From Flavobacteriales bacterium (GTDB taxonomy: Bacteria; Bacteroidota; Bacteroidia; JANQJC01): a DNA stretch of 59,286 nucleotides. Shown in pieces: positions 1 through 59,286 of the stretch. Numbering within the stretch: position 1 is the first letter of the stretch; each line of letters opens with the position of its first letter. The notes under the pieces were generated by a model. It had not been told where the DNA came from and searched no databases. It saw only the letters and a program-made list of their open reading frames with translations. The stretch covers positions 1-59,286 of the forward strand of contig JANQJC010000017.1 of assembly GCA_028281825.1 (NCBI GenBank). The letters run 5' to 3'. The position numbers and the translations under genes are program-made.

Positions 1-1
1 T

Positions 2-343
2 TTTGAAGACCCAGCAGGTGTATATGATAATAGTACTTATGCGTTTGAAGCTCCAGTGGATGGTATTTACTTTTTTGAAGCGGCAGTTTTATGGGATAAT
101 ACAAATTTGGCAGAAGTAAGAAACGCTATTTTTATAAGGGTAAACCATACAGACGAAGTAGGGGAGTGGAGTGCTTCGGGTGGATTAGACTTTTTTGGGA
201 CGGGTATAAGCACTACTTTGGAGTTAAACGCCGGAGATGAAGTCAGGGTGCGAATCTATAATGCTGACAGTAATTCCATGGATACCTTTTCCCAATCTGG
301 CAAATATTGCTATTTCAGTGGTTTCTTGGTATTTGCTCAATAA
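2..343 (+). CDS. C1q-like domain protein, 3' part only
   Basis: The reading frame is open from base 2, so the gene begins before the window and only its last 113 codons are seen. The visible protein has the pattern of a C1q/TNF-like jelly-roll: a stretch ending in FEAPVDGIYFFEA near the start, then alternating short beta strands and a C-terminal YCYFSGFLVFAQ strand. Bacteroidota often carry such domains on secreted or surface proteins, where they form trimers; that role is inferred. An in-frame GTG at 56 is inside the domain and is not the true start. The next gene starts 15 bases downstream on the same strand, so the two may be co-transcribed. Confidence 0.6.
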   Translation, partial: FEDPAGVYDNSTYAFEAPVDGIYFFEAAVLWDNTNLAEVRNAIFIRVNHTDEVGEWSASGGLDFFGTGISTTLELNAGDEVRVRIYNADSNSMDTFSQSGKYCYFSGFLVFAQ

Positions 344-357
344 ATTACTGTCTGGTG

Positions 358-1266
358 ATGTACTTCTTTAGAATAAATCGATTACTTGGTATAATAGGTA
401 TTTTATTAGTGCCTTTTTATAGCTTTTCGCAAGCACCAGTAGTAGAGTTTGATTTCTTTATGGAGTTTGTGGGAGAGGATGTGGACAGCGTGGTAGTAGA
501 TGTGGTTATTAGTCAACCTGATACAGAAGATGTTTACGTATATGTAATAAATGAGGTGAGCAGTAATGCCACTATAGGTTACGACTTTGAAATGCCATCG
601 CCTTATGAATTGATTATACCAGCAAATCATCCTGGACCTGTTTCATTTACTATTTACATTATAGATGATGATGTAATTGAAAATAATGAGGCTATCATGT
701 TGGCTATTGAAAGTGTAGTAGGTGGCAGTGCTATTACTGGAATGGAAGCCGAGCATGTGATTTGGATTGAGGATAATGATGAATGCGAGGTATCTATAAT
801 GAATACTGATACCTCATTTTGTACAACATCACCATCAATAACTTTGATTGGGAATCCAAGTGGGGGAACTTTCAGTGGAGAAGGTGTGATTGGTGACGCT
901 TTTTACCCACAATTATGCCCTCCAGGTGAAGTAACTATACATTATATAGTAAATGAAAATCTTTGCGAAGATACAGCTTCAAAGCAGGTGATGGTAAACA
1001 TTTGTAGTAATGTTGAAGATTACTTATTGGAGGATGTTAGGGTGAACCCATCGATTTTCTTAGATGTTGTGCAGATTGAGTTGGCTGATATACCTATAAC
1101 CTCAATAGAGTTAAGTATTCTGGATATGAATGGCCGCTTGGTTTATCATCAAACGATGAATAGCAAAGTAGAGCAACTGGATTTAGGATTTATTGCTCCC
1201 GGTATATACAACCTATTAATCCAAGGTAGTGAATTTCAGATTACTAGGAAGATTGTGAAAAAGTAG
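358..1266 (+). CDS. secreted protein with Calx-beta-like region and T9SS sorting tail
   Basis: I use the ATG at 358, which gives a signal peptide (hydrophobic run LLGIIGILLVPFYSFSQ, cut after SFSQ); the longer frame from 307 would put extra residues before it. Residues about 20-140 resemble a Calx-beta repeat, with acidic loops such as IIDDDVIENNEA typical of calcium-binding beta domains. The middle has several Cys. The last 75 residues have the form of a type IX secretion C-terminal sorting domain: VNPS near its start, an ELSILDMNGRLVY strand, APGIYNLLI, and a basic ITRKIVKK end. The protein is therefore expected to cross the outer membrane by T9SS and be attached or released outside. No enzymatic motif is visible. 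Confidence 0.75.
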   Translation: MYFFRINRLLGIIGILLVPFYSFSQAPVVEFDFFMEFVGEDVDSVVVDVVISQPDTEDVYVYVINEVSSNATIGYDFEMPSPYELIIPANHPGPVSFTIYIIDDDVIENNEAIMLAIESVVGGSAITGMEAEHVIWIEDNDECEVSIMNTDTSFCTTSPSITLIGNPSGGTFSGEGVIGDAFYPQLCPPGEVTIHYIVNENLCEDTASKQVMVNICSNVEDYLLEDVRVNPSIFLDVVQIELADIPITSIELSILDMNGRLVYHQTMNSKVEQLDLGFIAPGIYNLLIQGSEFQITRKIVKK

Positions 1267-1328
1267 TGCACTAAAACAATTAGTTATTTGGTTGGTTATC
1301 TGGTTTTAAACTCCAATAAATTATTGGT

Positions 1329-2219
1329 ATGAAATACTTGATTGCCGGCGGCACGGGATTGATTGGCCGAAAATTGATTTTAAACCTTATCAGGAATGGT
1401 AATAGTGTTACTGTTCTTTCCCGCTCTGAACACGAATCAGTTGGTGACTTATTAAAGTATCAAAAATGGGACGCTACGAGTGTTCCCCAAATGAATGAGG
1501 AGTTTGATGTTGTCATCAATCTTGCTGGTGCAGGTATCATGGATGAAGCCTGGACTAAAAAACGTAAGCAAGTTCTTTATGAAAGTAGGGTAGGGACTAC
1601 TAATACCTTGGTTAGTTATATCAATGGTTTGGAGAAAAAACCCCAAGTATTTATTTGTGCGTCGGGTGTGGGTTATTATGGTGACAAGGGAAAAGAAGAA
1701 GTAACAGAGGAATCGGGTATAGGTGATAAATATACTTCTAAATTGTGCGAAGAGTGGGAAGGTGCAGCTAGAAAAGCGAATACCCGTGTAGTGCTTTTGA
1801 GAACCGGGCTAGTACTGGCTCAAGAAGGTGGATTGTTACCTGAGTCATTGCTTTCTTTCAAGTTTGGTGTAGCTGCCTATTTTGGTAATGGGAGGCATGG
1901 TTGGCCTTGGATACATATTGATGATGAAGTGGAAGCTATTCGGTTTTGTGCTGAAAACAAAAATATCAAGGGTCCGGTAAATCTTGTTTCTCCTGGTATT
2001 GTAACCAATAAAGAGTTTACGAAGGCTATTGGTAAAATAAAGCATACGATTATTACCGCACCAGTACCTGAGATAAGCTTAAAGTTGATGTTTGGAGAAA
2101 GGTATTACCTATTGCTTATCAGTCAATTTGTAAAGCCCAAGAAGTTGTTAAACAATGGTTTCCAATTCAAATACTCGAAATTGGGGCCAGCGTTAAAAAA
2201 TTTACTGCTTAGTAAGTGA
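1329..2219 (+). CDS. TIGR01777-type epimerase-like protein (SDR39U1/YfcH family)
   Basis: 296 residues. The N-terminus IAGGTGLIGRKLI is a Rossmann-fold dinucleotide-binding loop of the extended SDR family. VINLAGAGIMDEAWTKKRK followed by SRVGTTNTLV and SGVGYYGDKG is the characteristic order of the YfcH/SDR39U1 subgroup, and the C-terminal domain (about 245-296) is the DUF1731-like tail. The physiological substrate of this family is not known; it is commonly annotated as a nucleoside-diphosphate-sugar epimerase. The ATG at 1329 puts the Rossmann loop at the usual position. Its stop overlaps the stop of the convergent gene by 11 bases, leaving no room for a terminator. Confidence 0.88.
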   Translation: MKYLIAGGTGLIGRKLILNLIRNGNSVTVLSRSEHESVGDLLKYQKWDATSVPQMNEEFDVVINLAGAGIMDEAWTKKRKQVLYESRVGTTNTLVSYINGLEKKPQVFICASGVGYYGDKGKEEVTEESGIGDKYTSKLCEEWEGAARKANTRVVLLRTGLVLAQEGGLLPESLLSFKFGVAAYFGNGRHGWPWIHIDDEVEAIRFCAENKNIKGPVNLVSPGIVTNKEFTKAIGKIKHTIITAPVPEISLKLMFGERYYLLLISQFVKPKKLLNNGFQFKYSKLGPALKNLLLSK

Positions 2220-2631
2220 CTAAGGTCAGGGTCTGTAATCCACTGGGTCCATCCTGCTCCATTTTCAGTTGACCATCAGTAAAATCATTTTCGTTGGTAT
2301 CCCACAGACCTATCATTTTGTCAAGCGGATTGCTTGCTGCAGCAAAACCGATAGTTAATTCAATTGCACTTGGGTCTTCTTCTTGTATGGTATATGTTCC
2401 AAAAGTGGTGCTGCTGCCCTTTGTGGCAGTAGCTGTCCCATCTTCTTTAAACTGTATTCTATATTCAGCAAACTCGGCTGCAATATCAGTGGTATCAGTA
2501 TTCATGAAACTGGATACCTTCCAGCTGTGGGCTACAAGTTTGGCATAGTAAGGATTTTCATCCTTGTCTTTTTTACAAGTGGAGAAAAGAATAACTCCGA
2601 CAAGAATAAGGAGAAGGGATAGGTATTTCAT
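2209..2631 (-). CDS. small lipocalin-like lipoprotein
   Basis: 140 residues. The N-terminus is a lipoprotein signal (LLLILVGVILFSTC) with the lipidated Cys followed by KKDKDENP, a charged tether common in Bacteroidota lipoproteins. After it come LVAHSWKVSSFM and YRIQFKEDGTATATKG, resembling the opening of the lipocalin-like/DUF4923-type beta barrels found in this phylum, and a WDTNENDF strand. Function is not assigned. It is expected to sit on the periplasmic face of a membrane. Its 3' end overlaps the convergent epimerase-like gene by 11 bases. About 220 gene-free bases upstream (2632-2853) are AT-rich, with no clear element that I can identify. Confidence 0.75.
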   Translation of the reverse strand: MKYLSLLLILVGVILFSTCKKDKDENPYYAKLVAHSWKVSSFMNTDTTDIAAEFAEYRIQFKEDGTATATKGSSTTFGTYTIQEEDPSAIELTIGFAAASNPLDKMIGLWDTNENDFTDGQLKMEQDGPSGLQTLTLVTY

Positions 2632-2853
2632 TTTGGTAAGTTTTTAGATATGCTAAGGTATATTCAAAAGTTTGAAGTCGCAATATTTTCTTAATAGAAA
2701 TGAAAGGTACTTGAAATGTAAATATTGTTATTATGATTCATCGAATAATATCATTGATTTAACGGGAGTTTAATTGGATTTATAAAATCTTCTTCTTAAA
2801 TTGAGTTAAAATTTGCAAACAGAAGTTGATATAGACCTAAAAATACCTGCCAC

Positions 2854-3171
2854 ATGATTTTAAGAAAGAGTTGCGTTGTCGGAATAACAATTTTCCGTGA
2901 TATTGGCCAGGAATTGGCATATGAGATTGAAGAATACTCAAACCTGGACGAATGCATTAGAAAGAATGCCACTAAGAGAAGCCTAAAGCTCATTAATAAT
3001 TGCTCACGCAAATTGTCAGTCAGAAGGTTGAAGAAAGAAGTGGAAGACATTGTGCAGAATGGCCGCAAAATGTTCATTTTCCCTTCAGAGAACTTAGATA
3101 GATATAAGTCGATTATAGAGGATGTACTGAAGGAACCACTAGGTGGAGACTACATGGTGATGGCTTCTTGA
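2854..3171 (+). CDS. hypothetical protein, 105 aa
   Basis: I do not recognise this protein. It is short and charged, with no signal peptide or membrane segment. The central part (about 40-75) is rich in Lys and Arg and contains the helix-like LSVRRLKKEVEDIVQNG. Four Cys are scattered without a metal-site pattern. I chose this strand over the opposite 2796-3077 frame because codon choice is normal here and the predicted protein has ordinary soluble composition, whereas the opposite translation is an odd hydrophobic mix. The stop lies five bases before the stop of a convergent TonB-domain gene. Confidence 0.55.
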   Translation: MILRKSCVVGITIFRDIGQELAYEIEEYSNLDECIRKNATKRSLKLINNCSRKLSVRRLKKEVEDIVQNGRKMFIFPSENLDRYKSIIEDVLKEPLGGDYMVMAS

Positions 3172-3176
3172 TTAAT

Positions 3177-3569
3177 CTATTCAACTTCAACGGGAAAAGA
3201 CATCAAGATATTTTTGTTGGTCGGTTTACCATTGACCATCCCTGGGGCAAATTTTAATTGCTTCATCAATTCAATAATACTTTCTTCTATTCCATATCCC
3301 AAGCCTTTAACTACTGTGAAGTGAGATAGGGAACTGTCTGCATTTACCGTAAAATTCAGCAATACTTCACCATTTGCCTTGGCATCAATAGCTTCTTGTG
3401 AGTATTCGATATTATAAAACACATGCTCATACATTTTCATGTCCCCGGCAGGATAGAAAGGGTCTTGATTTACATTCACTTTCATGTTTTGTGACTCATC
3501 GTACCCCTTATTTTGAGCATAAAGAAACAAAGGAGCACTGAATAGCAGAAGGATGGCGAATTTTCTCAT
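3177..3569 (-). CDS. periplasmic protein with TonB C-terminal-like domain
   Basis: 130 residues. It has a signal peptide (FAILLLFSAPLFLYAQ). Residues about 45-130 fit the TonB C-terminal fold (PF03544): YSQEAIDAKANGEVLLNF, then VVKGLGYGIEESIIEL, LKFAPGMVNGKPTNKN and a final IL MSFPVEVE strand. There is no N-terminal membrane anchor or Pro-rich linker, so it is unlikely to be a full TonB; stand-alone TonB-fold proteins are common in Bacteroidota and most have no assigned partner. The start codon overlaps the WD40 gene stop (TAATG), so the two are translationally coupled and in one operon with the secreted protein upstream. Confidence 0.8.
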   Translation of the reverse strand: MRKFAILLLFSAPLFLYAQNKGYDESQNMKVNVNQDPFYPAGDMKMYEHVFYNIEYSQEAIDAKANGEVLLNFTVNADSSLSHFTVVKGLGYGIEESIIELMKQLKFAPGMVNGKPTNKNILMSFPVEVE

Positions 3570-4516
3570 TAGTCGTATCTATTAAAGATTTCCCATAACA
3601 ACACCGACCTATCATCACTTGCAGTGGCAAGATAATCATTATGCTTGCACCAGGCTAGTTTATTCACAGAATTTACATGACCCTGATACTTGTCATTGTC
3701 AATCCTTAAAAGAAAATTGAATCGCTTGGCTCCCCATATTTTTACCGTTTTATCACGGCTTGCAGTAGCGAAGTACTTTCCGTTGGGGCTAAAGTCAATA
3801 CTATAAATGGCATAGTTGTGAGCGGGGATTGCTTCAATGAGTTCATATTTACCCTGGTGTTTATTCCATATATGTAGGTAAGCATCTTTTTCACCACTAA
3901 TCAGGTGTTGCCCATCTGGGTGAAAACGAACGGCATTTACAGAAGCCCTTTCGGGATTCAATATTTGTACTTCTTCCAAGGTTTGTAAATCCCAAATTCT
4001 GATAGTTCCATCCCCACAGCCAATGGCCATTTCGTCAATCTTCTCATTGATATCAATATCCCTTACTTTCTTGTCACACAGCTTAAAACTCTTCACAAAC
4101 TTCAATTCATCCATTGAAATCACTGAGACACTTCCATCAGCGGATGCAGCGAATATCTGACCGGTTTTATTGGAATACTTGATGTCAAATATTGACCCCT
4201 CATGGTGTTTGAGGTTTTTTATTTCTTTGCTAGCTTTTAAGTCTATGATATGGATATGGCCACTCATAGTACCAACAAGGAGAACCTGCTTTTCGGCAAT
4301 GTACAATAAGGAATAGATAGGGGAGCCAACATTTACCCGCCAACTACTTTTTCTAAAGTGGTTTAAATCCCATAGAATTACTTGTCTATCTCCACTTCCA
4401 CTAATAAGTTGTGAATCTTTAAAACCTTCTTGAATGGCATATACAGAGCCACTGTGGTCTAAAAGCGAGCCTGCCAGTTTAGCGCTCATGTTGGGTTGGT
4501 CTTTTTCTTCGCTCAT
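3569..4516 (-). CDS. WD40-repeat protein
   Basis: About 315 residues with no signal peptide, so probably cytoplasmic. Six or seven WD40 blades are visible, each about 40 residues, with typical ends such as DRQVILWDL, DGTIRIWDL, DAYLHIWNK, DKTVKIWGA and DRSVLLWEI. This predicts a closed beta propeller acting as a protein-interaction scaffold; no catalytic domain is attached. The frame is also open from a TTG at 4519, but the ATG at 4516 is preferred. It sits 5 bases after the upstream secreted-protein gene and overlaps the downstream TonB-domain gene by one base, giving a three-gene operon. A cytoplasmic propeller co-expressed with two exported proteins is unexplained. Confidence 0.88.
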   Translation of the reverse strand: MSEEKDQPNMSAKLAGSLLDHSGSVYAIQEGFKDSQLISGSGDRQVILWDLNHFRKSSWRVNVGSPIYSLLYIAEKQVLLVGTMSGHIHIIDLKASKEIKNLKHHEGSIFDIKYSNKTGQIFAASADGSVSVISMDELKFVKSFKLCDKKVRDIDINEKIDEMAIGCGDGTIRIWDLQTLEEVQILNPERASVNAVRFHPDGQHLISGEKDAYLHIWNKHQGKYELIEAIPAHNYAIYSIDFSPNGKYFATASRDKTVKIWGAKRFNFLLRIDNDKYQGHVNSVNKLAWCKHNDYLATASDDRSVLLWEIFNRYD

Positions 4517-4521
4517 CAATT

Positions 4522-5019
4522 TTAATTCATTACATTGACGCGAAGGTAATAAGAAGCAGTAGACATATCAGCTTTGCTAAACTCAATGAAGATTTTAGCC
4601 TTGTTTTTCTTTTCATTTTTGTGCTTCACCATTAGCATTTTGCCTGTGTCACCATCGTGCAAGATTTCTTCCACTATATACTTTTTGCCTAAACAATTCT
4701 TTACATCCATTGAAATGCTTTCAAACTTCTCTAGCAGTAACTTCTTGTTGTTCGATTCTTCCATGTATGCTTTGAATACTGGAGTGCCTGAGTTCATCTC
4801 AATACGGCTTTTATAGGCGCCCGGAAAATCCAAAAGTGAATTCATGTTCCGCTCATCAAATTGCTCTCCTTGGTATTTGAAAAAGCCATTTGGAGCTTCC
4901 CGCATCAATGAGTTAATGGCTTCACAAACACTAATCTCAGCTTGCCTACCATCGTTTTGAGCTAGGACACCCATTGAAACTAGGGCTGATAATACTATAA
5001 TTGACATTCTTTTCATCAT
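4522..5019 (-). CDS. secreted protein of unknown function, 165 aa
   Basis: The N-terminus is a signal peptide (MSIIVLSALVSMGVLAQ). The mature part is a mixed alpha/beta domain with two Cys (about 32 and 110) and a C-terminal strand SYYLRVNVMN. I do not recognise a family. Two ATGs (5019 and 5016) are possible. A TAnnTTTG-like -7 element lies on the minus strand at 5037-5030 (CAAAAATA on the + strand), but I find no matching -33 TTG at the right spacing. It is the first gene of a three-gene operon with the WD40 and TonB-domain genes. Confidence 0.65.
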   Translation of the reverse strand: MMKRMSIIVLSALVSMGVLAQNDGRQAEISVCEAINSLMREAPNGFFKYQGEQFDERNMNSLLDFPGAYKSRIEMNSGTPVFKAYMEESNNKKLLLEKFESISMDVKNCLGKKYIVEEILHDGDTGKMLMVKHKNEKKNKAKIFIEFSKADMSTASYYLRVNVMN

Positions 5020-5088
5020 TTATTTATTGCAAAAATACACTATCCAAAAGCAATACTTGTGCCATAAACTGAATATGCGACAGGATAT

Positions 5089-5106
5089 GTCAGTCATTTT
5101 GTCAGT
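5089..5106 (+). promoter_or_regulatory. direct repeat upstream of htpG, possible heat-shock site
   Basis: The 7-base word TGTCAGT occurs twice, at 5089-5095 and 5100-5106, a period of 11 bases (one helical turn). It lies about 60 bases before the htpG start in the divergent intergenic region. Location and phasing suggest a protein-binding site for chaperone control. That a regulator binds here is inference; I cannot name it. Confidence 0.35.
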
Positions 5107-5165
5107 AAATCGGTGGTGGCATAGTGATTGTTCTCAAGAAGTGAACCTAAAAAGAAAACAAAAAC

Positions 5166-7082
5166 ATGGCTACTGATACTGTGAAGGAAAAAACAACTAA
5201 GGGCGCAATTAATGTACAAACGGAAAACATCTTTCCGATAATCAAGAAGTTTCTGTACTCGGATCACGAGATTTTTCTGCGTGAGTTAGTTTCAAATGCT
5301 GTTGATGCTACTCAAAAACTTAAAACACTTTCAAGGCTTGGTAAGTTTAAGGGAGAGATTGGTGATACTACTATCGAGGTGATACATGATGAAAAAGCCA
5401 AAACCATTACCATCAAGGATAAGGGAATTGGTATGAGTGCCGAAGAAGTGGAGAAGTATATCAATCAGATTGCTTTTTCAGGTGCTGAAGAGTTCGTGAA
5501 GAAGTTCAAAAAGAAAAGCGAAGGTGAAGTGGAGAATATGATAGGCCACTTTGGTTTGGGTTTCTATTCTTCATTCATGGTTTCTAAAAAGGTGGAGATA
5601 GTCACTAAATCTCATATGACTACCAAAAAAGCGGTAAAGTGGTCTTGTGATGGTAGCCCTGAGTACACTTTAGTGGAGCATGACAGGAAGCAGAGAGGAA
5701 CGGATATTATATTGCACCTTGCTGATGATAGCCTTGAGTTTAACTCAGAAGCTAAGATAAGCGAGATACTTAATAAGTACTGTAAGTTCTTACCAGTTGA
5801 AATAAAATTTGGTACAAGAACCAATACCATACCTGCTGAAACTGATAAGGACGGCAACAAAATAGGGGAAGACAAAACACAGGAAGTTGATAATATTATC
5901 AACAACCCAAGCCCCGCATGGACGAAATCACCTTCAGATGTATCTGATGAAGATTACAAGGCTTTTTACCGTGAGCTTTATCCTTACAATTATGATGAGC
6001 CATTATTCAATATCCACTTGAACGTGGACTATCCTTTTAACCTGACTGGTATCTTGTACTTTCCTAAGTTGAAGGATAGCCTTCAAGTACAAAAAGATAA
6101 AATACAGCTATACTGCAATCAAGTGTTTGTAACCGATAGCGTTGAAGGTATCGTTCCAGATTTCTTGACGCTATTACACGGAGTGCTCGATTCGCCTGAC
6201 ATCCCTTTGAACGTATCACGTAGTTATTTGCAAAGTGATAGCAACGTTAAAAAGATTAGTAGTCATATCACCAAAAAGGTGGCTGACAAACTAGAAGAGT
6301 TATTCAAAACAAATCGTGAGGACTTTGAGGCTAAATGGGATGATATTAAAGTGTTTATCCAATACGGAATGCTGTCTGACGAGAAGTTCTATGATAGGGC
6401 TCAAAAGTTCTATTTGTTTAAAGACACTGAAGGTAAATACTACACTATAGAAGAGTATAAAAAAGCTATTGAAGCCGCTCAAACAGACAAAGATGAGCAA
6501 GTGGTGCACCTTTACACAAGTGACGTGGAAGGTCAGCATTCACAAGTGGAGCAAGCCAAAGAGAGAGGGTATAATGTATTGGTGATGGATAGCCCACTGG
6601 AAGGTCACTTTGTGCAGCACCTGGAGACTAAATTGGAAAAAGTGCAATTCAAAAGGGTAGATGCTGATACCTTAGATAAGTTGATAAATAAGGAAGAAGA
6701 ACAGGTATCTAAACTGACAGATGAGCAAAAGGAACAATTGAAACCCGTATTTGAAGGGCAAGTAGTAAAAGAAAGGTTTACTGTGGTGTTTGAGAGCTTG
6801 AGTGAAACGGAGCCTCCTGTGATGATTACAGAACCTGAGTTTATGCGTAGGATGAAGGATATGCAGAAACTACAAGGTGGCGCAGGGTTTAGTATGCCTG
6901 AAATGTACAACCTGGTGGTTAACTCCAATCACCCTCTGGTTTCAAAAATATTGGATGAAAAGGATGAGATAACCAAAGGTAATATGGCAAAACAGGTAAC
7001 CGATTTAGCTTTATTGTCTAAAAACCTATTAAGGGGTGAAGAACTAACGAAGTTTATCAAGCGTAGCCTGGATACTATCTAG
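5166..7082 (+). CDS. htpG: HtpG, Hsp90-family molecular chaperone
   Basis: 638 residues, close to the usual size for bacterial HtpG. The N-terminal GHKL ATPase domain has the family motifs in order: FLRELVSNAVDA (ATP-Mg Asn), DKGIGMS, and IGHFGLGFYSSFMV (lid hinge and glycine-rich loop). The middle domain carries NVSRSYLQSD, the conserved catalytic-loop arginine region. The C-terminal dimerisation domain follows, without the eukaryotic MEEVD tail. Cytoplasmic, it remodels client proteins with the DnaK system. The gene stands alone with its own terminator 38 bases after the stop. A repeated TGTCAGT upstream may reflect heat-shock control. Confidence 0.97.
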   Translation: MATDTVKEKTTKGAINVQTENIFPIIKKFLYSDHEIFLRELVSNAVDATQKLKTLSRLGKFKGEIGDTTIEVIHDEKAKTITIKDKGIGMSAEEVEKYINQIAFSGAEEFVKKFKKKSEGEVENMIGHFGLGFYSSFMVSKKVEIVTKSHMTTKKAVKWSCDGSPEYTLVEHDRKQRGTDIILHLADDSLEFNSEAKISEILNKYCKFLPVEIKFGTRTNTIPAETDKDGNKIGEDKTQEVDNIINNPSPAWTKSPSDVSDEDYKAFYRELYPYNYDEPLFNIHLNVDYPFNLTGILYFPKLKDSLQVQKDKIQLYCNQVFVTDSVEGIVPDFLTLLHGVLDSPDIPLNVSRSYLQSDSNVKKISSHITKKVADKLEELFKTNREDFEAKWDDIKVFIQYGMLSDEKFYDRAQKFYLFKDTEGKYYTIEEYKKAIEAAQTDKDEQVVHLYTSDVEGQHSQVEQAKERGYNVLVMDSPLEGHFVQHLETKLEKVQFKRVDADTLDKLINKEEEQVSKLTDEQKEQLKPVFEGQVVKERFTVVFESLSETEPPVMITEPEFMRRMKDMQKLQGGAGFSMPEMYNLVVNSNHPLVSKILDEKDEITKGNMAKQVTDLALLSKNLLRGEELTKFIKRSLDTI

Positions 7083-7119
7083 TGTATTCCGCCCTAAATG
7101 AGGGCGCCTCTATATTTCC

Positions 7120-7152
7120 AGCCCCTATGGTTATAGCCTTAGGGGCTTTTTT
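7120..7152 (+). terminator. rho-independent terminator after htpG
   Basis: The arms AGCCCCT (7120-7126) and AGGGGCT (7141-7147) are perfectly complementary over 7 bp with a 14-base loop, followed by a run of T. It lies 38 bases downstream of the htpG stop. Confidence 0.85.
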
Positions 7153-7277
7153 ATGCCCCGATTTGACCTATTCATCGAAAATCCGAATACTTTTGTTAAT
7201 ATTAAATTAACATTAGAGTAACAATTAATTAAATTTTACGTAAACTTGTAAGGTAAATGGTTAAAAACTATGTGCCT

Positions 7278-7733
7278 ATGAAAAGGATAGTGGCAATAAT
7301 GGTAGCGATGGTGCTTGCTAGCAGCATGGCTTATGCACAGCAATATAGTGTTAAAGACGGTATTTATTTTGATAATGAAGGCCATCCTTTGAGTGGTGTT
7401 TATAGTGAGTTGACTGATAATGGAACAGCCGAGTTTACTTTCAATAATGGAATAAAGCACGGTAAGGCAACTTATTATTTTGATGATGGTAGTGTTAAAG
7501 AAATTGGTAGCTTTTCAAATGGATATAAATCAGGCGAGTGGATGCAATACCATGCAGATGGGAGTAAAGCCAGTGTAGGCGAGTTTAAAAATGGAAAGAA
7601 AACGGGGCAGTGGAAAGTATGGGATGCCAATGGCAACCTACGTTTTGATATGAGTTATGATAATGGTAAAAAGAGCGGAACGTGGTTAATGTATGATGAG
7701 AGTGGTGCATTAAGCATGGAACGTACTTACTAG
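7278..7733 (+). CDS. secreted MORN-repeat protein (YwqK-like)
   Basis: Start chosen at the ATG at 7278, which gives a clean signal peptide (IVAIMVAMVLASSMAYAQ); the 7257 ATG adds seven residues. The mature protein is made of about five MORN-type repeats of roughly 22 residues, each with a NG-x-K-x-G-x-W/Y pattern (for example FNNGIKHGKATYYFDDG and FKNGKKTGQWKVWDANG). Databases often call this family YwqK antitoxin, but the repeats mainly predict a stiff beta sheet, and no toxin gene is adjacent. It is expected to be periplasmic or on the surface. It is a single gene between two terminators. Confidence 0.8.
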   Translation: MKRIVAIMVAMVLASSMAYAQQYSVKDGIYFDNEGHPLSGVYSELTDNGTAEFTFNNGIKHGKATYYFDDGSVKEIGSFSNGYKSGEWMQYHADGSKASVGEFKNGKKTGQWKVWDANGNLRFDMSYDNGKKSGTWLMYDESGALSMERTY

Positions 7734-7753
7734 TATATAATTGGCCAACTATG

Positions 7754-7782
7754 AAAAAGGCAGCCTGTTGGGCTGCCTTTTT
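7754..7782. terminator. bidirectional terminator between convergent genes
   Basis: The sequence AAAAAGGCAGCC / loop TGTTG / GGCTGCCTTTTT is a perfect hairpin with an A run on one side and a T run on the other. It can serve both the MORN-repeat gene (+) and the VOC gene (-), whose stops flank it. Confidence 0.88.
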
Positions 7783-7802
7783 CGTTCCGCGTGTTTTTAA
7801 TC

Positions 7803-8222
7803 TTAATCAAGATAAGTGTTCCTATCTTTCGGATTATCACTTAAATACTGAACAAATTCGTATTCATTACCAGCATTATCCAGGAAATAGTCTCTGATAC
7901 GAAATTGGTGTTTGGTTAATGGATAACTTCTAACATAGCCTTTCTTTGAAAGCCTTTCAGCTACTTGGGTCACATCATCAACTACAAAACCCAGGTGATT
8001 GAGACCGTTCAAGTGGTAGTTTTTTCCATTTTCCTTTTTTCTCACTTCAGTAAGGGCAAGATATGATTCATCAGTACCAATGTGAATCCATTTGCGACCA
8101 TTTGATTCACCACCACCCCTAACTTTGAATTCGGGCAGGGCGGTTTGTATAAACTCAACGGTTTCATCCAGGTTATTCACAGATATGTTGGCATGCTCAA
8201 GATATGATGTGTTAGTTCTCAT
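7803..8222 (-). CDS. VOC-superfamily protein (glyoxalase/bleomycin-resistance fold)
   Basis: 139 residues, a single VOC unit of two beta-alpha-beta3 halves. The opening HANISVNNLDETVEFIQTAL and the central YHLNGLNHLGFVVDDV are the two repeated strands, each supplying a His at the usual metal position; a C-terminal NEYEFVQY supplies the Glu. The metal triad therefore appears intact. The substrate is unknown; the family includes glyoxalase I, dioxygenases and drug-binding proteins. It is divergent from comB, and the shared 134-base intergenic region contains two adjacent palindromes. Confidence 0.8.
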   Translation of the reverse strand: MRTNTSYLEHANISVNNLDETVEFIQTALPEFKVRGGGESNGRKWIHIGTDESYLALTEVRKKENGKNYHLNGLNHLGFVVDDVTQVAERLSKKGYVRSYPLTKHQFRIRDYFLDNAGNEYEFVQYLSDNPKDRNTYLD

Positions 8223-8278
8223 AACATTTTGGTTTTATTGTTTAGAACAAATATCCAATCAATTTCGGTTCGTGTCAA

Positions 8279-8305
8279 ATTGATTATATCAATGTCAATA
8301 TTGAC
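8279..8305. promoter_or_regulatory. two adjacent palindromes in a divergent intergenic region
   Basis: ATTGAT-TAT-ATCAAT (8279-8293) is directly followed by the perfect 12-base palindrome GTCAATATTGAC (8294-8305). They lie between the VOC gene (-) and comB (+), where an operator for divergent promoters would be expected. A TAnnTTTG match for comB is at 8333-8340. No -33 TTG at standard spacing was found. Confidence 0.4.
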
Positions 8306-8356
8306 TGTTTAGATAGGTTAATTCTAAAATTCTAATTTTGCCCTGTCCATTGTGAT

Positions 8357-9100
8357 ATGAAAAAGCCCGAAGTACCCAAACACACCGTTGAAGTATGTTT
8401 TTCTCCACAGCTCTATCATTTATTTGAGAAGCGGGATGCAATAGTTGTAGTTGTTGATATTTTTAGGGCTACGTCAGCTATATGTACCGCCTTTGAACAT
8501 GGTGCTAAATCAATTATCCCTGTTTCAACCTTAGAAGAAGCATTAGAATACAAAAGACAAGGCTACCTTGCTGGCGGTGAACGCAATGGAATAGTGCAAG
8601 AAGGTTTCGAGTTTGGTAATAGCCCATTTAGCTACATGGGAGAGCACATTAAGGGGAGAGAGATTGCACTCACTACTACCAATGGTACCAAGGCTATACA
8701 TATAGCCCGTAATGCCCCTGAACTTGTAGTGGGTTCATTTATCAATTTGGATGCACTTGCCAAATGGCTAATCAATAAGGAAAAGGATGTGGTAATACTA
8801 TGTGCAGGTTGGAAGGATAGGTTTAACATGGAAGACAGTTTATTCTCTGGCGCACTAACCAACCTTTTGCTGGCCAGCAATAAGTTCAAATCAGATTGCG
8901 ACTCGGCCAATGCATCAAGCCTTGTATACCGTACAGCGCGACGTGACTTACTGAAATTCTTGAGAACCTGCTCTCACCGCAAACGCTTGGCACATCTCAA
9001 CTTGGAGAAAGACGTGGAGTATTGCCTTACACCCAATCAGTCCACTTATATACCAGTTTTGAAAGAGGAAAAGCTTGTTGGTGAGAATTGGAAAAAATAA
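8357..9100 (+). CDS. comB: ComB-family 2-phosphosulfolactate phosphatase-like protein
   Basis: 247 residues, the normal ComB length. Recognisable blocks are VVVDIFRATSAICTAFEHGA, GGERNG, FEFGNSPFSY, LTTTNGTKAI and CAGWKDRFNMEDSLFSGAL. ComB hydrolyses 2-phosphosulfolactate to sulfolactate, which in methanogens leads to coenzyme M. This organism is not a methanogen, and the gene is common in Cytophagales. Feeding sulfolactate/cysteate toward sulfonolipids is a plausible alternative, but I do not see comA or sulfonolipid genes in the window, so that is inference. A TAATTTTG element at 8333-8340, 16 bases before the ATG, fits a Bacteroidota -7 box. Confidence 0.85.
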   Translation: MKKPEVPKHTVEVCFSPQLYHLFEKRDAIVVVVDIFRATSAICTAFEHGAKSIIPVSTLEEALEYKRQGYLAGGERNGIVQEGFEFGNSPFSYMGEHIKGREIALTTTNGTKAIHIARNAPELVVGSFINLDALAKWLINKEKDVVILCAGWKDRFNMEDSLFSGALTNLLLASNKFKSDCDSANASSLVYRTARRDLLKFLRTCSHRKRLAHLNLEKDVEYCLTPNQSTYIPVLKEEKLVGENWKK

Positions 9101-9178
9101 AAAAAGCCCTCAAGAGACAAAACATTTCCTACTTCTGGTAGTTTAAATAAGCAATAACCCCTTTAAACCCTCATTCTC

Positions 9179-9529
9179 ATGAAAACCAGCCAAGTAATAT
9201 ATACTGCAGTAGTAAGTATGTGTTTTATTATAGGTCTATCAGCGTGTTCTGAGGAAAAGATAGACCCGTCTTGTGATGGCTCTGATATTACCTATGATAA
9301 CTTCATAAAGTCATTTGTTCAATCAAATTGCCTTGGCGGTAGTTGCCATAGCTCAGGAAGTGGAAATGGCGATTTTACCACGTTTGCTAAGCTTCAAGTG
9401 GTAGTGAATAATGGTAAGTTTACTTCAGAAGTGCTTGTTAACCAAACTATGCCTCAGGGGAGTACTTTAAATCAAGATGAATTGAATAAGGTTCAATGCT
9501 GGGCAGATGCAGGATTTCCAGAAAATTAG
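9179..9529 (+). CDS. lipoprotein with CX4CH cytochrome-c-like domain
   Basis: 116 residues. A lipoprotein signal ends at IIGLSAC (Cys 23). Residues 51-57 read CLGGSCH, a CX4CH heme-attachment-like motif rather than the usual CX2CH. About 34 residues later TMPQG could supply an axial Met, as in class I cytochromes. The final LNQDELNKVQCWADAGFPEN resembles the closing helix of cytochrome c domains. Bacteroidota have many small proteins with this layout; whether heme is bound by the CX4CH form is unproven here. It would be a membrane-tethered electron carrier in the periplasm if so. A terminator follows. Confidence 0.7.
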   Translation: MKTSQVIYTAVVSMCFIIGLSACSEEKIDPSCDGSDITYDNFIKSFVQSNCLGGSCHSSGSGNGDFTTFAKLQVVVNNGKFTSEVLVNQTMPQGSTLNQDELNKVQCWADAGFPEN

Positions 9530-9555
9530 CCCCAATATATATAGCTTTTAAGCTC

Positions 9556-9597
9556 AAGGCATGCCTCACTAACTGTAAATATGGGGCATGCCTTTTT
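9556..9597 (+). terminator. rho-independent terminator
   Basis: AAGGCATGCC (9556-9565) and GGCATGCCTT (9585-9594) are perfect complements, with a T-rich run after them. It follows the CX4CH lipoprotein gene. Confidence 0.8.
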
Positions 9598-9650
9598 CTT
9601 GTGATATGTAAAGACTATATAAACCCTATCTTTGCCAAAATTTATTTAGG

Positions 9651-10802
9651 ATGAAGAAGAGCTTATTTATCGTTATTGTATTGACGATTTCATTTGGTGT
9701 ATTTGCACAAACCAATACCAATAAAGAAGGAAGCAACTACACATTTACGACTGTAAAAGAAATAGAAACTACTCCAGTACAAAATCAAAATAGAACTGGT
9801 ACTTGCTGGAGTTTCTCCACTTTATCATTTATTGAATCAGAAATGATAAGGAAGGGTAAGGAAGCCCCAAACCTGAGTGAAATGTTTATCGTAAGGCATA
9901 CTTACCTTGAAAAAGCTGACAAGTATGTGCGTATGCATGGTAATCTGAATTTCGGTGCAGGTGGTGCTTTTCACGATGTAACTGAGATGGTAAAGAAATA
10001 TGGTATTGTACCAGAAAGCGTATATGCAGGAAAGAACTATGGCGAAGATGAGCATAAGCACGGTGAACTGGATGCCATTCTAAAGGGTATGCTGGATGCG
10101 GTAATTGCGAACAAGAACAAGAAGTTAACCCCAGTTTGGAAAGAAGCTTACGAAGCTGTATTGGATGTCTATTTGGGTGAGTTTCCAAAAGAGTTTACTT
10201 ATGAGGGAAAGAAATACACGCCTAAGTCATATGTAGAGCAAATAGGTTTTAATGCTGATGATTTTGTTGAGATATCCTCTTTTTCTCATCATCCCTTCTA
10301 TAGCAATTTTATGTTAGAAGTTCCGGATAACTGGTTGAGTGGAAATGTATATAACGTGCCTTTAGCTGATATGGCTAAGATATTGGATAACTCTATCAAT
10401 GAAGGATATGGTGTTGCTTGGGCGAGTGATGTAAGTGAAAAGGGCTTTTCATTTAGGGATGGTTTGGCTATCATACCTGAGAACAACTGGGAGGGGATGA
10501 ACAAAGAAGAACGTGAGAAGTACTTCATTGACCCGGTAAAACAAATGGTCATTACCCAGGAACTGAGACAGGAAGGTTTTGATAACTACGAAACCCAGGA
10601 CGATCATGGGATGCATATTACAGGTATAGTAAAGGACCAGAATGATACCAGGTATTACATCGTTAAAAATTCATGGGGCGATGGTAACCATTGCGGTGGC
10701 TTTTTATATGCTTCTGAAGCTTACGTGCTATACAAAACCACTTGCATCATGGTGCATAAGGATGCTATTCCAAAAGATATTAGAAAGAAATTGAAGCTGT
10801 AA
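9651..10802 (+). CDS. exported C1-family cysteine peptidase (bleomycin hydrolase/PepC type)
   Basis: 383 residues. A signal peptide ([17 protein letters not shown]) precedes the peptidase domain. The catalytic Cys is in [11 protein letters not shown], the catalytic His in [10 protein letters not shown], and the Asn in [11 protein letters not shown]; the spacing between Cys and His (about 270 residues) matches the bleomycin hydrolase/PepC subgroup rather than papain. Classical PepC is cytoplasmic, so the signal peptide points to a periplasmic or exported form typical of Bacteroidota. A -7 element TATCTTTG lies at 9627-9634. The gene is followed after one base by yidD. Confidence 0.9.
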
Positions 10803-10803
10803 A

Positions 10804-11040
10804 GTGCAGTTGCTGAAGAAAATAACGATACTTCCAATACGCTTTTATCAGCTATCAATTTCGCCATTGTTGCCGCATAGTTGCAGGCACATACCCACTT
10901 GCTCACAATATACCATTGAAGCCATTGAGGAATGGGGTCCGTTTAAAGGTATATGGATGGGTACCAAGCGTATTTCGCGATGCCATCCGTGGGGTACCAG
11001 TGGGTTTGACCCGGTTCCGAAGAAAGAAACAAAAGACTAA
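10804..11040 (+). CDS. yidD: YidD, membrane protein insertion efficiency factor
   Basis: 78 residues, the standard size. [20 protein letters not shown], then [30 protein letters not shown] and the closing GFDPVP are the family signature with its three conserved Cys. YidD is a membrane-associated small protein that helps YidC insert inner-membrane proteins. The start appears to be GTG at 10804, one base after the peptidase stop, so expression is coupled to that gene. yidD usually sits beside rnpA and yidC; here it lies between a peptidase and hemB. Confidence 0.93.
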
Positions 11041-11045
11041 TTAGT

Positions 11046-12026
11046 ATGCTTGCACGCCCAAGAAGAAATAGAAAATCAGCTGCATTGCGTGGGATGATAC
11101 GCGAGAACAGAGTGACTGTTGATGACTTGATTTATCCACTTTTTGTAACCGATGGTAAGAAGCAAAAGAGTGAGATAGCATCACTGCCAGGTAACTATAG
11201 GCTATCGATAGATTTGTTGTTGAAAGAGGTAGAAACATGCATGAAATTGGGATTAAAGTCATTTATACTTTTCCCAGTTGTTGAAGAAGCTCTAAAGGAT
11301 AAGGAAGCTACCTATAGCTACAGCAAGAAGAACTTTTATCTGAAAGCCATCAAAGAACTCAAGAAGGAGTTCCCCGAAAGCTGTTTGATTAGTGACGTAG
11401 CTATGGATCCATATAGCTCTGATGGGCATGATGGATATGTGGAAGATGGAAAGATATTGAATGATGAGACTTTACCTATACTAGCAGATATGGCCGTTGC
11501 ACAAGCCGAAGTTGGTATAGATGTAGTTGGCCCAAGTGATATGATGGATGGAAGGGTAGAGTTTATCCGCGAAGAATTGGATGAAGCTGGCTTTGAGGAA
11601 GTAAGTATAATGAGCTACACTGCTAAGTATGCCAGCGCTTTTTATGGCCCATTTAGGGATGCATTGGATTCGGCACCTAAAAGTGGGGACAAGAAAACAT
11701 ATCAAATGGATCCAGCCAATAAATGGGAGGCAATAAGAGAGGCTGACCTGGATGAAGCAGAAGGGGCTGATTTTTTAATGGTGAAGCCTGCACTGCTATA
11801 TCTTGACGTGATTTATCTTTTAAAGGAGCAAAGCGACTTACCAATTGCCGCTTATAATGTGAGCGGGGAGTGTGCCATGCTAATTGCAGCAGCTAAAAAC
11901 GGTTGGTTGGACTATGAGAAGGCAATGCCTGAAATGCTATTAAGCATCAAGAGGGCTGGGGCTGATGTAATCTTGAGTTATTTTGCTAAAGGCTTTGCCA
12001 AACTGGTGAAAGAAGGAAAGGTATGA
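11046..12026 (+). CDS. hemB: delta-aminolevulinic acid dehydratase (porphobilinogen synthase)
   Basis: 326 residues, full length. It joins two 5-aminolevulinate molecules into porphobilinogen for heme and siroheme. Visible family blocks are YPLFVTDG, LFPVV, the active-site lysine block FLMVKPALLYLDVI, and AAYNVSGECAML. The segment LISDVAMDPYSSDGHDGYV corresponds to the metal-site region: it has Asp/Ser in place of the Cys cluster of zinc enzymes, suggesting a Mg-type HemB. Five bases separate it from yidD, so it probably shares that transcript. It supplies precursor for the siroheme pathway at 52.8-54.3 kb. Confidence 0.95.
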   Translation: MLARPRRNRKSAALRGMIRENRVTVDDLIYPLFVTDGKKQKSEIASLPGNYRLSIDLLLKEVETCMKLGLKSFILFPVVEEALKDKEATYSYSKKNFYLKAIKELKKEFPESCLISDVAMDPYSSDGHDGYVEDGKILNDETLPILADMAVAQAEVGIDVVGPSDMMDGRVEFIREELDEAGFEEVSIMSYTAKYASAFYGPFRDALDSAPKSGDKKTYQMDPANKWEAIREADLDEAEGADFLMVKPALLYLDVIYLLKEQSDLPIAAYNVSGECAMLIAAAKNGWLDYEKAMPEMLLSIKRAGADVILSYFAKGFAKLVKEGKV

Positions 12027-12044
12027 CCTAAAAAATTAGGGCAC

Positions 12045-12075
12045 AAAAAAGCCGCTCAATTTGAGCGGCTTTTTT
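12045..12075. terminator. bidirectional terminator between hemB and EGF-like gene
   Basis: AAAAAAGCCGCTC / GAGCGGCTTTTTT forms a perfect hairpin flanked by A and T runs. It lies between the convergent hemB (+) and the first EGF-like lipoprotein gene (-). Confidence 0.9.
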
Positions 12076-12092
12076 AATAAAACTATGTCTGA

Positions 12093-12596
12093 TTATTGCT
12101 TAGTGCAAGTTTTAGTACAGTTATCAGACAAACTACCAGCTGTAACGTTGTAAGTAATAGTTACGACATCGCCACTGATTGTACCATTACCACTAAAAGT
12201 AGCATCGCCGCCGATAGTAGTTGCAACGGTTTGCTCAGGAATAGTAAATGAAGTTCCAGACGCATCAATGGTTGCAGAAACTGTAGAACCATAACCACCA
12301 AAGTTGGTGATGATAATTTTAGTTACATCAGTTGTGCTTGCTGTAATAGAACTGTTGTAGTCAGCTTGATCAGGACCACATACTTCATCTACTGAATAAC
12401 TAGCGATGAATTTAGTCCTTTGCTCAGTTTCGCAGCTTGTGCCTTCGTAACCAGTCACACAGTCACAATCGCCTTCATTACAAGTACCACCATTCTGGCA
12501 AGTTACATCTTTACATGGGTCAGTACATGAGTTGAATGTAATAGCGCCAATGAATGCCATTGAAACAGACAAGGCAAGAATTTTTAAACTTTTCAT
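12093..12596 (-). CDS. EGF-like domain lipoprotein, copy 1
   Basis: 167 residues. The lipoprotein signal ends at AITFNSC. Directly after the lipid Cys is one EGF-like module (CKDVTCQNGGTCNEGDCDC, then VTGYEGTSC) with the six-Cys pattern. The remainder (about 65-167) is a beta-rich domain shared with the two neighbouring paralogues, containing VCGPDQ, ITNFGGYGSTVSATID and TFSGNGTISGDVVTITY, and ending in two Cys. It is expected to be surface or periplasmic; function unknown. A TATTTTTG element on the minus strand (12645-12638) could be its own -7 box. Confidence 0.82.
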   Translation of the reverse strand: MKSLKILALSVSMAFIGAITFNSCTDPCKDVTCQNGGTCNEGDCDCVTGYEGTSCETEQRTKFIASYSVDEVCGPDQADYNSSITASTTDVTKIIITNFGGYGSTVSATIDASGTSFTIPEQTVATTIGGDATFSGNGTISGDVVTITYNVTAGSLSDNCTKTCTKQ

Positions 12597-12752
12597 GGGT
12601 TGTTTTTTTGATTATTGGGTTAAACAATTTTGTAGGGCAAAAATAAAAATTATTTGGTACGCAGCATTTAAAGCACTTTATAACTCAATAGCACCTTAAT
12701 AATCCACTCAATTGATTGATTTTCAAGGTCATTAAGTAAATTTGAAACAGAA

Positions 12753-13259
12753 TTAATTTTTGAGGGCATTATACACACAGCCATCAGACAAACCAGTTCC
12801 ATTGATTATAACCGTATAGTTGACAGTTAATGTAGAACCGCTCTTTTGCCCAGAGCCGCTGAAAGTGTAAGCCGTATTAGGGCCCGCTGAAACGCTTTGA
12901 TTGGGTACGGTGAAGCTTTGTCCGTCATCATCTATGGTAGCCTTTACGTCGACATCAAAGCCACCAAAATTTTGAATATTGATGTTGCTAACAGAACCAG
13001 TACCATTTTCTATTTCAATAGTATAGGTATCAACATTACCAAGTGTATCGCACACCTCATTGCCTGAATATGCTCCTAGAAACTTCTTTCTTTTTTCAGT
13101 AGTACAGTCGGCTGCTTCCCAGCCTTCGTCGCAATCACAGTCTCCTTCGTTGCAAGTTCCATTCACACAATCAACATCTTTGCAAGGGTCACAAGAAGTT
13201 ATCATGGTTGCTCCGAATAATAACCCGAAGAACAATAAAATAAGGTTTAGTTTTTTCAT
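12753..13259 (-). CDS. EGF-like domain lipoprotein, copy 2
   Basis: 168 residues from the ATG at 13259; the frame extends to 13292 but that adds residues before the lipoprotein signal (LLFGATMITSC). One EGF-like module (CKDVDCVNGTCNEGDCDC, then DEGWEAADC) is followed by the same C-terminal beta domain as its neighbours (NFGGFDVDVKATIDDDGQSF, YTFSGSGQKSG). It lacks the terminal Cys-x-x-x-Cys-T tail of the other two, ending in YNALKN after one Cys. A TATTTTTG element is at 13297-13290 (minus), 31 bases before the ATG. Confidence 0.82.
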   Translation of the reverse strand: MKKLNLILLFFGLLFGATMITSCDPCKDVDCVNGTCNEGDCDCDEGWEAADCTTEKRKKFLGAYSGNEVCDTLGNVDTYTIEIENGTGSVSNINIQNFGGFDVDVKATIDDDGQSFTVPNQSVSAGPNTAYTFSGSGQKSGSTLTVNYTVIINGTGLSDGCVYNALKN

Positions 13260-13382
13260 CAAAAGAGTTTTAAGGCAATTGCTTGTTAACAAAAATAGAA
13301 ATTAATTGAAACAGCTGATTACTTGATAGTCCTTAATTGATAAGACAGCCTGTAATAGTTTAATATGAATAATTTATCCTAA

Positions 13383-14060
13383 TTACTGAGGGGTGCAGGT
13401 CATTTCACAGTTGTCACTATCGGTTCCTGAAGTGGCAAGATAAGTGATACTAATAACACTTCCACTTGGGTTAATATTTCCATAACCACTGAAAGTAATT
13501 GAGCTTTCAGTTTGCGAGGGGATATTTATTTCACCACTAGAGTTTACAGTACCTTGTATCGTCACGCCATAGTCCCCAAAGTTGTCAATGATAATGATAT
13601 TCGAACTGAAAGAAATTCCGCAAGTGAATGTATACGTGCCGCTAAGGCAATCTTCATATACTGAATAATATCCATTAAGTATACTAATGTTTTGACTGCA
13701 ATCTGAGCCGAAATACCCTGGGTCACATTCACACTCACAGTTTTCACTTGTTGATGGAATGGTACCATTGACACATGGTACACCTTCACAATTATCTATT
13801 TGGCAATTTGTTCCTGAATATCTGGGCGGACAATTACAATTGCCACTAACGCACGTTCCGCCATTTTGGCAATTGGTGGATAAGCATGGGTCTTCTATTT
13901 CACAAAACTCCCCAGAATATCCTTGCGGGCAAGTACATTCACCGTCATTGCAAGCACCTCCATTGATGCAGTTTACATCTTTGCAAGGGTCTTTGCAAGA
14001 ATTAAGGCTGGCAATACTTATTGATAGAACAAGTAAAGTGTAGTTTATTAGCTTTTTCAT
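13383..14060 (-). CDS. EGF-like domain lipoprotein, copy 3, with extra EGF modules
   Basis: 225 residues. The signal ends at IASLNSC. It carries three EGF-like modules in a row (CINGGACNDGECTC, CQNGGTCVSGNCNC, and a less regular CVNGTIPSTSENCECEC), against one in each neighbour. The shared C-terminal domain follows (IIDNFGDYGVTIQGTVNSSG, ITFSGYGNINPSG) and ends CEMTCTPQ. Module number therefore changed by internal duplication or loss within this tandem array. A TATTTTTG element lies at 14090-14083 (minus). Function is unknown; the EGF modules suggest extracellular protein or glycan contacts. Confidence 0.82.
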   Translation of the reverse strand: MKKLINYTLLVLSISIASLNSCKDPCKDVNCINGGACNDGECTCPQGYSGEFCEIEDPCLSTNCQNGGTCVSGNCNCPPRYSGTNCQIDNCEGVPCVNGTIPSTSENCECECDPGYFGSDCSQNISILNGYYSVYEDCLSGTYTFTCGISFSSNIIIIDNFGDYGVTIQGTVNSSGEINIPSQTESSITFSGYGNINPSGSVISITYLATSGTDSDNCEMTCTPQ

Positions 14061-14140
14061 AAGTTATTAGATATTAGAGAATCAAAAATATAAATAATGT
14101 TGAAGCCCACCAGGGTAATATATATGAGTTAAGCGTTTCA

Positions 14141-14272
14141 TCAATTCCCAGGGCAATTGTCACAGCCATCTCCTGCACTTTTATTGGCAGGGTGATAGAA
14201 TAGCTTTTTACCGATGAATAGCGCGGCTGCGATAAAAAGAATAAAAACCACTATTTCTTGAATGCCTATCAT
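14141..14272 (-). CDS. FeoB-associated Cys-rich membrane protein, 43 aa
   Basis: A short gene read directly from the minus strand: start codon at 14272-14270, stop TGA at 14143-14141. The peptide starts MIGIQEIVVFILFIAAALFI (one membrane helix), continues GKKLFYHP, and ends SAGDGCDNCPGN with a CDNC pair. This is the layout of the small FeoB-associated Cys-rich proteins (one helix, basic patch, cytoplasmic Cys tail) thought to help ferrous iron uptake. A TAACTTTG element at 14293-14286 (minus) is 13 bases before the ATG. No feoA/feoB is in the window, so it is an orphan here. Confidence 0.7.
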   Translation of the reverse strand: MIGIQEIVVFILFIAAALFIGKKLFYHPANKSAGDGCDNCPGN

Positions 14273-14335
14273 AAGACTCTTGGCGCAAAGTTAAGCCATT
14301 TTGATAATTTAGCTGCCTATATTAGTCAGGCAAAA

Positions 14336-16318
14336 ATGAGCATCAATTACGACAGGCGAAAACATAGTAATGAAACGTTGCTGAGTTTATATAAGGCAAT
14401 GCTAAAGCCTCGTATGATTGAGGAGAAAATGCTGGTTTTGCTCAGGCAAGGCAAGATATCCAAATGGTTTTCGGGCTATGGGCAGGAGGCAACTTCAGTT
14501 GGTGTGGCAGAAGCTATGCAGGCTGATGAGTTCATACTGCCTATGCACAGAAACCTGGGAGTGTTCACCAGCCGTCAAGTGCCTTTGGATAGATTATTTT
14601 CCCAATTTCAGGGTAAAATGGGGGGCTTCACCAAAGGGCGCGACCGCTCTTTTCATTTTGGGACTACTGAGTATAAAATTGTGGGCATGATATCACACCT
14701 GGGGCCTCAAATGGGCATTGCTGATGGCATAGCATTGGGCAATCTGCTTAAGGAGAATAACCAGGTTACAGCTGTTTTTACAGGTGATGGAGGCGCCAGT
14801 GAAGGTGATTTTCATGAGGCCGTGAATGTAGCTGCTGTGTGGGACTTACCAGTGATATTTATAATTGAAAACAACTGTTGGGGGTTATCCACGCCTTCGG
14901 CAGAGCAATTTCGGTGTAAGCAATTCATTGATAAGGCTATTGGATACGGTATTGAGGGAGTACAGGTAGATGGGAACAATATTCTTGAGGTATATGATAC
15001 CATAAGATCCCTTCACAATAAAATAAGGCGAAAGCCAAGGCCATTTATATTGGAGTGTATGACTTTTAGGATGAGAGGGCACGAGGAAGCTTCGGGAACT
15101 AAATATTATCCAGAAGGTTTGCAAGACGAGTGGGCTAAAAAGGACCCACTCAATAATTACGAGGCTTTTCTGATAAAAGAGGGAGTTTTGGGTGAAGGGT
15201 TGAAGGAGGAGTGCAAACTAGCAATTAAAGAAGAAATAGAGAAGGGACTTGAATCAGCTTATACTGAAGAAGCTATTGATGCCAATACTGATAGGGAACT
15301 AGGTGATGTGTATTTCAATTACGACCAACCTAATATAGAGCCAGACAAAAGCAAGACCAGTGATAAACGTTTAATTGATGCAGTAAGTGATGGGTTACGC
15401 CAGGCTATGGAAAGGCACGATAACCTCATAATCATGGGGCAGGACATAGCTGAATATGGAGGGGTGTTTAAGGTGACTGATGGTTTTGTAAAGCAGTTTG
15501 GCAAAGAGCGAGTCCGGAATACTCCGATTTGCGAGTCGGCTATTATAGGTGCTGGATTAGGACTTTCTATAAACGGATTTAAATCTGTGGTTGAGATGCA
15601 ATTTGCTGATTTTGTGACTTGTGGTTTTAATCAAATTGTGAACAACCTGGCCAAAATACATTGGCGCTGGGGTCAAAATGCAGATGTGGTAGTTCGTATG
15701 CCCACAGGTGCAGGTGTAGGTGCAGGGCCCTTTCATTCTCAATCTAATGAGGCTTGGTTTTTTCATGTTCCCGGGTTGAAGATTGTATATCCAGCATTTC
15801 CAGAAGATGCAAAAGGCTTATTGATATCGGCCATAGAAGACCCGAATCCTGTGATGTATTTTGAACATAAAGCGCTATATAGAAGTGTGGCGGCAAAAGT
15901 GCCTGATGGTTATTACACCACCGAAATAGGTAAGGCGAAATTGCTAAGAGTGGGTAGTGAAGTGAGTATTATCACCTATGGCTTGGGTGTGCATTGGGCA
16001 TTAGAAACGATTGACGACCTTAATATCAAAGCAGACCTGCTTGACTTAAGGACCTTACTTCCATTTGATAAAGAAGCTATTATTAAAACCGTGAAGAAGA
16101 CGGGTAGGGTCATCGTCCTGCATGAGGATACCTATACAGGGGGGCTAGGGGCAGAGCTATCAGCCTTTATTACTGAAAATTGCTTTGAGGAATTGGACGC
16201 ACCTGTGGCAAGGGTTGCGAGTCTAGATACACCAGTCCCCTTTGCGGCTAACCTGGAACATAACTTTTTACCTAAAGTGAGGTTTAAAGAAGAAATACAG
16301 CGCTTGCTGCATTACTGA
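14336..16318 (+). CDS. fused alpha/beta E1 component of a 2-oxo acid dehydrogenase
   Basis: 660 residues from the ATG at 14336. The frame is open from 14258, but that part overlaps the small FeoB-associated gene and its promoter, and family members start near MSINYDRR. Residues 1-330 are the E1 alpha half with the thiamine diphosphate motif (GDGGASEGDFHEAV near residue 150, then ENN). Residues about 350-660 are the E1 beta half (MGQDIAEYGGVFKVTDG, FHSQSNEAWF). It decarboxylates a branched-chain 2-oxo acid or pyruvate and passes the acyl group to E2. No E2 or E3 gene is adjacent. Its stop touches the stop of the convergent lipase gene with no gap. Confidence 0.9.
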   Translation: MSINYDRRKHSNETLLSLYKAMLKPRMIEEKMLVLLRQGKISKWFSGYGQEATSVGVAEAMQADEFILPMHRNLGVFTSRQVPLDRLFSQFQGKMGGFTKGRDRSFHFGTTEYKIVGMISHLGPQMGIADGIALGNLLKENNQVTAVFTGDGGASEGDFHEAVNVAAVWDLPVIFIIENNCWGLSTPSAEQFRCKQFIDKAIGYGIEGVQVDGNNILEVYDTIRSLHNKIRRKPRPFILECMTFRMRGHEEASGTKYYPEGLQDEWAKKDPLNNYEAFLIKEGVLGEGLKEECKLAIKEEIEKGLESAYTEEAIDANTDRELGDVYFNYDQPNIEPDKSKTSDKRLIDAVSDGLRQAMERHDNLIIMGQDIAEYGGVFKVTDGFVKQFGKERVRNTPICESAIIGAGLGLSINGFKSVVEMQFADFVTCGFNQIVNNLAKIHWRWGQNADVVVRMPTGAGVGAGPFHSQSNEAWFFHVPGLKIVYPAFPEDAKGLLISAIEDPNPVMYFEHKALYRSVAAKVPDGYYTTEIGKAKLLRVGSEVSIITYGLGVHWALETIDDLNIKADLLDLRTLLPFDKEAIIKTVKKTGRVIVLHEDTYTGGLGAELSAFITENCFEELDAPVARVASLDTPVPFAANLEHNFLPKVRFKEEIQRLLHY

Positions 16319-18616
16319 CTATTTCAGCAGTTCTTTTAACCTAATTATGGCCTTTTGGTTTTCTGGTAGATACAGGCTAGAACGGATTCTTCTTTTTTCA
16401 TCAGTGGTAAGGTGCCAAGAGAGGGAGATATTATCAGCACCCTCATTTCTTAACTGGAGATCTACTACTTCAATTGGAGCATCAAGCCATCGGTTGGTAT
16501 GGCGCAAAAACTCGTCATTATTGTAATCCTGCATGTTAAAAATGTTATTATATACATTTCCAAGCGGACGGGTGATTAAATGTATGAGTGAATGTCCTGG
16601 ATTATCTTCAATTGGGAATATCTTGTGAGAATCCCTCACCTGTATTATCACTACACCGCTGGTGTTTTTGCTTATCCAGTTCCTGAAGGTGTAAAGAAAC
16701 TTAATTGCAGTAAATGCTCCATAATTATCTTTTAACCCAGCATCCATCACATCAATTTTCGGCTCACTTGGCAGGGTGATGACAGGAGATATGTATGGAA
16801 ATGTAGCACTCATTCTTAAAGCACTTGAAAACCATAGTTCATCCGCATCTTGATTTTTGAAAAACCTTCTAAACTCAACTCCGTCGGTATTGGTTGTTAA
16901 TTCTAATCCATGCTCTTTGTGTTTTTGGGTAAGATATGAGACGGGTTGTGGGGATATGTATAATGTCCTACCATCATTGATGATAATTGGTGTAAAAACC
17001 ATCATTGGTATCAAGGCCTGTTTTTCAGGTTCGTAATAATCCTTAAGCCTTTTGTTGAGAATCTGATTGGTATTGGCATTTAGTTGTTTTTCCAAGGCGT
17101 ATCCACGGTCTTTGGTATATGAGCGCCCCTTGTCAGTTATCTTCTGAAATCGTATAAAAAGATCATTGATGGCTAAGGTAAATGCTATAGGGTTTAGCAT
17201 GTCTTGGGCTATGCTATCAGCGTAGGTAGGTGAGTGCATATAAGTGATTGTATCACTTTGAGACATAGCGTATAGCTCCCTAAGGTACGCAGAGCCAATC
17301 ATACCACCCGAAGAACCTGTTATCAGTTGTGTATGCGAGAGTAATTCACCTTGCAATATACTGTCTGCGTATTGCAATGAGCAAAATGTCCATAAGGCAG
17401 AGCGCAAGCCGCCTCCATTGGCACATATTAAAACCATTTTTGGTTTTTTCCATTTTTGCCTTGGGTTTCTATTCTTTTTCTTCCAGTTATTGAGTATATA
17501 AGTGGTATGTTTATAATCTTCCTGATAGTTGACAAAATCGTTTTGCAGTGAATCAAGTGTTTCATAATTATAAGTGGCTGGGATGGTATCATAATTGATT
17601 CCAAAGACAGGGCTATGTGGGTCAATTAAATCATGTTTGGAGAAAACGTAAAGCAGGATAAATATCCCAATGAAGAACGTGGGTGACCATTGCCTTAGCA
17701 TGGTGTGCATGGCGCTAGTCAACATCAAAAGGATGGTACAAACCAATACAATAGTAGCACCGGCAGGTATTTGCAAGAAAGTAACTTCTCTAAAAAGCCC
17801 TAGTCCCAAAATGGTAATAACTGCTAGAATTTCGAAGAGGGCGGCATTCAGATGGTTTTGTTCAAATACTTTTTTGAGTGCCGTTCTTTCATAATGGTCT
17901 GTATCCCTTGTGAGCATTACTTGGAAAGGGTCATTAAGGTAAGTTTCAACGGTCCACTCATCTCCTTCTTTAGGCTCTTTTTTAATGCGTCTCCATTCGT
18001 AGTTTTTCTGTAGGATGACCTTAATGGGTTTGGCAAGCGGCCTCTCGGCTTTCATTCTATTGTCAGTACCCACTTTGATTCCTAGTACCCTAAAGATGTC
18101 TTTATTGGTAGTAAAGAAGTAGGTGGTAGCTGGCCCAATGAAAAGAAGCATTCCCAGCAAAAAACCGAAAGCATCAATAAATATCTTTCGCTCATCCAAA
18201 AACTCACTTTGATATTGAAAGGTGATAATCTCAACTAAATAGGTGATAACAAAAGCAAGGGGTATAATTGAATTATTGACACAATATTTGAAAAAGGGAC
18301 GAGATAACGTAGCCAGGAAGTGGAAACGATAGGCATTCATGATATAACTTGAAATGTTGAAGGCCATAATAAATCCTCCGACTGCAAAACCCATAATCAT
18401 GTATGACCACACATCTACCTTGCCCAAGTATTCTGGGTCAAGAAAAAGGTATGGGACACCATAGTTAACACCGAAACTACTGGTAGTGAATCCAAACAAC
18501 AAAACCCAGAATACTAGTAGTATCTGGTTGTTTCTTAAATGCACCAATACCAATTGGAAAGGAAAGAAGAAAATTATCCTCCTGAGTGTCTGATTTTTTA
18601 TCCGTCGGAAAGCCAT
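16319..18616 (-). CDS. membrane protein with patatin-like phospholipase domain
   Basis: 765 residues. The first half has about eight hydrophobic segments (for example residues 26-50, 68-95, 110-130, 150-170 and three between 260 and 330). The C-terminal half is patatin-like: oxyanion-type NGGGLRSALW near 398, the nucleophile elbow GSSGG near 434, and the catalytic Asp in DAGLKDNYG near 625, forming the Ser-Asp dyad. Such proteins hydrolyse acyl esters of lipids. The membrane half is not a transporter type that I recognise. The active domain should face the cytoplasm if the helix count is even. It is a single gene, convergent and abutting with the E1 gene. Confidence 0.85.
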   Translation of the reverse strand: MAFRRIKNQTLRRIIFFFPFQLVLVHLRNNQILLVFWVLLFGFTTSSFGVNYGVPYLFLDPEYLGKVDVWSYMIMGFAVGGFIMAFNISSYIMNAYRFHFLATLSRPFFKYCVNNSIIPLAFVITYLVEIITFQYQSEFLDERKIFIDAFGFLLGMLLFIGPATTYFFTTNKDIFRVLGIKVGTDNRMKAERPLAKPIKVILQKNYEWRRIKKEPKEGDEWTVETYLNDPFQVMLTRDTDHYERTALKKVFEQNHLNAALFEILAVITILGLGLFREVTFLQIPAGATIVLVCTILLMLTSAMHTMLRQWSPTFFIGIFILLYVFSKHDLIDPHSPVFGINYDTIPATYNYETLDSLQNDFVNYQEDYKHTTYILNNWKKKNRNPRQKWKKPKMVLICANGGGLRSALWTFCSLQYADSILQGELLSHTQLITGSSGGMIGSAYLRELYAMSQSDTITYMHSPTYADSIAQDMLNPIAFTLAINDLFIRFQKITDKGRSYTKDRGYALEKQLNANTNQILNKRLKDYYEPEKQALIPMMVFTPIIINDGRTLYISPQPVSYLTQKHKEHGLELTTNTDGVEFRRFFKNQDADELWFSSALRMSATFPYISPVITLPSEPKIDVMDAGLKDNYGAFTAIKFLYTFRNWISKNTSGVVIIQVRDSHKIFPIEDNPGHSLIHLITRPLGNVYNNIFNMQDYNNDEFLRHTNRWLDAPIEVVDLQLRNEGADNISLSWHLTTDEKRRIRSSLYLPENQKAIIRLKELLK

Positions 18617-18730
18617 TTTACCCTACCTGCTATCAAATACTAATAAGGCACTGATATATAACGCATTGTACCTTTAAATCGGTGTAAACGTTACAAAAAG
18701 CTGGCTAAAATTAAGCTGTTTTTTTCTGAA

Positions 18731-20419
18731 TTATAATTTCCCTTCAACAATAGCAAGTATTTCGTTTTCCAGTTGTTGGGTTTTAGCCTGTATTTCGGCT
18801 CCGTTTTTTAATATTCCTTCTGCAAAAACTCTGTCTTCAAGGTCTTTGGTGTTTATCTTCACATTGAGGTAAGCCCCCATCACCGCGCTTCGGGCGCATA
18901 ATGCACCCACACCAGCATCACTAACAGAGTTTGGGTTGCCAATCTCAGCCATTGCTTTTATTACCTCTAACGAACCATAAGCTGTTTCCATTACTTTGAA
19001 TGGAATTTCAATGGCATATTTGGTGGCATCTTGAATGGCCTGTTTGCGAGCTACTTTTTCCTTATCAGAGTTTTTTGGTAGGCCGTATGCATCCATTATC
19101 TTGTTGAATGCATTGGTGTCTTCGTCTACCAGCCTTAAAAGTTCCTTTTTATACTCCTGACCTTTATCAGCCCAGTCGCTATATTCTTCCCAACGTTCAT
19201 CCCATCCGCGTTTATGGCTGGACAGGTTTGCTACCATTGTGCCTAATGAGACTCCCAAAGCACCCAATGCCGCTGAGATAGACCCACCACCGGGAGCAGG
19301 GCTTTCACTAGCTGTTTCATTGGCAAACTCTTCAAGGCTCATATCTATCAGCCTTTTCTGGCTGCTATCTCTAAGCATGTATTCAATGATGCGCTCCTCT
19401 GGCTTAAAAGGCGTTAGATCATCTAGCCCCAGTGACTTGACAGCTATCTTGATGATTTCTTCCTCTGAAATGCCAGTTGAACGCTCTTGTTTTTTGAGAA
19501 AATATTTGCCCGCGTCCAACATAGCGTGCAATGGAACTAAGCCTACCAACTCAGAGCCAGTTACCCTGATGCCCCTTTCTTGTGCTTTTTTGCTGGCTTC
19601 TTCAAAAGCAACGTGAATAGGGGTTATTTTGATATTGGTCAGGTTGAGGGATAGCTGCGCAATACCGTATTCCTCAATATACCAACCTATACCTTTTACA
19701 CTTTTGAGGGTACCCGGTATGCGAACGGGTTCGCCATTTTCATCATTCACTATTTTGCCAGTGAGCGGATTACCTTCTCGTTTTACACGTCCAGCCTCAC
19801 GAATATCAAAAGCAATGGCATTAGCCCTGCGTGTTGATGTTGTATTTAGATTTACGTTATATGCCACCAAAAAATCCCTGGCGCTGATAGCTGTTGCACC
19901 CGTAGTTTTAGCCTTTACAAATTCAGCTGGGCCAAAATCAGGTTTCCATTCGGGGTCGTTCAGTTTCTTGGGCAAGCCTTCATATTGGCCCGCACGACAG
20001 TTGGCCAAGTTTCTGCGTTTTTCTTCTGTTGCAGCATTTTCGTAAAAGTAACCTGGAATGCCTAATTCCTTACCAACTCTCTTACCCAACTTGTGGGCGA
20101 ACTCCACAGTTTCCTCCATAGTGATGTTGCTAATGGGTATCAAGGGGCAAACATCTGTAGCACCCATACGCGGATGCTCACCGGTGTGCTTGCTCATATC
20201 TATTAGTTCACTAGCTTTCTTTATTAATCTGAAAGCTGCCTCAATAACAGCTTCTGGATTGCCCACAAAGGTTATTACAGTTCTGTTGGTGGCCTTACCT
20301 GGGTCAACGTTCAATAGGCGGACGCCTTCCACGGTTTCCACAACGTCGGCTATTTGTTTAATCTTGGCTGCGTCACGTCCTTCACTAATGTTAGGTACGC
20401 ATTCTATAAGTTTTTCCAT
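18731..20419 (-). CDS. ftcD: bifunctional glutamate formimidoyltransferase / formimino-THF cyclodeaminase
   Basis: 562 residues from the ATG at 20419; a TTG six bases upstream is less likely. The N-terminal formiminotransferase part (about 1-310) has MEKLIECVPNISEGRD, HTGEHPRMGATDVCPLIPIS and the folate-binding middle region. The C-terminal cyclodeaminase part (about 360-562) has SPAPGGGSISAALGALG and VDEDTNAFNKIMDA. Together they move the formimino group from N-formimino-glutamate to tetrahydrofolate and release ammonia, giving 5,10-methenyl-THF. This is the last part of histidine breakdown. It lies 13 bases after hutI in the same operon. Three long frames on the opposite strand are shadows. 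Confidence 0.93.
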   Translation of the reverse strand: MEKLIECVPNISEGRDAAKIKQIADVVETVEGVRLLNVDPGKATNRTVITFVGNPEAVIEAAFRLIKKASELIDMSKHTGEHPRMGATDVCPLIPISNITMEETVEFAHKLGKRVGKELGIPGYFYENAATEEKRRNLANCRAGQYEGLPKKLNDPEWKPDFGPAEFVKAKTTGATAISARDFLVAYNVNLNTTSTRRANAIAFDIREAGRVKREGNPLTGKIVNDENGEPVRIPGTLKSVKGIGWYIEEYGIAQLSLNLTNIKITPIHVAFEEASKKAQERGIRVTGSELVGLVPLHAMLDAGKYFLKKQERSTGISEEEIIKIAVKSLGLDDLTPFKPEERIIEYMLRDSSQKRLIDMSLEEFANETASESPAPGGGSISAALGALGVSLGTMVANLSSHKRGWDERWEEYSDWADKGQEYKKELLRLVDEDTNAFNKIMDAYGLPKNSDKEKVARKQAIQDATKYAIEIPFKVMETAYGSLEVIKAMAEIGNPNSVSDAGVGALCARSAVMGAYLNVKINTKDLEDRVFAEGILKNGAEIQAKTQQLENEILAIVEGKL

Positions 20420-20432
20420 TTGCAAAAGAAGG

Positions 20433-21701
20433 TCAAAAGGTTTCTAATGTGTGTTTTATTTCTCCATTGATAATCACCGTTTCCACCTTGTCTTTACCAA
20501 AGGAGTAGGGGATGAAGTTATAAGACGGTATTTCGCTGGTGATAAATAGGTTGGCTGTTTTACCCAGGGCTATACTACCCAGTTCACTGCTTAACTCCAT
20601 GGCATAAGCGCCATTGATGGTAGCTGCATTGATAGCTTCTTCAGGTGTCATCTTTAGCTTGATGCATGCCAGTGACACTATGAAGTTCATATTGCCGCTT
20701 GGTGATGAGCCGGGGTTGTAATCGCTTGCTAAAGCTATTGGCAAGCCTGCATCTATCATTTTTCTAGCGGGTGGATTTTCCAAACCTAAGAAAAATGCAG
20801 TAGAAGGTAAAAGGGTAGGCATCGTGTCTGAATTGAGCAGGGCTTCAATCTCAGCATCACCTGTGCACTCCAGATGGTCTACCGATATAGCTTTATTCTT
20901 TACGCCCACTTGTATGCCACCAGTAAAGTCCAGTTCATTGGCGTGTATCTTGGCTTTGAGTCCAAAGTCGGCAGCCCTTTGTAGGATTATATCAGTCTCT
21001 TCTTGTGTGAAGAAGCCCCTATCACAGAATACATCGCAGTAATCAGCCAGCTTTTCTTCTGCGATAGCTGGCAGCATTTCGTTGACGATTAAGTCTATAT
21101 ACTTTTCTCTATTGTCTTTATACTTAATGGGTAAGGCATGTGCACCTAAAAAGGTTGATTTGATAGTCAAAGGACTTAATTCCTTCAGTTTTTTAATCAC
21201 CCGAAGCATCTTCAATTCAGCTTCAAGGGAAAGTCCATAACCACTTTTAATTTCAACAGCACCAGTGCCTAGCTTCATGATTTCATCCAATCGGCCTAAT
21301 GCTTGTTCAACCAAGCTATCTTCAGAAGCGTTTTGCAATCTTTTTGCTGAATTGAGGATTCCCCCGCCGCGTTTGGCTATTTCCTCATAGGTAAGACCAT
21401 TTATTCTATCTACAAACTCAGTTTCACGGGTGCCATCATATACTATATGAGTATGTGAATCACACCAGGCCGGGAAAACAAGTTTATCAGTGGCATCAAT
21501 TACTTCAAGGTTGGTCCAATCCAAAATACCGGGCCATTCAGCCATAGGGCCAAACTCAGCAATCACACCGTCATCAATGGCTAACCATGCATCGTATATG
21601 ATAGGCAGGTTTTTCATGGCGGCCCCACTTACTTTTGCTTGTGGTTCAGTTTCAGCCTGAATAATCGCTTTGATATTTTTAATGAGAATCCTGCCAGCCA
21701 T
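20433..21701 (-). CDS. hutI: imidazolonepropionase
   Basis: 422 residues, an amidohydrolase-fold enzyme that opens 4-imidazolone-5-propionate to formimino-glutamate, the substrate of the next gene product. The metal-binding DSHTHIVYDGTRE, the lysine block VEIKSGYGLS, HANELDF, VDHLEC and ALASDYNPGSSPSG are all present in order. It leads the two-gene hutI-ftcD operon. hutU and hutH (the first two histidine-degradation steps) are not in the window, so they must be elsewhere if the pathway is complete. Confidence 0.95.
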   Translation of the reverse strand: MAGRILIKNIKAIIQAETEPQAKVSGAAMKNLPIIYDAWLAIDDGVIAEFGPMAEWPGILDWTNLEVIDATDKLVFPAWCDSHTHIVYDGTRETEFVDRINGLTYEEIAKRGGGILNSAKRLQNASEDSLVEQALGRLDEIMKLGTGAVEIKSGYGLSLEAELKMLRVIKKLKELSPLTIKSTFLGAHALPIKYKDNREKYIDLIVNEMLPAIAEEKLADYCDVFCDRGFFTQEETDIILQRAADFGLKAKIHANELDFTGGIQVGVKNKAISVDHLECTGDAEIEALLNSDTMPTLLPSTAFFLGLENPPARKMIDAGLPIALASDYNPGSSPSGNMNFIVSLACIKLKMTPEEAINAATINGAYAMELSSELGSIALGKTANLFITSEIPSYNFIPYSFGKDKVETVIINGEIKHTLETF

Positions 21702-21773
21702 TTGTGTAATTGAATTGGCGACTAAATTAGGGTTTTGAGGTGAATGGAAAAAGGCTTTCTCTACTCATTTGGT

Positions 21774-22094
21774 TTACTGTCTTATCACGGGAATATATAC
21801 TTCTTCATCGCCACGCAATATCCAAAACCATACTTTGGTTCCTGGTTTCCCTTTTATGATACCTATTAACTCATCCAACTCTAGTTCTTCAACAGCCTGT
21901 TCATCTACACTAAGTATTTCATCATTAGCTATTAAGCCCGCTTTCTCTGCAGTGCTACCCTCTAGTACTTTGGTTATCATTACTTGGCCAGACATGGCAT
22001 CTTGCTCTATTTCGATGCCAACTCCAACATTATCATCTTGAGCTAGTAGGGAAAAAGGTAGAAACAGGGTGAATAGGAATAACCACTTTTTCAT
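21774..22094 (-). CDS. small secreted PDZ-domain protein
   Basis: 106 residues. A signal peptide (WLFLFTLFLPFSLLAQ) is followed by a single PDZ domain: VMITKVLEGSTAEKAGL, DEILSVDEQAV, and IIGKPGTKVWF-like closing strands. There is no protease domain, so this is a stand-alone periplasmic peptide-binding module. It starts 9 bases after the bshA stop and on the same strand, so it is probably the second gene of that operon. Partner unknown. Confidence 0.8.
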   Translation of the reverse strand: MKKWLFLFTLFLPFSLLAQDDNVGVGIEIEQDAMSGQVMITKVLEGSTAEKAGLIANDEILSVDEQAVEELELDELIGIIKGKPGTKVWFWILRGDEEVYIPVIRQ

Positions 22095-22103
22095 GGAGTA
22101 GAA

Positions 22104-23231
22104 TTACCTAGCTAATACACGCTCATAAAGCGCTTCATATTGGGGCAAAATAGCACTTAATTCAAACTTTTTTGCCTGGGCCAATGCATTTTTCTTGAAT
22201 TGAGCCAAGTCTTTATCTTCTTTTAATATTCTGAGTGCATTGGTGGCCATATCATCTACATCACCTACTTTGCTCATATAACCTGAGAAGCCATGTTCAT
22301 TTACTTCTGGCAAACCACCTGTATTGGTTGAGATTACAGGTACTGAAGCTGCCATTGCTTCTAACGCTGCCAAACCAAAGCTCTCCGTTTCTGATGGAAG
22401 GATAAACAAGTCAGCTATTGAAAGAACTTGCTCCTGTGCTTTCAATTTTCCAAGGAATTGAATGTCGTCACAAATATCCAAATCACGACACATTTGCTCA
22501 ATCCTGTGTCTTTCGGGGCCATCTCCAACAAATAAAAGCCTTGCTGGTATTTCTTTTCTTATCTTCCCAAATACGTGTACTACGTCTTCGACTCTTTTTA
22601 CAGGCCTGAAGTTAGAAGTATGAACGATTACTTTTTCATTACCTTTTCTGTTGTAGGAGAATTTACTAAGTGCATTTTTAGACTTTTGGTATCTCCCTAT
22701 GTCAATAAAGTTGGGTATTACATCAATATTACAATTTACATTGAAATATTGGCAGGTATCATCTTTCAAGCTCTTGGATACCGCTGTTACGGCATCGGAT
22801 TCATTAATAGCGAATGTAATTACGGGCTCAAAAGATGAGTCTCTCCCCACAAGTGTTATGTCAGTGCCGTGGAGCGTAGTGATGTACGGAATACTTACTC
22901 CTTGAGATGCCAGTATTTGCCTTGCCATATATGCTGCGGATGCATGTGGAATGGCATAATGCACATGTAGCAAGTCGAGTTTTTCGTGTTTTACAACATC
23001 AACCAGCTTGCTGGTAAGTACAAGCTCATATGGGGTGTAATCAAACAGGGGATAATCAGAAACAACAACTTCATGGTAAAACAGGTTAGAAGAAAAAGCA
23101 TCAAACCTCACAGGCATATCATAAGTGATAAAGTGCACCTGATGCCCTTTGTTTGCTAATGCATTGCCTAATTCTGTAGCAACTACGCCACTTCCACCAA
23201 AAGTGGGGTAACAAACTATCCCTATCCTCAT
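22104..23231 (-). CDS. bshA: N-acetyl-alpha-D-glucosaminyl L-malate synthase
   Basis: 375 residues, a GT4-type glycosyltransferase. The N-terminus IVCYPTFGGSGVVATELG is the BshA signature (glycine loop for the nucleotide-sugar diphosphate). HVHYAIPHASAAYMA, ITTLHGTDITLVG, HTSNFRPVKRVEDV and the ESFGLAALEAMAASVPVI donor-binding block follow. It joins GlcNAc from UDP-GlcNAc to L-malate, the first step of bacillithiol synthesis. This predicts bacillithiol as the low-molecular-weight thiol, which adds to the cell's cysteine demand. bshB and bshC are not seen here. Confidence 0.92.
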   Translation of the reverse strand: MRIGIVCYPTFGGSGVVATELGNALANKGHQVHFITYDMPVRFDAFSSNLFYHEVVVSDYPLFDYTPYELVLTSKLVDVVKHEKLDLLHVHYAIPHASAAYMARQILASQGVSIPYITTLHGTDITLVGRDSSFEPVITFAINESDAVTAVSKSLKDDTCQYFNVNCNIDVIPNFIDIGRYQKSKNALSKFSYNRKGNEKVIVHTSNFRPVKRVEDVVHVFGKIRKEIPARLLFVGDGPERHRIEQMCRDLDICDDIQFLGKLKAQEQVLSIADLFILPSETESFGLAALEAMAASVPVISTNTGGLPEVNEHGFSGYMSKVGDVDDMATNALRILKEDKDLAQFKKNALAQAKKFELSAILPQYEALYERVLAR

Positions 23232-23383
23232 ATCGTTCTAAAGTGTCTCTATTTGATGCGAAGGTAAGAGACCAAGGAAATAATGGGATACTATTTCAGT
23301 AGTTTTTTTGACAAATAGTAGAATGTTTCCACTTATTAACACTAATCAGTTGGAAATTAAGTATTTCGACTTGTTAAAGTATA

Positions 23384-23414
23384 TTGGTAGGGACTTTTAT
23401 TTGTATTACTTTTG
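23384..23414 (+). promoter_or_regulatory. Bacteroidota-type promoter of the usp operon
   Basis: TTG (23384-23386), a 20-base spacer, then TACTTTTG (23407-23414). This matches the TTG / TAnnTTTG consensus of the Bacteroidota primary sigma factor at the usual spacing. The ATG follows 30 bases later. Confidence 0.7.
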
Positions 23415-23444
23415 TCGCCCATATAGAATACGTAAACCTACAGA

Positions 23445-24329
23445 ATGAAACCCGCCAATAAAATACTGGTACCTATTGATTTTTCTGACCAATCATCCAT
23501 TGCCCTTGAGCAGGCAGCTCATCTGGCAAAAGTTTTTGATGCAGAAATAACTATCCTCAAAATAATTGAGGAGGGTTCAGCTTTCTTTAAACTGTTTAGT
23601 GACAAGCAGGTTGATGAAGTAAAAGCGAAGCTAGAAGGGCAATTGACGGAATTGGCTGAAGCTACCGAGAAAGCCGAAGGTGTGAAGGTGAATACCATGA
23701 TGGCCACAGGAAAAGTATATGACAAGATAGTGGAAGTAGGAGAAATGCTAAATGTGGCATTTATAGTAATGGGTACCAGCGGCGGTGAAGGCGGTGGTAT
23801 AAGAAAGAAGTTCATTGGCTCAAATGCATTAAGAGTAGTACGTGAGTCATCCATACCTGTTATTACTATTAAAGGTAAACATCATAGGAGAGGATGCCAG
23901 AATATTATCTTACCCCTTGATTTGACTAAAGAGACCAAAGAGAAAGTGAATAAGGCTATTGAGTTTGCCAAGCGCTTTGGATCAACCATTAGAGTGGTAT
24001 CCGTTTTGCTTACAAATGATGAGTTTATTGTGAATAGACTTACCCGTCAGCTTGACCAAGCTCGCAAGTTTATTGAGAAAGAAGGAGTGGAATGCACTGC
24101 CGAGATAATCAAATCATCTAGCGGTAAAGAGTCACTTTCTGATGTAATTCTCGATTATGCGGGCAAGGCCAAAGGGGATATTATTATGATAATGACCCAA
24201 CAGGAAGAAGATTTTATTGAGTACTTTATCGGTTCTTCAGCACAAGAAATTATTAATCATTCTGAAATTCCTGTGATGAGTATTATCCCTTCAAGAAAGA
24301 AAGATACTTCAGTATTTACTCCTTATTAA
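23445..24329 (+). CDS. tandem universal stress protein, first copy
   Basis: 294 residues with two Usp domains in a row (about 1-145 and 150-285). The first opens KILVPIDFSDQSSIALEQAA and contains VMGTSGGEGGG with GSNALRVVRES, the ATP-binding G-x2-G-x9-G(S/T) pattern. The second opens NIILPLDLTKETKEKV; its nucleotide loop is degenerate (IMTQQEEDF) though GSSAQEIINHS remains. Cytoplasmic proteins of this family act in stress survival; the exact role is unknown. It is followed 96 bases later by a paralogue. Confidence 0.88.
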   Translation: MKPANKILVPIDFSDQSSIALEQAAHLAKVFDAEITILKIIEEGSAFFKLFSDKQVDEVKAKLEGQLTELAEATEKAEGVKVNTMMATGKVYDKIVEVGEMLNVAFIVMGTSGGEGGGIRKKFIGSNALRVVRESSIPVITIKGKHHRRGCQNIILPLDLTKETKEKVNKAIEFAKRFGSTIRVVSVLLTNDEFIVNRLTRQLDQARKFIEKEGVECTAEIIKSSSGKESLSDVILDYAGKAKGDIIMIMTQQEEDFIEYFIGSSAQEIINHSEIPVMSIIPSRKKDTSVFTPY

Positions 24330-24425
24330 GCTACTAATCTTAGAACCTTTTTGGTCAGTCGATTGTTTCTTTCATAATTGGTGCAAATAGTGTTTATTTG
24401 TACACAACAATTATAGATTATTACA

Positions 24426-25292
24426 ATGAGTGCTTCATTCGATATAAAAAAGATACTAATCCCGATTGATTTCTCAGAAACCTCTATGCTAGCCTTGGAA
24501 CACGCAGTGTTTATGGCTGAGCGATATGAAGCTGAGATTGTTTTCCTGCACGTATTTGAAAGTTTTTCCTATCAAATGGAAATATCTCAAATGCTTATTG
24601 ATTCAGTGAAGGTGGGTGACTTGGTGAAGGGCAAGCTGGATGAGTTGGCTAAGGAAACACACAGGAAATCAGGTGTGAGTATTTCTACCGAAGTTGTTAC
24701 AGGTTCAGTGGCTGCCAATATAGTTGAAGTGGCAGACGAGTTGAAAGTGGATATTATAGTGATGGGTACTCATGGGTCAAGTGGTTTTGAGGAATTTCTT
24801 ATTGGAAGCAATGCCTATAAAGTTGTTTCAAAATCACCAAAACCAGTACTAACCATTCAAGATGGTGCAACCAAGGTAGGCTACAAAAATATTGTTGTGC
24901 CATTGGATGTGTCAAAAGCCAGTAGGCAAAAAATGCAATACTTGGTTCCTTTTGCCAAGAAATATACTTCAAGATTTCATTTATTGGTGATTGATACTGA
25001 TAACGATGGCAGCAAGATGGATGTAGTGGCTAAGCAAGTAGAAGGTTATCTAAAAAGTGAAGATGTGCCCTACACTTTGAGGAAAGTATCAGGTAGTAAC
25101 CGAGCTAAACTGGTGATTGATTATGCGACGGAAATAAACGCAGAGTTGATTAGCATAATGACTGAACAAGACCCGGATATTTCTGGTTTAGTTCTGGGCC
25201 CTTATGCCCAGCAAGTAGTAAATCATTCTAAGATACCGGTGTTGAGTTTTACTCCTGAGGAGGCAAAAAATGTTATTTTTAATCCATATTAA
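24426..25292 (+). CDS. tandem universal stress protein, second copy
   Basis: 288 residues, the same two-domain plan as its upstream neighbour (KILIPIDFSETSMLALEHAV, then NIVVPLDVSKASRQKM). The first domain keeps VMGTHGSSGFEEFLIGSNA, a good ATP-binding loop; the second has IMTEQDPDISG and is probably unable to bind. Both genes end in a similar tail, NPY versus TPY. They arose by duplication. The SiaC-like gene begins 17 bases after the stop, so the three genes may form one transcript. Confidence 0.88.
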   Translation: MSASFDIKKILIPIDFSETSMLALEHAVFMAERYEAEIVFLHVFESFSYQMEISQMLIDSVKVGDLVKGKLDELAKETHRKSGVSISTEVVTGSVAANIVEVADELKVDIIVMGTHGSSGFEEFLIGSNAYKVVSKSPKPVLTIQDGATKVGYKNIVVPLDVSKASRQKMQYLVPFAKKYTSRFHLLVIDTDNDGSKMDVVAKQVEGYLKSEDVPYTLRKVSGSNRAKLVIDYATEINAELISIMTEQDPDISGLVLGPYAQQVVNHSKIPVLSFTPEEAKNVIFNPY

Positions 25293-25309
25293 TTTATATT
25301 TGAACCACT

Positions 25310-25684
25310 ATGTGGATTTTGCATAAACAAGCAGGGGAAGTGACTCCGGAGGTATATTTCAATAAGTCAGATAATGAGTTTCGCGTTACAGGCCGCTCTA
25401 TCATAGAGTATCCTCAGGAGTTTTATCAAGAAGTGTTAGGGTGGGTGAGTGAGTATGCTAAGGATCCTAATGAGGAAACAATTGTAGATTTCGAGTTTGA
25501 ATATTTCAATACGCCTTCAGCACCTTTTATCAAGAAATTGATAGAAACTTTTTTAATGGTTGAAGATACTGGCAAGAAACTTACTATACGTTGGAAATAC
25601 GAGGTTGATGACGAAGATATGGAGGAGATTGGGCGTAACTTCGAGAATATCCTGAAGAAGGATTTTGAGTTTGTAGTGATTTAA
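25310..25684 (+). CDS. SiaC-family (DUF1987) regulatory phosphoprotein
   Basis: 124 residues. The pattern FRVTGRSIIEYPQEFY, then FEFEYFNTPSAPFIKKL and a C-terminal acidic helix, matches the SiaC/DUF1987 family. In Pseudomonas, SiaC is an antagonist-like protein phosphorylated on a Thr in this same NT block; here the Thr of FNTPS is residue 68. Phosphorylation controls which partner SiaC binds, tying it to biofilm or stress decisions. The gene is 17 bases after the usp pair and faces a SpoIIE-type phosphatase across 27 bases, a likely partner. A SiaB-like kinase is not in the window. Confidence 0.8.
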   Translation: MWILHKQAGEVTPEVYFNKSDNEFRVTGRSIIEYPQEFYQEVLGWVSEYAKDPNEETIVDFEFEYFNTPSAPFIKKLIETFLMVEDTGKKLTIRWKYEVDDEDMEEIGRNFENILKKDFEFVVI

Positions 25685-25711
25685 TTTTTCACTTTCTCAC
25701 ACTGGGGTAGG

Positions 25712-27811
25712 CTACTCTATCCTGATACCAATTACCAAGACATCATCTACTTGCTCTAGCGAGCCTCTCCACTTTTCAAGTGTTTCTTCAAGAATGTATT
25801 TCTGAACTTCCATGTCTTTATCATGGATGTTTAGCAGTAGTTCCTGAAATTGCTTGTACATGAATTTCTTTCCCTTAGGCCCACCAAACTGGTCAGCATA
25901 TCCATCAGAGAAGAGATAAACGCAATCTCCTTTTTGTGCTGGTATATCATGCCCTTCAAATGGTATTAATACACCATCGGCATCCACACCAATGGGGAAT
26001 CGATCACCTTTGTATACCATCATTTCGCCATCCCTGACAATATACATTGGGTTTTTAGCTCCAGCAAAGCTCAATACGTTAGTCTCCAAATCGTAGCGAA
26101 CAACGGCAATATCCATACCGTCTTTCATGCCTTGTGGTTCTCCAGTTTCTTTACTGCGTTGCTTTAATGAGCGAATGATACTTTCACGAAGTACCTCCAA
26201 CACTACGTCGGGACGTGTCATCTTTCTTTCGTTCACAATTTCATTCATGAAAGAGTTACCAATCACACTCATAAATGCTCCTGGCACACCGTGACCAGTG
26301 CAGTCAACGGCAGCTACAACCACTTTTTTATCCCTTTCGCTGAACCAGGCAAAGTCACCACCTACAATATCTTTTGGTTTATTAAGTATAAATGAATCAG
26401 GAAAATACTTAACCAATTTTTCAGCGGAAGGTAAAACAGCTTGCTGTATTCTTTTAGAGTAGCGGATACTTTCTGTAATATCCTTGTTTTTCTCTTCAAT
26501 AATTTCTTTTTGCTCTTTAATCTCTCTTGTTTGGTTTTCCAAATCACGATTAATGGCATCTTTCTCAGTATTAGCTGCCTGTACTTGTTGCAAAAGTTCT
26601 TCTTGTTGTTGTTGCTTTTCCAATTGCATCCTTCTAAAGCGGTCAACCATAGATAGTGAGAGAAATATCATTTCAGCAGCAGTTCCCAGTTTAAGGGACT
26701 GCTCAGAGAAGAAATTCATTGGAAACAGGCCAAAGTTTTTGCCCACATAAACAAAAACTCCAACAGCTAATGATAGATACGCAACCGCGAAAAACTTGCT
26801 GAATTTTATACCCTTTACCCATGATACTATAATAGAGGATATAATGATAAGCGTAGCCAAGGAGGATGTACCACTGATAATTGGTATGGAGATATCAAAT
26901 ATATGTTTAGGGCCAAACCCCATCATGATGATACCGAAATTTAAGATGACAAAACCTAGTGCAATCTTATTGTATATAGGTAGGTTTTGTTTGAAGTTTA
27001 GGAATGTTCTCACATAGGTAATACCAAAGATTACTGCCACACCCCCAAACATCATGGAACTTCTATTTACAAGTAAAGGATTGTTTGGAAAGAAAAATTG
27101 GGATACATATCCATCCAATGAAATATTGAGCAAACCAAGGCCCAGAACATACAATACATAATATAAGAAGGTCTTGTCTTTTAATGCAATAAAGAAGAAG
27201 AAATAAATGAATATGATAAAAACTACCAAACCATAGAAAGTTCCGAGGAAATATTGGTCTTGATAGTCATTAAGCCAAACTCTTTCGTGGGTCAATAGCC
27301 TCATTTGCAGGTTAAAGTTCTCGCCATCTGCCCTTAGCTTAACGAAATAGGTTTTCAGTTTTCCCGGCTCTGACTTTATCTTTACCAATATTCTTCTATT
27401 GGCAATATCCTTCTCTGAGAATTTAATAGCATCTCCAGACTTACGCTCAATAATCTGAGCACCTTCATTATAATATAAGTTTGCAATGTTGAGTGTGGGG
27501 GTTCCAATCTCAAGAAAAAATTCAGTAGGGTTGCTTACCTCATGTTTGATAGTAAACTTGAGCCAATAGGTTGAAACGGCATATCCTGGATTAAAGTCAG
27601 ACTCGGCCAATGGTACAAATTGGTAATTGCCATCATTAGCAATAACCTGTCTGATATTGTACTCGTGATTCTTGTCTTCGAGTATCTGAATATTATCCAA
27701 TAATGAGGTATAGTCGGGCTGGTCGTCATTTACAACAACTATACCCTGGCTCATTACGGTAGTGCTGAACCCAAGGACAATAAGAAATGAAATCCAAACT
27801 TTTTTCAACAT
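25712..27811 (-). CDS. 7TMR-DISM sensor with SpoIIE/PP2C phosphatase output
   Basis: 699 residues. Signal peptide (FLIVLGFSTTVMSQ), an extracytoplasmic 7TMR-DISMED2-like beta domain (about 35-160, with YWLKFTIKHEVSNPTEFFLE), seven membrane helices (about 185-385), a Gln/Glu-rich coiled coil (about 395-460), and a SpoIIE-type PP2C phosphatase domain (about 475-699). Metal-binding Asp residues are in VGGDFAW, AAVDCTGHGVPGAFM, FSDGYADQFGG and VDDVLVIGI. It should sense an external ligand or cell-surface state and dephosphorylate a Ser/Thr protein. Its convergent neighbour is a SiaC-like protein, a fitting substrate. Confidence 0.9.
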   Translation of the reverse strand: MLKKVWISFLIVLGFSTTVMSQGIVVVNDDQPDYTSLLDNIQILEDKNHEYNIRQVIANDGNYQFVPLAESDFNPGYAVSTYWLKFTIKHEVSNPTEFFLEIGTPTLNIANLYYNEGAQIIERKSGDAIKFSEKDIANRRILVKIKSEPGKLKTYFVKLRADGENFNLQMRLLTHERVWLNDYQDQYFLGTFYGLVVFIIFIYFFFFIALKDKTFLYYVLYVLGLGLLNISLDGYVSQFFFPNNPLLVNRSSMMFGGVAVIFGITYVRTFLNFKQNLPIYNKIALGFVILNFGIIMMGFGPKHIFDISIPIISGTSSLATLIIISSIIVSWVKGIKFSKFFAVAYLSLAVGVFVYVGKNFGLFPMNFFSEQSLKLGTAAEMIFLSLSMVDRFRRMQLEKQQQQEELLQQVQAANTEKDAINRDLENQTREIKEQKEIIEEKNKDITESIRYSKRIQQAVLPSAEKLVKYFPDSFILNKPKDIVGGDFAWFSERDKKVVVAAVDCTGHGVPGAFMSVIGNSFMNEIVNERKMTRPDVVLEVLRESIIRSLKQRSKETGEPQGMKDGMDIAVVRYDLETNVLSFAGAKNPMYIVRDGEMMVYKGDRFPIGVDADGVLIPFEGHDIPAQKGDCVYLFSDGYADQFGGPKGKKFMYKQFQELLLNIHDKDMEVQKYILEETLEKWRGSLEQVDDVLVIGIRIE

Positions 27812-27940
27812 TCTTTCCCCCTACGGTGTTGCGTTCTACGTCAGTGGGACTTAATTGTTCCGATTTTGAGGTGCATTTTGTCGATAAATTATCAATTTGT
27901 GACAAGGGGTAATTTGCTGATATTCAGAAAAATACGTGTT

Positions 27941-28843
27941 TTACGTAGAGCGAGGGTGAAAGCTTATAATAGTATCACGCAAATACTCTCTATCAAGGTG
28001 GGTATAAATCTCTGTGGTGGTGATAGACTCATGGCCTAGCATGTCTTGCACAGCGCGTAAATCAGCTCCTCCATTTATTAAATGAGTTGCAAAGGAGTGC
28101 CTAAAAGTGTGTGGAGAGATATTCTTTTTGAGGCCTGCTTTTTCAGCCGTGTTTTTTACAATGGTAAATATCATTACACGGGTAAGTTTGTTGCCACGGC
28201 GATTGAGAAAGACGATATCTTCAGCTTCTTTCTGCACTGGTATATGTATCCTTACTTCTTTTATATAGGTTTTGAGTTGTTTGGCAGCCATGCCACCCAA
28301 GGGGACTAGTCTTTCTTTGTTTCCCTTTCCCAATACTTTCACAAATCCAACATCAAAAAATATGTTTGAGATTTTGAGCTCTGTTAGTTCTGAAACCCGA
28401 AGTCCACAACCATACAGCACTTCAAGTATAGCTTTATTGCGTTCTCCCTCAGGTTTGCTTAGGTCAATGGCATTGATAATCATTTCCACTTCTTGCTCAT
28501 TAAGGGTGTCAGGTAGTTTTCTGGCAATCTTAGGTGCTTCCAGCAGTTCTGCAGGGTTGTCATTTATAATATCTTCCATAAGCATGAATTTGTAAAAGGC
28601 TTTGATACCCGAAATCATCCTGGCCTGTGTCGTGGCATTCATACCCAAATCGCTGATACGTAGCACAAATTCTCTTAGATGTTTTAGTTCAAGTTGTGTT
28701 GGTGGTTTCGATTCATATTCAGCATCAATGAAATGATGGAGTTGGGTTACGTCCCTGATATAGGCTTCAACGGTATTGGCTGACATTGACCTCTCTAGCC
28801 TGAGGTAGTTACCAAAATCTTTTATTGCCCGTTTCCAGTCCAA
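27941..28843 (-). CDS. xerD: XerD-type tyrosine recombinase
   Basis: 300 residues, the usual XerC/XerD size. The N-terminal SAM-like domain is intact. The catalytic residues are visible: Arg in GCGLRVSEL, Lys in VLGKGNKERLVPLG, HTFRHSFATHL (His, Arg), GH in MLGHESITTTEIYTH and Tyr in the same block. It resolves chromosome dimers at dif sites. The start is a TTG at 28843: a stop lies two codons upstream and the next ATG would remove part of the N-terminal domain. There are no nearby att-like repeats, so a housekeeping role is more likely than phage integration. Confidence 0.88.
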   Translation of the reverse strand: MDWKRAIKDFGNYLRLERSMSANTVEAYIRDVTQLHHFIDAEYESKPPTQLELKHLREFVLRISDLGMNATTQARMISGIKAFYKFMLMEDIINDNPAELLEAPKIARKLPDTLNEQEVEMIINAIDLSKPEGERNKAILEVLYGCGLRVSELTELKISNIFFDVGFVKVLGKGNKERLVPLGGMAAKQLKTYIKEVRIHIPVQKEAEDIVFLNRRGNKLTRVMIFTIVKNTAEKAGLKKNISPHTFRHSFATHLINGGADLRAVQDMLGHESITTTEIYTHLDREYLRDTIISFHPRST

Positions 28844-28858
28844 ATCTTTTTAGTTTTG
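28825..28858 (+). promoter_or_regulatory. candidate promoter of aroQ
   Basis: TTG (28825-28827) and TAGTTTTG (28851-28858) with a 23-base spacer, long but tolerated in this phylum. It lies across the 5' end of the divergent xerD gene. A start of transcription near 28864 would exclude the upstream ATG at 28860 and favour the ATG at 28875 for aroQ. Confidence 0.5.
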
Positions 28859-28874
28859 TATGCTTGCTAAAATT

Positions 28875-29297
28875 ATGAAGATAATTATCATCAACGGTCC
28901 CAACCTTAACTTATTAGGTACTCGGGAGAAAGATATCTACGGGTCACAAGGCTTTGAGGAGTTTTTTGATTCACTAAAAAAGGAGTTTAGTGATGTTGAG
29001 TTGGAATATTATCAAAGCAATGTAGAAGGGGAACTGATTAATAAATTGCACAAGGTAGGCTTTACTTATGATGGTATCATTATGAATGCTGGAGGATATA
29101 CTCATACCTCGGTTGCAATTGGTGATGCTATTGCTGCTATATCCACTCCTGTTATTGAAGTACACATATCTAATGTATATGCTCGAGAAGATTACAGGCA
29201 CGTATCATTGATGGCGAAGCACTGCAAGGGTGTAATTGCAGGGATGGGGATGGGTGGTTATAGGCTGGCTACAATGGGATTGATAAATAATCCCTGA
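28875..29297 (+). CDS. aroQ: type II 3-dehydroquinate dehydratase
   Basis: 140 residues from the ATG at 28875, which gives the family N-terminus MKIIIINGPNLNLLGTRE. The catalytic Tyr is in DIYGSQGFEE, NAGGYTHTSVAIGDAI carries conserved Asn and Thr, and EVHISNVYAREDYRHVS carries the His and Arg. It converts 3-dehydroquinate to 3-dehydroshikimate in the shikimate pathway. It is a single gene divergent from xerD. Confidence 0.95.
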   Translation: MKIIIINGPNLNLLGTREKDIYGSQGFEEFFDSLKKEFSDVELEYYQSNVEGELINKLHKVGFTYDGIIMNAGGYTHTSVAIGDAIAAISTPVIEVHISNVYAREDYRHVSLMAKHCKGVIAGMGMGGYRLATMGLINNP

Positions 29298-29410
29298 CGG
29301 GTTTTTTTTACTGAAAAGTTTAGCATTTCTCTTTGTATCGCATATGTGTGGTAATCCTGTTAATGTTATTCCGCTTATCCCTAAAAGGGTTTGGAGCCCT
29401 TTCAGGCGAA

Positions 29411-30766
29411 TTAATTTCTCAACCCAACCTTACCATCTTCAATTACAATAGGATTAGTGCCTGTGCGGCCTTTGGCCGGGCCGTTCTCTAGTTTTAACAC
29501 GCCACGTGGGCATACTTCAGAGCAAATGCCACAACCCACACAAGCGGCACGTACTATGTTTTCACCACGCTGGGCGTAAGAACGAACATCAATACCCATT
29601 TCGCAATAGGTAGAGCAGTTACCGCATGATATACATTGCCCACCGTTGGTAGTGATGCGGAAACGGGAGAAATACTTTTGAAGGATACCCAAGTAAGCAG
29701 CCATAGGGCAGCCAAACCTGCACCATACCCTTGTGCCCAAAATAGGGTAGAAGCCCACGCCAATTACACCAGCAAAGGCGGCTCCAATCAAAAAGCCATA
29801 CCAACTGACAAGGGTTTGTGTAGCACTGCCAAATACTGCACCTTCTGTATATGAGTTAACCCAAAGAAGCATGGTAATCAGGGTTATTAGTACCAAAACT
29901 GAGTACACCATATACCTCTCAATCTTCCAGGCTTTGAGTGACTTATCTGACAAGTGGCGGAACTCATCGCCAGCCGTGTTGGCTAAGCCCCCACAGCCAC
30001 ATACCCATGAGCAATACCATCTCTTACCATAGAAATAGGTGAGAATGGGAGTGCCAATGAAAAACAACAGACTACCCCACGCCAGCATGAATATTCCTAA
30101 AGTACCTGAGTTTAGCATACCAGTGGTTGTGTTGGGGAAGAACATATCGTAATCTAAAGGCCAGAAATAGCTGAAGTAATACTCTGGTTGATGCAACTTT
30201 ACCATGATATGCGGCAATAGAAATGCAAAGCCCAACTGGAAGAAAATGACAGAGCTTGTTCTGATGATTTGGTATTTAGAATGTCGGTACTTCCATATCA
30301 TCCTAATGCCCATTACCAACACTAAGCCAGTGTAGAAGGTGCCATAGAGAAACCATTGGTTGGCTTGCTGACCTCTTAGAAAATAGCTTAAGGGGTCAAA
30401 CACCCTAATTAGGTGTTCTAAGTATTGGGGAAACCAATAGATGAGTACGTATATACCTGTGAGAAAGATGCCTAATACCCAACCCCAAAGCCCTCGATTG
30501 GTAAGCGTTTGGTGCATAATATGGTTATTCTTGATGCCTTTAGGTTTAGTGGCATAGGTTTGATAGGAGAACACCAATCCACCAACAGTAAGAAAGGTAG
30601 AACCAACCAAAAGAAACAATAAGGGTTGTTGTGTGCCAGGGCCAAAAGCTGCCACCAAGAAGGCCAACAATCCTATGGCTACCCCTGTCAACCCTAGTTT
30701 TTGAGTAGTATTTAAGCCCCCTGTGTCTGGGTTGCTAATGGATAATGAAAATCCTGATTCGCTCAT
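29411..30766 (-). CDS. membrane-bound 4Fe-4S ferredoxin protein (NapH/NosR-like)
   Basis: 451 residues from the ATG at 30766 (longer frame to 30799 overlaps the previous gene). About seven membrane helices span residues 25-360. Two cytoplasmic-type Cys clusters in loops (RWYCSWVCGCGG and RVWCRFGCPMA) are the polyferredoxin hallmark, and the C-terminal part has two classic clusters, CISCGNCSTYCEMGID and CVGCGICSEVCPRGVL. It should pass electrons across the membrane. It begins one base after the FAD-oxidoreductase stop, so the two are a pair. The electron donor and acceptor are unknown; NapH, NosR and RnfB relatives are the nearest forms I know. Confidence 0.85.
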   Translation of the reverse strand: MSESGFSLSISNPDTGGLNTTQKLGLTGVAIGLLAFLVAAFGPGTQQPLLFLLVGSTFLTVGGLVFSYQTYATKPKGIKNNHIMHQTLTNRGLWGWVLGIFLTGIYVLIYWFPQYLEHLIRVFDPLSYFLRGQQANQWFLYGTFYTGLVLVMGIRMIWKYRHSKYQIIRTSSVIFFQLGFAFLLPHIMVKLHQPEYYFSYFWPLDYDMFFPNTTTGMLNSGTLGIFMLAWGSLLFFIGTPILTYFYGKRWYCSWVCGCGGLANTAGDEFRHLSDKSLKAWKIERYMVYSVLVLITLITMLLWVNSYTEGAVFGSATQTLVSWYGFLIGAAFAGVIGVGFYPILGTRVWCRFGCPMAAYLGILQKYFSRFRITTNGGQCISCGNCSTYCEMGIDVRSYAQRGENIVRAACVGCGICSEVCPRGVLKLENGPAKGRTGTNPIVIEDGKVGLRN

Positions 30767-30767
30767 T

Positions 30768-32030
30768 TTATACTTTTTGCCCAGCCAGTTTGTCCTCATA
30801 CCGAGGTGTAAACTCAGGGTCGAAATTAGCTTTGCTTAATTCAGTTAATACTTGGTCAATACTTAGTTTTTGTTCTATCCACTTGATGCATACATTTTGT
30901 CTATATCTGATGCCCAATAAATTAAAACCTTTAACTTCCTTGCTTTGCGCATCATATGCAATCCTAATGCACTTCTTACCATTCTCATGCTCCCAGTAAA
31001 CGTTTGAGAGTCCATCTCCAATCTCATTGGGCACATTACCGTAGGTTTGGTACTCAATATCAAAAAACTTAGCTGAATTATACCAAACCCCAGGGTTGTA
31101 TACTTCCTTTACGCCACAAATGTTATTGGCCACGCATTTACCCATCATTGAACCTACATACCAAACTGGCTCAATGGTTTTGCGTCCTTCAGGTGTTTTT
31201 CTTAACTCAACACAATCCCCAATAGCGTATACATCTTTAACATTTGTTTCTAAATGTTCGTTTACCAAAACACCCTTGCTGGTTTCTATGTCAGTATCTT
31301 TAATTATATCTATATTTGGATGCACGCCAACCGTGATTCCCACCAACTGAGATAGAATTTCCTCACCACTATTGGTTATCACTGACTTTACCCTATCATT
31401 CTCACCCTTTATTTCTTTTAGCTCGGTATTGAGTTTCAAATCAATACCATGTTCACGGATGTGTCTGTTAATGATTTCCGATTCCTCTTTTGGGAATACA
31501 TTTCTGAAAAATCCATCCTCCCGAACCAATAGTGTCACTTTTTTTTTGCGAGAGTGGAGCATCTCTGCTAGCTCTATGCCTATCAATCCGCCACCCACGA
31601 TTACTGCGCTATCCGTGTCTTTTGAATTGAGTTCCAGCTTTTCCAAATCCATTAAGCTATATAGCCCTTGTACACCATTCAAGTCATTGCCTAGCCAATC
31701 GAACATGTTGGAGTGGGAACCAGTGGCTATTACTAATTTATCATATTCGAGTATGTCGCCATTGGTTAGGTTTACTTTTTTCTGACTGGTGTTAATTTTA
31801 CCTACCCATCCATGAATCAGGTTAATCCTGTTCTTTTCCCAAAACCAATCTTCATAAGGCTTGGTATGCTCGTATTTCATGTGTCCCATGTATATATACA
31901 TAAGTGCTGTGCGGGAATAGAAATACTTGCTTTCGCCTGAGATAACGGTAATATCATGGCTGCTTTGCTTGCGTATAAAACGAGCTGCAGTAATGCCAGC
32001 TATGCCATTCCCAATGATTATTACTTTCAT
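30768..32030 (-). CDS. FAD-dependent NAD(P)H oxidoreductase
   Basis: 420 residues of the rubredoxin-reductase/nitrite-reductase-B type. Two nucleotide-binding folds are visible: GNGIAGITAARFIR at the N-terminus (FAD) and VIVGGGLIGIELAEML near 150 (NAD(P)H), plus KLVIATGSHSN and VYAIGDCVEL. The C-terminal 90 residues are the dimerisation part. No redox-active Cys pair is present. Its product probably hands electrons to the membrane ferredoxin encoded immediately downstream, together forming a two-part electron transfer unit of unknown purpose. Confidence 0.88.
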   Translation of the reverse strand: MKVIIIGNGIAGITAARFIRKQSSHDITVISGESKYFYSRTALMYIYMGHMKYEHTKPYEDWFWEKNRINLIHGWVGKINTSQKKVNLTNGDILEYDKLVIATGSHSNMFDWLGNDLNGVQGLYSLMDLEKLELNSKDTDSAVIVGGGLIGIELAEMLHSRKKKVTLLVREDGFFRNVFPKEESEIINRHIREHGIDLKLNTELKEIKGENDRVKSVITNSGEEILSQLVGITVGVHPNIDIIKDTDIETSKGVLVNEHLETNVKDVYAIGDCVELRKTPEGRKTIEPVWYVGSMMGKCVANNICGVKEVYNPGVWYNSAKFFDIEYQTYGNVPNEIGDGLSNVYWEHENGKKCIRIAYDAQSKEVKGFNLLGIRYRQNVCIKWIEQKLSIDQVLTELSKANFDPEFTPRYEDKLAGQKV

Positions 32031-32136
32031 AAAAGCTGTTGGTCTTAAACAAATAAAGATATAGGATTGAACTTATTGTGTCAAACCTAAGACTAATGAA
32101 ACGGGAATATGCGACAAGGGTTCATTTTTTAGTTTG

Positions 32137-32952
32137 TTAATATGAATATGAGTTAGGGCCAGCCTTGGCTGGTATGCCAAAGGTTATTTCTGTAAGCATC
32201 TGGGTGCGAACTGCTTGTCCTTTATGAAATCCGGATTTCCACTTGATGTTGCTTATCATTCTAGCGGCTTCATCGGTGCAGCCGCCTCCTACATGTTCAA
32301 CAGCCCTGATATTGGATACGTTGCCGCTGGGCTCAATAATGTATTCGAGTTTTACAGTTCCAGTTATGTTTTTTTTATAGGCTTCTTCTGGATATTCGAG
32401 GTTGTTGTTAATGTAAGTGGGTAGGGGACAAGGTTTGTTTTTTACTATTGGAAATGGTAGGGAGTCCACTTCAGAGAATAGGAAGATGGTATTTGAAGTA
32501 TCTACAAATTGGTTGGGATAATCCAATTTGTTATAACCTCTCTTTTTTACCAGTTTGCGATATTTCTTTAGGTTAAAATTAACCCTGTAAATATGCTCGC
32601 ATGGATATTTGTTTCCATACTTTAAAGCTGAATGCCATTGCAGCTTATAGAAAAGCCTCAATGCTTCCTTATCAATCTCTGGGCTAACGGAGTTTACAAT
32701 ATGTACATCATTGGTATTGCCATTAGTGTCGGCAATAAAAAAAATAGCCACAGTGCCTTCTATGCCTTTTTCAAGGGCTGATGGGGGATATACTAATTCT
32801 TTATCAATAAAAGCCTGAACCTGACGCTCACCGCCATAGCCGTAAGGCATGGGTGTTTGATAGTTGCTCAATGAATAGCCCGTTAACTGCATTTGAGCTG
32901 TGCAGTTACCGAGAATGAAAACTAAGCAAATGGATAGGTAATACCTTATCAT
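32137..32952 (-). CDS. periplasmic protein with two TonB C-terminal-like domains
   Basis: 271 residues. N-terminal signal (YYLSICLVFILGNC) with a Cys at the cleavage position, so a lipoprotein is likely. There are two TonB-fold repeats: about 45-125 (VQAFIDKELVYPPSALEKG, GTVAIFFIADTNGNT) and about 185-265 (YINNNLEYPEEAYKKNITG, TVKLEYIIEPSGNV). The doubled domain lacks an inner-membrane anchor of the TonB kind. It may act as an adaptor rather than as energy transducer. Single gene. Confidence 0.8.
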   Translation of the reverse strand: MIRYYLSICLVFILGNCTAQMQLTGYSLSNYQTPMPYGYGGERQVQAFIDKELVYPPSALEKGIEGTVAIFFIADTNGNTNDVHIVNSVSPEIDKEALRLFYKLQWHSALKYGNKYPCEHIYRVNFNLKKYRKLVKKRGYNKLDYPNQFVDTSNTIFLFSEVDSLPFPIVKNKPCPLPTYINNNLEYPEEAYKKNITGTVKLEYIIEPSGNVSNIRAVEHVGGGCTDEAARMISNIKWKSGFHKGQAVRTQMLTEITFGIPAKAGPNSYSY

Positions 32953-33046
32953 AGGCTATAAAGATAAGGCACTGGTTTTGTTTATTTAAGGCACAATGGT
33001 GTCAATTTTCAGACTTTTGATACTTGTCTGAATGAACTGCCGAATT

Positions 33047-33385
33047 TTATTCTTCACTACAGGTGTATCCTAATACTTCCCATTGCTCAATCTCAGCATC
33101 ACGGTTTTTCTTGTTCTCACAAAACTCTGAAGTTCGGTTTTTGTTTTCAGTTTCAAGGCAAGTTACTGTGCCACCGGCAAATTCAAAACCAGCTTCAAAA
33201 GCTTCTCTTGCCGTTGCTCTTTCTTCCTCGCTGGAGTAGCAATCATTTAATGGTACAGAATATTCATCGACAGTGCCAAAGCAGCTTAAGCAATATTCTG
33301 GCTTTTCACACACATAACACTTTTTGCATGAAAAGAGTGCCATTGGCATTATTACTGCTATAAGAATGGATAGCTTATTGTTCAT
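33047..33385 (-). CDS. Cys-rich lipoprotein, copy 1
   Basis: 112 residues. Lipoprotein signal ends MALFSC; KKCYVCEKPEYCLSCFG gives two CxxC pairs directly after it. Further Cys occur in the NDCY, VTCLE, FCENKK and GYTCSEE segments. I do not recognise the family. The neighbouring gene encodes a paralogue with the Cys positions conserved, suggesting disulfides or a metal site. They are 15 bases apart and co-directional. Likely periplasmic, membrane-tethered. Confidence 0.7.
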   Translation of the reverse strand: MNNKLSILIAVIMPMALFSCKKCYVCEKPEYCLSCFGTVDEYSVPLNDCYSSEEERATAREAFEAGFEFAGGTVTCLETENKNRTSEFCENKKNRDAEIEQWEVLGYTCSEE

Positions 33386-33400
33386 AGGTTGATAGGTGTT

Positions 33401-33730
33401 TTATTCCATGGTGCATTTGTATCCCTCTTCTTCCCAAAATTCAATATCAGCTTCTACTGTTTTTTTGTTGCCGCAGGCTTCTTCCATTCCTTCTATTTTA
33501 TTTTCAAGCATTTCGCAATTAATGCTGGACCCGCCTTGCCCTGATTGAATTTGCTGTAATGCCACATCTCTTTCAGAAGGCGTTGTATAGCAGTTCTCAT
33601 AGTAAACTGGGCCATTTCCGCCTGAACCTACACAATCGAGGCAAAACTCATATTTCTCACATTCATAACACTTTTGGCATGATGAGAAAGTAAAAAGTGT
33701 GGCTAGCAAAACCAAATACAGTAATCGCAT
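33401..33730 (-). CDS. Cys-rich lipoprotein, copy 2
   Basis: 109 residues, paralogue of the next gene. Signal ends TFSSC; then QKCYECEKYEFCLDCVG, ENCYTTPSERDVALQQI, INCEML, ACGNKK and GYKCTME. All Cys align with the partner while the linking sequence differs, as expected for an old tandem duplication under structural constraint. It is the first gene of the pair. No function is known to me. Confidence 0.7.
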   Translation of the reverse strand: MRLLYLVLLATLFTFSSCQKCYECEKYEFCLDCVGSGGNGPVYYENCYTTPSERDVALQQIQSGQGGSSINCEMLENKIEGMEEACGNKKTVEADIEFWEEEGYKCTME

Positions 33731-33800
33731 ATTGTGGATACTTGATTAATTGACTGCAAGATACTTTTTTGTGGGCTAATTACATGAAATTTAAGAGCAA

Positions 33801-34553
33801 TTACTTATTCAAACTCCAATTATATTCCATGTAACTTACCTTGGCACTGGGGCTGATTTTTACATCAGTATATTGCTGTATGTAGGCAATGAGCTTAGTG
33901 TCTTTAGTGAAATCGGCCTTGTACCAATTGAATATTTCTGATAGCTCTAATTTATCGGCAGTAATAATATTTTTGCGCTTATCATTCACAAAATCCCTTG
34001 CCTGGTCTTGCAATTGGGCTTCCAGTTTGTCAGCTGTAAAGGCTTCATTGCGCAGCTTAGGGCATGAGTATGATGCGCAGTTGATGGCAAAATGGATGCG
34101 TGGGTCATCAAACTGCTTTCTTAATACGCTGTGTTCAATATTATTCAGGTCGTAATCTTTGCCACCAATATTGATGAACTTGATATCCCAGGCAGTGCTT
34201 ACAAATGGTATTTTAATTTTTGAGCCGATATCCTTGATACTTTCAACTGGGTAGTGGCGAAGGATTAGTTCAACTGTGTAGGCATTGTAGGCATTAATCC
34301 AAAAAGCAAGGCGTTCTTTTTCGCTCCATTCGTCGCTAGGATTTGATTTGCTTAACAGGTCAAGATATTGTTTGAGTTTTTCCCTTTCCTTTTTAAAGCC
34401 TTCATAGTTTACTGAGCCGTCGTCAGTCACGTATTTTTTAAGCAACCCATTCCATATTTCATGTGATGGTGCGGGGGTAGGGGGTGTAGCGTTCTCCACA
34501 CCTAAGCAGGTACTCACCGCCAGCAATAATATAATAGATAGTAATTTTTTCAT
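33801..34553 (-). CDS. DUF547-domain secreted protein
   Basis: 250 residues. Signal peptide MKKLLSIILLLAVSTCLG. The rest is the DUF547 domain: FWINAYNAYTVELILRHYP, DYDLNNIEHSVLR, DPRIHFAINCASYSCPKLRNEAF and IFNWYKADF are typical. The conserved Cys-Ser-Cys region and His-Phe-Ala-x-Asn-Cys suggest a thiol-containing site, possibly a transglutaminase/peptidase-like fold; no activity is established for this family. Single gene, periplasmic. Confidence 0.85.
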   Translation of the reverse strand: MKKLLSIILLLAVSTCLGVENATPPTPAPSHEIWNGLLKKYVTDDGSVNYEGFKKEREKLKQYLDLLSKSNPSDEWSEKERLAFWINAYNAYTVELILRHYPVESIKDIGSKIKIPFVSTAWDIKFINIGGKDYDLNNIEHSVLRKQFDDPRIHFAINCASYSCPKLRNEAFTADKLEAQLQDQARDFVNDKRKNIITADKLELSEIFNWYKADFTKDTKLIAYIQQYTDVKISPSAKVSYMEYNWSLNK

Positions 34554-34633
34554 GTCTCTAAATTAATAACATAAGCGTTGCTAAAGTAGTATTATGAAAA
34601 AATCGTGCCTGTCTTTTGTGAGACAAGAATGGT

Positions 34634-35707
34634 TTAGGCCAAAGCGGCACCTTCTGGCAGGGTAGCCCTGTATTTATCAATTTGTTTGTGCATCACGTAG
34701 AACCACAATGGTGGTATTAATGATAGTAACATCATACCCGGGTAACCTGTCGGCATTTGCGGTGCTTCTTCAAAGTGCCTTAATATTTGATATTTGCGAC
34801 TGGCCTTGTAATGGTGGTCGCTATGACGGCTTAGCTCAAAAAGCAATACCCTACCAAAAGTATGATTGCTGTTCCATGAGTGGATAGGTAACACTTTTTC
34901 ATATGTACCACGTTCAGTCTTTTGTCTACGCAGGCCATAGTGCTCAATGTAGTTCACTACTTCTAATAGGAGGAAACCAATAACAGCTGCTGCAATAAAG
35001 TAGAGCATTGTGAGCCAACCGAAAAAGAAGTAGATAGCGACTACCAAAGCCAGTTGTATTACCTGAAAGCGAATCATTTCATTGTGTAATGACCAAAATG
35101 GTTTGCCTTCTTTCTTTAGTTTTTTGGCTTCCAGTTTCCAAGCGCTGATGTAGCTCATTACTACAGAACGGACTAGAAATGCATAAAGGACTTCTCCACG
35201 CCTTGAAGATGCTGGGTCTTCATCAGTGCTTACATTTTTATGATGCCCCCGATTGTGTTCGATAAAAAAGTGCATGTAGAGTGAGGTGAGTAATAAGGCC
35301 TTGCTCATATTTTGCTCATACTTTTCTTTCCTATGGCCTAGCTCATGGGCTACATTAATGCCAATCACTGCGCAGGATATACCCATAGAGAAAATACGAC
35401 CCCAGGTTTCAAAAGGGGTTAAGCCAGGCTCACCTACTTGAAACAAGAAGGCAATGAGAAAGGCATATTGCAGGGGGACCATAGCGTAAACCAGGTAATC
35501 AAAAGCGCGGGCTTTCAAGGCTCTTTGTTCTTCTTCTTCGCTTAGGTTGTAAGTATCACCACTATATAATAGTTCAATAAAGGGTACTACACCAAAGGCA
35601 TAAAGTGGCAAAGTCCATGTCCACCAGCCATACATAAACAATGACATTAAACCTGCTATAGGCCCCGTGAATATAGTGAAGTAGGTTAAAAAGCGTTTGG
35701 TTAACAT
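34634..35707 (-). CDS. alkB: alkane 1-monooxygenase (AlkB)
   Basis: 357 residues, an integral-membrane non-heme diiron hydroxylase. The His motifs are all present in order: HELGHRKE near 121, EHNRGHHKN near 152, the AlkB-specific NYIEHYGL near 253 and RHSDHH near 293, with six or more hydrophobic segments. NYIEHYGL distinguishes it from fatty-acid desaturases. It oxidises medium-chain alkanes or alkyl chains to primary alcohols, with electrons from rubredoxin, not encoded here. It is divergent from a TetR-family gene with shared regulatory DNA at 35744-35806. Confidence 0.93.
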   Translation of the reverse strand: MLTKRFLTYFTIFTGPIAGLMSLFMYGWWTWTLPLYAFGVVPFIELLYSGDTYNLSEEEEQRALKARAFDYLVYAMVPLQYAFLIAFLFQVGEPGLTPFETWGRIFSMGISCAVIGINVAHELGHRKEKYEQNMSKALLLTSLYMHFFIEHNRGHHKNVSTDEDPASSRRGEVLYAFLVRSVVMSYISAWKLEAKKLKKEGKPFWSLHNEMIRFQVIQLALVVAIYFFFGWLTMLYFIAAAVIGFLLLEVVNYIEHYGLRRQKTERGTYEKVLPIHSWNSNHTFGRVLLFELSRHSDHHYKASRKYQILRHFEEAPQMPTGYPGMMLLSLIPPLWFYVMHKQIDKYRATLPEGAALA

Positions 35708-35743
35708 AGGCTATGTTTTTTTGATTACTGACGTAAAGATATG

Positions 35744-35751
35744 CAAAAGTA
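35744..35751 (-). promoter_or_regulatory. -7 element of the alkB promoter
   Basis: The minus strand reads TACTTTTG, a match to TAnnTTTG, 37 bases before the alkB ATG. No TTG is found at standard spacing, so the core promoter appears weak on its own. It lies directly beside the inverted repeat at 35752-35778. Confidence 0.5.
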
Positions 35752-35778
35752 AACTAAATTGCAAAAAATAGTTTAGTT
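35752..35778. promoter_or_regulatory. inverted repeat, probable TetR operator
   Basis: AACTAAA (35752-35758) and TTTAGTT (35772-35778) are perfect complements around a 13-base centre. The repeat lies between the divergent -7 elements of alkB and the TetR-family gene and covers the position of both -33 regions, as expected for a repressor site controlling both genes. Confidence 0.5.
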
Positions 35779-35798
35779 CAATTAGAGCAATAACTTTC

Positions 35799-35806
35799 TA
35801 ACTTTG
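35799..35806 (+). promoter_or_regulatory. -7 element of the TetR-gene promoter
   Basis: TAACTTTG matches TAnnTTTG and ends only 7 bases before the ATG at 35814, implying a leaderless or nearly leaderless mRNA. No TTG is found at the -33 position. Confidence 0.5.
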
Positions 35807-35813
35807 CTATTCA

Positions 35814-36410
35814 ATGGGTCGCAAAGCATTAGAAAAAGAGCGGATTGATAATCCTGAGAAGAAGCAGAAGTGGGCTGTGCAGCTATTGCCATTCTTTCAG
35901 CAGAAGGGATTGAAGGGCGTTACCATGGACGATATAGCGGCAGAGCTAGGCAAGAGTAAAGCTACGGTATACAAGTACTTTGAGAGTAGGGAGGAGATTA
36001 TTGCTACCCTCATTACTTACAAACTACAGGAGATACAACAGTTTGAGGATTACCTGAATGATAAGAAGCTACTTTACCTGGAGCGCTACAAGCAGGCTGT
36101 GCAATACCTCAGTGAGCACATCGGGGATATCAGCAATCTTTTTCTAGCAGACTTGAAACATGAGCAGCCCGAGCTGTGGAATATGATAGATGCTTTTAGG
36201 CAGTATACAATCACTGTACTCAAACGCTACTATGAGGAAGGCATAGAGAATGGTACCTTTAATAATTTACATCCCACCATCATGGTCATGGGTGACCAAT
36301 TCTTTGTAAATCTGTTGAGTGACCCTGACTTCCTGATAGAACAAAAACTTACCATCAAAGAGGCTTTTGATGAGTATTTCCGCATGAAGTTTTATGGGAT
36401 AATGAAATAG
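35814..36410 (+). CDS. TetR/AcrR-family transcriptional regulator
   Basis: 198 residues. The N-terminal helix-turn-helix is clear: LPFFQQKGLKGVTMDDIAAE, then LGKSKATVYKYFESREEIIA, the classic TetR recognition helix. The C-terminal part (about 70-198) is all helical and would hold the ligand-binding and dimer surface. It is divergent from alkB, so control of alkane or fatty-acyl hydroxylation is likely; the inducer may be a lipid or alkane. A candidate operator lies in the shared intergenic region. Confidence 0.88.
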   Translation: MGRKALEKERIDNPEKKQKWAVQLLPFFQQKGLKGVTMDDIAAELGKSKATVYKYFESREEIIATLITYKLQEIQQFEDYLNDKKLLYLERYKQAVQYLSEHIGDISNLFLADLKHEQPELWNMIDAFRQYTITVLKRYYEEGIENGTFNNLHPTIMVMGDQFFVNLLSDPDFLIEQKLTIKEAFDEYFRMKFYGIMK

Positions 36411-36412
36411 AT

Positions 36413-36437
36413 TCTTTGTAATCAACAAAGATTTTTT
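36413..36437 (+). terminator. possible terminator after the TetR-family gene
   Basis: TCTTTGT (36413-36419) and ACAAAGA (36425-36431) form a 7-bp stem with a 5-base loop, followed by six T. The stem is AT-rich and therefore weak. Confidence 0.45.
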
Positions 36438-36470
36438 GTAAATTAGCTGTAGCTATCAACCACACCACCT

Positions 36471-37229
36471 ATGGTCAGATTTTTGCAGTCTTTCCTCATT
36501 CTGCTTTTTATTACCGTTTACAGTCAGGTATCATTTTCACAGGATGTTTTATACCTGCGCGATAATACTACCATTAATGCCAAAGTGAAGGAAATAGCGG
36601 AAGAAGCTGTGATTTACATACAAGCAGGACAGGATTATTCTATTGAAAGAAAGGAGGTGGTGCTGATTATTTATGAAGATGGCACCCACACTGTAGTTAA
36701 AAACAAGAGTCAAGTAGTACTACTTGAAGTGAATGAAGACTTTGGCAGGCACCTTGTTTCATGGCAGGTGGGAGACCTTTGGCAGTTTAATATTTCAGGG
36801 GCTTACGAGTATTTTTTTACGTCAGGGATAATGAGTCTAAGGATACCTGTATCTGCGGATATTGATGCTTATAGCAAAAGGGCGATCGGTAAAAATGAGG
36901 TAAGAAGGATAATGTATACAGGTTTAGATTGTAATTTTTATCCATTCAGGCAAAGAGCTATTTCACCCTATGTGGGGCCGGGCGTTCGATATAGCAAGCT
37001 GCGGAATTTTATAGGTTATGAGTATATTAAAACTGCTAATTACCCAAAGTGGTTGCGCTCAACCGAGATTGGGCTGTATGCTAACGGGGGGCTTTTATTC
37101 CAGTTGTCGCCCCAGCTTGGTGTTAACCTTGGTTTGGGTTTTGGTGTCAATAGCACATGGTATGAGGATGGGACAGAAGAGTATTATTTTGATGTTTTAA
37201 GGCATTTTTCAATCGGATATAGATTTTAA
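36471..37229 (+). CDS. outer-membrane beta-barrel-like protein, tandem copy 1
   Basis: 252 residues with a signal peptide (SFLILLFITVYSQVSFSQ). A short N-terminal domain (about 22-85) begins DVLYLRDNTTINAKVKEI and is shared with copies 2 and 4. The rest alternates short amphipathic strands (YEYFFTSGIMSLRIPVSADI, LDCNFYPFRQ) and ends in FSIGYRF, an aromatic terminal strand typical of outer-membrane barrels. Function unknown. Start of a four-gene tandem array on one strand, with 3-80 base gaps. Confidence 0.72.
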   Translation: MVRFLQSFLILLFITVYSQVSFSQDVLYLRDNTTINAKVKEIAEEAVIYIQAGQDYSIERKEVVLIIYEDGTHTVVKNKSQVVLLEVNEDFGRHLVSWQVGDLWQFNISGAYEYFFTSGIMSLRIPVSADIDAYSKRAIGKNEVRRIMYTGLDCNFYPFRQRAISPYVGPGVRYSKLRNFIGYEYIKTANYPKWLRSTEIGLYANGGLLFQLSPQLGVNLGLGFGVNSTWYEDGTEEYYFDVLRHFSIGYRF

Positions 37230-37232
37230 ACT

Positions 37233-38009
37233 ATGAAGGCTATTATCAGTTTTTTGGTTTTTGTGGGCATGGTTCTGCTATACAATGGTGCGCATGCCCA
37301 GGACGTAATTTATATGAACGATGGAAGAAAGATAGAGGGCAAGGTGACCAAGGTAGATGACAATATTGTGAAGTATATAAAGGCTGACGACCCCAATAAT
37401 TATGAGAAGACACTAGGCAAGATTAATGTTTCCATCATACTGTATGAAAACGGTACTCATGAAGTGATGAAGAGAGAAGAAACACTAGCCAAAAAACTGA
37501 AAAAAGACTTCGGTAGGCACCTTATCAACTGGGATGGGCTGGATATATTCGCCTTGAATGTTTCATTTGCTTATGAGTATTTCTCTAAGTCAGGCAAAAT
37601 AGGAGTGAGGGTACCCTTGTCGCTTGGGTTTAAAAATACCTGGGCGGAAGAGCGGTTTCAAGTAATTGGGCAACATGGCAGGATATTCGCAACCGGTATT
37701 GATATAAATTATTACCCGGCAGGGCAAGGTACAGGCGCTTACTTCCTGGGGCCTTCTTTTGGTTACAGCACTATTAGGTATTACCCACAAGAGAATTATT
37801 ACTCACCCATGAAGTTTGTAGAGCAGTATGCCCTGCATTTTGTGCAGGGGGTGGTACTTCAAATGGGTAAACGTGTTGCACTCTCTGGTGCCGTAGGTAT
37901 TGGTATTCTTCAAAAGCACTCACCCGTGAATGACTGGGAGTGGAAACAAACCCAATCAATTACACTCAGGGGATCTATAGGTTATAGGTTTGGATACACC
38001 AAAGAATAG
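37233..38009 (+). CDS. outer-membrane beta-barrel-like protein, tandem copy 2
   Basis: 258 residues. Signal ends at NGAHAQ; the mature start DVIYMNDGRKIEGKVTKVDD is the shared N-terminal domain. FGRHLINWDGLDIFALNVSF, YEYFSKSGKIGVRVPLSLGF and FATGIDINYYPAGQG are conserved with copies 1, 3 and 4; the end is LRGSIGYRFGYTKE. It begins three bases after copy 1, so the two are co-transcribed. Function unknown. Confidence 0.72.
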   Translation: MKAIISFLVFVGMVLLYNGAHAQDVIYMNDGRKIEGKVTKVDDNIVKYIKADDPNNYEKTLGKINVSIILYENGTHEVMKREETLAKKLKKDFGRHLINWDGLDIFALNVSFAYEYFSKSGKIGVRVPLSLGFKNTWAEERFQVIGQHGRIFATGIDINYYPAGQGTGAYFLGPSFGYSTIRYYPQENYYSPMKFVEQYALHFVQGVVLQMGKRVALSGAVGIGILQKHSPVNDWEWKQTQSITLRGSIGYRFGYTKE

Positions 38010-38065
38010 CGATTTAAAATAAAAAAGCTGTTTTGTAGTTACTTGGGTAGTAACCACCCATAGTA

Positions 38066-38776
38066 ATGAAAAGGTTTTTTCTACTAGCCAGTCTCTTTTT
38101 TTCTTTTCAGGTATCTTTTGCACAGGAAGCAGAATCGCATACCAACGGTATCGATAACACTTTCAAAAGAAATCTGATAACATGGGAGTTTGCGGAATTG
38201 ATAATGACAAATCTCTCGGTGTCTTATGAGCGGTTCAGCAAGTCAGGCAAATGGGGTTTTCGTATACCTGTTTCTATTGGGCTCGAACCCACATATGGTT
38301 CAGTTTCATTTGCAGATGGTGAGGTCATTAAACTTGGCTACAAAAACATAAAAACCAATGAGGCTATTGGTACTGATGCAAGGGTATTTGCCACTGGATT
38401 TAATCTCAATTACTATCTGGTAGTTAAAGGTAAAAGCAAGTACTTTATTGGCCCTGAAATTAATGTAGCCATAAACAAAGCTTACTTGTACTACTATGAA
38501 GGTGACTCAATAGTTAAACCATATCTTGATACCGTGACAGGAGTTTGGATACATCAATATCCTTACTGGAATGAGCATTATGAATATGGGCATAGTGTAA
38601 GGGCATCTTTTCATCTCCATAATGGATGGATGTTTCAAGCGGGCAGGCATATTAGTTTGGTTACTGCACTGGGCTTGGGGTATATTTATCAGTACTTTGA
38701 AACCAGCCAGGGGACATTCTATGAAAAGACACCTTCCTTAACTTTACGCTTTTCAGTAGGTTATAGGTTTGGATAA
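38066..38776 (+). CDS. outer-membrane beta-barrel-like protein, tandem copy 3, short form
   Basis: 236 residues. Signal peptide (FFLLASLFFSFQVSFAQ) followed directly by a short linker and the barrel-like part (FKRNLITWEFAELIMTNLSV, YERFSKSGKWGFRIPVSIGL, FATGFNLNYYLVVKG). The N-terminal D-V-I-Y domain found in the other three copies is missing, so this is a truncated or domain-lost paralogue, yet it keeps its own signal peptide and an intact C-terminal LRFSVGYRFG strand. Probably still functional. Confidence 0.72.
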   Translation: MKRFFLLASLFFSFQVSFAQEAESHTNGIDNTFKRNLITWEFAELIMTNLSVSYERFSKSGKWGFRIPVSIGLEPTYGSVSFADGEVIKLGYKNIKTNEAIGTDARVFATGFNLNYYLVVKGKSKYFIGPEINVAINKAYLYYYEGDSIVKPYLDTVTGVWIHQYPYWNEHYEYGHSVRASFHLHNGWMFQAGRHISLVTALGLGYIYQYFETSQGTFYEKTPSLTLRFSVGYRFG

Positions 38777-38868
38777 CACAATGCGATAAATATTTTTTAC
38801 CTAGTGACAGTACTTTGTAATAAGAAACCAATTCCTTCGTTACTTTGCATTAATAAATGTATCGTTCC

Positions 38869-39696
38869 ATGAAAAAAACAGCCCATTTAATATTGCTAAT
38901 TGCTTTAGTATCAACATTTACTTCATTTGCTCAGGATGTCATCTATACAGTGGATGGCGGCAAAATTGAAGGTAAAATATCATTGGTGGGAACTGATGTT
39001 ATCACCTACAAAAAGACGGACAATCCCACGGGACCAGATTATGTGATAAGCAAGCAACAGGTGTTGATGCTGATTTATGAGAATGGTAACCATGAAACTT
39101 TCAATGCAACAACCACTGACAAAATGCCACTCGTTACCCCCGAAGAATTGGGCTGTAACCTTATAACCTGGAATTTTCTTGACCTATTGACTATAAATAT
39201 GAGTGTGTCCTATGAGCGTTTTATGCCATCTGGCAAGTTTAGCTGGAGAATACCTTTTTCCATGGGTTTTGATTATGGCAGCTATGCCGATTGGAGTTAC
39301 CCTGAAGTGGCTGGTGGAAGAAGTAGGGTTTTTTTAACAGGCTTTGGCATCAACTATTACCCTACAGGGCAGGGCAAGAGCAAATATTTCGTAGGCCCAT
39401 CGCTTGATTTTTCAATTAACAGGTTTGCCTATGACGACTTTTATGGGGTTGAGCCTTATTATCCAAATCCTAATGATTCAAGCTATTATGAGTATCCCTA
39501 TACCGAATACCACCACCAGGGGGTTTCATTACGCACGGCATTACACATCAATAACGGGTGGCTGGTGCAGCCTACCAAAAATTTCAGCATAGTGGCTGCC
39601 CTTGGCTTAGGCATAAGAACGGAGTACTTTGAGGGCGTTAACTATGGTTACAACCCTTCCGTAACGCTCAGGCTGGCGGCGGGGTATAGGTTTTAG
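38869..39696 (+). CDS. outer-membrane beta-barrel-like protein, tandem copy 4
   Basis: 275 residues from the ATG at 38869, which starts MKKTAHLILLIALVSTF; the ATG at 38857 adds four residues. The shared N-terminal domain is present (DVIYTVDGGKIEGKISLVG), then LGCNLITWNFLDLLTINMSV, YERFMPSGKFSWRIPFSMGF, LTGFGINYYPTGQGKSKYF and a final RLAAGYRF strand. The stop is directly adjacent to the stop of the convergent TPR gene, with no spacer or terminator. Confidence 0.72.
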   Translation: MKKTAHLILLIALVSTFTSFAQDVIYTVDGGKIEGKISLVGTDVITYKKTDNPTGPDYVISKQQVLMLIYENGNHETFNATTTDKMPLVTPEELGCNLITWNFLDLLTINMSVSYERFMPSGKFSWRIPFSMGFDYGSYADWSYPEVAGGRSRVFLTGFGINYYPTGQGKSKYFVGPSLDFSINRFAYDDFYGVEPYYPNPNDSSYYEYPYTEYHHQGVSLRTALHINNGWLVQPTKNFSIVAALGLGIRTEYFEGVNYGYNPSVTLRLAAGYRF

Positions 39697-40314
39697 CTAC
39701 TTAATCAGAGATAATCCCTCCAGTGCTGACTCATCTTCAGGTGACATCATCAACACTTTATTGAAAAGCACCTTTGCCTCGCGGAATTTATTGAGTCTGT
39801 AATTGGTCCATGCCAGCATCAGAGCGCTATCATAGTCAAATGGATATAAGTTGGCTACTTTCTCAAAATGAGTGAAAGCCTTTTGGTACTCCCCGTTGCT
39901 ATAGTCTATCATACCAATGCGATAGTGCGCCTGGGTGTTGTTGGCATCAATCTTTAATATCTCCTCGTATTGCTTGTGCACCTGGTTCCAATTACCGAGT
40001 GCCGCAGCTGGAAGGGCATAACCAAATTTAGCCTCAATGGCGTAAGGCATCAAGCTAATGGCTTTTTGGTAATAGGTTTGTGCTTCAGTGTACGATGCAG
40101 CCATATAATTCAACCATCCCAGCCTGAGGTTTATTTCATAGGAGCTTTCGCTATACACCGCCTTCATGGTATTAATGGCTTTGGTGTATTCACCTTCAGT
40201 TTCTTCGGTATAACTTTTGGCAAAAGCCTTTATTTCTTTTTCTTGGGCGTTGCTGTTTACAGCGCTCAGCGCCAGTATAGCGAACATTATTGTTGAAGTG
40301 ATGAACGTTTTCAT
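39697..40314 (-). CDS. TPR-repeat periplasmic protein, last gene of the pqqD/ATP-grasp operon
   Basis: 205 residues with a signal peptide (STIMFAILALSAVNSNAQ). About five TPR units follow (for example YTEAQTYYQKAISLMPYAIE, THFEKVANLYPFDYDSALML), predicting a protein-binding scaffold in the periplasm. The start overlaps the upstream gene by 4 bases, so translation is coupled. It is the last of six co-directional genes starting with a PqqD-like protein. Confidence 0.8.
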   Translation of the reverse strand: MKTFITSTIMFAILALSAVNSNAQEKEIKAFAKSYTEETEGEYTKAINTMKAVYSESSYEINLRLGWLNYMAASYTEAQTYYQKAISLMPYAIEAKFGYALPAAALGNWNQVHKQYEEILKIDANNTQAHYRIGMIDYSNGEYQKAFTHFEKVANLYPFDYDSALMLAWTNYRLNKFREAKVLFNKVLMMSPEDESALEGLSLIK

Positions 40315-41465
40315 AAGTTATATTTTAAGCCAATTATTAATGTGTTGAATTTGTATTGAAGTGTTGTAAAAGATAAGTCCTTGTTTTCGTGCATAAAGAT
40401 ACCATACAAAGAGAATTTTTGAGAAAAAGGTATGGTACCAATTAAGCTAAGTTGATAATTATTCAAATCGGTTGAGTTGTTTACGGTTAATGGTGTTTCG
40501 CCGAAGAAGCGTACTATTTCATCATCGTATACAAATTCACCAGTCAGCCATAGATATTTGAAAATCTTGCCCGAAACAGACTGTTTTACAACAGGGTATT
40601 TTCTATCGGGTACAAAATGATAGTTAAATGAAGTGAGTGTTGATAGATTTGGGTTACCAAAGGGATACCAAGCCAAAGCTGCACCCAGTTGCATTTGTGT
40701 TTCACCATTTAATGAACTGTAAGAAAACTGCAAAGGGAGAATATCAAAACTACCAATTCTTTTCTTTAGAGCAGCTGCAAAAGCCCAATCTGTGTAGCTT
40801 GAATCAGCAAATGTTCCCCCTATGTAATGGAAGCCCGTAGTTGCTGAGAATGTCCTGCTAAATTGCAGCTTGGGAAATATGGAATAACTTGTTTGCGTCA
40901 GAGTTGAGTTGTACTTATCCTGCGAGAGATAGGTAAACATATGATATACCGAGAAAGAATAACCCAGCTTATGAGATAAGCCAAGCCCACCATAGTATAT
41001 GTTGCCAATAGGTGGGTCGTCGGTACTGGCTTTGTAGCCACCTTCGACATTGGCGTAGTCTACGATTCTGAGTTTTTTCAGTTCTATCCTTTCCTGAACG
41101 ATAGGTAGTGATTGGCCATAAACCTTTCTGGCAGCATCAATATCACCACTATACAGTACTGCATAATATAGGTTCTCCCGAGCGAAGTCACTTCTGCTAT
41201 TAAACTCCAATGCTTTGGCAAAGGCTTTCTCTGCTTTGCGGTAGTCTTGCTTGTTCATATAGGCAACACCTATCCGGGCTTGCAGATAGTAGTAGTCGAT
41301 GCCTTGAGCATGTGCTAGGTTGACAATGGCGATAACTGAATCCCATTCCCCTAGCATATACATGGCATAGGACTGTTTTTCTATTTCAGCCTGACTCATC
41401 ATAGTTTGAGCCTTGCTTGCCAGAGATGCCACCAAGAGTAATATTACGGTTAATCCTTTACGCAT
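40311..41465 (-). CDS. TPR plus outer-membrane beta-barrel protein (YaiO-like)
   Basis: 384 residues. Signal peptide (LTVILLLVASLASKAQ); TPR units at about 25-125 (EKAFAKALEFNSRSDFAREN); then about 200 residues of short alternating strands (YSFSVYHMFTYLS, FSATTGFHYIGG, FSLYGIFMHENKD) ending LIIGLKYNL, typical of an outer-membrane barrel. The layout of N-terminal TPR and C-terminal barrel resembles YaiO-like proteins. It overlaps the transporter-peptidase gene upstream by 16 bases. It could be an outer-membrane exit or anchor for the operon's product; this is inference. Confidence 0.7.
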   Translation of the reverse strand: MRKGLTVILLLVASLASKAQTMMSQAEIEKQSYAMYMLGEWDSVIAIVNLAHAQGIDYYYLQARIGVAYMNKQDYRKAEKAFAKALEFNSRSDFARENLYYAVLYSGDIDAARKVYGQSLPIVQERIELKKLRIVDYANVEGGYKASTDDPPIGNIYYGGLGLSHKLGYSFSVYHMFTYLSQDKYNSTLTQTSYSIFPKLQFSRTFSATTGFHYIGGTFADSSYTDWAFAAALKKRIGSFDILPLQFSYSSLNGETQMQLGAALAWYPFGNPNLSTLTSFNYHFVPDRKYPVVKQSVSGKIFKYLWLTGEFVYDDEIVRFFGETPLTVNNSTDLNNYQLSLIGTIPFSQKFSLYGIFMHENKDLSFTTLQYKFNTLIIGLKYNL

Positions 41466-43630
41466 TCTGCTATGATTTCTTTACCGTTACTATTAATCAA
41501 GAAACGCTCTATGCGTCCGTTCTCTAGGTGGAATTCAAAATCAGTTTTTTTCTTGCCCATAAAGCTGTTTACGATATTGGCAGAACTCTTTATCAGTATT
41601 TTTCGTGGCTCCATACTGTCGTCCTGTTCAACAAATGTGGCTTTGTAATGCGCTTTTAGGTATATATAAAAAGGTGCTATAAAGTCTTGTGTAATTCTTG
41701 CTAAACCATTGTAGAAAGTACTGATAGGTAATTCGTCTTTCACGCTTAGGTCTTGATAGTAGCCCAACAGCATTTTATGGGCACCTATGTAAAAGTGATA
41801 GAGTAATGAGTTTTTGTCACCGACAAAATCAGTGAAGTAGTGCAGCGTTTCATTATTTACAAAGTAGGCATAACTCTTAGTGGCGTGGCAATAAATGTAG
41901 GTTTGGTTGTATGCATCCGTGAATACTTCCCATTCAACGGTTTCGCCATCTGCATTAAACTTAAAGATGTTTCCAGGTATGAAATAAAAAGCGTTTTTAA
42001 TCAGTTTGGTGGTGCTTACCCGAGATACTATTTGATTTTCTTCGGGATAATCAAAGGAGTGGAAGGTTGGATTGCCGCCCTCAAGTGATATATAGTAACA
42101 AATAGGATGTTTCAAGGTCTTGGAGCCAATGTATGGCGTTGACTGCACCTGAAAATGGATGTGTGGCTCTGGTGAGCGACCCGAATTACCACAGGTGGCT
42201 ATTTTATCCCCTTTCTTTACACTATCACCCTCTTTCACTTTGATGCTATCTTTCTTCAAGTGACTTAGTTTGGTATATAGGTATTCACTGTGCTTGATAA
42301 TAACGGTATTGCCCCAGTTGTTTTCAAGGTCTATGCCACCAATAGGATTTTCCTCTATGCTGTCTTCTACCTTAATCACGTAGCCGGCTTGTGGTGCTAG
42401 TACAGGCAAGTTGTAGCAATAAAATTCTTCAGCCTGGGTGCCTGGCATGCGATAGGTATTGCCTTTGTCATCTACTACATCAAAATCCCAAGCCTCTTTC
42501 CAATCACCTTTATGGGTAATGTTGCCTTCATGCCCCTGAGATACTCTCCACTCACCGAAGAAGGGTAGGTAAATATGAATATAAGTATCGTTCTTGAATC
42601 GCTCCATCCTGTTGATGTGTTTATACAGGTTTTTCTCAGGTGAGAATTGTTGATAGACCACCAAATCCAACTTTTTGCTGAATACTCGCAATTGCAAAAC
42701 ATAAATTACCAATAGTACTATGATGTTAAATGGCATGGAGTAGATAGGCAGTTGAAATACTCCCATGACGATGCTAGTGGCACTAATGAGTAAGGCTATT
42801 AATGGTGTGACCAAGATGACAACCAAGTATGATTTGAAAGAGGGTATCAGAAAGAAACCACCCAAGGCAATGGCAGAGAGAATAAAGTTGAAGCCGATAT
42901 AACTGTAATTCAGTTGCGTGAAATCACCCTGAAAGTAATAGTAGAACAAGTATCCAGTTACAAAACCAACGATGGATAGGGTAAAGGCTATTCGCGAATA
43001 AACCAGCAAACCGATACAGATGATAATACCTGAGATAATATTATACTGGAAGAAAATAGCTCCCAACGATTTCAGGTAAACATCAACCGCTAATGGGATG
43101 GGTAGGTTGTTCATGGCCTCATAGAAATTAACCAATGTTTGCCCTCCATAAGACCAAAGCTCATTGATGGTGTAGATACCCCGCTCACTCATAGATAGGG
43201 CCAGATAGCTACGGCCTGTAAGTATTACTATCCATACCCCAATGATGAAGGGGAAACTGAGAAATGGCAGCTTGTTTTTACCCAATGAGGATGAAAATGC
43301 AATTGACATCATCAGGGTGAGTAGGGAAATGAATACAAGCAATATAAAAAACTGGATGCTGAACTGGTACAAAGCCCCCATAACCAAGCCAACCATAACG
43401 CTATTGAAGCCATAGACGCCGTTGCGCACTTGTTCTTTATCAAATCCTAACCAGATGGAGAAGAATTGAGTGACAAGCACAGCTATTAAGCCGCTAATGC
43501 CTACGTAGGGGTCAATGAATGAGGCTAAAATGAGCAGAATACCAAACCAGCGGTCATTGCTGAAGAATATCTGTGAATAGCTATTCAGCGCACCCTCAAA
43601 ATACAGTTGTGCTGCTTCCCTGGGCTTCAT
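41450..43630 (-). CDS. fusion of urea-transporter (UT) domain with M23 peptidase domain
   Basis: 726 residues from the ATG at 43630; a TTG six bases upstream is also possible. Residues 1-320 form a UT-family transporter (about ten helices; FFSNDRWFGILLILASFIDP and VRNGVYGFNSVMVGLVMG are typical, with a second similar half at KSLGAIFFQYNIISGIIICI). Residues about 365-500 carry an M23/LytM peptidase: His and Asp in HKGDWKEAWDFD near 376-388 and PEPHIHFQVQ near 490, so the zinc ligands look intact. A further 225-residue C-terminal part has no family that I know. Gene order puts it after the PLP enzyme and ahead of the TPR/OMP gene. Confidence 0.85.
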   Translation of the reverse strand: MKPREAAQLYFEGALNSYSQIFFSNDRWFGILLILASFIDPYVGISGLIAVLVTQFFSIWLGFDKEQVRNGVYGFNSVMVGLVMGALYQFSIQFFILLVFISLLTLMMSIAFSSSLGKNKLPFLSFPFIIGVWIVILTGRSYLALSMSERGIYTINELWSYGGQTLVNFYEAMNNLPIPLAVDVYLKSLGAIFFQYNIISGIIICIGLLVYSRIAFTLSIVGFVTGYLFYYYFQGDFTQLNYSYIGFNFILSAIALGGFFLIPSFKSYLVVILVTPLIALLISATSIVMGVFQLPIYSMPFNIIVLLVIYVLQLRVFSKKLDLVVYQQFSPEKNLYKHINRMERFKNDTYIHIYLPFFGEWRVSQGHEGNITHKGDWKEAWDFDVVDDKGNTYRMPGTQAEEFYCYNLPVLAPQAGYVIKVEDSIEENPIGGIDLENNWGNTVIIKHSEYLYTKLSHLKKDSIKVKEGDSVKKGDKIATCGNSGRSPEPHIHFQVQSTPYIGSKTLKHPICYYISLEGGNPTFHSFDYPEENQIVSRVSTTKLIKNAFYFIPGNIFKFNADGETVEWEVFTDAYNQTYIYCHATKSYAYFVNNETLHYFTDFVGDKNSLLYHFYIGAHKMLLGYYQDLSVKDELPISTFYNGLARITQDFIAPFYIYLKAHYKATFVEQDDSMEPRKILIKSSANIVNSFMGKKKTDFEFHLENGRIERFLINSNGKEIIAECVKD

Positions 43631-43643
43631 GGGCAAGGACTGT

Positions 43644-45002
43644 TTACAGTTTGAAATCCTTTAGGTAGCTTGGCAATTGCTCATTAGCATCAATAGACTC
43701 AAGTGTTTCCCTTTTGCGAATGACATGGGGTTTATTATCCAAGTCAATCAATACGACGGCAGGGCGTAGCGCAATAAATTGCATCCACTGAGTCATGTTG
43801 TAAGCACCAACAGTATGAACAACTACATGGTCACCTTTCTTTAATGGTGGCAAGGTAACGTTTTCACGCACAACATCAATGTTCATGCATAAGGGGCCGT
43901 ACAAAACAGCATCTTCGGTGTATTGACTGAACTCTTGGGCAGGGCTCACCTTGTGGTCATACCAGAACGAGGTGAACATTACATTCACGCCAAAGTCGAG
44001 TATGGTAGCCCTGCGGCCATCGCTAAGCCTTTTGTTGGAGATGACACTACCCAAAAGGTAACCAGCATCATCAATCAAGGCACGGCCAGTCTCCAAAATT
44101 AAGAGGGGAAGTTCGTCTTCTACAAAGCCAGCATTTAATATGGAGGTGGTGATTGCCTCTGCGAATTCATCGAAGGTGGGAGAAGCGTCTACACCTTGCA
44201 GATAAGAGCCCTTCAAGGTATTCTTGGAAGCGAAGCCACCTCCCATATCAATATACTGTATCTTTTTATCGTATTTCTTTTGGATGCCTAATGCTAACTC
44301 AGAGAGCTTGCTCGCAGCTATGCCATAAGCGCTTGGTGCTAGCATAAACGTACCTATGTGGCAATGAAGCCCAACTAAGTCCATCTTATCGGTAAGGATG
44401 ATTTTATTGATAGCATCCCATGCCTGGCCATTCTCATAGTTGAAACCAAACCTATCCCACATAGGGTAAATGCCTGTGTCCATATTCACGCGGATGGCTA
44501 CACGTGGGCGTTTCTTTACTTCATCTACCAATTCAATTATGGTGTAAAGTTCATCCAGATGGTCAATATGGATAAGTGAGTCGTTCTCAATGGCGGATTT
44601 CAACTCATCAATGGTTTTATCAGGTCCATTGAAGATGATTTTATTTCCTGGCACGCCATTTTTTAAAGCTTTCTGGTATTCAAATCCAGATACTACCTCG
44701 CCCCATGAACCCATTTGATGGTACACATTACAAACCGCATTCATGTAATTGGTTTTGTATGACCATGCAAACTGCACCTTCGGGTAACGTGTTTTGAATG
44801 CCCTGTTAGCAGAGGCATAAGTATCACGTATGGTTTTCTCAGAGATAACGAAGAGTGGTGAGCCAAACTCATTGATGAGGTCTTTTACTCCAACATCGTC
44901 TATATGTGTAACTGGTGAGTACTCAGTCTTAGTTCCGAATTTATTCATTAGCCCAGTATTCAGCTTCTGAATTACTGGTCTTTCATATTGTTGCTTTTTC
45001 AT
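43644..45002 (-). CDS. PLP-dependent amino-acid decarboxylase-like enzyme (DapDC/ODC fold)
   Basis: 452 residues, fold-type III decarboxylase. The PLP lysine is K83 in AWSYKTNY; HCHIGT near 214 and GGGFAS near 255 bind the phosphate. The usual substrate-binding EPGR is ETGRAL here, and the usual GPLCE-type C-terminal motif is GPLCMNID near 371: the catalytic Cys stays but the Glu that in LysA-type enzymes contacts the substrate amine is Met. This suggests a substrate other than diaminopimelate. It is paired with an ATP-grasp ligase and PqqD-like protein, as amine-forming steps are in some biosynthetic clusters. Exact reaction unknown. Confidence 0.82.
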   Translation of the reverse strand: MKKQQYERPVIQKLNTGLMNKFGTKTEYSPVTHIDDVGVKDLINEFGSPLFVISEKTIRDTYASANRAFKTRYPKVQFAWSYKTNYMNAVCNVYHQMGSWGEVVSGFEYQKALKNGVPGNKIIFNGPDKTIDELKSAIENDSLIHIDHLDELYTIIELVDEVKKRPRVAIRVNMDTGIYPMWDRFGFNYENGQAWDAINKIILTDKMDLVGLHCHIGTFMLAPSAYGIAASKLSELALGIQKKYDKKIQYIDMGGGFASKNTLKGSYLQGVDASPTFDEFAEAITTSILNAGFVEDELPLLILETGRALIDDAGYLLGSVISNKRLSDGRRATILDFGVNVMFTSFWYDHKVSPAQEFSQYTEDAVLYGPLCMNIDVVRENVTLPPLKKGDHVVVHTVGAYNMTQWMQFIALRPAVVLIDLDNKPHVIRKRETLESIDANEQLPSYLKDFKL

Positions 45003-45092
45003 CCTATTTTAGTATTAAGTATCAGGTATTAAGTACTAAGACTCATTACCTTGTTTGCCCTTACTTTTTATATTTTCAATTCACTTTCAAGT

Positions 45093-45170
45093 GCCCTCCT
45101 CCTAAATCCTTCTCCCTTAGAAGAAGGACTTCTTACCCCTCTTCTTGTGGAGAGGGACAGGGGTGAGGGC
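45093..45170. repeat. imperfect inverted repeat with intergenic-element look
   Basis: The left arm starts GCCCTCCTCCTAAATCCTTC (45093) and the right arm, read on the minus strand from 45170, starts GCCCTCACCCCTGTCCCTC, giving an imperfect palindrome of about 78 bases with an inner AGAAGAAG/CTTCTTCT-type pairing. It begins at the stop codon of the ATP-grasp gene. Upstream bases 45009-45044 hold AAGTATCAGGTATTAAGTACT-type repeats. The style matches short interspersed repeats common between Bacteroidota genes. A role in mRNA 3' ends is inference. Confidence 0.55.
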
Positions 45171-46222
45171 TATAGTTCTCCAAGAGTTGAGATTTTCTCA
45201 AACTCATCCAGGTTTACTATCATATCGTAGGAGTAACGAATGAACATTTTTCCTACTTCATAGTTTTCAAATGGTTCTACCTTCTCGCCTAAGGCGAGTT
45301 TTACCAATGCCTCAGGTTGGTTTTGCCCACAACCTACCGTTAGGTATACCCAAGCCGGGAAGCGTGGATTTATCTCCAGAAGGTAGTATTCATCATCACT
45401 TGTGCGGATATACTCCAATTCTATTCCGCCGCGCCACTTGGTAGCCTTTATCATTTTATTTGCTTCATTCACCAAGTCTTCATCATCCAGTGATACACCA
45501 GCCCATGCTTTACCCTTATCAGTGATGTACTGCTTGCGCATAGGCACGGCACCAATGGTGTTGCCTTTGCCATCACCCAGGGCGCATACATTTACTTCAG
45601 TGCCGTACACAAACTCTTGAATGATAATGGGTAACCCCCATTTAGCACTCAACTTATTGAAATAGGAAAGTGCTTGCTCAGCATTATAAGCCACATAGGC
45701 TTCATAAAACTTTCCCTTTATCATCATAGGGTAGGAGAAGTCCTTTGCCAATGACGATATTTCACCAGCTGAGAATATCATTTTGCTGAATGGCACCTTG
45801 ATACCATGCTGCTCACCAAACTCATAAAGGTTGGCCTTGTGCCTGGCCTCGAATTGGTCAGTAGTGGGTAGAAAGCTTTTTATGCCTAGTTCATCCTCCA
45901 ACCTCCCTTGCAACTTGATGAAGTTAAAAAGCTCAGCATCAAAGTTTGGGAAGATTACATCCAGGTCTTCAACTGAATTGATATATGCTATTCTGTTAAA
46001 AACAGTAGTGGTGCCTGCAGTAGGCAGGGGTATTTGATATGTTTTATCCACAAGGTCGTGCATGTATATACCCGGCTCCATGGTTTCGTAAGACAAGCCT
46101 ATAATGCGTACATCGAAGTCCTTGCTTTCCTTTAGTGACCTAATTACAGGAACACCAGGACCAGGACTGTCGATAGCATTGAGACCTGTTACGGCTATTG
46201 TTAATTTTCTTTTACTGCTCAT
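45170..46222 (-). CDS. ATP-grasp ligase of the PqqD-associated operon
   Basis: 350 residues. An N-terminal pre-ATP-grasp Rossmann-like part (TIAVTGLNAIDSPGPGVPVI) is followed by the ATP-grasp domain, with YPMMIKGKFYEAYVA (phosphate-binding Lys), IIQEFVYGTEVNVCALGDG, WRGGIELEYI and YLLEINPRFPAWVYL (Mg-binding Glu/Asn). Such enzymes join a carboxylate to an amine or thiol through an acyl phosphate. The first codons overlap the PqqD-like gene by 11 bases. The substrate is unknown. The overall form is like carbamoyl-phosphate-synthetase-type ATP-grasp proteins used in peptide or carrier loading. Confidence 0.85.
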   Translation of the reverse strand: MSSKRKLTIAVTGLNAIDSPGPGVPVIRSLKESKDFDVRIIGLSYETMEPGIYMHDLVDKTYQIPLPTAGTTTVFNRIAYINSVEDLDVIFPNFDAELFNFIKLQGRLEDELGIKSFLPTTDQFEARHKANLYEFGEQHGIKVPFSKMIFSAGEISSLAKDFSYPMMIKGKFYEAYVAYNAEQALSYFNKLSAKWGLPIIIQEFVYGTEVNVCALGDGKGNTIGAVPMRKQYITDKGKAWAGVSLDDEDLVNEANKMIKATKWRGGIELEYIRTSDDEYYLLEINPRFPAWVYLTVGCGQNQPEALVKLALGEKVEPFENYEVGKMFIRYSYDMIVNLDEFEKISTLGEL

Positions 46223-46463
46223 CTTTCTGTATCAGTTTATGCTGTTCCAGCATTTTAAGAAAGTCATAGTAGTCCTTCTCCACGGTTGCCTCATCTACAG
46301 CGTAGTTCTCGAGGATATGCTTGCTGATATCCTTATTACTTCTTCCTTCCTTCATCATTTTGATGATTTCAATACCAATAGGATTTACCGAGTATGAGTC
46401 ACCTGATGATGGGTTGAATAGGAAGCCTGAGTCACTTAGGGCTATGTTCTTTTTAAGATTCAT
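46212..46463 (-). CDS. PqqD-family protein (RiPP-recognition-type winged helix)
   Basis: 83 residues. Typical PqqD features: FLFNPSSGDSYSVNPIGIEI, where a beta strand leads into a helix, then MMKEGRSNKDISKHILENYA and VEKDYYDFLKMLEQHKLI. Free-standing PqqD/RRE proteins bind leader peptides or guide ligases. It is the first gene of a six-gene minus-strand set and overlaps the ATP-grasp gene, so a recognition role for that enzyme is likely. No precursor peptide is obvious nearby. Confidence 0.85.
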   Translation of the reverse strand: MNLKKNIALSDSGFLFNPSSGDSYSVNPIGIEIIKMMKEGRSNKDISKHILENYAVDEATVEKDYYDFLKMLEQHKLIQKDEQ

Positions 46464-46570
46464 GTTTATAGGCGTTTTGGTTATCTATAAAACTTGCTGG
46501 ATACAAATATGGCTAAGCCTAACTAAAGGTGTGTTATAGAATTTTTGTGATAATGTGTAAAATTATTCTC

Positions 46571-47977
46571 TTACTGGTGTTTACCCAGTATTGTTTCAAT
46601 TTCTATGGTTTGATAATTGCCGTTATTTAATTTGAAGTACTTGTTGTTAAGTGTATTATCCTCATACATTTCCCAGCGGCGGAAAAGGTATTGGTTTTTG
46701 GTAGGGTTGCGACCTTCTTGTAATGAACCTTCATAGTCAGCGTCTGTACAAATGGTAATGGTTCGCATTTCAGGCTTAGAAGCTGAATATATTAAGCTCT
46801 CCAAAGTGAGTGACCAATTGATAGTTGTAGTATGCAACGAATCAAATTTAGCTTCAGATATTATGAACTTACTGCCATCAAGGCTTTGCACTCCTTCACA
46901 TAATTCGTGGATGGTTTGTATCCTCATGGTGAACTGACGACCTTTGTGTACAATTAGGCTGATACGATAAGCAAACACCAGCAGGAAGGCTATTAAGATA
47001 ACATTCCTATGTGTTTTACTAAGTGTGTTGAAAGGTAGAAAGGGTATAAATAGAATGAGCAAAGCTACAATTGGATAATACACCTGCTCTGTATATCTTC
47101 CAGGATTAAAGTCACGGGCTAGAACGTTGCAGAAAACGGCAAGTATAAGAAAGGAGACAAGGTAGGCAAGTGACACCAGTTTTTTACGTGAAAGAATAAG
47201 GGTGACAATGAAAAGTAAGCTGATGGCCAGTACATCGGCATAATTAGTTAGCATAAACTCGGCGGCTGTATTCAAATAGTCTAAGGGATAGCTTAAGCTT
47301 TTGAGCCCTTTAATAAAGCCTTCAGCTTTGTACTTTTCATAAATGGATTGTGTCAGTTTTTTGGTGATGAGTACTGACATAGCTACAAGCAGCATCCAAA
47401 GGTGGTATTTGCTGAGTTTTTTTTCATCAATCACTTTTATACCGATGATAGCAGCCAGTATAAACAGCATAAAAGGATGGCTTAGTAGTGTAAACGCAAA
47501 GAGAAGTAAAGAGATAATAGTGAATTTCAACCCTTGTTGGTTGGATTGCAACATAGAAAGGTAAATGACTGCAAGTCCACAACCATAATAAAGTTCAAAT
47601 ACAGGAACAAAAAAGCCTTCAATCAGGCCAAGGACTTGTACCAAGGCGAGTTGGTATCCCGCCCATTGGTTGCCAAAGGTGTATCGTGAAATGAGGTAGG
47701 CTGCATAAAAGAAAAGCACATGCCCAATGGAGTACAATGCTACCAACCATTTTATAGGTAGGCTTAGGTATACCCCTAGCAATGGCAGCCATTCTGGGAA
47801 GATGAGTATCAGGCGTTGGTGTTCAATCCAAAAGCTTTCCTGATTGATTACCCGCATGAGATAATAGCCTGCATCTACGTATAAACGCTCCCAAGAAAAC
47901 AGGAGTGCCAATAGGGCAAGTACTGCAAACAGCACATGGCCTATGATATCATGAAACTTATCCGTTTTGGTTTGCAA
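46571..47977 (-). CDS. integral membrane protein of unknown function
   Basis: 468 residues if translation begins at the TTG at 47977. The frame stays open to 48124, but that overlaps the divergent TPR gene start, so the longer form is unlikely. Ten or more hydrophobic segments are visible (for example VLFAVLALLALLFSW, LIILSLLLFAFTLLSHPFML-like stretches, FLVFAYRISLIVHK), then a soluble C-terminal 130 residues. The overall look is of a glycosyltransferase- or polymer-handling membrane protein (GT-C-like), but no motif proves it. It is on the same strand as, and 107 bases ahead of, the pqqD-like gene. Confidence 0.6.
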   Translation of the reverse strand: MQTKTDKFHDIIGHVLFAVLALLALLFSWERLYVDAGYYLMRVINQESFWIEHQRLILIFPEWLPLLGVYLSLPIKWLVALYSIGHVLFFYAAYLISRYTFGNQWAGYQLALVQVLGLIEGFFVPVFELYYGCGLAVIYLSMLQSNQQGLKFTIISLLLFAFTLLSHPFMLFILAAIIGIKVIDEKKLSKYHLWMLLVAMSVLITKKLTQSIYEKYKAEGFIKGLKSLSYPLDYLNTAAEFMLTNYADVLAISLLFIVTLILSRKKLVSLAYLVSFLILAVFCNVLARDFNPGRYTEQVYYPIVALLILFIPFLPFNTLSKTHRNVILIAFLLVFAYRISLIVHKGRQFTMRIQTIHELCEGVQSLDGSKFIISEAKFDSLHTTTINWSLTLESLIYSASKPEMRTITICTDADYEGSLQEGRNPTKNQYLFRRWEMYEDNTLNNKYFKLNNGNYQTIEIETILGKHQ

Positions 47978-48078
47978 GGCGGTTGAATTGTGAAAAATCA
48001 AAGAAACAAATAATTGTAACAGCTTACACGTTAATGCATTAATACAATTGGGTAACTTAGCCTTAATCAAATTAGCTA

Positions 48079-49821
48079 ATGAGAGTTTTTTACGTTTCAA
48101 CTCTGTTCTTCTTCCTATCAACACTGGCTGTGTATTGCCAACCTACCCCTCGTGGTGGAGGTGGACTAGCAATAAATGGTATTTACAACAGTAGTTTAGA
48201 CAGTATTATATACACAGATTCATTAGAAGTAAGAAGCTTTATCCTTAGAGACGGAAAAGTATACCGCGAGACCTTTTACTATCAGGAACGCTCCCCTAGG
48301 AGCAACGTCTTCTACCTAGAACCTACCAATGCTTATGATTGGAAGTTAGGAAGATATGAAAACGAAGAAGACCGATATCAAGACTCACAGCAGTGCCTGT
48401 TTATCACATACAGAAAGGATACTATGCTAATTGATTTCATCGGTATTCTTCCTGAGAGTGACTATCCAGATATGACAGTAGGATATATGGACTCCATTGT
48501 TGTTCAACCTGGGTACTTCAAGTTTTATGAGAATAAGTTTATTGATGCATTATGGAATTTAAATCAGGCAACATATCAGCTAGAATTGAATGAAGAAGTT
48601 AATACTGAGTGGAATAAAATAGGTATTACACCAAGTTCAATTGAGAAATTGAAAGAGCAAGGCTATTTAGAGTATGAAAGCACTATAAATACTGATTTTC
48701 TCAATGAAGAGAATTACGATATAATGCATTTTTTTAAAAAAGGAGACTATTACCTGAGTGTTGGTGAATACCAGAAAGCAATAGATTGTTTGACGAAAGT
48801 GGATGGAAAGATGGAAGATGAAGAAATGAATTGTTGGGTAACCATTAAGTTATGCGAGGCTTATGGCAATAGTGGTATGTTTGAAATGGCGATAGAAACC
48901 ATAACTAAAAATATCAATTGCCAAAATAACATGTACCACCAGCCGCATGAAAATTACTTATTGAGAGCGAAGTGGAATAAGGCTGCGGGTGATTATAAAA
49001 GTGCAATTGCGGATTACGATTCGGCTTTGGTAAAGAAAAATTACAATGACTATACTGGGAGTGTAACCAGTGCTAAAGCCAGGGCAATGATTGTGTTGGG
49101 GGATTATGAAGGAGCATTTGGGATTTTAGAAGAACTTGTAGAAAACGATTTGGAAAGGATTAAAGAACATAATGCAACAAGTAAATTTAAAAGCAAATAT
49201 GACTCCAGTATTTCCGATGAGCTAATGAGGAAAAAACCATTTTGTCATTTTTTAATGGGTTGGGCAAAGTATCATCTTGGGGATACCTTATCTGCTTACC
49301 AGTTCTTTTTTTGGGGACTTGAGGGGCAGATGGAGCCAAGCGCCTATTTTAACAAAGATGAGCATTTGGCTTATCTAAATTGGCAATATGAGACTTTTGA
49401 TTCATTAGCAAAAGTACAACCAACGAGAAGTGAATGGTATTTATTAAAGGCTCTGGTGATTATGTGCTTAGAAAACAGAGGTTATATTGGTATATGGACT
49501 GATTCAATGGAGTTATACCTAGAGCAATCACTAAAGGATATTGATAGGGCTGAAGCACTAGGTGCGAATAATTATAGATTGAATTATTATCGAAGTTTTT
49601 TATTGACAGAGCTAGGAAGACATAAAGAGGCGTTGGAGAAAATTGATGCTGCAATTAAGCAGGAAAAAAAGGACCCTAGGTTATATTACCATCGTTTTCA
49701 TTTAGTAGGTAATGTTATGAGGATGAGTTGGTATTATAAGGAACCTTATGAGGATGACCTTGATGAGTGGATTAGACTGAGCCATAAGTGGGATTATATT
49801 TATTACAAACCTTCCAGATAA
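48079..49821 (+). CDS. large secreted TPR protein
   Basis: 580 residues. Signal peptide (STLFFFLSTLAVYC) followed by a Gly-rich stretch, a roughly 150-residue beta-rich N-terminal part, then TPR-type helical repeats from about 215 to the end (YQKAIDCLTKVDGKM, YKSAIADYDSALV, LKDIDRAEALGANNYRLNYY). It may be a lipoprotein, since the signal ends in a Cys (CQPTP). Function unknown. It is divergent from the integral membrane protein gene. The 223-base gap after it (49822-50044) holds only an unconvincing 16-codon frame. Confidence 0.72.
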   Translation: MRVFYVSTLFFFLSTLAVYCQPTPRGGGGLAINGIYNSSLDSIIYTDSLEVRSFILRDGKVYRETFYYQERSPRSNVFYLEPTNAYDWKLGRYENEEDRYQDSQQCLFITYRKDTMLIDFIGILPESDYPDMTVGYMDSIVVQPGYFKFYENKFIDALWNLNQATYQLELNEEVNTEWNKIGITPSSIEKLKEQGYLEYESTINTDFLNEENYDIMHFFKKGDYYLSVGEYQKAIDCLTKVDGKMEDEEMNCWVTIKLCEAYGNSGMFEMAIETITKNINCQNNMYHQPHENYLLRAKWNKAAGDYKSAIADYDSALVKKNYNDYTGSVTSAKARAMIVLGDYEGAFGILEELVENDLERIKEHNATSKFKSKYDSSISDELMRKKPFCHFLMGWAKYHLGDTLSAYQFFFWGLEGQMEPSAYFNKDEHLAYLNWQYETFDSLAKVQPTRSEWYLLKALVIMCLENRGYIGIWTDSMELYLEQSLKDIDRAEALGANNYRLNYYRSFLLTELGRHKEALEKIDAAIKQEKKDPRLYYHRFHLVGNVMRMSWYYKEPYEDDLDEWIRLSHKWDYIYYKPSR

Positions 49822-50044
49822 GCCCCATTTTCAAATAATCACCAGTTTACCCCGAAAAATAAACAGGCTGCACCGCTTATTCAATGTGGTGAGTAAGTGT
49901 GGAATTATAAGTTGAAATTCACACTAAACTTAAAAACAGCAGCCATGAAACGAGCACAAATTTTAGAATGCGAAGAATGTTTCAAACATGCATGAATAAA
50001 ATTTTGGGAGTTCCATGTGACCATTGAAACTAAATTTTGAACAC

Positions 50045-50755
50045 ATGAAAAGATTAAAATTAACAGGGGTAATGGTGTTGCTAGTGCTCGCCGCCCCAAT
50101 TGCTTCGGCACAGAAAATGATTGTAGATGACTCCTTCAAGGATGATAGCTTCATGAGATTTAAGTTAAAGCTTACTGAGGCCATCCTGGATAGGGACACC
50201 ACCAAACTGTTTGCATTGGTAGACGATGAAGTAAAAGTGACGGCAGAGATGCAAACGTCTAATCAGGGATTCAAAGAGGTGTTTAGGGATGAATTGTATA
50301 ACTATGACGGAGAGCATGACCCCTGGGCGGAACTAAAGGAAATGACTTCATTTGGTTTTCGAAGGAATGTAGTGAACAACAGCATCAACTTTTGGAATGC
50401 TGAGAAAGGGGAGACGGTATTTCAGGCACCTTCTTATCAGCCTTTTATTGCAGGTAACCAGGATATTTACCTGTTTGTGTTGACGGATAATGTGAACGTG
50501 AGGGAGAAGCCGACCATTTATAGCAAAGTAGTGGGCCATGCCTCTAATGAGCGCTTGAAATATACTTACCCTAATAAAGGGGTGAGTGCAATATTTAACG
50601 ATGGGTATAACTGGTTAGAAGTGACATTGAGTAATGGGACAACTGGTTATATTGCAGAGAAGTTTACTTCAGTTAGAATGAATAAAGAACTTTCAGTCAA
50701 GAAGGTCAATGGTGAGTGGAAAATCATTAGCTATTATACCCCTTTGGGTTGCTGA
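50045..50755 (+). CDS. secreted SH3-domain protein
   Basis: 236 residues from the ATG at 50045, which gives a signal peptide (LTGVMVLLVLAAPIASAQ). The C-terminal part (about 145-220) is a bacterial SH3: VLTDNVNVREKPTIYSKVVG and TGYIAEKFTSVR. The middle has an N-terminal DUF4440-like region with YDGEHDPWAELKEM. SH3 modules of this kind often bind peptidoglycan. Single gene, with a terminator immediately after. Confidence 0.8.
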   Translation: MKRLKLTGVMVLLVLAAPIASAQKMIVDDSFKDDSFMRFKLKLTEAILDRDTTKLFALVDDEVKVTAEMQTSNQGFKEVFRDELYNYDGEHDPWAELKEMTSFGFRRNVVNNSINFWNAEKGETVFQAPSYQPFIAGNQDIYLFVLTDNVNVREKPTIYSKVVGHASNERLKYTYPNKGVSAIFNDGYNWLEVTLSNGTTGYIAEKFTSVRMNKELSVKKVNGEWKIISYYTPLGC

Positions 50756-50774
50756 TGATAGTTTTGGTGAAAGC

Positions 50775-50807
50775 AAAGCCCCGACACGTCTCCGTGTTCG
50801 GGGCTTT
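50775..50807. terminator. bidirectional terminator between SH3 gene and hom
   Basis: AAAGCCCCGACACG / TCTC / CGTG-TTCGGGGCTTT forms a strong hairpin. It lies between two convergent genes and can serve both. Confidence 0.85.
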
Positions 50808-50831
50808 ATGCTCAACCCATGAAAAAAGTCT

Positions 50832-52049
50832 TTATTCCTCAGGAACTACACACACGAATAAGTCTTTTTCGCGCTTATTGTAAAGGTTGAAAAGTGAATT
50901 GAACTTCACATTAGCAACGATGTAGTTACTGTGAGGTGATTTGTATTCTTCTTCAATAGAAACTATCTCCAGGTCATCCAGGCTCGACCTGTCATTATAG
51001 CGGACATAAACCTTTAGTTCGAAGTTGGTATCCAGCATTGAGCTTGGGTCATAGTGTCCATTACCATTGCCGTTTCGTATCATTTTCTCCAACTTCTTAT
51101 AGCCATACTTGTAGCCATAGGTTAAAGCTGAAACATCTGATAATACAGCACTGCCAGTAGGGTAGGAGCCTGCACCTTTTCCTGCAAGCGTTTGTCTATC
51201 GCTGTATGCACCTTCTACTTCCACAGCGTTGTATTCATACATGATATTGTACAATGGTTTGCCGCGTTTCACGAATTGAGGCAATACATATACCCTGATT
51301 TTATCTCCGCTCTTATAGCCCTTAGCTACTAACTTGATGCGTGCATCTTTTTGCTTAGCATATAGTATATCGTCAAAGCTGATGTTTTGAATACCCAGAT
51401 TTAAGATTTGGTCTGGTTTAAGGATAATACCAAAGGCGTGGATAGTCAATAGACATAGCTTGTACTTACTGTCAAAGCCTGCAACATCGAGCCATGGGTC
51501 AGACTCAGCGAAGCCATTCTCTTGTGCAAGTCCTAATGCTTCTTCATAGCTTAGGTTATCTACTTCCATCTTGGTGGTGATGTAGTTGGATGAACCATTC
51601 AATATGCCCTCAATATGGTCTAGTAGCTCATTGTCGTAATACTCTTCAAGATTGCGGATGATAGGAATACTGCCACCAGCGGAGCCTTCATAGAGTAGGG
51701 CTACTTTATTCTTCTTTTGAAGTTCGTAGAGTTGTTCGAAGTTTTCAGCCAACATTTTCTTGTTAGCACTCACCACATTAACTCCATTATTCATGGCACG
51801 GCTTACAATTTTGAAGCCCTCATTGGCATCATCTATTAATTCAACAACTACATTTAAGTCTTTCCTGCTTAGGATATCCTCATGGTTGAAGGTGAAGTTG
51901 GACATATCTATCTTGCGCTCCTTATTCTGATCTTTCACGCAAATCTTCTCAATGCTGGCTTCCAACACCTGGCTATGATTTAATACATCATACAAGCCTT
52001 GCCCCACGCAGCCAAATCCAAATAATCCTACTGAAATCTTGTCACTCAT
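50832..52049 (-). CDS. hom: homoserine dehydrogenase
   Basis: 405 residues. NAD(P)-binding VGLFGFGCVGQGLYDVL at the N-terminus; NVVSANKKML, YEGSAGGSIPIIRNLEEYY and GILNGSSNYITTKM; EALGLAQENGFAESDPWLDV and the closing AGKGAGSYPTGSAVLSD. It reduces aspartate semialdehyde to homoserine for methionine and threonine. A C-terminal 70-residue part may be a divergent ACT-like regulatory domain. Being after cysH on the same strand, it links the sulfide made by this operon to its carbon acceptor path. The gap to cysH carries a simple repeat, so it may have a separate transcript. Confidence 0.93.
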   Translation of the reverse strand: MSDKISVGLFGFGCVGQGLYDVLNHSQVLEASIEKICVKDQNKERKIDMSNFTFNHEDILSRKDLNVVVELIDDANEGFKIVSRAMNNGVNVVSANKKMLAENFEQLYELQKKNKVALLYEGSAGGSIPIIRNLEEYYDNELLDHIEGILNGSSNYITTKMEVDNLSYEEALGLAQENGFAESDPWLDVAGFDSKYKLCLLTIHAFGIILKPDQILNLGIQNISFDDILYAKQKDARIKLVAKGYKSGDKIRVYVLPQFVKRGKPLYNIMYEYNAVEVEGAYSDRQTLAGKGAGSYPTGSAVLSDVSALTYGYKYGYKKLEKMIRNGNGNGHYDPSSMLDTNFELKVYVRYNDRSSLDDLEIVSIEEEYKSPHSNYIVANVKFNSLFNLYNKREKDLFVCVVPEE

Positions 52050-52142
52050 TTCTTAAGCATTTAGCTATTAGCTTTTAGCCTTTAGCTGATTATTTTTATA
52101 TTACTTATGTTTTGCTTATAGCTAAAAGCTGACCGCTAATGG
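52050..52142. repeat. AT-rich repeat between cysH and hom
   Basis: The 93-base gap is made of variants of TTAGC and AGCTAAA words on both strands (for example TTTAGCTATTAGCTTTTAGC and CTTATAGCTAAAAGCTGACC). The two halves are inverted relative to each other, so they could fold on themselves. Such simple inverted repeats are widespread between Bacteroidota genes. No function is assigned. Confidence 0.5.
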
Positions 52143-52790
52143 CTATAAGTGTAAACCACATTCACTTTTTCCTGTACCCTTCCAACGCCCTTCACGGCCT
52201 TTGCCTTTAAAGGTGCATTGTGCACAACCTATAGAGCTGTAACCCATCTTTTGCAAAGGGTGTTCTGGCAATTGGTTGGTTTTGAAATAATCTAGTTTTT
52301 GTTGCTCTGTAAAGTCTATAATTGGATGAAACTTGAGTAAGTCACCACTTTTCTCAAATATCTTTCTTGCCTTCCGCTCTTTGTTTTGATAGGCCATCAA
52401 GCCTGAAACCCATACCTCATAACCGGGTTTTAACTCATCCAAGGGTTCTACCTTATTAATGGAGCAGCACAGGTCAGGGTCCTTAGTCCAGGTTTTGTCT
52501 TTTTTGGTGAACTCATTTTTCCATTGGGCAGGTAGAATGTCTTCTACTTTAATATTGAGAACTTCTTTTAGCCTGTCTCTATATTCTAATGTTTCCTGAA
52601 AATGATAGGTAGTATCAATAAAGTGCACCGTTTGCTCAGGGTTTATTTTGGAGAACATGTGCAAAAGGATAGCGGCAGAAGTACCAAATGAAGAAGTGAA
52701 CAGGACTTTATCAAAATCATTGTAAAGCTCTGCAACCCTTTCCTCTGGCTTCATATCGGTATATTTTGCATTGAGCTTCTCCAAATTCAT
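52143..52790 (-). CDS. cysH: assimilatory adenylyl-sulfate (APS) reductase
   Basis: 215 residues. Sulfate-activation family with the nucleotide loop SSFGTSAA. The Cys pattern is diagnostic: a CC pair near 107 (DLCCSINKVEPL) and CAQC near 190 bind a 4Fe-4S cluster, and the active-site Cys is in the ECGLHL tail near 212. This arrangement marks an APS-type enzyme rather than a cluster-free PAPS enzyme. It reduces APS to sulfite with thioredoxin, feeding the sulfite reductase of the same operon. cysD/cysN, which make APS, are not in the window. Confidence 0.93.
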   Translation of the reverse strand: MNLEKLNAKYTDMKPEERVAELYNDFDKVLFTSSFGTSAAILLHMFSKINPEQTVHFIDTTYHFQETLEYRDRLKEVLNIKVEDILPAQWKNEFTKKDKTWTKDPDLCCSINKVEPLDELKPGYEVWVSGLMAYQNKERKARKIFEKSGDLLKFHPIIDFTEQQKLDYFKTNQLPEHPLQKMGYSSIGCAQCTFKGKGREGRWKGTGKSECGLHL

Positions 52791-52822
52791 CCGGGCAAAA
52801 GTAACATTTGACTTTTATTGAA

Positions 52823-53410
52823 CTAATTTATCCGTGTTATCAATGATGACGTTAACTCGTTCAACTCCTTTACTTTTTGAGCAAAGTCCCCCTTGATGGT
52901 TTTCCTGAAGTTATTCAGGTTGGCAATCAAGCTATGTGTTTCATCCGGTAGGGCTTCTTCAAGGTATTGCCTAATCCGTTTGGCAAGGGTAGGACTCATG
53001 CCATTGGTGGAGATGCCGATTTTCAAATCACCCTTGGTAACAATGGAGCCTAGGTAGAAATCACACAGTTCAGGTGTGTCAGCAACATTGGTAAGGATAC
53101 CTCTTTTAGTGGTTTCGGTTTTGATTTCTTTGTGGAGCTTATAATTGTCAGTCGCCAGGATAACCACTTGTTTACCTTCTAAATCTTCAAGATGAAAGGG
53201 TCTTTGGAAGGCTTTCACATTGGGGTGGTCAAAAGTGATGTTGAATATCTCGTTAGACACCGTTGTGCCTACTATCTCCACCTTTGCATTGGGGCTGCTT
53301 TTTAGTATTGCGTTTAGCTTTTCCAATGCTACGTTGCCACCACCAACTATCAGGGTACTCAGGTTTTCCAATTTTAGGAATACCGGGAATAATTCGTTTC
53401 TGTTTGCCAT
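52823..53410 (-). CDS. cysG: precorrin-2 dehydrogenase / sirohydrochlorin ferrochelatase (siroheme synthase)
   Basis: 195 residues, matching the N-terminal CysG/Met8p-like part alone, without the methyltransferase half, which is the separate cobA gene upstream. FPVFLKLENLSTLIVGGGNV is the NAD-binding Rossmann start; ATDNYKLHKEI, GILTNVADTPELCDFYLGSI and ISTNGMSPTLAKRIRQYLEE are typical. It oxidises precorrin-2 and inserts Fe2+ to make siroheme, the cofactor of the sulfite reductase. It is third in the operon, 32 bases ahead of cysH. Confidence 0.9.
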   Translation of the reverse strand: MANRNELFPVFLKLENLSTLIVGGGNVALEKLNAILKSSPNAKVEIVGTTVSNEIFNITFDHPNVKAFQRPFHLEDLEGKQVVILATDNYKLHKEIKTETTKRGILTNVADTPELCDFYLGSIVTKGDLKIGISTNGMSPTLAKRIRQYLEEALPDETHSLIANLNNFRKTIKGDFAQKVKELNELTSSLITRIN

Positions 53411-53458
53411 CTATTGAATTGTTAAATTGATGAACTGTTAAATTATTGTTGTGTTTGT

Positions 53459-53515
53459 CATTCCGAGCAGAGTGAAGAATCTCTAATATCTATGAGACAC
53501 AAAATCTTGTGTCTC
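53459..53515. repeat. short intergenic repeat with hairpin between cobA and cysG
   Basis: The element starts TCATTCCGAGCAGAGTGAAG and contains a perfect 9-bp stem, GAGACACAA (53494-53502) with TTGTGTCTC (53507-53515). The style matches a repeat class frequently seen between Bacteroidota genes. There is no T run, so it is not a clear terminator. The stem ends next to the cobA stop codon. Confidence 0.5.
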
Positions 53516-54294
53516 TACTTTTTACCAACTGCCAATTGATGATTGCCCACTGCTTTTTCGAACTCGGGGTGATATTTCACTACTTCACCGATGACGATAA
53601 TTGCTGGGGCTGCCATTTGGTTTTTCTCTGATGTTTCAACGATTGAATCAATAGTACCCAGAGCGACTTTTTCATTAGGCAGAGAACCATTCTCAATAAT
53701 CGCTACAGGAACATCATTTTTGCCCAAACCTTTGAAAATCTCAGCGATTAAAGGCAACTTTTTCATACCCATCAGGATAACTACGGTTGCGGTGCTTTGA
53801 GCTGCTAATCCCAAATCGTTGCTTAGCTTTTTCTCCTTGGTGGTTCCTGTGATTACCCAAAAACTCTCACTTGAATCCCTGCGAGATACTGGTATCTTTT
53901 GTAATCCAGGTACACCAATAGAACTGCTGATACCAGGGATAACTTCCGTTTCAATTCCAAAAGCTTCGGCGTGTTCAATTTCTTCAGAGCCACGACCAAA
54001 CACAAATGGGTCGCCGCCTTTCAATCTTACTACATGCCCAAAGTTTAAGGCATATTCCACTATCATAGAGTTGATGTCTTCCTGCCTGGTAGAATGCTCA
54101 CCAGCACGTTTACCTACAAAGACCTGTTGTGCATGCTTGGGAACACACTTCAATAGGTCAGGGTGAACTAATGCGTCATACAATACAGCATCAGCTTCGG
54201 CCAGTGCCCATGCACCTTTAATACTTATCAATTCTGGGTCGCCAGGACCAGCGCCTACCAGAGTTAACTTTGGTTTTTTTCTTAAATCTTCCAT
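53515..54294 (-). CDS. cobA: uroporphyrinogen-III C-methyltransferase
   Basis: 259 residues. SAM-dependent methyltransferase: VGAGPGDPELISIKGAWAL, AVLYDALVHPDLL, VRLKGGDPFVFGRGSEE, VIPGISSSIGVPG and VILMGMKKL are the family blocks. It methylates uroporphyrinogen III twice to precorrin-2, first step to siroheme. It is second in the operon, 20 bases after the sulfite reductase gene. It shares the pathway with hemB at 11.0 kb. Confidence 0.95.
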   Translation of the reverse strand: MEDLRKKPKLTLVGAGPGDPELISIKGAWALAEADAVLYDALVHPDLLKCVPKHAQQVFVGKRAGEHSTRQEDINSMIVEYALNFGHVVRLKGGDPFVFGRGSEEIEHAEAFGIETEVIPGISSSIGVPGLQKIPVSRRDSSESFWVITGTTKEKKLSNDLGLAAQSTATVVILMGMKKLPLIAEIFKGLGKNDVPVAIIENGSLPNEKVALGTIDSIVETSEKNQMAAPAIIVIGEVVKYHPEFEKAVGNHQLAVGKK

Positions 54295-54314
54295 TTCAAT
54301 TGCCCGCAGGACTT

Positions 54315-56426
54315 TTATTGTTGTTTAACCTCTAATTGTTTGTTTCTAAATTCTTGTATCGTCTGTAAAAACTCTTTTGCCTCATTGAAGTAATCTACCG
54401 CGAAAGCTTCAGTCGGCTCAAACTTTTTCATTTGGAATACTATCTCGGGGAAGTTAGCTCTTAGCTTTAATTCACCTGTTTCAACAAATGTTTTTTGGAA
54501 ATCACTGATGATACCATGTTGAGTATTACATGAAACGCCAGCGCCTAATAGCAGTGCTTTGGCGCCATTCACGAAACCAGTGTAAGAGTGGTAAATTGAA
54601 TCAGCGAAAGCTCTGTTGGTCAAGCTATTCTTAGCCCAATCCAGTTTCTCTTCTGCATCATGGAATAGTGTTTGGACCAAGTCAATCACCACTCCCGCAC
54701 ATTCACCTACACCAATCTCTGGCTTGAAGGCCACGTCTTGCCCCCAATCGATATAATCATCAGCTACCAGTGTTTCTGTATCAGCCAGTGGCTTGAACAT
54801 TTGGTAGAAATAGTCTTTACCCTGACGCAAGTAGTAATCGTTAAAATACTCGCCCTCATTGGCATTGGCATCGTAATCATCCAGTGCTGTGCGCAACAAT
54901 TGTGGGGCGCGCTTGCTGGGGATTTTTATCACTTTATCTGCAACGGTGCCTTGTCCATCACCTAAAACGCCACCACCTAAAAGCACCTGAACGGCTGGCA
55001 GCACCTGACCAGAATTTCTAATAGAACTGCCATGAAAACCAATGTTGGCAATGCCATGCTGGCCGCAAGAGTTCATACAACCGCTAATTTTTATCTTCAT
55101 TTGGTTGTTGTGGATAAGGTCTGGATACTCGTCCGTGATAACTCTTTCCAACTCTTTAGCAGTTGATGTGCTATTGCTGATGCCCAAATTACACGTATCG
55201 GTTCCTGGGCATGCAGTAATATCAGCAATGCTATCAAAGCCGGGGAGCGATAGACCTATTTTAGTCAAAGCTAAGTATAGGTGAGGTAGAGCCTCTTTCC
55301 TTACGTACTTTAATAAGTAGCCTTGATTAACTGTGATACGGATATCGTCGGCAGCATATTCTTTAGCTACTGCTGCAAACTCACGGGCTTTATCAGAAGT
55401 TAAATTACCCAATACTACACGAACATAAACACCGTAAAAGCCTTTTTGCTTCTGCTCGAAAACGTTGGTCTTTTGCCAATCATCATAGTGCTTTTGGTTG
55501 GGGATAACAGCTTCGCCGTAATCCTTTTCAGGAAGTGGCTCGGGTTGCTTTATTGAATCCCTGTTCACTTTAAAGGTCTTGTTCTTTAGGGCAGGCTTTT
55601 CTTCCTCTACCATTTCCAGTACCTTTTCCATGCCTAGTTCCTGGAACAGGTATTTAAAACGGGCCTTGTTTCTGCGGTTTCTTTCACCAAAGCGGTCAAA
55701 TATTCTCAAAACAGCCTCTGTGAAAGGCATCATTTGGTCTTCTTCAAGAAACTCATAGGCGGTTTCAGCAAGAAAAGGCTGAGCGCCCAGGCCACCGCCT
55801 ACCATTACTTTAAAGCCGCGTATTTCTTTATCACCCTGGTACTTCACTTTAGGAATGAAACCAATGTCGTGTATAAAAGTGAAGGCTGAATCTTTCTCAC
55901 TGCTGGCAAATGCAATCTTGAACTTGCGGCCCATCTCCTGGCAAATTGGGTTGCGTAGGAAGTAGCGGAACATCTCGTAAGCATAAGGTGAAACATCAAA
56001 GGGCTCTTCAGGGTCAATGCCAGCTTTGTCAGAAGCAGTGATATTCCTCACGGTATTACCGCAAGCCTCGCGAAGGGTGATTTCTGACTGCTCCAGTTTG
56101 TGCCATAATTCAGGGGTTCTGTCCAAGCTCACATAATGGATTTGGATGTCCTGACGGGTAGTAGCATGAAGCGTACTACTGGCGTATTCGTCGCTCAAGT
56201 CGGCAATTTTGACCAACTGGTGGGCAGTCATTCTACCAAATGGAATCTTGATACGAACCATTTGTACGCCTTGCTGGCGCTGACCGTATACACCCCTTGC
56301 CAGTCGCAGGCTACGGAACTTTTCTTCGTCTATCTTACCGTCATGAAAAAGCTTGATTTTCTTCTCCAGGTCGATGATGTCCTGTTCCACTACGGGGTTT
56401 TCTAACTCTGTTCTAAAACTTTGCAT
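54315..56426 (-). CDS. ferredoxin-type assimilatory sulfite reductase
   Basis: 703 residues in two ferredoxin-like/siroheme repeats. The first has FGRMTAHQLVKIADLSDEYA and LREACGNTVRNITA. The cluster-siroheme Cys residues are CPGTDTCNLG near 407 and CMNSCGQHGIANIGF near 450 (Cys-x5-Cys and Cys-x3-Cys). It reduces sulfite to sulfide with six electrons; a nitrite role is possible for this family, but the company of cobA, cysG and cysH favours sulfite. It is first of the operon. A Cys-rich leader peptide, terminator and antiterminator candidate lie upstream. Confidence 0.92.
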   Translation of the reverse strand: MQSFRTELENPVVEQDIIDLEKKIKLFHDGKIDEEKFRSLRLARGVYGQRQQGVQMVRIKIPFGRMTAHQLVKIADLSDEYASSTLHATTRQDIQIHYVSLDRTPELWHKLEQSEITLREACGNTVRNITASDKAGIDPEEPFDVSPYAYEMFRYFLRNPICQEMGRKFKIAFASSEKDSAFTFIHDIGFIPKVKYQGDKEIRGFKVMVGGGLGAQPFLAETAYEFLEEDQMMPFTEAVLRIFDRFGERNRRNKARFKYLFQELGMEKVLEMVEEEKPALKNKTFKVNRDSIKQPEPLPEKDYGEAVIPNQKHYDDWQKTNVFEQKQKGFYGVYVRVVLGNLTSDKAREFAAVAKEYAADDIRITVNQGYLLKYVRKEALPHLYLALTKIGLSLPGFDSIADITACPGTDTCNLGISNSTSTAKELERVITDEYPDLIHNNQMKIKISGCMNSCGQHGIANIGFHGSSIRNSGQVLPAVQVLLGGGVLGDGQGTVADKVIKIPSKRAPQLLRTALDDYDANANEGEYFNDYYLRQGKDYFYQMFKPLADTETLVADDYIDWGQDVAFKPEIGVGECAGVVIDLVQTLFHDAEEKLDWAKNSLTNRAFADSIYHSYTGFVNGAKALLLGAGVSCNTQHGIISDFQKTFVETGELKLRANFPEIVFQMKKFEPTEAFAVDYFNEAKEFLQTIQEFRNKQLEVKQQ

Positions 56427-56449
56427 TTCACTCTTTAATTTTTTCCAAC

Positions 56450-56482
56450 AAAAAAGGCCTTCCAGTTTTCCGAAAGGCCTTT
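56450..56482 (-). terminator. attenuator terminator ahead of the sulfite reductase gene
   Basis: Reading the minus strand, AAAGGCCTT (56482-56474) pairs perfectly with AAGGCCTTT (56461-56453) around a 12-base loop, followed by a T run reaching 56450. It ends 23 bases before the sulfite reductase ATG, so it would stop transcription ahead of the structural genes. The 5' arm overlaps the segment that can pair with bases just after the leader peptide stop (56525-56518). Confidence 0.82.
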
Positions 56483-56525
56483 ATCAATATTCTTTGATAA
56501 ATAAATTCCTATGTGAGGGCCTTTC
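56472..56525 (-). promoter_or_regulatory. candidate antiterminator stem
   Basis: On the minus strand GAAAGGCC (56525-56518) is exactly complementary to GGCCTTTC (56479-56472), which includes most of the 5' arm of the terminator. The 38-base loop between them holds its own perfect hairpin, TTTATCAA with TTGATAAA, directly beside the 3' pairing segment. The two structures (terminator and antiterminator) are mutually exclusive. This is read from the sequence; the switching is inferred. Confidence 0.7.
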
Positions 56526-56527
56526 AA

Positions 56528-56602
56528 CTATAAAGCACAGCAAGTACAGCACATTGTACAACATGTAGCTTTAATTCCGTTGAAAGTCCAGTTTGTTTTC
56601 AT
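56528..56602 (-). CDS. Cys-rich leader peptide of the sulfur operon, 24 aa
   Basis: Translated from the ATG at 56602 to the TAG at 56530-56528: MKTNWTFNGIKATC, then CTMCCTCCAL. Six Cys fall in the last 11 residues (positions 14, 15, 18, 19, 21, 22; bases 56563-56537). The same frame is open to 56710, but the promoter at 56641-56611 lies inside that extension, so the short start is preferred. The stop codon is two bases before the 5' antiterminator strand. Ribosome position at Cys codons would therefore control the folding. Analogous to the poly-Cys leader peptides of mycobacteria and to the trp/his leaders of enterobacteria; expected to be regulatory rather than functional as protein. Confidence 0.78.
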   Translation of the reverse strand: MKTNWTFNGIKATCCTMCCTCCAL

Positions 56603-56610
56603 TTGAGCTG

Positions 56611-56641
56611 CAAATATAGGGTAGGATTTAATACAAAGCAA
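56611..56641 (-). promoter_or_regulatory. promoter of the Cys leader peptide and sulfur operon
   Basis: On the minus strand TTG (56641-56639), a 20-base spacer, and TATATTTG (56618-56611) match the Bacteroidota TTG / TAnnTTTG consensus exactly. Only 8 bases separate the -7 element from the leader ATG, so the mRNA would start at or a few bases from the start codon. Confidence 0.75.
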
Positions 56642-56746
56642 TAGGTGAATAGAAATTGATGTAAAAAGTCGGCGAACGGACGGGGAATTGGTATATTGCG
56701 GGTGAGGCAAATTGATTTTTAGAAAAGCGTACTAAAGAAATACTAA

Positions 56747-57139
56747 ATGGAAACTTCAAATATTATTGCTCTATTCTTGGGCGGAATAGGATTTATTATA
56801 TCTATTGTTGGATTTGTAGTTACCCCTGTAATTAATCTCCGGTCTAAAAGATTGGAAAAAAGACTGGAGTATCGATTTCAATTATTTCAAAGAATACTTG
56901 AACTATGGGAATTGACACATAAAACTAGTGCCCTTGACAAATCATCTGAACCTTTGATATTTGAAATAAACAAACTAATTCAGTTGTATGGGTATAGCTC
57001 TGAGATAAAATTGTTTAGAGAAGTAATTGACAGCTATAACCAATACGGCAGAGAACAAACTGACAGTAAACGACGGGCGTTAGTCTTGAAATTTAATAGT
57101 TTTTTTGAAAGTTCATTTAACACATATAGAGGAAATTAG
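56747..57139 (+). CDS. hypothetical single-pass membrane protein
   Basis: 130 residues. One N-terminal membrane helix (IIALFLGGIGFIISIVGFVV) followed by a charged, probably coiled-coil helical domain (RSKRLEKRLEYRFQLFQRIL) that would lie in the cytoplasm. I recognise no family. It is divergent from the sulfur operon. Codon use is ordinary, but base composition is a little more AT-rich than the neighbours. Confidence 0.6.
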   Translation: METSNIIALFLGGIGFIISIVGFVVTPVINLRSKRLEKRLEYRFQLFQRILELWELTHKTSALDKSSEPLIFEINKLIQLYGYSSEIKLFREVIDSYNQYGREQTDSKRRALVLKFNSFFESSFNTYRGN

Positions 57140-57221
57140 ATTGGGAAAACTTGAATGAAAAACCTTATAGAAACATGACTCCGACGTAAGGAACTAGCAA
57201 TCCTTCGTCAATAAATACCCC

Positions 57222-58034
57222 CTAACACATATCCACCCCAATCCTAAACTCAAATTTTTGAGGGACAGGAGCGCCGTTTTCATCAGTTGCTGGTTGCCAG
57301 TCAGGCATTTTTTCAATTAATTTTATTAGTAGCTCGTCAACCTTGTCATTTTGGGAGGATTGGAGCAGTTTAGTGTTTGTAGCTTTCCCTTTTTCATTGA
57401 TGGTAAATTCTACGGTGGCTACAGGCACTTCAGATAGCTTTAGTGCTTTAATCTCTTTCTCGCTGTTTTTTGTGAGGTAGGTAATCAATGCCTCATAACC
57501 ATCAGGGTAATAGGCTTCGGTTGCCGGCATTATACCGATGGCTACTCTCATTCCTGAGGCTTCTAATTGCTCGGTTATCACATTCCTCATCCTGTAATCA
57601 ACTTCAATTTTGATATGGTCGTCCACTTCCATCTTTTGTAGCCTTTCTAGTTGAGCAGGAGTTATTTTATTGTCAGGGCCAGTTATCTTTTCTTCGTAAC
57701 CATCGTGCACAAAAACTATAACTACCTTTTGGTATTCATCAATCCATGTGCTGGGGTAATTAGGTACAATGTCATCAATGTATTTCGCATTATAGAGTTG
57801 AGTCTTGGTGACGCTCACAAAACGCTTCCTCACCACTGAGTAAAATAGCCTGTCATTCTTAAGTTGAGTATTACCAATAATGGACTCTATATCGAAGCAA
57901 TCAACTATTTCTATTTGTTCTTTTTTGGGTTCGCAACATTGGGCTTCTGCAACTTTGGTTGTGCTGTTAATAGCATAAAGAGATACAGCAAGAAAGCCAA
58001 TCATTGAACTGGTTATTAGACCAAGTGTTTTCAT
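57222..58034 (-). CDS. exported protein with TonB C-terminal-like domain
   Basis: 270 residues. Signal or anchor (TLGLITSSMIGFLAVSLYAI). About 150 residues of unknown type follow, then a C-terminal TonB-fold domain (about 190-270: VPVATVEFTINEKGKATNTK, LLIKLIEKMPDWQPATDENG, VPQKFEFRIG). Two CysCys/Cys motifs occur early (AQCCEPKK). Function unknown. It is divergent from the membrane-anchored winged-helix regulator, and the shared intergenic region has repeated ATGTAAA sites, so it may be that regulator's target. Confidence 0.75.
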   Translation of the reverse strand: MKTLGLITSSMIGFLAVSLYAINSTTKVAEAQCCEPKKEQIEIVDCFDIESIIGNTQLKNDRLFYSVVRKRFVSVTKTQLYNAKYIDDIVPNYPSTWIDEYQKVVIVFVHDGYEEKITGPDNKITPAQLERLQKMEVDDHIKIEVDYRMRNVITEQLEASGMRVAIGIMPATEAYYPDGYEALITYLTKNSEKEIKALKLSEVPVATVEFTINEKGKATNTKLLQSSQNDKVDELLIKLIEKMPDWQPATDENGAPVPQKFEFRIGVDMC

Positions 58035-58100
58035 TTTTTCGGGTTTTTGAATTTCTGTAGCCTAAAACTACGCAGTCCTTATGAGTGCTAGATTTAATCA

Positions 58101-58137
58101 ATGTAAATTAATGTAAATGCTATGTAAAAGTTTACAT
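58101..58137. promoter_or_regulatory. phased ATGTAAA repeats, probable OmpR-type binding site
   Basis: ATGTAAA occurs at 58101-58107, 58111-58117 and 58122-58128 (steps of 10 and 11 bases), and its inverse TTTACAT at 58131-58137. Repeats at one-helix-turn spacing are typical of OmpR/PhoB-family winged-helix binding. The block sits between the divergent TonB-domain and winged-helix genes, 20-56 bases ahead of a TTG/TATCTTTA promoter-like pair (58157-58184). Confidence 0.55.
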
Positions 58138-58188
58138 ATAGCCCTTAGAGACGGGATTGCTGGCAGGATAAAAGAATATCTTTACACG

Positions 58189-59040
58189 ATGAAGAAGTAT
58201 GTGGGAATAGGTATTTTATTGGCAGTTATCTTTTTTGTGGTTGCTGGCTGTGCCAAAAAAGAACAGGTAAGCCAAGAGCACATTGAAGTGGTGTTGAGAA
58301 AGGTGGGGCATGAAATATTGTTACTTTCAAATGATAGCACATCACTTGTTCACCCTATAATACATAACGGCAATAAATATCGTATCCAATTTGAAGCTGA
58401 TATTGGTTTTCAGCCAGATAGCCTAGTGGGCGTGGTTGACACTTTGATAAAAAATGAATTGTCCAATAAGCATTACTTGGTGCAGGTTCAGGAGTGCGAA
58501 ACCTATGATGTTGTTTATAGTTTTGAAATAAAATATTCAGAACCTGAGCCTTTGGTTTTGATACCATGTGGTACCCGCACCCAACCAAAAGCTTGCTACG
58601 AAATTGTGGTTCAATTTATGCTGGATACGCAGCAGTCGGGCTATGGCACTTACGCCGTTGTATTGTTGCTTGTAGTTTTGATAGGTGGCGGGCTGTTTTT
58701 TATAAAAAGGAATAAAGCAGCGATAATTGATGATGACCTGATTAAAATAGGAGATTATCAGTATAACACCCGAACAATGGTACTTATTTATGACGATGAA
58801 ACAATTGAATTAACTAGTAAAGAAGCTGAATTGTTGAGTGTGCTTTATGGCTCGGTTAATAATACTATCGACCGCGATATTATCCTCAATAAAGTGTGGG
58901 GCAACGAGGGTGATTATATTGGGCGAACACTTGATGTATTCATCTCAAAATTGAGGAAGAAGCTGGAAAAGGATAGCTCAATTGAGATAAGAAATGTAAG
59001 AGGAGTGGGGTATAAGTTGATTGTGAATGGGGGAACTTAG
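58189..59040 (+). CDS. membrane-anchored OmpR-type winged-helix regulator
   Basis: 283 residues from the ATG at 58189; the frame extends to 58117, but that would read through the repeat sites and promoter-like bases. N-terminal signal with a lipobox-like end (VIFFVVAGC), an extracytoplasmic region of about 130 residues with paired Cys, one membrane helix (about 157-175, VVLLLVVLIGGGLFF), and a C-terminal Trans_reg_C winged helix (about 195-283: IELTSKEAELLSVLYG, IGRTLDVFISKLRKKLEKD, IRNVRGVGYKL). No receiver domain. It is a one-component sensor with DNA-binding end inside the cell, the reverse orientation to ToxR. Confidence 0.82.
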   Translation: MKKYVGIGILLAVIFFVVAGCAKKEQVSQEHIEVVLRKVGHEILLLSNDSTSLVHPIIHNGNKYRIQFEADIGFQPDSLVGVVDTLIKNELSNKHYLVQVQECETYDVVYSFEIKYSEPEPLVLIPCGTRTQPKACYEIVVQFMLDTQQSGYGTYAVVLLLVVLIGGGLFFIKRNKAAIIDDDLIKIGDYQYNTRTMVLIYDDETIELTSKEAELLSVLYGSVNNTIDRDIILNKVWGNEGDYIGRTLDVFISKLRKKLEKDSSIEIRNVRGVGYKLIVNGGT

Positions 59041-59181
59041 TTGGCAGAAAGTAGTATGATAGAATATTAAATAAGGGTTTCAAACCTTTATCAATTAAAC
59101 TTCTCCCGCTACATTCCTCAAACTCTACCAAAAAACCATGTGGTAGTAGGGTTAATCGATTTCAATGCCGAGATTTGCAGA

Positions 59182-59286
59182 ATGAAAAAGGATGACTTTA
59201 TCCAGCCACACCAAGTTGACTGGAAAAAAGAGTTTGATATTATTAAGAGTAAATTGCAAGATACATTACAAGATTATAATGTAGAT
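59182..59286 (+). CDS. GrpB-like nucleotidyltransferase-fold protein, 5' part
   Basis: The frame from the ATG at 59182 runs off the window after 35 codons. MKKDDFIQPHQVDWKKEFDI and IKSKLQDTL resemble the start of GrpB/UPF0157 proteins (usually I-x-P-Y-D-x-x-W-x3-F). Function of the family is poorly known; a nucleotidyltransferase fold is assumed. The 141-base gap before it shows no clear promoter. Only a partial call is possible. Confidence 0.5.
   Translation, partial: MKKDDFIQPHQVDWKKEFDIIKSKLQDTLQDYNVD

Follow-up and report, generated by a model that had tools for sequence, protein, structure and literature searches.

The window analysed here, the whole 59,286-nt stretch, carries on its minus strand a set of genes with cysteine-making functions. 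The first encodes a 703-residue protein of the assimilatory sulfite/nitrite reductase type (54315-56426), referred to below as the sulfite reductase, and is followed by genes for a uroporphyrinogen-III C-methyltransferase (siroheme; 53515-54294), a member of the CysG N-terminal (siroheme synthase) family (52823-53410) and the phosphoadenylyl/adenylyl-sulfate reductase CysH (52143-52790). A homoserine dehydrogenase gene of the methionine branch (50832-52049) lies on the same strand after a gap of about 90 nt and is a probable member of the operon. The C-terminal part of the sulfite reductase gave a match to the HEPN domain (residues 585-695; 24.9 bits, cut-off 22), which is an unusual fusion.

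Upstream of these genes, also on the minus strand, a short open reading frame is flanked by a promoter of the Bacteroidota type and an intrinsic terminator. The promoter is of the sigma-A type, with a -33-like element, (A)TTG (TTG at 56639-56641, a match to three of the four bases of the Bacteroidota TTTG), separated by a 20-nt spacer from the -7 box TATATTTG (56611-56618; consensus TAnnTTTG). Eight nucleotides past this box, the ATG at 56602 opens a leader frame of 24 codons, MKTNWTFNGIKATCCTMCCTCCAL (56528-56602 with its stop codon), which has counterparts in relatives. Its six Cys codons all fall within the last 11 codons (codons 14, 15, 18, 19, 21 and 22, with a Met codon at position 17; 56537-56563), and this cluster, kept in relatives, is the putative sensing or stalling region. 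The stop codon TAG (56530-56528) is followed by TT and then by GAAAGGCC (56525-56518), which is included in region 2, the antiterminator strand GTTGAAAGGCC (56518-56528). Region 1, ACTTTCAAC (56579-56587), lies in codons 6-8 and is the partner of region 2 in a protector helix. An AU-rich helper hairpin of 7 bp (56481-56500), enclosed by the antiterminator helix, precedes the intrinsic terminator hairpin, which is made of region 3 (GGCCTTTC) and region 4 (56455-56480; -18.2 kcal/mol) and ends in a T-run (56450-56455); the sulfite reductase ATG at 56426 is found downstream of this T-run. All positions given in an earlier note on this DNA held on the minus strand. Comparison with Rfam 15, including the S-box, the T-box and known leaders, gave no match in the window at the gathering score; the sub-threshold matches were judged to be due to chance, and a known RNA family was rejected.

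According to PMC9723704, positions -12 to -5 relative to mapped transcription starts are occupied by the sigma-A box TAnnTTTG in Flavobacterium psychrophilum, where only 5.5% of mRNAs with a mapped start are leaderless. On this basis, the 8-nt distance from box to ATG predicts a transcription start at about 56606 and a 5' UTR of 4 nt. The predicted start moves from 56602 to about 56606, and the leader that the earlier note had called leaderless is better described as near-leaderless in the window. The term does fit other species by position: of 57 attenuator loci, 34 have a -7 box 4-14 nt ahead of the leader's start codon, and in 17 the distance is exactly 4 nt, which places the ATG (once GTG) at the predicted +1. 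The second elements of tandem pairs are mostly without such a box. Ribosomes of Bacteroidota are reported to make hardly any use of Shine-Dalgarno pairing (PMC6847099, PMC9976891).

A search upstream of sulfite reductase genes in relatives, which the earlier note had put forward as a check, was performed on 156 orthologous loci (17 from 60 relatives, about 60 from 395 genomes of the phylum and 80 named loci). The rule asked for an ATG-initiated frame no longer than 50 codons that has three or more Cys in eight codons and is followed by an intrinsic terminator, within 600 nt upstream. With a survey anchored on this one gene family and thresholds chosen after a first look, 34 loci satisfied the rule in sense and none in antisense of the same 600-nt regions. 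At four or more Cys, the counts were 17 in sense and 0 in antisense, while the next residue by the same test, Leu, gave 8 versus 2. A looser rule that included two-Cys elements yielded 55 of the 156 loci in sense and again none in antisense. In addition, a strict search of 1.14 Mb of related loci on both strands returned 20 matches, of which 19 were in sense and upstream of the sulfite reductase operon. The background over the same 1.14 Mb (both strands, 2.3 Mb) amounted to about 12 chance-like matches, so that well under one would be expected upstream of the sulfite reductase genes, versus the 34 observed. The sense and antisense counts together with this background led us to reject a chance open reading frame.

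The element was found in named genomes that include Pedobacter, Mucilaginibacter, Parapedobacter, Chitinophaga, a Fulvivirgaceae strain and a Cyclobacteriaceae bacterium MAG; among the 156 sulfite reductase loci, it was absent from Flavobacteriaceae, most Sphingobacterium and others. Five positives lay further upstream because another gene heads the operon, and the leader stays at the operon front even though other genes lead it: two tandem elements precede cysH-cysD-cysN in L090, and leaders precede an aldo-keto reductase gene in L121 and L144 and a peroxiredoxin-like gene in L158. Two complete attenuators in tandem were present in seven loci (L002, L003, L008, L010, L013, L016 and L090). Cys was encoded by TGT 102 times and by TGC 74 times; as both codons are used, it is the amino acid and not the base that is kept. 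At three further loci (L136, about 150 nt before the sulfite reductase gene, L111 and L089), promoter and terminator were retained with the Cys codons or the start codon lost, and these are apparently decayed attenuators.

The earlier note had pointed to the terminator 5' arm as the competitor for the strand that follows the stop codon. To assess this pairing, the best duplex between the stretch separating the Cys codons from the terminator and the element's own terminator 5' arm was compared with those formed with the arms of all other elements. As the antiterminator register shifts between clades, matched and swapped duplex energies were used instead of a column-based covariation count. Among 47 non-redundant elements (32 in a first version), the pairing of regions 2 and 3 averaged -10.8 kcal/mol with the own arm versus -8.1 kcal/mol with swapped arms, and none of 200,000 permutations equalled the own-arm value (p = 5e-6; the permutation p-values are optimistic because the relatives share ancestry, and the swapped comparison controls for composition). 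The pairing sequences are GAAAGGCC/GGCCTTTC here, GAGGGGTATT/AATGCTTCTC in Pedobacter and GGCTGTAA/TTCAGCC in Mucilaginibacter; that they differ between clades points to repeated compensation and not to a single inherited helix. Predicted pairing was weak in some elements (L143, L098 and L158).

Folding the leader without a ribosome revealed a helix, overlooked in the earlier note, between region 1 (ACTTTCAAC) and GTTGAAAGG, which spans the stop codon; it forms alongside the terminator. The 1:2 pairing was also stronger when matched than when swapped (-8.9 versus -7.2 kcal/mol, p = 4e-5, 37 elements), is weak in about a third of the elements, and in the window ranks first in its column at -12.4 kcal/mol. 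The predicted layout is thus that of the classical 1-2-3-4 trp attenuators, with termination as the default of the untranslated leader. When a ribosome was placed on any of the Cys codons, with RNA polymerase just past the terminator 5' arm, the mean pair probability of the antiterminator was 0.99; when it was placed at the stop codon, region 2 was covered and the antiterminator could not form in the fold. Since folding energies alone favour the terminator once its 3' arm exists, the switch would have to operate kinetically, like that of other attenuators.

The distance from the end of the Cys cluster to the first paired base has a median of 13 nt (interquartile range 10-16, sd 5.5), while the distance measured from the stop codon varies with an sd of 14.4 nt, and many relatives have a frame that continues across the antiterminator strand. 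For a ribosome paused at the final Cys codon, the leading edge would be expected roughly 11-13 nt ahead. The fixed distance runs from the Cys cluster whatever the position of the stop, which argues that the stop codon is not the ruler. The earlier note had made arrival at the stop codon the release point, and this emphasis arose because stop and region 2 adjoin in the window; the adjacency is real, and the difference in spread (14.4 versus 5.5 nt) indicates that release need not occur there. So read, the deciding point would be whether region 2 is left free, by a ribosome held at Cys, or covered, by one that has travelled further; release at the stop would be one way among others.

We also noted an excess of Met codons. 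Met accounts for 26% of the non-Cys residues around the Cys cluster versus 5.5% elsewhere in the same frames (p ~3e-19), and lies within a few residues of a Cys in 45 of 47 elements. Near the cluster, ATG occurs 85 times in frame, its counts in the two remaining frames of that stretch being 5 and 7, and the single-base neighbours of ATG are rare there; this bias indicates selection on the codon and not on composition. The leader may therefore read both sulfur amino acids, Cys and Met. Dual reading is the simplest view, the alternatives being internal restart sites or metal binding, and a connection to methionine would fit the presence of a homoserine dehydrogenase gene in the window operon.

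The above findings are most consistent with a ribosome-mediated transcription attenuator of the trp type in which charged tRNA-Cys, and possibly tRNA-Met, is sensed, an interpretation drawn from sequence comparison to which we assign a probability of about 85%. Attenuation of transcription at Cys codons, as the earlier note had proposed, is backed by every component being kept in relatives and by the co-varying strands, and the element very probably serves to switch on the sulfate-to-cysteine genes when cysteine is short. From the observed anatomy, conservation, co-variation and spacing, we infer ribosome stalling, coupling to transcription and a response to cysteine as follows. RNA polymerase would start a few bases before the leader ATG, and a ribosome would load at or near the 5' end with no need for a Shine-Dalgarno sequence. 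With plentiful Cys-tRNA, this ribosome would pass the Cys codons and cover region 2 (GTTGAAAGGCC), allowing regions 3 and 4 to form the terminator and stop transcription. When cysteine is short, it would wait at codons 14-22 with its leading edge just before region 2, which would then be free to pair with region 3 (GGCCTTTC) and block the terminator, and the sulfite reductase-siroheme-CysH operon would be transcribed. In a leader carrying no ribosome, region 1 (codons 6-8) would pair with region 2, making termination the default. Transcription-translation coupling in Bacteroidota was not found to be established in the literature searched.

In this model control would be exerted at the terminator, which distinguishes it from a polycysteine translational attenuator of the mycobacterial type, in which the stalled ribosome would open a downstream ribosome-binding site and termination would not be prevented. 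The mycobacterial design is alike in having a leaderless poly-Cys frame ahead of Cys genes, as presented in PMC13236596, and at the Pontibacter and Botryobacter loci with hexa-Cys frames (see below) a terminator went undetected in three of four and was weak in the fourth (L098). Control of translation is nonetheless improbable, as an intrinsic terminator is present in the window and in at least 55 loci, region 2 co-varies with the terminator arm, the sulfite reductase start at 56426 lies past the T-run, and Bacteroidota ribosomes, by the reports cited above (PMC6847099, PMC9976891), make hardly any use of Shine-Dalgarno pairing. It is slightly less probable still that the peptide itself is the sensor or the product, a Cys/Met-rich chain that would bind Cu(I) or another soft metal, or react to oxidants, and either stall the ribosome or act in trans. 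The combination of Cys with Met (CCMC, MMCC) suits the binding of soft metals, and Cu-responsive Cys-rich leader peptides occur in other bacteria. Against such a role, Cys and Met follow no conserved order, certain copies contain CC or CxC alone and the remaining peptide is free to vary; moreover, the regulated genes make cysteine and are not metal transporters, and the 20 cysK loci and most of the cysD loci surveyed had no leader of this kind.

The least probable explanation, which we regard as very unlikely, is that the short frame is incidental and the hairpin an ordinary terminator or an operator-linked leader under a protein such as an Rrf2-family regulator. Open reading frames with several Cys do arise by chance, and an Rrf2-like gene precedes the operon in 30 of the 156 loci; but the Cys frame was found both with and without this gene, no Rrf2 gene was detected within 1.5 kb upstream in the window genome, and neither 55 sense versus 0 antisense loci nor the co-variation is expected by chance. 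The Rrf2-family-like gene is seen, for example, in L014, L020, L107 and L159, with or without an attenuator. As the two co-occur, mutual exclusion of regulator and attenuator was rejected, and their combination suggests dual control in Sphingobacteriaceae.

Cys leaders were also looked for at other sites. No Cys leader was found at 20 cysK loci (10 genomes). At cysD, one of 30 loci (L241) had a leader, MNAIPTVNNKKMYSNMCCCMCIPL, with a terminator about 700 nt upstream, which indicates that the element also occurs away from sulfite reductase. In the window's own genome, the CC..CC pattern gave 31 matches, and among the eight loci examined the combination of frame and terminator occurred only at the window site; a leaderless-CC pattern run over 295 genomes was too loose, the frame not being enforced. 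In Pontibacter and Botryobacter, a SAM-I riboswitch (RF00162, 60-68 bits; L096 4425-4526, L098 4373-4474, L099 4522-4627 and L118 4390-4492) lies directly upstream of a hexa-Cys short frame, for example MNKTSGIFQLTSLVPPSNLVASPLPVMCCCCCCSC, 250-400 nt before the sulfite reductase gene, and L096, L098 and L118 have an additional Cys-ending frame closer to it. Stacked control by SAM plus Cys is possible at these loci. Elsewhere in the phylum, two genomes from a single genus (L075 and L077) share a conserved frame with AMLQVAGRCCCMG at its end; the frame lies about 410-424 nt before a distant NirA-like gene, and no terminator was detected.

If the element works as proposed, classical attenuation operates in Bacteroidota and the pioneer ribosome follows RNA polymerase closely enough for it in a group whose ribosomes disregard Shine-Dalgarno sequences. 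It would provide a ready reporter for coupling in this phylum, give a real job to leaderless starts, which make up a few percent of its mRNAs, and explain the control of sulfate assimilation in many species. The mix of Cys and Met codons and the pairing with a SAM riboswitch point to integrated sensing of sulfur amino acids. A broader proposal, to which we give somewhat less than even odds, is that the attenuators form an ancient family, leaderless and often in tandem, that spans the Bacteroidota. Its members would read the two sulfur amino acids through Met codons interleaved among Cys codons, would be stacked under a SAM riboswitch in Hymenobacteraceae, and would reveal RNA polymerase-ribosome coupling close enough for classical attenuation without Shine-Dalgarno initiation.

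For amino acid operons of Bacteroidota, signs of leader-peptide attenuation have been reported in Flavobacterium psychrophilum (PMC9723704), and candidate sORF leaders have been listed in Bacteroides thetaiotaomicron (PMC7366714); the main texts of these papers name no cysteine leader and include no comparative test. The earlier note knew of poly-Cys leaders in mycobacteria and of none in Bacteroidota, and our literature search agrees, having found no cysteine attenuator for sulfate assimilation in this phylum; the survey of Lopatovskaya et al. 2010, outside that search, may touch the phylum. With the trp and his attenuators of Proteobacteria and Actinobacteria, the element shares a short leader containing codons for the pathway product, the 1:2, 2:3 and 3:4 pairings, a terminator and a biosynthetic operon. 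It differs from them in that its start is leaderless or nearly so and its phylum makes no use of Shine-Dalgarno sequences, in its Cys and Met codons, in often occurring as two in tandem and in the variable position of its stop codon. In mycobacteria, leaderless short ORFs of the polycysteine type are reportedly the subject of Canestrari et al. 2020 (Mol Microbiol 114:93). Such leaders ahead of cys operons were first predicted without conserved terminator hairpins (PMC1262725) and were later described as cysteine-responsive translation attenuators (Canestrari et al. 2020, as related in PMC13236596). A poly-Cys frame ahead of a cysteine operon is common to both systems, and a leaderless start may be so as well, with a 4-nt 5' UTR predicted here and a start at the predicted +1 in 17 of 57 relatives; the mycobacterial leaders are described as having no conserved terminator and as controlling translation, whereas here a strong terminator and a co-varying antiterminator are found, in a different phylum. 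The uORFC-8-2 motif of Rhodobacterales cysS, a predicted Cys-codon attenuator with a terminator for which readthrough controlled by Cys-tRNA has been proposed (PMC8632094), likewise combines Cys codons in a short frame with an intrinsic terminator. That motif has two tandem Cys codons, occurs in one alphaproteobacterial order and lies upstream of cysS, whereas the element described here belongs to sulfate assimilation and sulfite reductase in Bacteroidota; in addition, the first stem of uORFC-8-2 contains the Cys codons, while here region 1 precedes them.
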